DNA from: a virus
Virus record (IMG/VR): IMGVR_UViG_3300017991_000280
Span: 1-32,795 of that record
Reading direction: 5' to 3' (one strand)
Length of the DNA stretch: 32,795 nt
Both the position numbers and the translations under genes were made by a program. The notes under the pieces were generated by a model. It was not told where the DNA came from. It saw only the letters and a program-made list of their open reading frames with translations, and ran no database searches. Shown here piece by piece: positions 1 to 32,795 of this stretch. Each line of letters starts with the position of its first letter. Position 1 is the stretch's first letter.

Positions 1-1
1 G

Positions 2-70
2 AAGGGAAAGGCGGCCCTGATCCGAGCACGGGTCCGGGCGATCGACAAGGAGGCAAGCCGTGACGAATGA
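2..70 (+). CDS. C-terminal end of an upstream gene (partial)
   Basis: The frame beginning at base 2 is open from the window edge to a TGA at 68-70 and encodes about 22 basic residues ending KEASRDE. Its codons end in G or C more often than those of the other two frames. It would overlap the next gene's GTG start at 60 by 11 bases, in keeping with the tight packing elsewhere. No function can be read from so short a tail, and it could be chance. Confidence 0.3.
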   Translation, partial: KGKAALIRARVRAIDKEASRDE

Positions 71-623
71 CGACCGTGTGACGTTCGAGGAGGTCCGGCC
101 GCTCGTGAAGCTGTTCGCGGTCGAGATGGAGCTGCAGTTCCGCGAGAACGAGGCGGCCAAGGGGCACGGGTCCGGGGAGTACCCGGACGTCGGGAACGCC
201 TTCGCGTCCCTGGCCGAGAACGTCGGCGACGTCGCCCGGGTCCTGAAGTTCGGGATCACGGACGCCGTCGACCAGGCGACCCTCGTCGCCCGCCTGGCGG
301 ACGTCGCGAACGTGGCGGCGCTCCTCGGCATGATGAAGAACGGGCACTGGCCGCGTGTCAACGAGAAGGAGTTCGGCAAGGGGAGTCCGGTCGTCCTCGA
401 AACGCTGGGCGTGACGATCGGCGTTCTGAAGGACGCCCTCGAGCAGATCCCCGGCGGTGGCGAGGCGGTGCGGTTCCTGCACGGGATCCGCGACCGGATC
501 CGGGAGGCCGCATCGGCGCACCTGCGCGGCCTGTCCGTGGCGGCCCAGGATGCCGCGGCCGTCGAGGAGTCCGCCTCGGCGACCGTCGAGCGGGCCGGCC
601 ACGATGAAGGAGGCGAGTCATGA
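60..623 (+). CDS. MazG-like nucleotide pyrophosphohydrolase-fold protein, divergent
   Basis: 187 residues. It starts at GTG 60 behind a strong SD (AAGGAGG, 48-54). Residues 20-95 follow the layout of phage MazG-like proteins: a helix with QFREN, a basic/Gly stretch, LAENVGDVARVL where the family has an EExxE helix, then LVARLADVANVAALL where it has ExxDxxN. MazG enzymes hydrolyse (d)NTPs to monophosphates, which in phages can adjust nucleotide pools. Several metal-binding glutamates appear replaced here (LVARLAD instead of an ExxD), so activity is uncertain. The C-terminal 90 residues are unassigned. The stop overlaps the next ATG (ATGA at 620), so the two genes are probably translationally coupled. 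The MazG call is an inference from pattern; that the gene is real is well supported by codon bias and start context. Confidence 0.6.
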   Translation: MTNDDRVTFEEVRPLVKLFAVEMELQFRENEAAKGHGSGEYPDVGNAFASLAENVGDVARVLKFGITDAVDQATLVARLADVANVAALLGMMKNGHWPRVNEKEFGKGSPVVLETLGVTIGVLKDALEQIPGGGEAVRFLHGIRDRIREAASAHLRGLSVAAQDAAAVEESASATVERAGHDEGGES

Positions 624-2143
624 CTGACCTGTTCCTGGACGACGGGAAGAAGAAGGGGGGCGGCCTCCTGAAGGGCCGCCAGGGGACCGGCGGGAAGTCG
701 CCGGCGAAGACGAAGGCCGCCGGGAAGAAGAAGACCGGCGACGGCGAGACGAAGGTCCCGGCCGCGACCGCGAAGAAGCTCCGGGAGCTCGCGAAGACGA
801 TCGGCCTCGTCGAGCTCACGGACGAGCAGCTCCGCGACTTCGTCGACGGGTGCCACGTCGAGACCGAGAAGACGGACGGCCAGAAGGTCTCGGTTCGCGC
901 GATGGACTTCGACGAGCCGACGAAGGGGTTCCTCGTCGAGGAGTCCATGTTCGACGAGGGCGAGGGCGCGGACGCCTTCGATCACTCCGAGGCGCCCGGC
1001 TCGACGATCGCGCCGGACGACGAGGAGCCCGAGGGCGACCTGGACCAGGTCCTCGACCACGTGCGCGGCCTCGGCTTCCCGAACACGACGCCGGCTCACG
1101 GCCTGGACATCCTGGGCGGCGAGGACGTCGAGCTCGAGCGGGAGGACGGCGGCCGCTACCTGGTCGGCCGGTACGACGAGTCCCTCCACGTGCGGGCGAC
1201 GAACCTCGGCGAGGGGCCGGACCTGTACTCGAATCCGGCCGACGACCCGGACGCGACCGACGATCCGGGCGCCGGCGAGGCCCAGGGCGGCGAGGAGCCG
1301 CCCGAGTCCTCCGAGCCCGACCCGGAAGACCCGCCGGCCGGCGAGGGCGGCCAGGAGCCGCCCAGCGGCCCTCAGGAGGAGCCGACGGAGCTCGCCGACG
1401 ACGTGAAGGGCGTCCTGAAGGCGGTCCAGCGGGCGCGGGCGATCGACCAGGTCATTCGCGGACTCGAGGGGGACCTGAAGGACGCGAAGGACGAAGTGAA
1501 GCGGATCAAGGACGAGATCGACGAGAAGTCCAAGGAGCTCCGCGAGACGATCCGGCACACGGACCCCGGCCCGCTGTTCGACCGGCGGCCGCGGTGCAAG
1601 CGGTGCCAGGAACGCTCGACGGATCTCGCCGTCGGTCCCGAGGGCTCGAGCTGGTCGACCCGCGAGGTCTGCCCGACGTGTCGGAAGGTCCTCCAGGAGG
1701 AGCTCGACGCCGCGGCCCGCGGCGAGGCCCAGGAGGACGCGGAGGACGCCGGCGCCGGCGAGACGACCGAGGAGCCGGAGGCCTCGACGCCCTGCCCGTA
1801 CTGCGCGGAGGACGACGAGCCGGAGCCGCTCCCGGGCCGCACGCCCGAGGACGGCCTGTACCACGACACGGCGGACGGCTGGGTTCCCTGCACGACGCCT
1901 CGCGAGGACCCGCCGGCGGAGGAGCCGGACGACGAGGAGGACGAGGGCGGCCATGGCGTCGACCTCGAGAAGCTCAAGTTCACGCGGACGAACGTCGCGG
2001 AGGCCTTCGACGAGCTCGTCGATCGCCACGGATGGGACCGTGTCGCCTGGACCCTGAAGCCGGACTATGACCAGGGGAAGGGCCTCACGAAGAAGATCAC
2101 GATCGGCGACGTCCGCTCGATCGCGGCGACCCTGGACGGCTGA
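620..2143 (+). CDS. Acidic, low-complexity protein with zinc-finger-like CxxC pairs
   Basis: 507 residues, no recognised family. It starts at ATG 620 with SD GAAGGAGGCGAG just upstream. The N-terminus (about 1-50) is Lys/Gly rich. Residues about 50-110 look globular. A long Asp/Glu/Pro-rich region (about 110-260) is probably disordered. A charged coiled-coil helix follows (about 265-310). Next come two CxxC pairs, Cys326/Cys329 and Cys351/Cys354, that could bind one zinc, and a third pair at Cys392/Cys395. A second acidic linker leads to a conserved-looking C-terminal segment (about 455-507, containing DRHGWDRVAW). The mix of basic tail, acidic linkers and zinc ribbons suggests a nucleic-acid-associated scaffold or a DNA-mimicking protein, but that is speculation. 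It lies just before the helicase gene. Confidence 0.75.
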   Translation: MTDLFLDDGKKKGGGLLKGRQGTGGKSPAKTKAAGKKKTGDGETKVPAATAKKLRELAKTIGLVELTDEQLRDFVDGCHVETEKTDGQKVSVRAMDFDEPTKGFLVEESMFDEGEGADAFDHSEAPGSTIAPDDEEPEGDLDQVLDHVRGLGFPNTTPAHGLDILGGEDVELEREDGGRYLVGRYDESLHVRATNLGEGPDLYSNPADDPDATDDPGAGEAQGGEEPPESSEPDPEDPPAGEGGQEPPSGPQEEPTELADDVKGVLKAVQRARAIDQVIRGLEGDLKDAKDEVKRIKDEIDEKSKELRETIRHTDPGPLFDRRPRCKRCQERSTDLAVGPEGSSWSTREVCPTCRKVLQEELDAAARGEAQEDAEDAGAGETTEEPEASTPCPYCAEDDEPEPLPGRTPEDGLYHDTADGWVPCTTPREDPPAEEPDDEEDEGGHGVDLEKLKFTRTNVAEAFDELVDRHGWDRVAWTLKPDYDQGKGLTKKITIGDVRSIAATLDG

Positions 2144-2252
2144 CGCCGCTCCAGGTACGGTGACGGGTCGCCTCGGTAGGGCACGAGGCGGCCCGTCCGC
2201 TCCGGAAGGACGAGGTCCGATCCCCGGACCGCAACACGTGAGAGGCGTCGCC

Positions 2253-2405
2253 ATGAGAGAGGCGCGAGCCGCCGGACCGTCGTTCCGGGTCCTCGTGAGA
2301 CCCGATGGATTCCTGATCCTGGAGCCGTCCCCGGAGCCGCGAAGACGGCGCCGGAGGACGCTCGCCGAGACCGTGAGGAGGCTCGCCGCGCGTCGGAGGA
2401 CCTGA
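2253..2405 (+). CDS. Small Arg-rich protein, unknown
   Basis: 50 residues. The frame stays open further upstream, overlapping the previous gene, but I chose ATG 2253 because it follows a GAGAGGCG SD and clears that gene's stop. The first 25 residues form a short beta-like stretch (FRVLVRPDGFLILEPSPEP) and the rest is arginine rich (RRRRRRTLAETVRRLAARRR). That could bind nucleic acid. It ends two bases before the helicase start, so it is probably in the same operon. No family recognised. The gap 2144-2252 holds nothing else I can name. Confidence 0.5.
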   Translation: MREARAAGPSFRVLVRPDGFLILEPSPEPRRRRRRTLAETVRRLAARRRT

Positions 2406-2407
2406 GA

Positions 2408-3979
2408 GTGTACGATCGGGTTCCCCCTCACGACGAGGCGGCCGAGGTCGCGGTACTCGGTTCCCTCCTTCTGGACTATCCGTACGCCTGGCCCATGGTC
2501 GAGGCGACCGGCCTCCGGTCCTCGGACTTCTACCGGGGCGCTCACCAGGAGGTCTTCCGGCGCCTCTCGTTCTGGGCCTGGGCGGACCGCCAGCCGGACG
2601 TCGTCACCCTTCGGGATTCGCTCCTGGCCGGTGGCAAGGTCGGCGACGAGGACGAGATCCTTCACCTTCTGTCGGACCTGATCCAGTCCGTCCCCAGCGC
2701 CGCGAACGCGGACTTCTACGCGCGGATCGTGAAGGAGAAGGCGCTCCGCCGCGGCCTGATCCGATCGGCTCACCTGACCATGGGCCAGGCGTTCGACGAG
2801 AACGCGTCCGTCGGCCAACAGATCCAGTTCGGGATCGAGGAGCTCGAGCAGCTCCGCGACGGCCTCGCCCGCGAGGACCTGAGGACCTTCAACGGGAACC
2901 AGCTCCTCGCGGACCCGCCGGCGCCGCGGGACCTCCTCGTGGGGAAGGGAATCCTCGCCCTGGGCGAGTGGATCCTGTTCCTCGGCGAGCCGAAGGCGGG
3001 GAAGTCGGCGCTCGCCCTCGACCTGGCCGCGGAGCTCGTCCGCGACGTCGACCTCGAGAACGAGTGGGCCGGCTTCTCGATCTTCGGCGGCCGGCGCGTC
3101 CTGTACCTGGTCGGCGAGGGCGGCCGCCGGTCGATGTTCGCCCGCTGGCAGAAACGATCCCAGGGCCTCGGCGTCCACGAGCGGGCGCGGTTCCTGACCT
3201 GGTTCCCCGACCCTCAGCTCATGGACATAACCCAGCCGGAGGAGTACGCCCGGCTCGAGCGGTTCATCCAGGAGAACGGCGTCGAGGTCCTCATCGTCGA
3301 CCCGCTCGCGCACTTCCACAACGGCGAGGAGAACGACGCCGGCGACATGAAGCGCGTCGCCGGCCAGTTCATCCGGCTTCAGACGACGACCGGGTGCGCG
3401 TCGATCGTCGTCCACCATACCCGGAAGGCCCAGGTCACGAGCCGGAAGGGCTCGCCGCTCGAGGGCCGCGGCTCGACGGCCCTGTACGGCGCCAGCGACG
3501 GCGCGGTCATGTTCGAGTTCGAGGGCGACCAGGACGACCCCGAGCGCCGCATGACGTTCTCACTCCGGCACGCCGAGGAGTACGTGGATCCTCAGATCGT
3601 CACCCTGAACCGCGTCCTCCTCCGCTTCGAGCTCCAGGTTCGCGGCCCGGGCCGGCCTCAGCGCGACGGCCTGGACGCCGACGACTTCCTGGACTGGATC
3701 GCCGGCCACGGGAAGCCCGTCACCCTGAAGGACGCCGCGGTGGAGTCCGGGATTCCCCTCCGGACGATCGAGCGGTGGAAGAAGGACCTCCTCGAGTCCG
3801 GCCACCTGGCCCGGTTCCGGGTGAGCACGCGGCGCCCGTACGAGTACGGCCTTCCGCACTGGTTCCAGGACTCGAGCGCGACCCAGGCGGACCTCCCCCT
3901 GGACGGTCCGCCAAATACCGATCCGCCAAACGAAGCGGCCTCGCGGGAATGCGCCTCCACAACTCCGGAAGGAGACTGA
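2408..3979 (+). CDS. Replicative DNA helicase: DnaB N-terminal domain fused to RepA-like RecA ATPase
   Basis: 523 residues. It starts at GTG 2408 with GGAGGA 7 bases upstream. Residues 1-150 match the DnaB N-terminal helical domain (PPHDEAAEVAVLGSLLLD, then VPSAANADFYARIVKEKALRR). Residues 175-400 form a RecA/AAA_25-type ATPase: Walker A GEPKAGKS (193-200), Walker B VLIVDP with Asp298, and a VVHHTRKA segment typical of RepA-like hexameric helicases. The C-terminus (about 425-490) carries a helix-turn-helix-like region (ESGIPLRTIERWKKDLLESG) that may bind DNA. The protein would unwind the phage replication fork and may recruit primase, though no primase is visible here. Its 3' end contains two of the iterons listed separately, so coding sequence and candidate origin overlap. 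Confidence 0.88.
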   Translation: MYDRVPPHDEAAEVAVLGSLLLDYPYAWPMVEATGLRSSDFYRGAHQEVFRRLSFWAWADRQPDVVTLRDSLLAGGKVGDEDEILHLLSDLIQSVPSAANADFYARIVKEKALRRGLIRSAHLTMGQAFDENASVGQQIQFGIEELEQLRDGLAREDLRTFNGNQLLADPPAPRDLLVGKGILALGEWILFLGEPKAGKSALALDLAAELVRDVDLENEWAGFSIFGGRRVLYLVGEGGRRSMFARWQKRSQGLGVHERARFLTWFPDPQLMDITQPEEYARLERFIQENGVEVLIVDPLAHFHNGEENDAGDMKRVAGQFIRLQTTTGCASIVVHHTRKAQVTSRKGSPLEGRGSTALYGASDGAVMFEFEGDQDDPERRMTFSLRHAEEYVDPQIVTLNRVLLRFELQVRGPGRPQRDGLDADDFLDWIAGHGKPVTLKDAAVESGIPLRTIERWKKDLLESGHLARFRVSTRRPYEYGLPHWFQDSSATQADLPLDGPPNTDPPNEAASRECASTTPEGD

Positions 3980-4180
3980 CCTTATGCTCCGCCAAATTCG
4001 ACCTCCGCCACGGACCCCTATTTGGCGGACCATGTCCCGCCATGGGGCCTCGGCCCTGGCCGCGGACGGCAATCCCCGCTCGGACCGCGTTCCCCCCCTA
4101 CAGGGGGGAACGACGGTACCCGTTTGGCGGAGCGGGGCTTCGCGGGGATCGCCTTCGTCGGTCCGTCGTCCGCCAATCCC
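3905..4180 (+). repeat. TCCGCCAAA iteron array, candidate replication origin or operator region
   Basis: Five exact copies of a 9-mer occur within about 225 bases: TCCGCCAAA at 3907-3915, 3922-3930 and 3988-3996, and its complement TTTGGCGGA at 4021-4029 and 4123-4131. Two partial copies lie at 4004-4010 (TCCGCCA) and 4169-4176 (TCCGCCAA). The first and fourth are embedded in a 13-base perfect inverted repeat: GGTCCGCCAAATA at 3905-3917 and its complement at 4019-4031. The array begins in the helicase 3' end and fills the otherwise gene-poor stretch 3980-4231 before the RuvC-like gene. Short direct and inverted repeats beside a replicative helicase are the usual layout of an iteron origin; binding sites for a repressor are the alternative. 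Confidence 0.7.
4090..4110 (+). other. Perfect GC hairpin within the iteron region
   Basis: TTCCCCCC (4090-4097) pairs perfectly with GGGGGGAA (4103-4110) across a 5-base loop CTACA. There is no following T tract, so it is not a textbook intrinsic terminator. It lies between two inverted TTTGGCGGA copies and could be part of the origin (an extruded hairpin or primer site) or simply a transcript structure. Confidence 0.45.
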
Positions 4181-4231
4181 TCCGGGGCGGACGCGTACCG
4201 CGACCCCGGCCAGGGCACGGATCGAGACCCC

Positions 4232-4831
4232 ATGACGGCCCGGAAGACGACGCGGAGAAAGCCGACGGCGTCCGACGCCGCACGCGCCCGCGCGCGCGAG
4301 CCGCTCGAGCAGCTCCGCCGGCCGAAGCGGATCTTCGCCCTCGACCTGGGGACGACGAAGGCTCACCCGGTCGGCTGGGCCTTCGCCGTCGGCGACGCCG
4401 TCCAGTCCGGCCAGGTCTCGATCGAGGCCCGCGGGAGGACCTCCCGGCCGCGGCGCTTCGAGTACTTCCGCGACTGGTACCTGGAGCGGCTCGAGGAGCT
4501 CGGCCCGGACATGGTCGCGTACGAGATGCCTCCCCTCGCGAAGGGCGGCCTGCAGGGGCGCCTGGCGCTCCTGGGCCTGGTCGTTCTGATCGAGGAGGCC
4601 TCGAGCCGGTGGGGCCTCGATCCGCTCGCCGCGGCGCCGGCCACGGTGAAGAAGGTCGTCACCGGGAAGGGCGACGCGTCGAAGGAACGGGTTTCCTTCG
4701 AGATCGAGAGGCGCTATCCTGACCAGCTCCCGCTCGAGGGACCCGACCAGGCGGACGCCCTGGCGGTCCTCGAGTGGGCGCGAATCGACGTCCTGGGCCT
4801 GGCGCCCAGGGGAAAGGCTGGCAAGCCATGA
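4232..4831 (+). CDS. RuvC-like Holliday junction resolvase / RNase H-fold endonuclease
   Basis: 199 residues from ATG 4232. Catalytic residues of the RuvC fold can be picked out: Asp38 in IFALDLGTTKA (first strand), Glu98 in MVAYEMPP, and Asp172/Asp175 in the C-terminal GPDQADALAVLEWAR helix. The KKVVTGKGDASKE stretch matches the RuvC pattern before the last helix. Phage RuvC-like enzymes resolve branched recombination and replication intermediates before packaging. The frame is open 70 codons further upstream, but that part runs through the iterons and is Gly/Pro/Arg rich, so I start at 4232. This start lacks a strong SD. The stop overlaps the next ATG (ATGA at 4828). Confidence 0.85.
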   Translation: MTARKTTRRKPTASDAARARAREPLEQLRRPKRIFALDLGTTKAHPVGWAFAVGDAVQSGQVSIEARGRTSRPRRFEYFRDWYLERLEELGPDMVAYEMPPLAKGGLQGRLALLGLVVLIEEASSRWGLDPLAAAPATVKKVVTGKGDASKERVSFEIERRYPDQLPLEGPDQADALAVLEWARIDVLGLAPRGKAGKP

Positions 4832-5298
4832 CGACCGACGAGACGTCCACGTCCCCCCTCCCCCTCCTGAACCCCCAGGCGCGTTACCTCGGGGAGATCC
4901 TGTACCGCGCGGCCCAGCTCGCGGGCTGGACGCCGGAGATCCGCCAGCGCGACGACGTCGGACGGACGATCGTCCACCTGGGGACGATCCCAGGCTTCCC
5001 CGGCCGGCGCCTCCTCGTGAAGATCGTCGAGGAGGTCGACTCGACCCGGCCGGCGGCCTCGCACGCGACGGAGCTCGCGGCGATCGTCCCGGACGTCTGC
5101 TCGACGCTCGAGCAGCTCGGCGACGACCGGATGAAGATCCTCCTCGGCGCCTGGCTCGAGGAGTCCGATCCCCAGGGCGACCTCGCGCGTCCGATCCAGA
5201 TCGACGGCTTCCGCTTCGACGCCGACGCCGTCGTTCGCTTCATCCGGTGGGCCGCGAAGAAGGCCGCCGGCGAGGAGGTCGATCATGGTCGCGCCTGA
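4828..5298 (+). CDS. Hypothetical protein
   Basis: 156 residues from ATG 4828, which overlaps the resolvase stop (ATGA). Reading further upstream would run into the resolvase in another frame. The protein looks globular and mixed alpha/beta (TIVHLGTIPGFPGRRLLVKIVEEVDS, then DRMKILLGAWLEES), with no membrane segment and no recognisable motif. The last 14 bases overlap the DUF3850 gene. Position suggests an accessory role in early or replication functions; no function can be assigned. Confidence 0.75.
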   Translation: MTTDETSTSPLPLLNPQARYLGEILYRAAQLAGWTPEIRQRDDVGRTIVHLGTIPGFPGRRLLVKIVEEVDSTRPAASHATELAAIVPDVCSTLEQLGDDRMKILLGAWLEESDPQGDLARPIQIDGFRFDADAVVRFIRWAAKKAAGEEVDHGRA

Positions 5299-5869
5299 TC
5301 CGATCCCGAACCAGGTCCACGAGCTCAAGTGCTGGCCGCGCTTCTTCGAGGCGATCCGGATCGGCCAGAAGACCGTCGAGGTCCGCCGCGAGGACGACCG
5401 CCGGTACCTGACCGGGGACGTCCTCCGGCTCCGGGAGTGGGACCCGAAGACCGAGGAGTACTCGGGCCGCGTCCAGGAGGTCCTCGTGCAGCACGAGCTC
5501 CGGTGCGGCGACGTCGAAGGCCTCCCGGAGGACCTCGTGATCCTCTCGATCCTCCGGGTCCGGCCGGCGCGCGAGCTCGTGACGACCGTCCAGGCCCTCC
5601 AGGACTGGCTCCGGCACAAGCCCGAATGCGAGTCGGCGCCGATGTTCGGCCCGGACCACGAGGCCTGCACGTGCGGCCTCGCCGAGGAGTGGGGCCGGCG
5701 GTTCTTCCCGCTGGGCGCCCTCGGGGACGTCTTCCACCGGATCCGCCGCGGCGACGACGTCGACCAGGCCGTCCTCGAGTCCCTCCCGCCGTGGTGGGGC
5801 CAGCTCGCGCGCGAGCTGATCGGGAAGCTCGGGATCTCGGTCTCGCGCGCGCCGGAGCTCGAACCGTGA
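5285..5869 (+). CDS. DUF3850 / ASCH-fold domain protein with C-terminal extension
   Basis: 194 residues from ATG 5285 behind a GAGGAGG SD. Residues 10-95 are a clear DUF3850 domain: HELKCWPRFFEAIRIGQKTVEVRRED, then GDVLRLREWDPKTEEYSGR, and a closing strand LVILSILRVR. DUF3850 belongs to the ASCH/PUA-like superfamily, which is thought to bind RNA or modified bases, and is common in phages. The C-terminal 100 residues include a CxC (CTCG) and a C-x-E segment and look like a separate helical region found with phage proteins. It overlaps both neighbours and so belongs to the early polycistronic block. Biological role unknown. Confidence 0.82.
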   Translation: MVAPDPIPNQVHELKCWPRFFEAIRIGQKTVEVRREDDRRYLTGDVLRLREWDPKTEEYSGRVQEVLVQHELRCGDVEGLPEDLVILSILRVRPARELVTTVQALQDWLRHKPECESAPMFGPDHEACTCGLAEEWGRRFFPLGALGDVFHRIRRGDDVDQAVLESLPPWWGQLARELIGKLGISVSRAPELEP

Positions 5870-6222
5870 GCGGCCTCGGCGAGGCCTTCGGCGAAGTCCG
5901 CCCCGAACCCGGGCCGGCCGAGATCGCGGGAGGCCTCGAGGAGGCGTTCCGCCAGGTCCGCGAGGACCTCCGCGACCCAGGCGCCGTGACGGACCGGGTC
6001 CTGGCCGCGGTGGCGGAGCGCCGCGAGGTCCTCCGCCGCTGGCTCGAGGTCTTCGAGGCGATCCTGGACGTGGCCGCCTTCTCGACCATGCCGGACGAGA
6101 CCGAGATCCCGATCTGGCCGCACCGGCGCGCGGACTGGCGCGAGGAGTTCGCGGAGTGGCCGAAGGTCACGGTCGGCATGGTCCGCCAGCTCGCGCCGAT
6201 CCTCCAGGAGCTCGCGCGGTGA
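5866..6222 (+). CDS. Hypothetical protein
   Basis: 118 residues from GTG 5866, whose GTGA overlaps the previous stop. The frame is open upstream only because it shadows the DUF3850 gene. It is mostly helical and charged (GLEEAFRQVREDLRDPGAVTDRVLAAVAERREVLRRWLEVF in parts), followed by an aromatic segment IPIWPHRRADWREEF and a helix. No family recognised. The stop overlaps the next GTG, so expression is probably coupled. Confidence 0.7.
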   Translation: MSGLGEAFGEVRPEPGPAEIAGGLEEAFRQVREDLRDPGAVTDRVLAAVAERREVLRRWLEVFEAILDVAAFSTMPDETEIPIWPHRRADWREEFAEWPKVTVGMVRQLAPILQELAR

Positions 6223-6647
6223 AAGACGACCGCCAGGGCGACTTCTTCGACCCGGAGGCCGCCCTGAACCGTCACGCCGAGGAGGCGCACAACGGCGAGA
6301 CCCGCGGGGACTGCGGCACGTGCCGAGACCTGGCCGCGGCGATCGTCGACTCCGGCGAGACGTACACCTTCACCGGGACCGGGACGTGTCGGTACTGCCC
6401 GGCCGAGCTCCTCTGGTTCGGGACGCCCGACCGATCCCAGCTCCCCGTCGATCGCGAGCGGTTCCTGGAGGCTCACCCCGAGCTCGCGAAGCCGAACGCC
6501 CTCCGCGGCTTCTGGACGACGAGGTCACGTGGAAGGACCGTAGTTCTACCGTACTCGCACTGGTCCACGTGCCCGGGAGCTGCTCGAGCTCGAGCGGACG
6601 GCCCGGGCGCCTGGTTCGACGACGACCCCGGAAGGAGCTCCCCATGA
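6219..6647 (+). CDS. Small zinc-ribbon-like protein
   Basis: 142 residues from GTG 6219 (GTGA overlap with the previous stop). Two metal-site patterns are visible: His19/His24 with Cys32/Cys35 (DCGTC), and Cys57/Cys60 (TCRYC) with His114 and Cys118 (SHWSTCPGA). The second pattern, a CxxC followed about 55 residues later by SHxxTCPxA, occurs in small phage-encoded zinc-ribbon proteins. The role could be nucleic acid or protein binding. The C-terminus is arginine and proline rich. The next gene overlaps by ATGA. Confidence 0.65.
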   Translation: MKDDRQGDFFDPEAALNRHAEEAHNGETRGDCGTCRDLAAAIVDSGETYTFTGTGTCRYCPAELLWFGTPDRSQLPVDRERFLEAHPELAKPNALRGFWTTRSRGRTVVLPYSHWSTCPGAARARADGPGAWFDDDPGRSSP

Positions 6648-6925
6648 CGACCCCCGTAACCGCCGTGTACCTGGACGACGACGGCCACCGGACCGCGGTC
6701 TTCGTCCGGCCCGACCCGGACCTGGACACGCTCGGGAACGTGTACCTCGAGATCGTGGACGAGACGAACGCCGACCAGCGGATCGGCGCCTTCGTCCGCC
6801 GCGTGAGGATTCCCCTCCACCTGGCGGACGAGTTCGAGGCCGCCTGGCGCGAGGCCCGCGAGCAGCTCGAGAGCGTCCTTCCCGACGAGGACCTGGCCGA
6901 GGAGGAGGGATCGACCGATGCCTGA
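6644..6925 (+). CDS. Hypothetical small protein
   Basis: 93 residues from ATG 6644 with SD GAAGGAG (6631-6637). The N-terminal 60 residues look like a beta sheet (VTAVYLDDDG, VYLEIVDET), followed by a helix (LADEFEAAWREAREQLESVL) and an acidic tail. This resembles a ssDNA-binding PC4-like layout only superficially; I do not assign it. It overlaps both neighbours by a few bases. Confidence 0.65.
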   Translation: MTTPVTAVYLDDDGHRTAVFVRPDPDLDTLGNVYLEIVDETNADQRIGAFVRRVRIPLHLADEFEAAWREAREQLESVLPDEDLAEEEGSTDA

Positions 6926-7181
6926 GTCCGTGAAGATCACCTTCGGCGCGGATGGCGCCCAGCGGTTCGACGAGCTCGTGCACCACCCGAAGGCCCTCCC
7001 GGAGGGCGGGGACCTCGAGCTGGCCGTGAAGGAGGACGCCACGACCGGCGGAGCGCCCGGGATCGTCGTCTCGTTCACGGTCAACGTCCACGGCCGGATC
7101 GGGCGCGCCCAGGCCGTGACGACGCTCCGGGCCTTCATGGCGGCCGCGGACGTCCTCCGCGCCCGGTACCCGTCGCCGTGA
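6918..7181 (+). CDS. Hypothetical small protein
   Basis: 87 residues from ATG 6918, 8 bases inside the previous gene and behind a GAGGAGGGA SD. It has alternating beta strands (SVKITFGADG, IVVSFTVNVHGR) and a C-terminal helix. No recognised domain. The stop overlaps the GTG of the DUF4031 gene (GTGA at 7178). Confidence 0.62.
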   Translation: MPESVKITFGADGAQRFDELVHHPKALPEGGDLELAVKEDATTGGAPGIVVSFTVNVHGRIGRAQAVTTLRAFMAAADVLRARYPSP

Positions 7182-7567
7182 CCGTCTTCGTCGATCCCCT
7201 CATGGCCTGTACGCCCTGGGGGACTCGGAAGCGGTACCGGACGGTCTCGCACCTGATCGCCGACACGCGCGCCGAGCTGGTCGCCTTCGCGGTGGACCAG
7301 CTCGGCCTCCGCCTCGAGTGGATTCAGGACGCGGAGCGGGAGGGCCGCCTGACGCACTTCGACCTCACGCCGGCGAAGCGCCAGCTCGCGGTCGCCCGCG
7401 GCGCCGTCGAGATCGACCGCCGCGAGATGGGCCGGCGGATCCGAGCAGCTCGCCGGCGAGCTCGAGTCCCGGTCCCGACGCCGGCCGAGACCGGCTGCAC
7501 GTGCTGGCATTGTCGGCGAGCTCGAGGGGAGGCGCCCCAGGTCCTCCCGGGAGGCGAGGACTCGTGA
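7178..7567 (+). CDS. DUF4031 family protein
   Basis: 129 residues from GTG 7178. The first 85 residues fit DUF4031: an opening MTVFVDPL strand, VSHLIADTRAELVAFAVDQLGLRLEWIQD, HFDLTPAKRQLAVARGAVEI, then a basic helix. DUF4031 proteins are small, found in phages and bacteria, and have no established function. The C-terminus adds a short Cys cluster (GCTCWHC), possibly metal binding. GTGA overlaps at both ends place it firmly in the early operon, directly before the DNA methyltransferase. Confidence 0.78.
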   Translation: MTVFVDPLMACTPWGTRKRYRTVSHLIADTRAELVAFAVDQLGLRLEWIQDAEREGRLTHFDLTPAKRQLAVARGAVEIDRREMGRRIRAARRRARVPVPTPAETGCTCWHCRRARGEAPQVLPGGEDS

Positions 7568-8307
7568 AGCCCTTCCACGAGCGGGACGGCGTCACCCTGT
7601 ACCACGGGGACGCCCTGGCGGTCATGGCCGAGCTCGAGGAGGACTCGATCGGCGTCGTGGCCACGGACCCGCCATACTCGAGCGGCGCGCGCAACGCGGC
7701 CACGGTCCGGAGCCGGCCGGCGCTCCGCCGATCCGACGGCCCGCACGCCCGCTGGTTCGGCTCGGACAACATGACGTCGCACGGCTTCGCCTTCCTGGTC
7801 CGCCTCCTGGCCGTCGAGGCGCGCCGGCTCACCGTCCAGGACGGCCACCTGTTCTCGTTCATCGACTGGCGCCAGTGGCCGGTCCTCGCCGGCGCGATCG
7901 AGGCCGCCGGCTGGTCCCTGTCCGCCTGTCTCGTTTGGGACAAGAAGCACTTCGGCATGGGGAACCGCTTCCGCCAACAGGCGGAGTTCGTCCTTCACGC
8001 CTCGAACGGCGTCGGCGACAACTTCCTCCGCCACGACCTCGGGACCGTCTTCCGGTTCCCGCGGCCGCGCGAGGACCTCGTTCCGACCCAGAAGCCCGAG
8101 GAGCTCGCCGAGCTCCTCCTGTCCGCGGTCCCCGGCGACGTCGTCCTCGACCCCTTCATGGGCTCGGGAACCTGGCTCGCCGCGGCCCGCACGAACGACC
8201 GCCGCGCGATCGGCGTCGAGGCCGACGAGCGGACATGCGAGATTGCGGCGCGACGGCTGGACCAGGGCGTCCTCCCGTTCGGGCCGCGGGAGGAGTGGCC
8301 ACCGTGA
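7564..8307 (+). CDS. DNA adenine/cytosine-N4 methyltransferase, beta-type motif order
   Basis: 247 residues from GTG 7564 (GTGA overlap). The catalytic motif IV DPPY is at residues 35-38 and the SAM-binding motif I DPFMGSGT at 196-203, so the order is catalytic first and SAM-binding last, as in beta-class N6-adenine or N4-cytosine methyltransferases. The segment between (about 60-180) would hold the target-recognition region. No restriction endonuclease lies nearby, so it is an orphan enzyme. Phage orphan methyltransferases commonly protect the genome from host restriction or mark it for packaging or regulation. Target sequence unknown. Confidence 0.87.
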   Translation: MKPFHERDGVTLYHGDALAVMAELEEDSIGVVATDPPYSSGARNAATVRSRPALRRSDGPHARWFGSDNMTSHGFAFLVRLLAVEARRLTVQDGHLFSFIDWRQWPVLAGAIEAAGWSLSACLVWDKKHFGMGNRFRQQAEFVLHASNGVGDNFLRHDLGTVFRFPRPREDLVPTQKPEELAELLLSAVPGDVVLDPFMGSGTWLAAARTNDRRAIGVEADERTCEIAARRLDQGVLPFGPREEWPP

Positions 8308-9131
8308 GTACCGAAGGACGGATCCGAGAGCTGGCGGAGGAGATCCTGGGACTGGTCTCAAGGCGCTTCAGTGTCCGCGCCTCTCTCGTGACGGGCAAGA
8401 GCAGGACCCAGCCGGCCGTCGACGCGCGGTTCGTGTACGCCTGGGTCCTCCGCGAGCTGGGCCTGACCCTCGAGCGGATCGGCGAGATCATGAACCGCCA
8501 CCATTCCTCGGTCCTGGCCGCGGTCCGCAAGGTGAAGGACCGGTACCTGGCGGACCCGTCGGCGAAGACGGACCTCGACGCGATCATGAAGGACGCGCGG
8601 GCGATCGCGGCCGGCTTCGACGTCTCGACGGCGATCCGCCAGGACGCGACGCCGAAGAAGGAGGCCGCGCCGGCGCCCGCGTGCGAGCCGGCCCCGGAGC
8701 CGACGCCAGATCCGGCCCCGGAGAAGCCCAGGCCGCCCCAGGAGCGCCCGAAGGTCCGCCCCTCGATCCGGAAGCCGCGCGAGCGCGGGGACGGCTTCCT
8801 GACGGAGCTCCCGGGCGCGAGGCTCGTCCTCGTGACGACGCCCCAGGTCGTCGAGGTCCTGCAGGGCCTGGTCATGACCGGCCTGTTCGGGCGCGACCTC
8901 GACGAGGCGGCCGAGCGGGTCCTCTGCCGAGGGCTCGAGGAGGTCGCGCACTTCGCGATCAAGCCGAAGCCCGGCGCGTCGCCGCGGCCGTACCATTGCC
9001 GCCTGTGCGATCACCGTTGGCTCGCGGCCTTCTCCGAGCCGCCGGACGCCCTCGTCGAGTACTCGATCGAGTGTCCCGCGTGCGGCCAGTGCGCGGGCGA
9101 GCCCTTCGAGGGGGACGGCGACCCCGCTTGA
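8304..9131 (+). CDS. DnaA domain-IV-like protein with C-terminal zinc ribbon
   Basis: 275 residues from GTG 8304 (GTGA overlap). Residues 10-80 resemble the DnaA origin-binding domain IV: a helix with AVDARFVYAWVLRELGLTLERIGEIM and NRHHSSVLAAVRKV in place of the DnaA signature GRDHSTVLHAxRKI. A Pro/Glu/Lys-rich linker follows (about 115-165). A middle helical region contains VVEVLQGLVMTGLFGRDLDEAAERVL, and a zinc ribbon is formed by Cys232/Cys235 and Cys257/Cys260 with Cys263. The DnaA AAA+ ATPase domain is missing. It may bind phage or host DnaA boxes, acting as an initiator accessory, repressor or transcription regulator. It is the last gene of the early block, just before packaging. Confidence 0.8.
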   Translation: MSTEGRIRELAEEILGLVSRRFSVRASLVTGKSRTQPAVDARFVYAWVLRELGLTLERIGEIMNRHHSSVLAAVRKVKDRYLADPSAKTDLDAIMKDARAIAAGFDVSTAIRQDATPKKEAAPAPACEPAPEPTPDPAPEKPRPPQERPKVRPSIRKPRERGDGFLTELPGARLVLVTTPQVVEVLQGLVMTGLFGRDLDEAAERVLCRGLEEVAHFAIKPKPGASPRPYHCRLCDHRWLAAFSEPPDALVEYSIECPACGQCAGEPFEGDGDPA

Positions 9132-9157
9132 ACGCCGGCGGTTGCCGATGGTAGGGT
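9128..9157 (+). promoter_or_regulatory. Candidate promoter before the packaging module
   Basis: TTGAAC (9128-9133), an 18-base spacer and TAGGGT (9152-9157) preceded by TG at 9149-9150 give an extended -10 form TGnTAGGGT. The same TGnTAGGGT occurs at 21820-21828. It begins in the last codons of the DnaA-like gene. Transcription would start very close to the ATG at 9164, which would leave little or no leader, so the call is tentative. Confidence 0.3.
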
Positions 9158-9163
9158 GAGGAC

Positions 9164-9802
9164 ATGGCGGGATCGAACGGATCGAGCAACGGGAACGGGA
9201 ACGGGAACGGCAACGGTCACGCCGCGACCGCCGTCGCCGGCGGCCAGACCACGTACCCGAAGGGCTTCGACGCGGACGGGAAGATCCCGGCGATCGAGGA
9301 GGCCCTGGCCGCGGCCTTCTTCGAGGTCCTCGCCGACACGGGGAACATCCGGCTCGCCTGCAGGACCGTGGGAATCCACCATTCGACGTACTACCGGTGG
9401 AAGAAGGAGGGCGAGCGCCAGGGCTTCGGGAAGTACTTCAAGTTCGCCCAGGCGGCCGACCGCGGGATGGCGGAGTGGGAACGCCGGCGCGTGGCCGAGG
9501 TCCGGAGGGCCGCCCTCCCCTTCACCGAAACCGACGAGTGGGAAGACACCTGGACCGGGAAGGACGGCGTCACGAAGACGCGGAAGGTCCGGAAGAAGAA
9601 GCGCCGGCGCGGCGCCTGGGGGGCGGCCGCCTGGCTCCTCGAGCGGAGGTTCCCCGAGACGTACGGCCGGCGGGACCACGTCGAGCTCGAGGGGAAGCTG
9701 ACCCTCGTCGACGTCCTGACCGATCTTCGCGACGACCTCGAGCGCCGCGGCCGCGGCCTCGCGCCCCTCGGCGATCGCGGCCGGCCCGCGGCCCAGGAAT
9801 AA
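9164..9802 (+). CDS. terS: Terminase small subunit
   Basis: 212 residues from ATG 9164 with a GGTGAGG SD. After a Ser/Asn/Gly low-complexity N-terminus, residues 45-85 form a helix-turn-helix of the kind used to recognise the packaging site (ADTGNIRLACRTVGIHHSTYYRWKKEG). Residues about 100-170 include the typical phage small-terminase pattern WGAAAWLLERRFPETYGRR. A C-terminal helix would mediate oligomerisation or contact with the large subunit. The large terminase follows within 500 bases, which supports the call. Small terminases recognise concatemeric DNA and load it on the motor. Confidence 0.82.
   Translation: MAGSNGSSNGNGNGNGNGHAATAVAGGQTTYPKGFDADGKIPAIEEALAAAFFEVLADTGNIRLACRTVGIHHSTYYRWKKEGERQGFGKYFKFAQAADRGMAEWERRRVAEVRRAALPFTETDEWEDTWTGKDGVTKTRKVRKKKRRRGAWGAAAWLLERRFPETYGRRDHVELEGKLTLVDVLTDLRDDLERRGRGLAPLGDRGRPAAQE
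9187..9216 (+). repeat. Hexanucleotide tandem repeat SAACGG x5
   Basis: Five perfect-register tandem units: CAACGG, GAACGG, GAACGG, GAACGG, CAACGG. They lie in the terminase small subunit N-terminus and encode repeated Asn-Gly. A 6-base unit cannot shift the frame, so slippage would only change the length of a flexible linker. Confidence 0.85.
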
Positions 9803-9812
9803 AACGGCCGCA

Positions 9813-9832
9813 TAGGATCCGGAATAATCCGG
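9813..9832 (+). promoter_or_regulatory. A/T-richer intergenic spot with TAGGAT box and small inverted repeat
   Basis: The 60-base gap 9803-9862 is much richer in A/T than its surroundings. It holds TAGGAT (9813-9818), four of six matches to a -10 box, followed by a perfect inverted repeat CCGGA-ATAA-TCCGG (9819-9832). No convincing -35 box is visible. This could be a promoter with operator for the following small genes and large terminase. Evidence is weak. Confidence 0.3.
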
Positions 9833-9862
9833 CACCACGTCGGCCGGGCAAGGAGGCGAGCC

Positions 9863-10051
9863 GTGATCCGAGTCGTGAAGCTCACCCGGAAGGACACCGG
9901 CCAGTCGTACTCGGTACGCCTGGCGGCGCTCGAGGGCCTCGGCCTGGCGCTCGAGCAGCTCCCCGACGACGTCGAGGTCGACCTGGTCGTGTCGAGCATG
10001 ACCGAGGAGGCCTTCGGCGAGATCCCGCCGGCGCCGCGGCCCTGGGGCTGA
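9863..10051 (+). CDS. Hypothetical small protein between terminase genes
   Basis: 62 residues from GTG 9863 behind one of the strongest SDs in the window (AAGGAGGCGAG). Beta-alpha-beta looking: IRVVKLTRKDTGQSYSVRL, a helix with ALEGLGLALEQL, then VEVDLVVSSMTEEAF, and a Pro-rich tail. No family recognised. It lies between small and large terminase genes, so a role in packaging or late expression is possible but unproven. Confidence 0.6.
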   Translation: MIRVVKLTRKDTGQSYSVRLAALEGLGLALEQLPDDVEVDLVVSSMTEEAFGEIPPAPRPWG

Positions 10052-10055
10052 TCCC

Positions 10056-10298
10056 GTGGCCACCGAGACCCGCTGCAAGGACTGCCCGGCGTTCCAGAAG
10101 CTCCGCGGCCTCCCGAAGCGGAAGGGATACCGGTTCTGCGTCGCCCGCGGCCGCCAGGTCGTCCTCGCACCGGAGGCGACCAGCGGACACGGCCTCGAGG
10201 ACGAGGTCGGCGCGATCCGCCTCGACGGCGTCGTGTCCGTCTACCCGGTCCAGCACCGGAACGACGTGTGCTTCGCCGCGCCTGAGCTCGAGGAGTAG
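10056..10298 (+). CDS. Small Cys-containing protein
   Basis: 80 residues from GTG 10056, four bases after the previous stop. Cysteines are spaced as a CKDC pair near the N-terminus, one after GYRF (RFCVARG) and one near the C-terminus (DVCFAAP), a pattern compatible with a single zinc or iron-sulfur site. No family assigned. The end of the gene supplies the GAGGAG SD for the large terminase. Confidence 0.6.
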   Translation: MATETRCKDCPAFQKLRGLPKRKGYRFCVARGRQVVLAPEATSGHGLEDEVGAIRLDGVVSVYPVQHRNDVCFAAPELEE

Positions 10299-10299
10299 C

Positions 10300-12300
10300 A
10301 TGGACCCAGGCGCGGAGATGAAGGCGATCCTCCTCGAGTTCCGCGACGACCCGATCGGCTTCGCCGAGATCGTCCTGGGCGTCCAGATCGCCTTCGAGCC
10401 GAGCCGGCGGATCCTGGAGGCCGTCCGCGATCACCGACAGATCGCCGTCGCGGCCTGTCACGCCTCGACGAAGACCTTCACGGCCGCGGTCGCGGCCCTC
10501 TGGTTCTTCTACACTCAGATCCCCTCGAAGGTCGTCACGACGGCCCCGAACAAGCGCCAAGTCGAGGAGCTCCTCTGGTCCGAGATCCGAAAGCTGCACT
10601 CGAACGCGCGAATCCCCCTCCCCGGCGACCCCCTGACGAACTTCTTGCAAATGCCGTCGCCGGAGGACCGGCCGAACCGGAACGCGGACTGGTTCATGAC
10701 CGGCTTCGCGACGAAGGCCGACCAGGCGGTCGAGCACGCGACGCGGTTCCAGGGGTATCACCAGGTCAACGTCCTTGTGATCTTCGACGAGGCCGCGGGC
10801 ATCCTCCGGCCGATCTGGGACGCGGCGGACGGCGTCATGACCGGCGCGAACCCGCACTGGCTCGCGATCGGCAACCCGACCGACGGCGCCGGCCCGTTCG
10901 CTCGAGCGTACGAGTCCCGGGACTGGCATTCGATCCGGATCGACGCGTACGAGTCGCCGAACGTGAAGGAGCGGCGCCTGGTCCTCCCGTACCTCGTCGA
11001 TCACGAGTGGGTCGACCGCCAGCGCCGGAAGTACGGCGAGGACTCGCCCGTGTTCAAGGCCCGCGTCCGCGGCCTCTTCCCGAAACAGGCGACCGACACT
11101 CTCATCGGCCCCGGGGACTTCGAGGACGCCCTTCGGCGCCAGGCCCCGAGCCTCGATCGCGTCGTCCGCTCGATCGGGTGCGACGTCGCCCGGTTCGGGA
11201 ACGCGAGGACCTCGATCCTCGTCGTCGAGGGCGCCGAGATCCTCGACCGGATCACCTGGGGCGGCCAAGACCTCATGAGGACCGCCGGCGAGGTCGTCCG
11301 GATGGCCCTGAAGTGGGACCTCACGCCGGCGGACGCCGACCGGATCGCGATCGACGATACCGGCCTGGGCGGAGGCGTGACGGACCGCCTCCGCGAGCTC
11401 GGCTGGGACGTGAACGGCGAGCAGTTCGGCGCGGCCCCGAAGTTCGACCAGGGGACCTTCGCCGATCGCCGGACTGAGCTATGGTGGACGCTCCGCGACT
11501 GGATCCGCGGCGAGGCCGCCTGGTCCCGCCTGGGCGAGGTCGACTCGGGCGTCGTCGAGGACCTCCGCGCGGATCTCACGGCGCCGAAGTACCAGGTCCT
11601 CTCGAGCGGGAAGATCCGCCTCGAGTCGAAGGAGCTCCTTCAGAAGCGCCTCGGACACTCCCCCGACGACGGGGACGCCCTGGCCCTCGCCGTCGCCTGG
11701 CGCCGGCCGGCCTCCGGTGGCCAGCGGTCCGAGTGGGCGGCGAAGCTGTTCGACGAGGTCGAGCTCGAGGCCTGGCGCCCGAACGAGGAGTACTCCGTTC
11801 GCGTCGTGGCCGCGCGCCTGTACGACCACGGCCCCGACGTCGTCGTGGCGCTCGGCCGCACGCGCGAGGGCCAGCTCCACGTCGAGGCCGACCTGGTCCG
11901 CGGCTCCGTCCAGGACACGATCGAGGCCGTCGCCGATCACGCGTACCGCCTGAACCCGCACGCGGTCGCCTTCACGGACGAGCAGCTCGCCGGCCTCGTG
12001 AAGGGGCGGACCGAGGCGGCCATGAGGAGCCGCGGCTTCGCCGTCCCCGTCGGCGGAATCCGCCTGGCGGCCGACGAGGACCTTCGGATCCGGCGCCTCG
12101 AGCCGTACCTGACGAAGGGCCAGTTCCGGTTCCTCGTGAGGTCGCCGGCGACGGCTTCACTCGTCCGCGCCCTCCGCGAGTTCCCAGCCGGATCCGATCG
12201 TTCCTTGCCCTCCGCGCTTGAAATGGCGATACGAGTCGCGGTACGACTGTACAACTCGAGGAGTCGGGGCCGCGGCTACGAACGCGTCCCCCTGGACTGA
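10300..12300 (+). CDS. terL: Terminase large subunit with extra C-terminal domain
   Basis: 666 residues from ATG 10300, chosen because GAGGAG lies just upstream; the open frame before it only shadows other genes. The N-terminal ATPase has a deviant Walker A, ACHASTKTF (52-60), and Walker B VLVIFDEAAG (Asp163, Glu164). The RNase H-like nuclease shows Asp295 (IGCDVARFG), Asp352/Asp353 (IAIDDTGLGG) and Asp459 (DDGDALALA). About 180 residues then follow that most large terminases do not have. They repeat the layout of an RNase H-like terminase nuclease (508 YDHGPDVVVALG, 558 FTDEQ, about 570-640 a basic stretch and final helix LPSALEMAI) but lack the final acidic cluster. The enzyme would pump and cut phage DNA at the portal. 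Confidence 0.9.
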   Translation: MDPGAEMKAILLEFRDDPIGFAEIVLGVQIAFEPSRRILEAVRDHRQIAVAACHASTKTFTAAVAALWFFYTQIPSKVVTTAPNKRQVEELLWSEIRKLHSNARIPLPGDPLTNFLQMPSPEDRPNRNADWFMTGFATKADQAVEHATRFQGYHQVNVLVIFDEAAGILRPIWDAADGVMTGANPHWLAIGNPTDGAGPFARAYESRDWHSIRIDAYESPNVKERRLVLPYLVDHEWVDRQRRKYGEDSPVFKARVRGLFPKQATDTLIGPGDFEDALRRQAPSLDRVVRSIGCDVARFGNARTSILVVEGAEILDRITWGGQDLMRTAGEVVRMALKWDLTPADADRIAIDDTGLGGGVTDRLRELGWDVNGEQFGAAPKFDQGTFADRRTELWWTLRDWIRGEAAWSRLGEVDSGVVEDLRADLTAPKYQVLSSGKIRLESKELLQKRLGHSPDDGDALALAVAWRRPASGGQRSEWAAKLFDEVELEAWRPNEEYSVRVVAARLYDHGPDVVVALGRTREGQLHVEADLVRGSVQDTIEAVADHAYRLNPHAVAFTDEQLAGLVKGRTEAAMRSRGFAVPVGGIRLAADEDLRIRRLEPYLTKGQFRFLVRSPATASLVRALREFPAGSDRSLPSALEMAIRVAVRLYNSRSRGRGYERVPLD

Positions 12301-12310
12301 GGAGGCGAGA

Positions 12311-12697
12311 TTGGACCTGGGATTGACTGCACTCGGAGCTCTCATCGCCGGATCAGTCGTCGCCGTAGCACTCGCCGGATTCAAGGCCCTCGAGCGCGCC
12401 CTCGTGCGCAAGAAGGGCGAGCCGGACTCCTGGACCGCGAAGGACCGGGAGAAGCTGAACAACGTCGCGACGATCGTCTCTCGATGCGACTCTGAGGGCG
12501 TCCCCATGGCGTACGTCCCCCGTCGCCTCCTCCGCCTGGCCGAGACGCAAACGGAGCTCATGAGGTCGATCGTGGCCCTCGTCGAGAAGCAAACGAGCCT
12601 CTCTCAGGCCCTGCACGACCACCTGACCGCGCACGAGTCGCGGGAGGAGGCCGAGCTGGTCCGGATCCGGGAGGCGATCGAGAAGAAGTCGGCATGA
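12311..12697 (+). CDS. Single-span membrane protein with coiled coil (lysis or membrane accessory)
   Basis: 128 residues from TTG 12311, placed 2 bases after an AGGAGGCGA SD that begins at the terminase stop; the open frame further upstream overlaps the terminase. An N-terminal membrane helix (about 3-24, LGALIAGSVVAVALAGF) is followed by a basic Arg/Lys patch, the segment SEGVPMAYVPRRLLRL often seen in small phage membrane proteins near lysis genes, and a charged coiled coil to the end. Probably inner-membrane anchored with the coiled coil in the cytoplasm. Holin accessory is my best guess; a TTG start suggests low expression. Confidence 0.65.
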   Translation: MDLGLTALGALIAGSVVAVALAGFKALERALVRKKGEPDSWTAKDREKLNNVATIVSRCDSEGVPMAYVPRRLLRLAETQTELMRSIVALVEKQTSLSQALHDHLTAHESREEAELVRIREAIEKKSA

Positions 12698-12699
12698 CG

Positions 12700-12788
12700 G
12701 GTACCGGGTCGGGGCGCGCGGCGTCTGGACCCAGGAGGCCCACCGGTACCGGCGGCCGCGAACGGCGCGGCCGGTCCCTCGGTTCGCG
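12700..12788 (+). other. Intergenic region with two inverted repeats
   Basis: The 145-base gap 12698-12842 carries two perfect inverted repeats: GGTACCGG (12700-12707) with CCGGTACC (12743-12750), and CGCGAAC (12757-12763) with GTTCGCG (12782-12788). A pyrimidine tract (TTCTTCTTTC, from about 12813) and a strong SD (AAGGAGG) follow. This could be a terminator or attenuator in front of the holin-like gene; the loops are long, so the call is uncertain. Confidence 0.4.
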
Positions 12789-12842
12789 TGGCGCGCCTCG
12801 ACCTGGTTCCCGTTCTTCTTTCACCCGCAAGGAGGTGTAGAC

Positions 12843-13622
12843 GTGACGACGACGACCGAATCGTTCGAGTCGAAGCCGTGGTACAAGTCCCGCGCGATGA
12901 TTGCCGGGTACGGCGCGATCGCCCTCTGGATCGTGGCCCTCGTGTACCAGCTCCTCGCCGCTGGCCGCGACCTGTTCGGCGCGGCCGAGGACGCCTCGAA
13001 GTTCCTGGGCATGGTCTCGCCCGTCCTGGGCGGCCTGGCGATCCTGGGGATCCGTGGCGCCGTGAAGCCGATCGGCTCCGCCGTGGTTCTCTTCGTGTGC
13101 CTGGTCTTCGTGTCCGGGTGCGCGACCGAGGGCTCCGGCTCGAGGGCCGATCCTCAGACCGGCACGACGACCGTTGGCGCTCAGACGTTCAGCGGCCGAA
13201 CCCAGGCCGGCGCCACGTACATCATCAAGTCGGCCGGCACCACGTACAACATCGAGACCGACGGCGCGCCCAGCTCGAAGGCCGCGGTCGATGCGATCGC
13301 GAAGGCGATCCTCGCGTACGACAAGTCGATCGAGATCGTGAACGGCCTCCTCGCCGATGCGACCATGGACGCGGAGGTCAAGAAGGACGCCCTCGCGACC
13401 CTGAAGTGGATCATCGAGGAGAAGCGCCTGTACATGGCCGAGGCGAAGGGCGCCTTCGGCGTGTCGATCACGATCACGCCCACCGGCGAGGGACACGGGT
13501 CCTCGACTGTCGACACGGCCGGCGCGACCGGTGAGACCGGCGTCCCCCCGACGACGGAGCCGGACGCGGAGGAGATCGAGGATCTGAAGGAGGTCCTCGA
13601 CGACGAGAAGGACGACGGGTAG
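12843..13622 (+). CDS. Holin-like membrane protein joined to a lipoprotein-like domain
   Basis: 259 residues from GTG 12843 with SD AAGGAGG. Residues 12-40 (KPWYKSRAMIAGYGAI and on) and 55-72 (MVSPVLGGLAILGI) are membrane helices arranged like a phage holin, and KPWYKS is a common holin start. At residues 78-93 there is a third hydrophobic run ending VSGCAT, a lipobox with Cys93. The remaining 165 residues are soluble: a Thr/Gly-rich beta region, helices about 140-200, and an acidic tail. Either one multi-span protein is made, or a shorter lipoprotein also starts inside at GTG 13062 (listed separately). Lysis or cell-envelope function inferred from topology and neighbours. Confidence 0.72.
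   Translation: MTTTTESFESKPWYKSRAMIAGYGAIALWIVALVYQLLAAGRDLFGAAEDASKFLGMVSPVLGGLAILGIRGAVKPIGSAVVLFVCLVFVSGCATEGSGSRADPQTGTTTVGAQTFSGRTQAGATYIIKSAGTTYNIETDGAPSSKAAVDAIAKAILAYDKSIEIVNGLLADATMDAEVKKDALATLKWIIEEKRLYMAEAKGAFGVSITITPTGEGHGSSTVDTAGATGETGVPPTTEPDAEEIEDLKEVLDDEKDDG
13062..13622 (+). CDS. Possible nested lipoprotein from an internal GTG start
   Basis: An in-frame GTG at 13062 would give 186 residues with a near-ideal lipoprotein signal: Lys at position 2, a hydrophobic core (SAVVLFVCLVFV) and lipobox VSGC with the lipidated Cys at residue 20. The purine run GGGGAT 11 bases upstream is a weak SD. If used, one locus would give both a holin-like long form and an outer- or inner-membrane lipoprotein, which might act like an outer-membrane spanin subunit. 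If it is not used, the lipobox is only the third hydrophobic segment of the long form. Confidence 0.35.
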   Translation: MKPIGSAVVLFVCLVFVSGCATEGSGSRADPQTGTTTVGAQTFSGRTQAGATYIIKSAGTTYNIETDGAPSSKAAVDAIAKAILAYDKSIEIVNGLLADATMDAEVKKDALATLKWIIEEKRLYMAEAKGAFGVSITITPTGEGHGSSTVDTAGATGETGVPPTTEPDAEEIEDLKEVLDDEKDDG

Positions 13623-13625
13623 CAC

Positions 13626-13850
13626 GTGGCGACGCCGGCATACCGGCGGCCGTCGAAACGCTCCTGGGCGGGGGGCCTGTACGACAGGCTCCTCGCCCTC
13701 GGGCTTGATCCCTACACGGCCAAGATGGTTGCGAGGCACGTCCGCCGTGACTTCGTCCCCTGGGCGAAGGCCTTCGCCGAGCGGGCGCACGACCCCCAGG
13801 ACGTCGCCCTGTTCTCGACTCTGATCCTGGGCCTCGACGAGAAGGATTGA
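13626..13850 (+). CDS. Hypothetical small basic protein
   Basis: 74 residues from GTG 13626, three bases after the previous stop. Basic and helical (SWAGGLYDRLLALGLDPYTA, then KMVARHVRRDFVPWAKAFAER). No transmembrane segment. No family recognised. It ends with GAGAAGGA, which serves as SD for the glycosyltransferase start at 13856. Confidence 0.6.
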   Translation: MATPAYRRPSKRSWAGGLYDRLLALGLDPYTAKMVARHVRRDFVPWAKAFAERAHDPQDVALFSTLILGLDEKD

Positions 13851-13855
13851 CGACC

Positions 13856-15802
13856 ATGGCAAGGAGGCACGTCACCGAGATTCTCCGGACGGGCGACTGG
13901 ACCGGCCAGCGCGCGTTCGTGATCGGCGGAGGGCCGTCCCTCCGCGGCTTCAAGTGGGAACGCCTCGCCGGCGAACGCGTCGTCGGCGTGAACCGCGCCT
14001 TCGAGTGTCCCCACGTCGACGTCCTGTTCACGATGGATTCGCGGTTCCTGACCTGGTACCGCCACAAGCTCGGAACGTGCCAGGCGCCGCTCGTCTTCCA
14101 CCACGACCACGGCCAGGAGCTCGAGGACCGCCTCCTGACGGATCTCGGCCGCGACGTCTTCATGGTCGACCGCCTCGACGAGCACGACCTGGGCGAGGAC
14201 CTCGCGCGAGGCCTCGGCCACGGAGCGAACAGCGGATACGGCGCCGTCGCCCTCGCCTGGGTCCTCGGCGCGCGGCCGATCTATCTCCTCGGCTTCGACC
14301 TCACGCCGACGGAGAAGGGCCTGCAGGAATGGTGGCACAACGGGTACCCGGAGAACAACGGGACCGCGTACCCGCGGTTCCGGCGCGCCTTCGAGGAGCT
14401 CGCGCGCAAGGTCCCCGAGGGCTCGATCCTGAACGCCTCGCCGACGAGCTCGATCCGGGGCTTCCCGAAGGTCCTCACCTGGCCGAACGCGACCCAGGCC
14501 TGGCCCCTGTTCGTGACCTTCGCGACCGACGAGTACTATCGGCGCCAGGCGGACCGCCTCCGCCGTTCGATCGACGAGCTCGGCCTGGATCTCGACGTCG
14601 TCCAGGTCGCCGACCGCGGGTCCTGGGTCGCGAACTGCGGAGCGAAGCCGGAGGTGATCCTCGGGACGCTCGAGGCGAACCGCGAGCGGAACGTGGTCTT
14701 CCTGGACGCGGACGCCGAGGTCGTCGCCCTCCCGTCTCGGTTCCTCGAGCTCGAGGGCGACGTGGCCGCCCACAGGCGGAGCGGCTCCGAGCTCCTGTCC
14801 GGGACCCTCTTCTTCCGGAACGTCCCGAAGGTCCGCGAACTGGTCCGCCGATGGATCGAGCTCGGCCGCGCCCGGCCGGAGGAGTGGGACCAGAGGACGC
14901 TCGACGTCGCCCTTCGCGAGGCGACCCTCGGGGGCCTCGACTTCGAGGACCTCCCGCCGGCGTACACGTTCATCTTCGACAGCATGGCGCGCCAACACCC
15001 GGACGTCGACCCGGTGATCCTGCATCACCAGGCCTCGCGCGCGGTGAAGGTGGCCGAGAGGGAAGGACGACGAGATGCACTCAGCTCGGGAAGCGGCGAT
15101 CATGGCGGCCCTGTCCACGGTCTCGACCTCGGCGCGATCGCGCCCGCGCCTTCCTCCTCTGCCTCCGCGGGACGGCGTCATCCGGCGGACCCGGGCGAAG
15201 ATCGGCCGGAACGAGCCCTGCCCGTGCGGGTCCGGCAAGAAGTTCAAGCGGTGCCACGGGAGGCCCCGGTGAGGAGCGTCGCCGGCGTCGGGATTCCGCC
15301 TCCGGACGAGTGTCCCATGGACCCCTACTCGACTCACCAGCCGGCGCTCGTTCTCGCGGCCGCCCTGGCGCTCGAGCACGAACCCGAGAGGCCCTGGGTC
15401 GAGCTCGGGTGCGGCTGGTACTCGACGCCGATCCTCGCGGCCATGGGCGGCCCGGAGCGGCTCACCGTGCACTCGGCCGATCGCGACTGGTCCGCGCAGT
15501 TCTCGCGCCTGGTCCAGGTCCGGGACGTCGAGGACTGGACGCGGTTCCGGATGGTCGAGGCGCACGGCCTCGCGGTCCTCGACAATGAGCAGCTCGTGAG
15601 GGACCGCGTGAAGCTCCTCCCGCGGCTCCTGGCGCGCGCGGCCTTCGTCGTCGCGCACGACTGGCGGGAGGACCTCGACGAGTCCGTCCTGGGCGACGCG
15701 CATCGGTTCGTGTACCGCCGGTGCGGCCGGCCCTGGACCCTGATCGCCTCGAGCTCGTTCGCGCCGCTCGAGGACGAGGCCCGGAGGAGGCTCGGCTCAT
15801 GA
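13856..15802 (+). CDS. DUF115-like plus glycosyltransferase, continuing in frame into a SAM methyltransferase
   Basis: 648 residues from ATG 13856, preferred over TTG 13847 because GAGAAGGA is 9 bases upstream. Residues 20-215 resemble DUF115/GT42-type sugar transfer domains: IGGGPSL (23-29), [17 protein letters not shown], then [25 protein letters not shown] from Asn125. Residues 220-400 look like a nucleotide-sugar transferase ([13 protein letters not shown], DxD motif Asp284-Ala-Asp286 in [10 protein letters not shown], later HHQASRA). Residues about 405-470 are low-complexity Ser/Pro/Arg, and this stretch overlaps a SEC-C gene in another frame. From about 472 a class I methyltransferase follows ([14 protein letters not shown] near 515). 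No stop codon separates the parts, so the ORF may be a natural fusion, or a stop may have been lost. It would modify surface glycans of host or virion. Confidence 0.75.
15075..15272 (+). CDS. SEC-C motif zinc-binding protein, overlapping gene
   Basis: 65 residues from ATG 15075 with SD GGGAAGGA. The C-terminus is a textbook SEC-C motif ([18 protein letters not shown]), the zinc-binding tail found in SecA and many small proteins. It lies wholly inside the 13856-15802 ORF but in another frame. By my count only about 8 of 65 codons here end in A/T, against about 21 of 65 in the enclosing frame, so this frame is the better coding frame of the two. The TGA overlaps GTG 15269 (GTGA), the same junction style as other adjacent genes here. 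Confidence 0.7.
15269..15802 (+). CDS. Alternative reading: separate class I methyltransferase
   Basis: 177 residues if translation starts at GTG 15269, coupled to the SEC-C stop. Motif [14 protein letters not shown] binds [14 protein letters not shown] and [14 protein letters not shown] follow in the positions of the later motifs. It is in frame with the upstream glycosyltransferase ORF, so it may exist only as the tail of that protein, only on its own, or as both. The target is unknown; neighbours suggest a sugar or other small surface molecule. Confidence 0.5.
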
Positions 15803-16461
15803 TGGTTGCGAAGGCCGCGGGCCTCCTGTACGTGGCCAACCCGAAGACCGGGACGCGGTCCGTGTACCGTTGGCTCCGCGAGCAGTTCGGCGGCCGCCTC
15901 GTGCAGGATCACCTTCGCCAGATCCCGAACCGCGCCCTGCACACGGCCGGGATGGTCTTCTGGACGACGGTCCGGAACCCGTACGACCGGATCGCCTCGG
16001 CGTGGTGGAGTACGACCATGCGCGAGGAGGACCGGTACCACCACCGGGAGGTCCTCGACGAGCTGTACGGCGCTCACGGCCTCCTCGAGTACGTCCGTTG
16101 GCTCCTGGACGATCCCGCGGCCGCACGTTGCCGGTACCGGGGGCACACGTGGTCGAGGTCGAACCAGACGGCGTTCCTCGCGCCGGCGCGGCCGCACCTG
16201 TCCCTCATCCTGAAGACCGAGGACCTCCCCCAGGCCCTCCGGCGCCTCCCGGGCGCGTGTCGCATGAAGGTGAACCGTTTCCCGCGGGAGAACGTCTCGC
16301 ACGCCAGGCCCAGGACGATCGACCTCCTCACGCCTCAGATCGTCGAGCTCGTGAACGCCTGGGCCGGCCCGGACTTCGACGAGTTCGGGTACGAGAGGAT
16401 CGCGCCGCACGCGGCGAGCTCCGGGGGCGACGCCCCGAACCAGGACGTCCGCCGTACCTGA
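15799..16461 (+). CDS. Sulfotransferase (PAPS-dependent type)
   Basis: 220 residues from ATG 15799 (ATGA overlap with the previous stop; ATG 15802 is also possible). The 5'-phosphosulfate-binding loop is visible as NPKTGTRSVYRWL (14-26), with Lys16, Thr17 and Gly18, and the 3'-phosphate-binding motif as TTVRNPYDRIASAWW with Arg59 and Ser67. The layout matches the Sulfotransfer_2/3 type used on carbohydrates. A possible catalytic base is His38 or a nearby residue. The enzyme would move a sulfate from PAPS to a hydroxyl, most likely on a glycan given the adjacent glycosyltransferase. Sulfotransferases are uncommon in phage genomes. Confidence 0.83.
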   Translation: MMVAKAAGLLYVANPKTGTRSVYRWLREQFGGRLVQDHLRQIPNRALHTAGMVFWTTVRNPYDRIASAWWSTTMREEDRYHHREVLDELYGAHGLLEYVRWLLDDPAAARCRYRGHTWSRSNQTAFLAPARPHLSLILKTEDLPQALRRLPGACRMKVNRFPRENVSHARPRTIDLLTPQIVELVNAWAGPDFDEFGYERIAPHAASSGGDAPNQDVRRT

Positions 16462-16474
16462 CGGGAGGTCCCCC

Positions 16475-18013
16475 GTGTGGAATCCGTTCCGGTCGCGCCT
16501 GTCCAGGGTGCGCGAGGAGCTCCAGGTTCAGCTCCTCGAAGCCCGTCGCCGCGTCCTCGAGTCGACGACGGCGTACTTCGATCAGTACGTGGATCCGCGC
16601 GAGGCGTGGATCGACGAGCACGGGGAGGAGTGGCTACCGCTCGGCGCCGGCGGCCCGAAGGGCGGGAAGACGAAGATCACGACGCCCCAGGAGCTCGACG
16701 CGGTCCGGCGCAACTGCCGGCGCCTGGCCGAGGAGAACGAGTTCGCGATCAACGGCCACGAGAACCGGGTTAGCTACGTCGTCGGCCCGGGACTCACGTA
16801 CGAGTTCGAGATCCCCGAGGGCTCGAAGGTCTCGAAGGCCTCGAAGGAGAAGGCCCAGGCCTGGATCGACGAGGTCCTCGACGCGAACGACTGGAGCACG
16901 CGCGAGCAAGAAGCCGTGAAGCGCGGCGACCGGGACGGCGAATGCCTGATCCGCGTCTTCTGGCCCTTCGAGGGCGCCCAGCGCGTCCCGCGGTTCCGCT
17001 TCATCGAACCCGAGGACCTCCGGACGCCCGAGTCGAAGGCCGGCCAGGCGGGGCACTCCTGGGGGATCGAGACGGACCCGGACGACGTCGAAACCGTCAT
17101 CGCGTACCACGTTCAGGGGGACCCGGAGCCGATCCCGGCCGAGGACGTGACCCACGTCAAGCTGAACGTCGACAAGGCCCAGAAGCGGGGCGTCCCGACG
17201 TTTTACCCGGTGCGGAAGAACCTCGTCCGCGCCGAGAAGCTCCTTCGCAACATGAGCGCCGTCGCGACCCTCCAGGCCGCAATCGCCCTGATCCGCGAGC
17301 ACGACGGGTTCTCGAAGGACCAGGTCGAGGACTTCCGGACCGACGGCGACGACTTCACGATCGTCGAGAACGCGACCGCGAAGACGCGGCACTTCACGAA
17401 GTTCGGCCCCGGGACGATCGTCGACGCGCCGGCCGGCACGAAGTACCAGTTCCCCGTCGCCGGCGTCGCGGCCGACAAGTTCGTGATCGTCCTCCAGGCG
17501 GAGCTCCGCGCCGTCGCCTCCCGCCTGGTCATGCCCGAGTTCATGTTCACGGCCGACGCCTCGAACGCCAATTACGCCTCGACCATGGTCGCCGAGGGGC
17601 CGGCGGTGAAGTTCTTCCAGCGGCTGCAGTCCTTCTGGCGCGAGCACCTGATCTCGGCCCTCTGGAACGCGGTCGAGATGGCCGTTCGCTTCGGCGAGCT
17701 CCCGGCCGAGGTCCTCGAGCTCGAGCTGGTCGCGTCCCTCCCGTCCCTGACCGTCCGGGACGAGGAGAAGGAGGGGAAGACCCTCGGCCGCGAGCACGAA
17801 GCCGGCGTCCTCTCGAAGCGGACCTGGTCCGAGATCCGCGGGTACGACTTCGAGAAGGAACAGGCCCGGCTCGACGAGGAGCGGGAGCGGTCCGCCGAGT
17901 CGATGGGCGCCTTCGGCCTCACGCCTCCGCCTGGCGGCCCCGGAGCGGGCAAGGAGGACGACCAGGAGGGCGACCAGGAGGACGACGGGGACGACGAGGG
18001 CGACGAGGAGTAG
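16475..18013 (+). CDS. Phage portal protein
   Basis: 512 residues from GTG 16475, with GGGAGG upstream. It shows the features of portal proteins: an N-terminal helix, RENRVSYVVGPGLTYE-like stem region (around 90-110), a wing region with FRFIEPEDLRTPES, KLNVDKAQKRGVPTFYPVRKNL, and a long helical crown segment with MPEFMFTADASNANYASTMVAEGPAVKFFQRLQSFW (about 350-385). The C-terminal 60 residues are acidic and repetitive (Glu/Asp/Gly). The portal forms the dodecameric ring at the capsid vertex, where it binds the terminase and the neck. Downstream MuF, protease and capsid genes support the call. Confidence 0.9.
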   Translation: MWNPFRSRLSRVREELQVQLLEARRRVLESTTAYFDQYVDPREAWIDEHGEEWLPLGAGGPKGGKTKITTPQELDAVRRNCRRLAEENEFAINGHENRVSYVVGPGLTYEFEIPEGSKVSKASKEKAQAWIDEVLDANDWSTREQEAVKRGDRDGECLIRVFWPFEGAQRVPRFRFIEPEDLRTPESKAGQAGHSWGIETDPDDVETVIAYHVQGDPEPIPAEDVTHVKLNVDKAQKRGVPTFYPVRKNLVRAEKLLRNMSAVATLQAAIALIREHDGFSKDQVEDFRTDGDDFTIVENATAKTRHFTKFGPGTIVDAPAGTKYQFPVAGVAADKFVIVLQAELRAVASRLVMPEFMFTADASNANYASTMVAEGPAVKFFQRLQSFWREHLISALWNAVEMAVRFGELPAEVLELELVASLPSLTVRDEEKEGKTLGREHEAGVLSKRTWSEIRGYDFEKEQARLDEERERSAESMGAFGLTPPPGGPGAGKEDDQEGDQEDDGDDEGDEE

Positions 18014-18016
18014 GAC

Positions 18017-18583
18017 GTGAAGTACAAGGCGTGGTGGATGGCCGACAACCTGAGTAACGTCGGCGAGGAGACTCCCGCCGAGGTCCTCCGCGCCGTCGTC
18101 GACCTGGTCCCTCGAGCGCCGTCCGTCCTCGAGTTCGGGTGCGGCCCCGGGCGCGTGGCCGCCCTGTTCCCCGCGGACGGGTACCTGGGCGTCGACCTGA
18201 ACCCCCAGGCCGTCGAGCTCGCGCGCCGGCGGAACCCCCGTCACGCCTTCCGCGAGGTCGACGAGCTCGAGCAGCTCCCGCGCGCGGACCTGGTCCTGGC
18301 TCACACGGTCCTCCTTCACGTCCGGGACCGTGACCTTCCCGACGTCCTCGACCAGCTCGTCGCGGCCGCCCGGCGGACGATCGTCGTCGTCGAGATCATG
18401 GATCCGGCCTGGAGCCTCGGCCGCTGGTACCAGCGCGCGCCCCAGGCGTACGCGGCCCTCCTCGAGCTCCGCGGCTTCTCGAGCAGGATCGCCGGGACCG
18501 TCCCTCACCCCAGGTACGCGAACGACGAGCTCGGCCGGAGCAACCTCCTGACCGTCCTCGTCGCGGACAGGGCGACGCCGTGA
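18017..18583 (+). CDS. Class I SAM-dependent methyltransferase
   Basis: 188 residues from GTG 18017, three bases after the portal stop. Motif I VLEFGCGPGRVAAL (about 37-50), motif II GYLGVDLNPQAVELARR, DADLVLAHTVLLH-type motif IV as RADLVLAHTVLLHV, and a VVVEIMD strand match methyltransferases of the Methyltransf_11/25 kind that act on small molecules, sugars or protein. It does not look like a DNA methyltransferase (no DPPY). It sits between portal and minor head genes, an unusual place. The stop overlaps the GTG of the MuF gene. Confidence 0.82.
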   Translation: MKYKAWWMADNLSNVGEETPAEVLRAVVDLVPRAPSVLEFGCGPGRVAALFPADGYLGVDLNPQAVELARRRNPRHAFREVDELEQLPRADLVLAHTVLLHVRDRDLPDVLDQLVAAARRTIVVVEIMDPAWSLGRWYQRAPQAYAALLELRGFSSRIAGTVPHPRYANDELGRSNLLTVLVADRATP

Positions 18584-21468
18584 AGTTCGCAACCCTCCAG
18601 AACCAGGTCCGCGCGCGCCTCCTGATCCAGAAGGCCGACCAGCTCGCGCGCGTCGACGCCGGCGTGAAGCGGGTCGGCGCGATCGCGGTCCGCTGGTACG
18701 CCGAGCAGCTCCGGCCGCTCGTCGGCTGGGCGCGCGGCCGCGACCAGGTCCACGTCGCGCGCCGCGTCGCCGAGGTCCTCGGCGAGTACTGGTCCCAGGT
18801 CGACGAGGCGCTCGAGGACCTCCTGGCCGATCACGTCCGCTGGTCCTGGGATCAGGGGTTCCAGGTCTTCGTCGACACGCTTCCGCGCGTGTACTGGCTG
18901 TACCTCGCGAACCTCCGCGGCGTCCCCGTCCGGGAGGCGGTGGACTACTCCGGCGCCGGCGAGCTGCAAGTAGTCCAGGACCTCTTCCGCCCGCCGACGC
19001 TCCCGGAGGTCCGCCGGCTCATGTTCAAGCCGCCCGCCCAGGCGCCCGACGGCCTGAGCTGGCGCGAACGGATCGACCGGTACTCGAGGCTCACGACGGC
19101 GCCGTACGAGGTCGCCGACAAGATCCGAAACGGCCTCATGAAGGGGCGCAACCCGAACGACGTCGCCGAGGGCCTCCTCGACTTCGTCCAGGGGAACCAG
19201 GCGGCCGCGACGAGGATCGCCCGCGGGGAGATGCTCCGGATCGGTCAGGACGGCCTCCGCGAACAGTGGAGTCAGTTCGACGACGTGATCGACGGGTACG
19301 AGATCCGCGCGACGTTCGACGAGCGGACGCGGCCCCACCACCGGACGCGACACGGCGACCTGTACCTGAACCCGAAGCCGGACGGGTCCCTCCCGGAGGG
19401 CGCGAAGGGGACGCCCGACGAGCGGCCCATGGTCCCGGACGAGTTCAACTGCCGGTGTTACGAGTCGCCCGTCCTGAAGGAGCTCCCGGGCGTCTTCGAG
19501 GACGTCGTGAAGGGCGAGCGGACCGTGGCCACGGTCGACGGGAACCAGGACGACCCGGTGACGATGTCCCGCTGGTTCGACGGCCAGGAGCCCGGCCGGA
19601 AGAAGCGGATCCTCGGGCCGCGCCGGTACCACGAGATCGAGAAGAACCTGGGCCGCGCCGGGTACGGTCAGAACGTGACCTGGGCGGACTCCGTCGACGT
19701 GAAGACGGGGAAGTTCGTCCCCGTGCGCGAGCTCGCCGGCGAGCCGATCCCGTCCACCGTCGCGCGCCGCATGGGGAACACGATCGCCTTCGAGAAGCGG
19801 GCCGCGGCGCTCACGGCGGAGCGGCCGGAGCTGTTCCCAGGCGTGAAGCTCGGGGCCGTCGCGCCTCCCCTCCCGCCGGAGCCTCCGCCCGGACCGACGG
19901 ATCCGCCTCCTCCGCCAGGTCCTCCGCCCGCGGGCCTCACGCGCGCCCAGGCCCAGGCGCTCGAGGACTGGCAGAACGGCGGCCACGTCCGGACGCGTGA
20001 CTACTACCGCGAGACCGGGAACAAGGCCTGGACGCACACGACCTCGAAGGCGGAGGTCGGCCGCGAGATCCGGAAGATCGACCGCGGCCTGGCGAAGCTC
20101 CCGAAGGCCACGACCCCGAAGGGCCAGGCGAAGACCCTCTTCCGCGGCCTGAAGGACGTCCGCGACGAGGACCTGCACCGGCTCCTCCAGGCCGACGTCC
20201 TCGACTTCGACAACTATCAGGCCGCGACCCGCTCGAAGAAGACGGCGGAGGCCTTCGCGAACGGCGCCGCCGGCTCGGATAACGTCCTCCTCCGGATGAA
20301 GTCCGCGAACGGCCGCGACCTCTCGGTCCTGGGCGGCCGCGCCGCGCGCGAGAAGACGGTTCTCTTCGAACGGGGCCGGCGGTGGAAGGTCGTCAAGCGC
20401 GCGTCCCGCGTGACCGACGCCGGCGGCCGCCTGCACGAGCTCTGGCTCGAGGAGCTCCCCCCGTCGAAGGACTCGCCGCTGGGGACCGGTGGCGTCGCGC
20501 CGCGGCGCCGCTTGTGGAAGCCGCCCCAGGTCAAGGTCCCGCCGAAGCCGAAGCTCACGAAGCCGGCCTTCGACGTCGACCCGGAGGTGGCGATCGCGAA
20601 CGCGAAGCGCGAGCTCCGCGAGCTGGGCCTGACGCCGGCGGAGCTCAAGACCGGCCAGGTCGGCGGCCGGCCGGCGCATGAGGTCTTCTGGCAACGGCTC
20701 CGCGAGGCCAACGGGACGCACGAGACGAAGGCCGGCGTCCGCGGCGGGATCATGGGCCAGCGGAAGAAGATCCTCGCCGCGCACGACCGCGCGATCAAGC
20801 GGATCGAGAAGGAGGTCCGGACGATCGAGGCGATCCTTCCGGACCGCGGGACGGCCGCCTGGGACGAGCTGGCGAAGACGACGCCGTACACGCCGGTCTA
20901 TTCCGCCTCGCCGGCCCAGCTCGAGTACAAGGGCCTCCTGAAGCGGGAGAAGTGGCTACGGCGCCTCCGGGTGAAGCGGGAGGCGCAAGCCTACTGGTTC
21001 GAGCAGTTCGCCGAGGTCGCGGACGAGTCCCTCGTGCAGGACCCGCTCCTGGGCGAGGTCCAGTGGAAGATCGGAAGCCGCCAGCGCGTGGCCGCGTACC
21101 AGTGGCAGAACGAGATCAAGTGCTGGCGCGTCGCCGAGGAGGACCTGAGCACGTACGCCCACGAGTTCGGGCACCACGTCGAGTACCGGAACCAGCGCGT
21201 CCAGGACCGCCTCGTCCGCTGGCGCCGCGAGCGGTCCGGCGGTCTCCCCATGAAGTCCGTCTATCCGGGCAACGCGAGCTCGAACGAGGTCGGATGGCCG
21301 GACCCCTGGTACGTCGGGTACTGCGGCCGCGTGTACGCCGGCCGCAACTCGACCGAAATCCTCAGCATGGGAATGCAGTTCACGACCTCGGCCGAGGAAC
21401 TCGCCGACGTCGCCGGGAAGGACTTCGATCACGTGGCTATGATCTGGGCGATCCTGAGGGGATACTGA
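18580..21468 (+). CDS. MuF-type minor head protein with ADP-ribosyltransferase-like and metallopeptidase-like domains
   Basis: 962 residues from GTG 18580 (GTGA overlap). Residues 1-300 form a minor head/MuF domain ending in FDERTRPHHRTRHG and EFNCRCYES (Cys291/Cys293), the usual end of SPP1 gp7/Mu F-like domains. A proline-rich linker is at 428-453. Residues about 455-640 resemble an ADP-ribosyltransferase exoenzyme: LFRGL with Arg522, YQAATRSKKTAEAFA (546-560) in place of the STS motif, and REKTVLFERG where the catalytic ExE is expected (Glu591-Lys-Thr593). These substitutions suggest weak or lost activity. Residues about 640-962 contain AHEFGHHVEYR (His861, Glu862, His865) and a later Glu926 in STEILSMG, a zinc metallopeptidase-like arrangement. 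Such MuF proteins can be injected with DNA and carry C-terminal effectors. Confidence 0.85.
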   Translation: MKFATLQNQVRARLLIQKADQLARVDAGVKRVGAIAVRWYAEQLRPLVGWARGRDQVHVARRVAEVLGEYWSQVDEALEDLLADHVRWSWDQGFQVFVDTLPRVYWLYLANLRGVPVREAVDYSGAGELQVVQDLFRPPTLPEVRRLMFKPPAQAPDGLSWRERIDRYSRLTTAPYEVADKIRNGLMKGRNPNDVAEGLLDFVQGNQAAATRIARGEMLRIGQDGLREQWSQFDDVIDGYEIRATFDERTRPHHRTRHGDLYLNPKPDGSLPEGAKGTPDERPMVPDEFNCRCYESPVLKELPGVFEDVVKGERTVATVDGNQDDPVTMSRWFDGQEPGRKKRILGPRRYHEIEKNLGRAGYGQNVTWADSVDVKTGKFVPVRELAGEPIPSTVARRMGNTIAFEKRAAALTAERPELFPGVKLGAVAPPLPPEPPPGPTDPPPPPGPPPAGLTRAQAQALEDWQNGGHVRTRDYYRETGNKAWTHTTSKAEVGREIRKIDRGLAKLPKATTPKGQAKTLFRGLKDVRDEDLHRLLQADVLDFDNYQAATRSKKTAEAFANGAAGSDNVLLRMKSANGRDLSVLGGRAAREKTVLFERGRRWKVVKRASRVTDAGGRLHELWLEELPPSKDSPLGTGGVAPRRRLWKPPQVKVPPKPKLTKPAFDVDPEVAIANAKRELRELGLTPAELKTGQVGGRPAHEVFWQRLREANGTHETKAGVRGGIMGQRKKILAAHDRAIKRIEKEVRTIEAILPDRGTAAWDELAKTTPYTPVYSASPAQLEYKGLLKREKWLRRLRVKREAQAYWFEQFAEVADESLVQDPLLGEVQWKIGSRQRVAAYQWQNEIKCWRVAEEDLSTYAHEFGHHVEYRNQRVQDRLVRWRRERSGGLPMKSVYPGNASSNEVGWPDPWYVGYCGRVYAGRNSTEILSMGMQFTTSAEELADVAGKDFDHVAMIWAILRGY

Positions 21469-21469
21469 C

Positions 21470-21790
21470 ATGCCGGGATTCGAGCTCACGCGAGGCGGGA
21501 AGGCCCTCGGACGCCTCCTGTTCGACTGGCGCGACGCCGAGTACTGGACGACGCGCGACGTCCGCCTGGAGGCCTTCACGGACCGCCAGCTCGAGCGCCA
21601 GGTCCGGCGCATCCTCGAGCGGAACGAGCCGCGGCTTCGCGTCGCCGGCCGCGTCGCCGAGGACATCGGCCGGACGCTCGAGGGCCTCCGCGAGGTCCTC
21701 TGGTACGCCTCGAACGGGCGGACGCTGTTCGAGTACTCCGAGCTCGAGGACGAGCCCGCCCGCAAGGTCGACCGTCTGGCGGATACGTGA
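21470..21790 (+). CDS. Hypothetical protein after the MuF gene
   Basis: 106 residues from ATG 21470, one base after the MuF stop. It has an aromatic start (FELTRGGKALGRLLFDW), a central helix-rich region (DRQLERQVRRILERNEPRL, LEGLREVLWYAS) and an acidic end. No family recognised. Its immediate neighbour position suggests a partner of the MuF peptidase-like domain, for example an inhibitor or a head assembly factor. Confidence 0.62.
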   Translation: MPGFELTRGGKALGRLLFDWRDAEYWTTRDVRLEAFTDRQLERQVRRILERNEPRLRVAGRVAEDIGRTLEGLREVLWYASNGRTLFEYSELEDEPARKVDRLADT

Positions 21791-21799
21791 GTCGGGGAC

Positions 21800-21828
21800 T
21801 TGTCGGCGAAGAAAGCTCGTGCTAGGGT
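21800..21828 (+). promoter_or_regulatory. Candidate promoter for the capsid genes
   Basis: TTGTCG (21800-21805), a 17-base spacer and TAGGGT (21823-21828) preceded by TGC (extended -10). The box matches the one upstream of the terminase small subunit (TGnTAGGGT). It lies in the 105-base gap before the protease gene, together with the hairpin at 21857-21874. Confidence 0.42.
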
Positions 21829-21856
21829 CGATGAAACCCGTAGGTAGAGGACCAGG

Positions 21857-21874
21857 GCCGGCGAGTTCGCCGGC
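21857..21874 (+). other. Perfect inverted repeat in the capsid-operon leader
   Basis: GCCGGCGA (21857-21864) and TCGCCGGC (21867-21874) are perfect complements; as a hairpin it would have a 7-bp stem and an AGTT loop. It lies between the candidate promoter and the SD GGGAGGGA of the protease gene, so it may influence transcript stability or translation. Confidence 0.45.
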
Positions 21875-21895
21875 GACTCCGGGAGGGACGCCAGA

Positions 21896-23158
21896 ATGGC
21901 GACGAAGACCGAACAGTTCAAGGTCCGAGTCCGGAAGGCCGCGCCGTTCACGTCGTACCGGTCGATCCCCGTCGATCTGACCGAAGGCGCGCGCGCCGTG
22001 ATCGGGACCAGGGCCGACGGCTCCGAAGCCCTTCAGTCCATGGAGTTCGACCGGACGGTCTGGCCTCACCCCGACGCGGCTCGCGACTGGACGAAGAAGA
22101 ACCGCGAGCAGCTCGAGGGCCTCGCGGAAGGCGTCGGCGAGGAGCTCCCGGAGGACCGGGTCCCCCTCGGCGCCGTGAAGGTGGACCGGGACGCGAGCGC
22201 CCTCCGCGGAGCGAAGCTCCTCGGGGCGGTCTCGAAGAACGGGCACCGGTACTCGAACCAGGCCCTTCGGGAAGCGGCCGACCTGTATCGCGCCAACGGC
22301 GGCGTGAAGGTGAACCTCGATCACCCGGACCGACGGAACCTCGACGCGCCGCGCAAGGTCGCGGAGCGGTGGGGCAAGGTCGACCCGGGATCGGTGCGCG
22401 TGACCGAGGGGGAGGGCGTCCACGGCGACGTCCTGTTCAACCCGAAGCACCCGCTATCCGAGTCGGTCGCCTGGTTCGCCGAGAACATGCCCGACGTCCT
22501 CGGCTTCAGTCACAACGGCCGAGGTCGGACGGCCAAGCACGCCGGGACCCTCACGGTCGAGTCCGTGAAGGTCGTCCGCCATGTCGACCTCGTCGCCGAT
22601 CCCGCGACGTCCTCGGGCCTGTTCGAGGCCGTCGGCGCGTGGACCGGTGGCGGCGCCGGCGACGAGCTCGAGGACGAGCCCGTGGTGGAAGACGGCGGAT
22701 CGGAAGGAGTGGATCACGTGGACTGGAACGAGGTCAATCTCGCGACGCTCCGCGAGAAGCGCCCGGACCTGGTCGAGGGCCTCCTGGAGGAGTCGAAGAC
22801 GACCCAGGAGACCGAGGCCGAGCTGAAGCGTCTTCGCGAGGAGAACGACGAGCTCAAGAAGAGGACGAACGAGGCGGACGCGGAGAAGGCGCTCGCCGGG
22901 AAGAAGGCGACCGCCGAGAAGCTGATCGCCGAGGCGAAGCTGCCGAAGGAGGCCGTGAACGACCTGTTCATGGAGTCCCTCCTCGGCGCCAAGGACGACG
23001 ACGCCATGAAGGCGCTCGTCGAGGACCGCGCGAAGCTGGTCCTGAAGACGTCCCGGCCCAGGTCCCGCGAGCGCGACATCACCGAGGGCGCCGGCGGCGC
23101 CGCCCCCCAGGGCGACACGTCGACCTCGAAGGGGTTCGCGGCCGCGGTCCGCGGGTAG
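21896..23158 (+). CDS. Capsid maturation protease with C-terminal scaffold
   Basis: 420 residues from ATG 21896 with SD GGGAGGGA. Residues 40-60 (MEFDRTVWPHPDAARDW) and 95-235 are a head maturation protease domain: His143 in LDHPDR and Ser205 in LGFSHNGRG are candidate catalytic residues, and the strand VRHVDLVADPATSSGLFE follows. An acidic linker (about 240-265) leads to a coiled-coil scaffold (about 300-350, RLREENDELKKRTNE) and a basic tail with an RSRERD segment. This is the fused protease-scaffold arrangement of many siphoviruses: the scaffold guides assembly and the protease removes it. A nested scaffold start is listed separately. Confidence 0.83.
   Translation: MATKTEQFKVRVRKAAPFTSYRSIPVDLTEGARAVIGTRADGSEALQSMEFDRTVWPHPDAARDWTKKNREQLEGLAEGVGEELPEDRVPLGAVKVDRDASALRGAKLLGAVSKNGHRYSNQALREAADLYRANGGVKVNLDHPDRRNLDAPRKVAERWGKVDPGSVRVTEGEGVHGDVLFNPKHPLSESVAWFAENMPDVLGFSHNGRGRTAKHAGTLTVESVKVVRHVDLVADPATSSGLFEAVGAWTGGGAGDELEDEPVVEDGGSEGVDHVDWNEVNLATLREKRPDLVEGLLEESKTTQETEAELKRLREENDELKKRTNEADAEKALAGKKATAEKLIAEAKLPKEAVNDLFMESLLGAKDDDAMKALVEDRAKLVLKTSRPRSRERDITEGAGGAAPQGDTSTSKGFAAAVRG
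22702..22709 (+). promoter_or_regulatory. Strong internal ribosome binding site for a nested scaffold
   Basis: GGAAGGAG lies inside the protease gene at the boundary of the protease and scaffold parts. It is 8 bases upstream of an in-frame GTG (22718), the spacing used at other starts in the window. Confidence 0.55.
22718..23158 (+). CDS. Nested scaffold protein (in-frame internal start)
   Basis: 146 residues if started at GTG 22718, in frame with the protease gene and sharing its stop. It covers just the linker end, the coiled coil (ELKRLREENDELKKR) and the basic tail, i.e. the scaffold with no protease. An SD (GGAAGGAG) precedes it. This is the arrangement known in lambda, where the scaffold Nu3 is made from inside the protease gene C. 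Whether it is used here cannot be proved from sequence. Confidence 0.55.
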   Translation: MDWNEVNLATLREKRPDLVEGLLEESKTTQETEAELKRLREENDELKKRTNEADAEKALAGKKATAEKLIAEAKLPKEAVNDLFMESLLGAKDDDAMKALVEDRAKLVLKTSRPRSRERDITEGAGGAAPQGDTSTSKGFAAAVRG

Positions 23159-23224
23159 CCTTCCCCGGGCGCCTCGAGCTCGAGCAGCTCGCCGGCGTCC
23201 GGCCGACCCTGGAGGAGTCCTTCC

Positions 23225-23698
23225 ATGGCCGACAAGATGCGGTGGCGCTGGGGTGACACCCAGCCTGTCCTCGCGGCCGTCGACTCCGCGCGCGTGATCG
23301 AGATCGGGGACCTCCTGTTCCTCGAGACCGACGACGTCCGCGCGGCCGACGACCTGACGTACCTCTCGTCCCTGGCCCTCACCCAGGAGGCGTTTCACGA
23401 CAAGTTCGCGGGCGTCGCCATGCAGCGCTCGCGTTCCGGTGACACGGAGAACATCCGGGTCGCCACCGAGGCGGTGTTCGAGTTCGACTGTGCGTCGGCG
23501 ACCTTCGAGGTCGGCGACCTGGTCGGCCTCGACGACAACGCCGGCGGGACCGCCCTCACGCCTCAGCAAGTGATCGCGGTCGCCACGGAGAACCTCGCGA
23601 TCGGCCGCGTGGCCGAACGGGTCGCCACCGAGGCGACGAAGGTCAAGGTCCGGATCAAGTCGACCGTCATGGTCGGCGGACCCCAGGCCGCGGCCTAA
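23225..23698 (+). CDS. Capsid decoration-type protein
   Basis: 157 residues from ATG 23225, preceded by CTGGAGGAGTCCTTCC (SD GGAGGAG). The all-beta pattern VFEFDCASATFEVGDLVGLDD, followed by IGRVAERVATEATKVKVRIKSTVM, is that of phage head decoration proteins (DUF2190-like) that sit between protease and major capsid genes and brace the shell. It may also be a small structural head protein of other type. The gap 23159-23224 contains only a palindromic CTCGAGCTCGAG run. Confidence 0.72.
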   Translation: MADKMRWRWGDTQPVLAAVDSARVIEIGDLLFLETDDVRAADDLTYLSSLALTQEAFHDKFAGVAMQRSRSGDTENIRVATEAVFEFDCASATFEVGDLVGLDDNAGGTALTPQQVIAVATENLAIGRVAERVATEATKVKVRIKSTVMVGGPQAAA

Positions 23699-23734
23699 CC
23701 GCGCGTCCCTAGCAACGAAGGGAATCAAGCGACC

Positions 23735-24901
23735 ATGCGCGGCCAGAATCTCCGTCTCCTCGTCGAGTCCGAGGGGACGCCGTCCGTCGTCCGCAAGCTC
23801 GGGCGCGCCCTCGCCGAGGGCGAGCTCACCGTTCAGGAGTTCAGTCTTCGCGAGCTCGCGGAGGCCTTCCTGGGCGAGGCCTGGGTTCGGTCCCTGCACA
23901 TCGCGGAGGCCGGCGGTCTCGAGCTGCTCGAGGCCGGCGACGCGGTCGACGTCACGGCGTACAGCAACATCACCGGCCAGCTCGCGTACTCCGCGATCCT
24001 GCAGGGGTACCGGATGGTCGGCTTCATCGGCGAGAGCCTGGTCCGGACGATCCCGACTCGCCTCAGCGGCGAGAAGATCCCCGGAATCGGGAAGCTCACC
24101 GACGACGCCGAGTCCATCGGCGACGGCATGCCGTACCCGAACGTCGGGAACGCTCCCGAGGACTACATCGAGACGCCCTCCACCACGAAGCGCGGCCTGA
24201 TCGTTCCGATCACGAAGGAGGCGATCTTCTTCGACCGGACGGGCCTCCTCATCGACCGGTGCAACAAGGTCGGCGAGCGCCTCGGCCTCAACAAGGAGAA
24301 GCGGATCCTCGACGTCGTCCTGGGGATCACGAACAACTACAAGTGGCGCGGGACCGAGTACGACACGTACCAGGCCGCGACGCCCTGGATCAACACGGCC
24401 GGCTCCGTCGAGCTCGTCGACTGGACGGACGTCGAGGCGGCCGAGCTCCTCTTCACCGACATGACGGACCCCGACACGGGCGAGCCGATCCTGATCGGTG
24501 GCCGGACGCTGCTCTGCATGCCGGCGAAGCTGTTCACGGCGAAGCGCATCCTGAACGCGACCGAGGTCGAGCACGGCGACGTGACCGACGGCGCGAACGT
24601 TCCGCTCACCCGCGGGGCGAACCCGGTCGGGGACATGGGGATCAAGCTCGTGACCTCGCCGATCGCCCAGGCGCGCCTCGTCGCCGCTTCCGTCGCCGCG
24701 GCGACGGCGAAGAAGTACTGGTACTACGGGGACTTCCCGAAGGCCTTCGCGTACATGGAGAACTGGCCGATCACCGTCGTCCAGGCGCCGCAGAACAGCG
24801 AGGCGGAGTTCACTCAGGACATCGTCCTCCGGTTCAAGGCGTCCGAGCGCGGCGTGTGCGCGGTCTGGGACCCGCGGTACGTGCTGAAGCTGACGGGCTA
24901 G
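23735..24901 (+). CDS. Major capsid protein
   Basis: 388 residues from ATG 23735; GAAGGGA is the upstream SD. N-terminal residues 1-80 are helical (a possible delta-domain-like or scaffold-interacting part), and the rest has the mixed alpha/beta look of HK97-fold capsid proteins, for example AILQGYRMVGFIGESLVRTIPTRL, ETPSTTKRGLIVPITKEAIFFDRTGLL, then KKYWYYGDFPKAFAYMENWPITVVQAP and a final DIVLRFKASERGVCAVWDPRYV. Position directly after decoration and protease-scaffold genes supports the call. It would form the icosahedral shell. Confidence 0.87.
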   Translation: MRGQNLRLLVESEGTPSVVRKLGRALAEGELTVQEFSLRELAEAFLGEAWVRSLHIAEAGGLELLEAGDAVDVTAYSNITGQLAYSAILQGYRMVGFIGESLVRTIPTRLSGEKIPGIGKLTDDAESIGDGMPYPNVGNAPEDYIETPSTTKRGLIVPITKEAIFFDRTGLLIDRCNKVGERLGLNKEKRILDVVLGITNNYKWRGTEYDTYQAATPWINTAGSVELVDWTDVEAAELLFTDMTDPDTGEPILIGGRTLLCMPAKLFTAKRILNATEVEHGDVTDGANVPLTRGANPVGDMGIKLVTSPIAQARLVAASVAAATAKKYWYYGDFPKAFAYMENWPITVVQAPQNSEAEFTQDIVLRFKASERGVCAVWDPRYVLKLTG

Positions 24902-24928
24902 TCGCCGGACGGACTCCCGACGATTCAC

Positions 24929-24986
24929 GGGCGCCCGGGCCGGCGAAAGTCCTCCTTGCCGAGAACGGAGCATGGCCCGGGCGTCC
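24929..24986 (+). terminator. Stem-loop after the major capsid gene, terminator-like
   Basis: GGGCGCCCGGGCC (24929-24941) pairs with GGCCCGGGCGTCC (24974-24986) over 13 positions with one G-U pair. The loop is 32 bases, and only TTTC follows, so an intrinsic terminator is plausible but not certain. It sits in the 116-base gap between the capsid gene and the next small gene, where high-level capsid transcription would often be trimmed. Confidence 0.38.
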
Positions 24987-25017
24987 TTTCGGTCCGTGAG
25001 GACCAGAGGGGGCGCCC

Positions 25018-25233
25018 GTGGCGCTTGTCGACGACCTGAAGACGGCCCGCGACCAGCTCGTCGCGAGGATCGTCGAGATCACGGCTTCACCGAAGCCCTC
25101 GTACACGGTCGACGGCCAGACGGTGAGCTGGACCGCATACCTGAAGGAGCTCCGCGAAGGCCTCCGCCAGCTCGAGGAGGAAATCCGGCGCGCCGAAGGA
25201 CCGTTCGAAGTCCGGACTCAGGGATTCACGTAG
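25018..25233 (+). CDS. Small coiled-coil phage protein
   Basis: 71 residues from GTG 25018 after GAGGGGGCG. It has two helices flanking KPSYTVDGQTVSWTAY, a pattern I recognise from small uncharacterised phage genes near capsid and connector genes. Likely structural or assembly-related; function unknown. The next gene begins three bases after its stop. Confidence 0.68.
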   Translation: MALVDDLKTARDQLVARIVEITASPKPSYTVDGQTVSWTAYLKELREGLRQLEEEIRRAEGPFEVRTQGFT

Positions 25234-25236
25234 GCC

Positions 25237-27228
25237 ATGGCGATCCAAACCGTCGAGATCGTCGCGCCGACGAATCTCTACCACGAGCCGCAGTACCACC
25301 CTGGCCGCTGCATCTGCCGAGGCACGGACGCCAGGATTCACGTCGTCTATACGGACGACTCCGGCCAGGACCTTCAGTACGTGTACTCGGACGACGACGG
25401 CGCCACATGGTCCTCGCCTGAGCTCATCTCCGGGTCCAGTGCGTACTCCTGCCGGAGCTTCGCGATCTGCGTTGATCCCAATGACGAGCCGGTCGTCACG
25501 TATTGCTACTACGAGGTCACGGCCGTTCGCGTGAAGCGCCGCGAGTCCGGTTCCTGGTCGGCCGACAAGGCTGGCCACAACTTCACGAAGGTTGCGAACA
25601 CGAACGCGGCCCTCGCCGTCCTCTGGGATCACGTGAACGACGTCTGCCACGTCTTCTGCGGCTGGCGTTCGGGATCGACCGGCACGCTTTACCACAACTG
25701 GAGCGACGACGACTTCGCGACCTGGGAAGGCTCGCCTGATTCGATCTACAGCGAGACGCGAAACGGGAATATCGACGAGGACCGCCAGTACTCGGTCTGC
25801 GTGAGCGCCGACGGGAACGTGCACCTCGCGATCTTCCGTGACGACGGCTCGGACATGAAGCTCTCGTACCGCAAGTGGACCTCGTCGACGACGACCTGGG
25901 GAAGCTGGGAAGACCTCGAGACCGGAATCAGTGCGAGCTACGTCTTCGGGTACGCGGGGATCTGCACTGACACGAGCTCGATTCCCAGGATCGTGGCCTC
26001 AATCCCTCACTCTGGCTACTCGTACAGGGCGAATATCGCCTACTACAGCCGTGAAGGTGGAAGCTGGTCTTCGGTCGAGTGGTTCACGCCTCAATCGAGC
26101 GTGGACTACTCATTCACGCTTCCCGCGATCGACGACGACAATCAGCTCTGGCTCCTTCGCGGACGGCACGAGTCCTCGGTCACGACGTTCTACATTCAGT
26201 ACCGGACCGGCGCTTCGACTTGGGATGTGACTTCATTCACCGTGCCTGGTTGGGTCCATGGACTTCTTTGGGCCGGATCGACGCCGTACGGCCGATGCGC
26301 GAGCGGCTACTACACGACGTACGTCGACACGACCGGCACGGATTCACTTGATCTCAGGTACGACGACGCGACGGTCTTCGGCGAGGACTCCGGCGCAGTC
26401 CCTGTCAGTGCGAGTGACGGGATCACGTTCGCTGAATTGGCCGAGCGGTACTCGGTCGCCGCGGCCCAGGCTGAGGGTGTCGAATTCTCTGAATCCGCGT
26501 CCGAGGTCGCCGAGCTGAACGTGGGCACGCCGATCGAGGGGATCACCTTCGCCGAGTACGCCGGCGTGATCCTGTCCGTCGAGGCCGCCGACGCGATCGA
26601 GTTCGGCGAGCTGGCCTCGCGCGCGTACGCGGCCGAAGCCGCTGACGGAATCGAATTCGGCGAGGACGCGCGACGCCTGAACTTCGCAAAAGAGGGGATC
26701 GAGTTCGGCGAGCTGGCCTCGGCCGTCGTCGTGATCCAGGTCGAGGCCTCGGACGGGATCACCTTCGAGGAGGGCGCGGCTCACCTTCCGCTCGAGGGAT
26801 GCGAGACGGAGTACGAGCCCTCGCCGGCGATCCAGGCGGACCCGAACGCCCTCACGAAGACGTTCCTCCTCGGACCCTGGGCGACGCTCGCGAACGTGAT
26901 CCAGCTCCCGCGGCCGGAGTACGGCGACGTCCGCCGGAACCGCGTCCAGGTCATAACGCACCGGACCCGCGGAGGGGCGCTCAGGGCGTACAAGAGGACG
27001 CCCACCTATCGGTCCCTGGTCCTCGTCTGGACGGGCCTCTCGAGGCGGAAGCTGCTCGAGCTCGAGGCCTTCCTGGAGGCGACCGCGGCCGAGGACGTCC
27101 GCTTCATCGACCACGAGGGGAGGACCTGGCGCGGGAAGGTCCTGAACACGACGATCGACCTCGTCACCGAAGGGCCAGACGTCGGCGAGGCCGCGATCGA
27201 GTTCGAAGGGGTTACGGTGAGCTCATGA
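25237..27228 (+). CDS. Modular adhesin: beta-propeller, repeat stalk, phage structural C-terminal domain
   Basis: 663 residues from ATG 25237. Residues 1-380 look like a sialidase/BNR-type beta-propeller, with Asp-box-like SDDDGATW (from about 51) and WSDDDFATW (about 155), and many Trp/Tyr/Asp/Ser strands. Residues 394-514 carry seven 9-residue repeats of form [D/E]-G/A-[I/V]-x-F-x-E-x-A spaced by about 16-21. The last 125 residues (NRVQVITHRTRGGALRAY, DHEGRTWRGKV) resemble a phage structural domain that lies near connector genes. Codon usage in the propeller is much less G/C-ended than in neighbours. It would bind a host glycan. It lies inside the head-connector region, unusual for tail fibres. 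Confidence 0.75.
   Translation: MAIQTVEIVAPTNLYHEPQYHPGRCICRGTDARIHVVYTDDSGQDLQYVYSDDDGATWSSPELISGSSAYSCRSFAICVDPNDEPVVTYCYYEVTAVRVKRRESGSWSADKAGHNFTKVANTNAALAVLWDHVNDVCHVFCGWRSGSTGTLYHNWSDDDFATWEGSPDSIYSETRNGNIDEDRQYSVCVSADGNVHLAIFRDDGSDMKLSYRKWTSSTTTWGSWEDLETGISASYVFGYAGICTDTSSIPRIVASIPHSGYSYRANIAYYSREGGSWSSVEWFTPQSSVDYSFTLPAIDDDNQLWLLRGRHESSVTTFYIQYRTGASTWDVTSFTVPGWVHGLLWAGSTPYGRCASGYYTTYVDTTGTDSLDLRYDDATVFGEDSGAVPVSASDGITFAELAERYSVAAAQAEGVEFSESASEVAELNVGTPIEGITFAEYAGVILSVEAADAIEFGELASRAYAAEAADGIEFGEDARRLNFAKEGIEFGELASAVVVIQVEASDGITFEEGAAHLPLEGCETEYEPSPAIQADPNALTKTFLLGPWATLANVIQLPRPEYGDVRRNRVQVITHRTRGGALRAYKRTPTYRSLVLVWTGLSRRKLLELEAFLEATAAEDVRFIDHEGRTWRGKVLNTTIDLVTEGPDVGEAAIEFEGVTVSS
26416..26778 (+). 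repeat. Seven-unit protein repeat encoding a stalk
   Basis: The units are DGITFAELA, EGVEFSESA, EGITFAEYA, DAIEFGELA, DGIEFGEDA, EGIEFGELA and DGITFEEGA. Spacers of 7-12 residues separate them, giving a period of about 16-21 residues. The DNA is not exactly repeated, so the repeats are selected at protein level. A shaft or beta-prism stalk between propeller and C-terminal anchor is likely. Confidence 0.8.
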
Positions 27229-27575
27229 CCTGGGACCCGACCGGCGATTACGCGGTCTTCGACGGGACAGAGGCCCTCACGTTCCGCTCGAGGACGACGG
27301 GGACCGCGACCGACGCCGGGAAGGCCTCGGTCACGTGGGCGACTGTGGCGATCACGAAGGCCCTCCGACGTCAGGTCTCACTCCGCGCGATCGAGGCCGG
27401 AGGCGGCCGCCTGAAGATGGGGGACGCGGTCTTCGAGCTGGCGGCCGAGGAGCTCGGCGACGTCGAGCCGAAGGAGGGCGACCAGCTCGTCACGGCGGAC
27501 GGTCACACGTGGCGCGTCGTCGCGGTCGACCGGAAGCCGCTTGTCGGCATGTTTCGAGTCTTCGGGAGGCGGTAG
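27225..27575 (+). CDS. Head-tail connector (head closure type)
   Basis: 116 residues from ATG 27225, overlapping the adhesin stop (ATGA). All-beta looking (VFDGTEALTFRSR, ADGHTWRVVAVDRKPLVGMFRVFGR), with a small size typical of phage head-tail joining or stopper proteins. Neighbours on the 3' side (gp10-like, terminator, tail tube) support a neck role. No sharper family match can be given. Confidence 0.65.
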   Translation: MTWDPTGDYAVFDGTEALTFRSRTTGTATDAGKASVTWATVAITKALRRQVSLRAIEAGGGRLKMGDAVFELAAEELGDVEPKEGDQLVTADGHTWRVVAVDRKPLVGMFRVFGRR

Positions 27576-27576
27576 C

Positions 27577-27975
27577 GTGGCGGACGACGTCACACTGGCC
27601 ATGGGCGAGTTTCAGAAGTCCCTCGGTAGGGCCTTCGCGGCTCAGGAGACGTTGACCCTCCGCCAGGCCTCCTCGGCGTTCAAGGTGATCGGCCTCGACG
27701 TGTTCAAGAGGACGCGGGCCGATACGCCGGTGGACACCGGCTTCGCCCGGGCCGAGTGGCGGATCATGGTCGACGAGGACGCGGCCGGCGTCGTGATCGT
27801 CATTTGGAACGGCGCGGCCTACATTCTCCCCCTCGAGTACGGCTCCTCGCGCCAGGCGCCGGAAGGCATGTTGCGGAAGAACATCCTCGCCGCGGCTCGA
27901 CGCCTGGACCGCGCGCGGAGTATGTTGGAGTCCGGCGGGTCGTGGGGATCCGCCAGGAGTACCCTCAGGAAATGA
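27577..27975 (+). CDS. HK97 gp10-like tail completion protein
   Basis: 132 residues from GTG 27577, behind GGGAGG. The segment TPVDTGFARAEWRIMVDE followed by AAYILPLEYGSSRQAPEGMLRKNI matches the HK97-gp10/tail-completion family, which sits at the neck or tail end and is needed to join the tail. The stop overlaps the next ATG (ATGA). Confidence 0.82.
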   Translation: MADDVTLAMGEFQKSLGRAFAAQETLTLRQASSAFKVIGLDVFKRTRADTPVDTGFARAEWRIMVDEDAAGVVIVIWNGAAYILPLEYGSSRQAPEGMLRKNILAAARRLDRARSMLESGGSWGSARSTLRK

Positions 27976-28457
27976 GCAATCCGAAGCTCAGGACGTACGC
28001 GCAACGGTCGATCGTGAAGGCCCTCCGGGACGGCCTGGCGCCGACGGCGCTACAGATCCCAGGCCAGCGCGACGACGTCAACGAGGCGACCGAGGAGTGG
28101 GTCGCCTATTACCCTCTGGAGGTCCCCCGGTGGCCGTCCCGAAAGGGCGTCTTCGCTGGGACCGTGGTCTTCCAGGTCTCGTGCTTCGCACGGTTCGCGG
28201 AGCAGAGGACCGACGAGCAAACCGATGCACCCTGGGTCCTCGCGGACCGCGTGCGGACGATCCTCGACGGTGCAGGGATCCTGGTCCGGTCGTACGGTGA
28301 CGAGCCCGTGTCGGACGTCGCGTGTCTGCAGCTCGGCGACGGGGCCGAGGTCTACCTGGACGAGCGGCGCCTGGGCGTGCTACCACCGGCCGGCGGATCG
28401 GTCTCGAACTGTCACGCGGTCGTCCTCACGTACCGCGGGTCCATGGGCGCGACCTGA
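27972..28457 (+). CDS. Tail terminator-type protein
   Basis: 161 residues from ATG 27972, overlapping the gp10-like stop. Length, alpha/beta pattern (SIVKALRDGLAPTA, VVFQVSCFARF, VADRVRTILDGAGILV) and gene order between the gp10-like and tail tube genes match tail terminator (lambda gpU-like) proteins that cap the tube. Identification is by position and size rather than by a unique motif. Confidence 0.7.
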   Translation: MSNPKLRTYAQRSIVKALRDGLAPTALQIPGQRDDVNEATEEWVAYYPLEVPRWPSRKGVFAGTVVFQVSCFARFAEQRTDEQTDAPWVLADRVRTILDGAGILVRSYGDEPVSDVACLQLGDGAEVYLDERRLGVLPPAGGSVSNCHAVVLTYRGSMGAT

Positions 28458-28476
28458 GAAGTGAAGGAGGCCACCG

Positions 28477-28965
28477 GTGGCGATCCGGAACCTGAAGAAC
28501 GGAAGCCTGAAGATCAAGGACGGGGGATCGAACGAGCTGACGATCCCGATCGAGGAGGGGAACGTCTCCTTCACCGTCCGGGACGAGGCCGGCGTGGTCA
28601 CGAACCGAGGCGCCCTGGCCGGCTTCTCGACGCCGCTCGAGGAGGCCATGGAGGTTTCCTTCGGCATCAAGTTCGAGGAGTGGCAGGGGAAGTCCGCCAG
28701 CGGCGCGAGCCCGTCGCCCGTCGACGCCCTGAAGAAGTGGGGCAACGCCTCGAGCTGGGCGAGCACGACCACGTGCGGGCCGTTCACCGTGGACCTCGAG
28801 TTCACGATCAGCAAGCCCTGCACGGCCGCCGGCGAGGAGGACGAGGTTCTGACCTTGCCCGACTTCCACGCGGACGAGCTCTCGTTCGAGGAGGGCGAGG
28901 AGTACAACATGATTACGGTCCGGGGCCGTTGCCTGGCGGTCAAGCCGACCTCGGTCCGTTCGTAG
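28477..28965 (+). CDS. Major tail (tube) protein
   Basis: 162 residues from GTG 28477, with SD GAAGGAGG. The all-beta sequence (LKNGSLKIKDGGSNELTIPIEEGNV, TVDLEFTISKPC, ADELSFEEGEEYNMITVRGRCLAV) has the shape of siphovirus tube proteins. It is followed by the chaperone pair and tape measure, which fixes the identification. It would polymerise into hexameric rings around the tape measure. Confidence 0.8.
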   Translation: MAIRNLKNGSLKIKDGGSNELTIPIEEGNVSFTVRDEAGVVTNRGALAGFSTPLEEAMEVSFGIKFEEWQGKSASGASPSPVDALKKWGNASSWASTTTCGPFTVDLEFTISKPCTAAGEEDEVLTLPDFHADELSFEEGEEYNMITVRGRCLAVKPTSVRS

Positions 28966-28989
28966 GTACGTGAGGCAAGGAGGCGACCC

Positions 28990-29523
28990 GTGAAGATCGG
29001 CGGAAAGAAGGTCGAGGCGCTGGCGAAGGGGGAGGTCGTCCTTCCCCGTTCCGGCGACGGTCAGGAGCTCCGGCTCCAGGTCCGCGCGTTCCCGCTGGGA
29101 TCGGAGGAGGAGGCGGCGAAGCTGTTCCCGACTCCGGTCCCGCCGGTGAAGTTCGCGACGGGGAAGCGGGGGAAGCCCCTCCGCGATCCCGAGACGCATC
29201 AGGTCGTCAAGGTGAGGGACCTCCAGGATCCGGACTTCGTTCGCGAGTCCCGCCTGGCGAACCGTCGCCAAATGATCTTCCTGATCGTCGAGGGCCTGAA
29301 GGAGGACCCGACCCTCGAGTGGGACACGCCCAGGCCCGAGGAGCTCACCCGCGCGAACGCGGGCGAGTACTTCGACGCGGTCTTTGCCGAGTGTCAGGAG
29401 GCCGGCCTCTCGACGGGGGACCTGGGCCTGATCCTCGACAAGATTCGCGAGCTCGGCAACCTGACCGGCGCGCAGATCGACGAGGCGGTGGAGGATTTTT
29501 TGTCCGAGGAGCAGGCGGTCTAG
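28990..29523 (+). CDS. Tail assembly chaperone (G-type)
   Basis: 177 residues from GTG 28990 with the strong SD GCAAGGAGGCGACCC. Charged and mostly helical: ELRLQVRAFPLGSEEEAAKLFP, then ANRRQMIFLIVEGLKEDPTLEW and LDKIRELGNLTGAQIDEAVEDFL. It sits between tube and tape-measure genes like lambda G. A slippery site near its end joins it to a second ORF in the -1 frame. The chaperone coats the tape measure and recruits tube subunits. Confidence 0.82.
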   Translation: MKIGGKKVEALAKGEVVLPRSGDGQELRLQVRAFPLGSEEEAAKLFPTPVPPVKFATGKRGKPLRDPETHQVVKVRDLQDPDFVRESRLANRRQMIFLIVEGLKEDPTLEWDTPRPEELTRANAGEYFDAVFAECQEAGLSTGDLGLILDKIRELGNLTGAQIDEAVEDFLSEEQAV

Positions 29524-29756
29524 GCTCGCCTCGGGAGCTCCCGAAGCACGCCGGCCGGACTCTTCGGTACGCCGTCCTCCGCGCGATCGAACGGGTCGAC
29601 CCCCTGGCCCTGTACGGCCGCCCGTGGCCTCAGCTCACGGCGGCCGAACAGGTCGAGTTCCTCGGGTACGCGACGCTCCGCGAGGCCGAGGACGCTCAGG
29701 AGGACGCGGCCATGACGGACGCACTGAGGACGGCCAGGCGGCGCGGGAGGCGGTAG
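28990..29756 (+). CDS. Tail assembly chaperone frameshift product (G-T type, -1)
   Basis: Joining the chaperone at the T TTT TTG slippery site gives a predicted 255-residue protein: 171 residues in the zero frame to 29502, then 84 in the -1 frame, beginning VRGAGGLG and ending AMTDALRTARRRGRR. The extension contains YAVLRAIERVDPLALYGRPWPQLTAAEQVEFLGYATLRE. This is the GT-type second chaperone found in most siphoviruses. The extension has no start codon of its own that is obviously used. Confidence 0.75.
29496..29502 (+). other. -1 ribosomal slippery site T TTT TTG
   Basis: Zero-frame codons are GAT TTT TTG; moving back one base keeps pairing on TTT and TTT. Six T's in a row are rare in this GC-rich genome. 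The -1 frame stays open from here to 29756 and overlaps the zero-frame stop at 29523, as in other tail chaperone pairs. Confidence 0.8.
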
Positions 29757-29757
29757 C

Positions 29758-32490
29758 GTGGGCGCGACGATCACGGAAGGCCTCATCGGTCGCCTGCAGC
29801 TCAACTGGCTACCCTGGCGCCGGAGCCTGAAGAAGGCCGAGAAGGAGACGAAGGACTTCGGCGCGCGGTCCGAGAAGCAAAGCAAGCGGACCGGCCGCGG
29901 CTGGCGTCGAGCCTTCTCGGACCTCCGCGCGTCCGCGAGCTCGTCCCTCTCGAAGACGCGGGCGCTCCTCCGGGGCGTCGACCACGAAGGGAAGAAGGTC
30001 CAGGGGACCCTCGGGGGCGTGAGGGGAACCCTCCTCAAGATCGGCGCGGGCGTCGGGGCGTACCTCGGCGCTCGCGCCATGATCGCCCAGCTCGGGAAGC
30101 TCTCGGAGGCCGGCCAGGATTACGAGGAGACCTTCTCGAAGTTCCAGGCCGTCTTCAAGTCGTTCTCGGATCAGTCCCTCGAGTGGGTCGAGTCCTTCGC
30201 CTCCGAGGTCGGCCGCGGGAAGACCGAGATCCTCGGCTTCATGGCGCGGCTCCAGGACACGTTCGTACCGCTCGGCTTCGCTCGGTCCGAGGCGGCGCGC
30301 CTCTCGTCTCAGATCACGCGCCTGGGCGTCGACCTCGCCTCGTTCAACAACCAGGCGGACGACGAGACGATTCGCGACCTGACCTCGGCGATCGTCGGGA
30401 ACCACGAGGCCGTCCGGAAGTACGGGATCTCGATCACCGAGGCGGCCCTGAAGCAAGAGCTCTATAACGCCGGCCTGGGGGACAACCTCCAGGCGGTGAC
30501 GGGCCTCCAGAAGGTCCAGGCGCGGCTCGCAATCATCATGAAGGGAACCGCGGACGCCCAGGGGGACGCGACGAGGACGGCCGGCTCCTTCGCCAATCAA
30601 ATGAAGCGGCTCCGCTCCGAGATCACGGACGCGCGCGCCGAGGTCGGCATGGAGTGGAACCGGATCCTCCTCGAGACGATCCGCAACATGGGCGGGACTC
30701 GAGCCGTCGCGGACACCCTGGCCGTCGCCTTCCTGGCGATCGCCGAGTCCGCGCGGATCCTGATCGAGGTCTTCACGACCATGGTCTCGACGAGCTCGGC
30801 CGCGTCGACCGAACAGGCCGGCCTGCAGTCGAACCTCCTGAAGACCCGCGCGGTCATGAAGCGCGTCGAGGTCGTGCTTCGCTCCTTCGCCCTGATCCCG
30901 CAGTACATCTTTCAGGGGATCGCGGTGATCCTGCACACGATCGCGATCGCGGGGAAGACCGTCTGGTTCATCCTGACGTCGGTCGGGAAGCTGCTCGCCG
31001 GCGCCGTCCTGAAGGCGGTCGTGAAGATCGCGAACGCCGTCGCCGACGTGGTGAAGGCCCTCGTCTGGCTCGGGGACCTGGTCGGCCTGACGGACGACGC
31101 GGCCACGAAGATCGACATCTTCCAATCCAACCTGAAGAAGCTCGAGAAGACCGCGGACGACCTGTTCGACTCAATCGAGCCCGCCGGCGCGGCGTGGAAG
31201 AAGGACGTCGACTCGTTCCTCGAGACGATGTCCGGCTTCGCGAAGGAGCAAGCCCGTTGGCTCGGCGAGATCAAGAAGGCCTCGGACGACGTCCGCCTGT
31301 TCGAGGTCCAGGCCGAGCAGGCGGCCAAGGACTATGCGGCCGCTCAGAAGGCCGCGAAGCTCGAGGCCCTGAAGGCAACGAAGAAGGTCCTCGAGGTCGA
31401 GCTCACCGACGCGGAGAAGGCGACCCAGGAGAAGCTCCGCCTCACCCACAAGGAGCTCGAGGCCCGGGTGAGCGCGATCCGCGACGCGGCGAAGGCGGAG
31501 GAGAAGCGGTACGAGGAGTCGAAGACGAAGTACCGCGAGCTCCTCAGCGCCGCGGAGTCCGCGTACCGCCAGCACACGGCCGCGATCGGCCGCGTCGACC
31601 AGCAACACGCCGCGTTCAATGAGGGAATCCAGGAGCGGATCTTCCGGCTTCAGATCCGGGACCTGAACCCCCAGGCCCAGGCCGAGAGCCTCCGGGACGC
31701 CTCGCGCGAGATGGAGAAGCGCGCGGCCCAGGCGCTCCGCGGGAACGACTTCGAGGGGGCGCGCGGGTACCTCGACCGGGCGGTCGACTTCGCCGAGGAG
31801 GTCGCCCAGGTCGACCCGTCGGTTCCGATCGAGGACGTCGTCGGCGAGCTCGAGCGGCTGCAGGACACCGTGAACGAGGTCTTCGCCCAGGAGGCGCAAT
31901 ACCACGCCGAGGCGGCCCAGCGCGCGGTGCAGGCCCGGGCGGAGCTCATGACGGCACTCGACGAGCTCGAGACGAAGTCCGCGGCCTGGTCCTCGGCCAT
32001 GAAGGACCTCCTGAAGCAATGGGCCATGGTCAACGCGAACAGCGCCCAGGAGCTCGCGCAGTTCAAGACCTCTCTCGAGGAGGCGACCGGGAAGCGCCAG
32101 GTCTTCATCGAGGTTTCGACCGACGAGGCCATGCGGCGAATCGCGGCCCTGAAGGCGGAGCTGCAGGGCCTGGGCGCGACCCTCTCGATCGGCTTCGCGG
32201 CCGCGGCCGTCGAGGGCAAGGCCGAGGGGGGATGGATCCGCGGGTCCGGAGCTCGAGGCGTAGACTCGGTTCCGATCCGCGCGGCGCCTGGCGAGTTCGT
32301 CGTGAACGCCGGCGCCGCGTCGAGAAACGCCGAGCTCCTGGAGGCGATCAACAGCGGGCGCGGTGGATCTGTTACCGTTGGGGACGTGAACGTGACCGTC
32401 GAAGGCACCGGGTACGCCGAGGCGGACGCGCGACTGATCGGGAAGGCCCTCCGGCGCGAGATCCGGCGCGGCCGCGTAACCCTGGACTGA
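29758..32490 (+). CDS. Tape measure protein
   Basis: 910 residues from GTG 29758. Features seen: Lys/Glu-rich N-terminus; hydrophobic segments about 91-112, 317-342 and 374-425 of the kind tape measures use for membrane passage; long coiled-coil region about 480-770 with many Ala/Glu/Lys/Gln; and C-terminal GWIRGSGARGVDSVPIRAAPGEFVVNAGAASRN, which recurs near the ends of tape measures. Length sets tail length, roughly 135 nm at 1.5 A per residue (my arithmetic, using the usual rule of thumb). The gene order after the chaperones is canonical. Confidence 0.9.
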   Translation: MGATITEGLIGRLQLNWLPWRRSLKKAEKETKDFGARSEKQSKRTGRGWRRAFSDLRASASSSLSKTRALLRGVDHEGKKVQGTLGGVRGTLLKIGAGVGAYLGARAMIAQLGKLSEAGQDYEETFSKFQAVFKSFSDQSLEWVESFASEVGRGKTEILGFMARLQDTFVPLGFARSEAARLSSQITRLGVDLASFNNQADDETIRDLTSAIVGNHEAVRKYGISITEAALKQELYNAGLGDNLQAVTGLQKVQARLAIIMKGTADAQGDATRTAGSFANQMKRLRSEITDARAEVGMEWNRILLETIRNMGGTRAVADTLAVAFLAIAESARILIEVFTTMVSTSSAASTEQAGLQSNLLKTRAVMKRVEVVLRSFALIPQYIFQGIAVILHTIAIAGKTVWFILTSVGKLLAGAVLKAVVKIANAVADVVKALVWLGDLVGLTDDAATKIDIFQSNLKKLEKTADDLFDSIEPAGAAWKKDVDSFLETMSGFAKEQARWLGEIKKASDDVRLFEVQAEQAAKDYAAAQKAAKLEALKATKKVLEVELTDAEKATQEKLRLTHKELEARVSAIRDAAKAEEKRYEESKTKYRELLSAAESAYRQHTAAIGRVDQQHAAFNEGIQERIFRLQIRDLNPQAQAESLRDASREMEKRAAQALRGNDFEGARGYLDRAVDFAEEVAQVDPSVPIEDVVGELERLQDTVNEVFAQEAQYHAEAAQRAVQARAELMTALDELETKSAAWSSAMKDLLKQWAMVNANSAQELAQFKTSLEEATGKRQVFIEVSTDEAMRRIAALKAELQGLGATLSIGFAAAAVEGKAEGGWIRGSGARGVDSVPIRAAPGEFVVNAGAASRNAELLEAINSGRGGSVTVGDVNVTVEGTGYAEADARLIGKALRREIRRGRVTLD

Positions 32491-32508
32491 GGAGAAGGAG
32501 GCGCAACC

Positions 32509-32795
32509 GTGGTACGGAACGCGATCGGATTCAAGGAGACGGCCGGCTGCAAGGTCGTCCGTCGGATGCCGGACGGCTCGATCATGAGCCGCGAGAATGC
32601 CAGGGACGACCTCCTCCTGGGGGGCGTCTTCGAGGTCGTCTGTCACCGGGCGGACGGTTCGGTCCGGTGGCGCCAGACGATCCGGAACATGGTCACGAAC
32701 GCGGCCCTGAACGACATCCTCGACGTCTACTTTCACGCCACGTCTCAGAAGACCACCTGGTACGTGGGCCTGATTCACTCGACGAACTACGGCGC
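32509..32795 (+). CDS. Tail protein, 3' end cut by window
   Basis: At least 95 residues from GTG 32509, behind GAAGGAGGCG. Visible sequence: VRNAIGFKETAGCKVVRRMPDG, later FEVVCHRADGSVRWRQTIRNMVTNAALNDILDVYF, and TTWYVGLIHSTN. This pattern recurs in short tail or virion proteins downstream of tape measures in many phages; I cannot name a specific family. It is open to the end of the window. Confidence 0.7.
   Translation, partial: MVRNAIGFKETAGCKVVRRMPDGSIMSRENARDDLLLGGVFEVVCHRADGSVRWRQTIRNMVTNAALNDILDVYFHATSQKTTWYVGLIHSTNYG

Follow-up and report, generated by a model that had tools for sequence, protein, structure and literature searches.

The initiators alpha of satellite phage P4 (ori/crr) and lambda O, whose iterons lie inside gene O, place their own DNA-binding domain on short iterons near or inside their gene. 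An AT-rich unwinding element near the iterons is common in iteron origins, though not universal. For most temperate phages whose helicase is of the PrimPol- or TOPRIM-RepA kind, no mapped origin is known to us. In RSF1010, RepC binds the iterons, RepA unwinds the DNA and RepB' primes at hairpins (PMC4234260). pRN1 carries a hairpin origin directly after its PrimPol-helicase gene, and similar phage cases have been proposed (PMC4234260). The PrimPol of NrS-1 starts sequence-specifically at 5'-TTTGGTTA-3', which has been suggested to mark the origin (PMC8718748).

We find a related layout in the IMG/VR virus record IMGVR_UViG_3300017991_000280, analysed over its 32,795 nucleotides (hereafter the window), where an array of short repeats overlaps the 3' end of a DnaB_N/AAA_25 helicase gene (Table 1). 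The sequence makes it quite probable that positions 3905-4180 are a viral iteron replication origin at the 3' end of the helicase gene; origin activity, binding of the iterons by the helicase and a role for the hairpin are what we infer. We favour this reading because the array and hairpin are non-random and the layout recurs, built from other iteron words, next to helicases of this class, because aligned repeats change together in one phage pair and a hairpin change is compensatory in another, and because iteron sequence tracks the helicase C-terminal region more than the core.

Table 1. Features of the putative origin region and its flanking genes (window coordinates)
Feature	Position	Strand	Basis
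Replicative helicase, 523 aa	2408..3979	+	Pfam, PDB sequence search, Foldseek
Predicted winged-helix domain (residues 422-488), candidate iteron binder	3671..3871	+	AlphaFold2
C-terminal tail, predicted disordered, codes across iterons 1 and 2	3872..3976	+	pLDDT
13-bp perfect inverted repeat, left arm GGTCCGCCAAATA	3905..3917		read from sequence
Iteron 1, TCCGCCAAA	3907..3915	+	exact count
Iteron 2, TCCGCCAAA	3922..3930	+	exact count
Iteron 3, TCCGCCAAA	3988..3996	+	exact count
Iteron 4, partial (TCCGCCAcg)	4004..4010	+	7-mer count
13-bp perfect inverted repeat, right arm TATTTGGCGGACC	4019..4031		read from sequence
Iteron 5, TCCGCCAAA, inverted	4021..4029	-	exact count
GC hairpin CGTTCCCCCC-CTACA-GGGGGGAACG, 10-bp stem	4088..4112		folding energy vs shuffles
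Iteron 6, TCCGCCAAA, inverted	4123..4131	-	exact count
Iteron 7, partial (TCCGCCAat)	4169..4175	+	7-mer count
Next gene downstream, RuvC-like Holliday junction resolvase (start codon ATG at 4232)	4232..4831	+	PHROG 159, E=5.3e-18

The 9-mer TCCGCCAAA occurs five times in the whole 32.8-kb record by exact count on both strands, and 5/5 copies fall inside 3907-4131, three on the plus and two on the minus strand. Shuffled sequence is expected to hold 0.09 copies, and a count of five was reached in 0/100 shuffles. The partial copies, TCCGCCACG at 4004 and TCCGCCAAT at 4169, both contain TCCGCCA, which appears seven times in 3900-4180, spanning less than 270 bp, whereas its density in the rest of the window predicts 0.18 per 280 bp (p ~1e-9). 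These counts bear out an earlier note on this DNA, which had described five exact and two partial copies clustered at the helicase end and judged chance unlikely; the 13-base perfect inverted repeat that it reported is also present. Several copies of a short repeat thus lie at one place in the record, as in an iteron origin. Two of them, which begin in residues 500 and 505, fall within the last codons of the helicase, and the other five in the 252-bp gap before the next gene.

The 9-mer is exclusive to the array, its copies lie on both strands and are mostly non-coding, and arrays at the equivalent position recur beside homologous helicases with strong controls. A chance or codon-usage repeat in GC-rich DNA is therefore very improbable, even though similar 7-mer scores occur elsewhere in the window (CGAGCTC, p 5e-10; GGATCAC, p 2e-9). 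By the 7-mer score alone the TCCGCCA tile is the best in the window, narrowly (p 2.9e-10 versus 5.3e-10 for CGAGCTC, near 14.1-15.1 kb), so the claim rests on the 9-mer count and the comparative evidence. As separate observations, CGAGCTC has ten copies in one 750-bp tile (window 14126-15125), a cluster that possibly reflects codon bias in GC-rich genes, and GGATCAC has six copies within 750 bp (window 26251-27125).

The GC hairpin sits between two inverted iteron copies (4021 and 4123) and is the only CCCCTA..GGGG-type palindrome in the window. The earlier note had placed it at 4090-4110; it extends slightly further on both sides. The folding energy is -17.6 kcal/mol for a 41-nt stretch (z = -5.2), and 0/200 shuffles are as stable. 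An RNA element at the array was rejected on matches that are only weak, far below the Rfam cut-offs. No AT-rich unwinding element is visible near the iterons, the intergenic stretch 3980-4231 being 72% GC, which makes the array a weaker fit to the classic AT-rich kind of iteron origin. The GC-skew change that the earlier note had proposed as a check is absent at the array: the cumulative extremes fall at 20324 and 32670, with the nearest sign change near 2.5 kb.

We also considered whether the repeats are incompatibility or copy-control, partition or operator sites, through which the helicase or a regulator would control the operon, and not an origin. The array does lie between two genes of one strand, and iterons of iteron plasmids are established to double often as control sites; it follows the helicase gene, however, instead of preceding it, and no promoter-like or terminator-like site was found in 3700-4400. 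The strong hairpin has no T run, on which ground a transcription terminator was rejected, and dense copies in both orientations flanking a palindrome resemble origins. Control sites are on balance a quite improbable explanation.

The helicase next to the array combines a DnaB N-terminal domain (residues 6-110) with an AAA_25 domain, the RSF1010-RepA-type RecA core (residues 165-342), by Pfam. A PDB sequence search recovered RSF1010 RepA over residues 168-359 and DnaB N-terminal domains over residues 3-158, and RSF1010 RepA was also the best Foldseek match. Beyond the core, AlphaFold2 predicts a winged helix (helices 424-434, 440-447 and 451-464; strands 468-470 and 479-481) with a block pLDDT of ~67-83, in a whole-helicase model that is mediocre (mean pLDDT 59); a single-sequence fold of the C-terminal domain alone gave three helices and no wing, at low confidence. 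The tail that follows has pLDDT below 50 at residues 489-493 and 495-523. The coding overlap probably costs the helicase little, because iterons 1 and 2 fall in this predicted disordered tail (~487-523) after the winged helix. The earlier note was thus right that two copies lie in coding sequence, but the constraint that it drew on the protein sequence is weak.

We further note that TCCGCCA arrays lie directly 3' of AAA_25 genes in six other viral contigs (L118, L132, L307, L318, L332 and L335), identified by pattern scans and Pfam; L307, L318, L332 and L335 were found by a scan blind to helicases. Four of these genes (L118, L307, L332 and L335) are PrimPol-AAA_25 fusions by Pfam, and in L132 the array lies beside a protein with an NrS-1-type HBD and AAA_25. 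A palindrome is also present in several of the contigs with TCCGCCA arrays, for example CCCATCCCCCCTTAAGGGGGATGGG in L332. L372 and L378 were left out of the count, as their TCCGCCA clusters lie more than 600 bp from the helicase end. The tandem pattern is insufficient to define a class, most of its matches in viral contigs being away from AAA_25 genes. A triple-TCCGCCA scan of genomes, using a weak six-sequence model, placed no AAA_25 gene beside its matches, and the matches of a palindrome-plus-TGGCGGA scan were mostly at unrelated places, with L160 as the exception. Searches for close relatives of the window, by its helicase or RuvC-like gene in viral contigs, by similar DNA in phages and by the helicase in three phyla, recovered none.

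Other loci carry similar elements. TCCGCCA arrays in L346 and L334 (~4190-4700) lie at the 3' end of a gene with a winged-helix-like replication-protein coding end and no AAA_25 detected, and the array type may also serve other initiators there. In L159 (4700-4800), a locus with no AAA_25 gene detected, the palindrome ACCCCCCTCTTAGGGGGT lies near several GTAACGC-like copies, possibly a further iteron type.

The association of arrays with this helicase class was surveyed from the helicase side, using AAA_25 genes at E <= 1e-24 from 290 and 299 prokaryote genomes, which gave 139 non-redundant loci. The score was that of the most over-represented 7-mer in a region that started 150 bp ahead of the stop and ended 600 bp past it, with a threshold of p<1e-7. 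A short-repeat array passed this threshold in 60/139 AAA_25 3' regions; among the controls, 4/139 in-gene regions of equal length and 1/134 other-gene 3' regions passed. An initial set of 55 loci had yielded 22 versus 0 controls, and the extension to 139, which includes them, left score and threshold unchanged. With the other 79/139 loci below threshold at p<1e-7, arrays are no universal feature of these genes. Target regions had a stem of 9 bp or longer in 30 cases, against 7 in controls; for CCCCTA..GGGG palindromes the counts were 17 and 1. The repeat word varies between lineages (CGTTCCC, GGGTTCA, GGCGACA, CCGGCAA, GTGAGGA and others). The DnaB N-terminal domain of the window's helicase has no match among the survey helicases.

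Cultured phages provide natural variants of the layout. Dense GTGACA arrays with a hairpin after a PrimPol-helicase gene are seen at L476:4280-4690 (Rhizobium phage 16-3) and L587:4130-4570. The PrimPol-helicases of Rhizobium phages 16-3 and RHph_X2_25 are 73% identical and are followed by 15 and 16 GTGACA copies, respectively. Their terminal hairpin changes from ACTCC..GGAGT to ACCCC..GGGGT, so that both sides of one pair differ (T:A to C:G), and by sequence comparison this change is compensatory. Idiomarinaceae phage 1N2-2 and Alteromonas phage PB15, whose primase-helicases are 66% identical, also have the layout in common. Between them, GGTACA becomes GGTTCA in 10/10 well-aligned iterons, with five of the six bases unchanged, although the two differ at 38% of aligned positions overall; the exceptions are one poorly aligned copy that is shifted and one TGAACC common to both. 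This concerted switch is what recognition of every copy by a single protein would lead one to expect. In Roseobacter phage CRP-821 (L582), GTATAAA occurs ten times where the primase/helicase gene ends, around and after 3589 (p 3e-24). CRP-821, 1N2-2 and PB15 reach the survey threshold, and Hafnia phage TS33 shows an array weakly. No array at threshold was found in Courthouse, RW, Mae-JY30, Vibrio 1.076.O, Upyo, Baee, NS-I, a Salmonella record and two environmental phages, and the majority of the sampled cultured phages with AAA_25-type helicases are without one.

Which helicase region reads the iterons was addressed by correlation across 69 array-bearing loci, in tests that ignore phylogeny. 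With the core controlled for, iteron similarity correlates with that of the C-terminal region (partial r 0.18, p<0.001); the core, with the C-terminal region controlled for, gives r 0.02 (p 0.27). With the N-terminal region added (51 loci), the standardised betas are 0.40 for the C-terminal region (p 0.0015), 0.15 for the N-terminal region (p 0.04) and -0.07 for the core. When the 30 C-terminal residues, which may themselves be coded by iterons, are removed (51 loci), the betas become 0.31 (p 0.01) and 0.20 (p 0.006) for the C- and N-terminal regions. These patterns make the C-terminal domain of the helicase itself the probable iteron binder, with some signal also in the primase (N-terminal) region.

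That N-terminal signal is one point in favour of a different kind of origin, in which the repeats would be primase priming sites and not initiator-binding iterons, with the window repeat TTTGGCGGA a variant of the NrS-1 site TTTGGTTA. TTTGG is common to both sites (PMC8718748), PrimPol-AAA_25 fusions precede most TCCGCCA arrays, and L132 joins such an array with an NrS-1-type HBD plus AAA_25 protein. TTTGG is, however, all that the two sites share, iterons beside PrimPol-AAA_25 genes can be without it (GTGACA in 16-3), and NrS-1 itself has only two sites (PMC7102993). The full C-terminal region also tracks iteron similarity more strongly than the primase region, and the window's helicase has a DnaB N-terminal domain in place of a primase. 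A search of early-gene proteins of the window recognised neither a primase nor an NrS-1-type PrimPol with HBD; the record is possibly a fragment and could lack the gene. Taken together, these points make priming sites a rather unlikely account of the repeats.

The same searches of early-gene proteins recognised no separate RepC initiator or RepB primase, in a record that may be incomplete and in which two upstream proteins have no family match. The window also encodes a protein with a DnaA C-terminal helix-turn-helix at 8304-9131 (start inferred; Bac_DnaA_C E=8.5e-13, frame 7875-9131), which lies a few kb from the array and could be an alternative initiator.

An initiator-binding iteron origin, which the earlier note had put forward as a candidate, stands as the best reading: the 9-mer is found only here, and many phages and prophages have equivalent arrays after helicases of this kind. 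In such an origin, the C-terminal winged helix would attach several helicase copies, or an assembly that includes the helicase, to the TCCGCCA iterons. This would load the RepA-type ring at the origin, where it would open the DNA. The GC hairpin, exposed as a single strand, might then act as a primase start site or as an assembly site for a complex, like the ssi hairpins of RSF1010.

The window's array is a variant of known iteron origins. With about even confidence, we propose that it also represents a widespread, unnamed class of self-contained phage and prophage origins, in which an AAA_25 helicase, often as a primase fusion, uses a C-terminal winged helix to bind short iterons arrayed where its own gene ends, beside a CCCCTA..GGGG-type hairpin. 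The hairpin type would recur from lineage to lineage, whereas the iteron word would turn over, with all copies switching in concert. Narrow searches of the open-access literature returned no description of an AAA_25-helicase origin class, which appears undescribed in searchable open-access papers. Its signature would be a GC palindrome together with a short array that has copies in both orientations and lies where the helicase gene ends; by this mark, origins could be recognised in the sequences of many phages and prophages. The concerted changes also open initiator-origin recognition to tests on natural variants such as 1N2-2 and PB15, which differ by one base per iteron, and the cultured phage 16-3, with array and hairpin, is a ready bench system.

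Among the systems introduced above, P4 alpha and lambda O differ from the window's helicase in that the former is an SF3 helicase and the latter is not a helicase. To our knowledge, the CCCCTA..GGGG palindrome is in neither P4 nor lambda. NrS-1 is linked to the TCCGCCA arrays by the related domains beside the array in L132, but its genome has two sites and no array, and no primase was identified in the window. pRN1, whose ORF904 is a PrimPol-helicase-winged helix protein, differs in having a Superfamily 3 helicase and one 100-bp stem-loop without a short iteron array; its hairpin origin nevertheless lies just 3' of the replication gene, like the putative origin in the window. Of these systems RSF1010 comes nearest in function. 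In the RSF1010 (IncQ) oriV, the binder RepC is a separate protein, with no RepC-like gene identified in the window, and the iterons are ~22 bp apart in one orientation, whereas the window copies are 9 bp long and occur in both. RSF1010 RepA is at the same time the nearest solved relative of the window's helicase core (E=3.6e-10; best fold 1nlf), and IncQ pMS260 has five iterons, whose core is TGTCACG, with GC hairpins at a distance of a few hundred bases.
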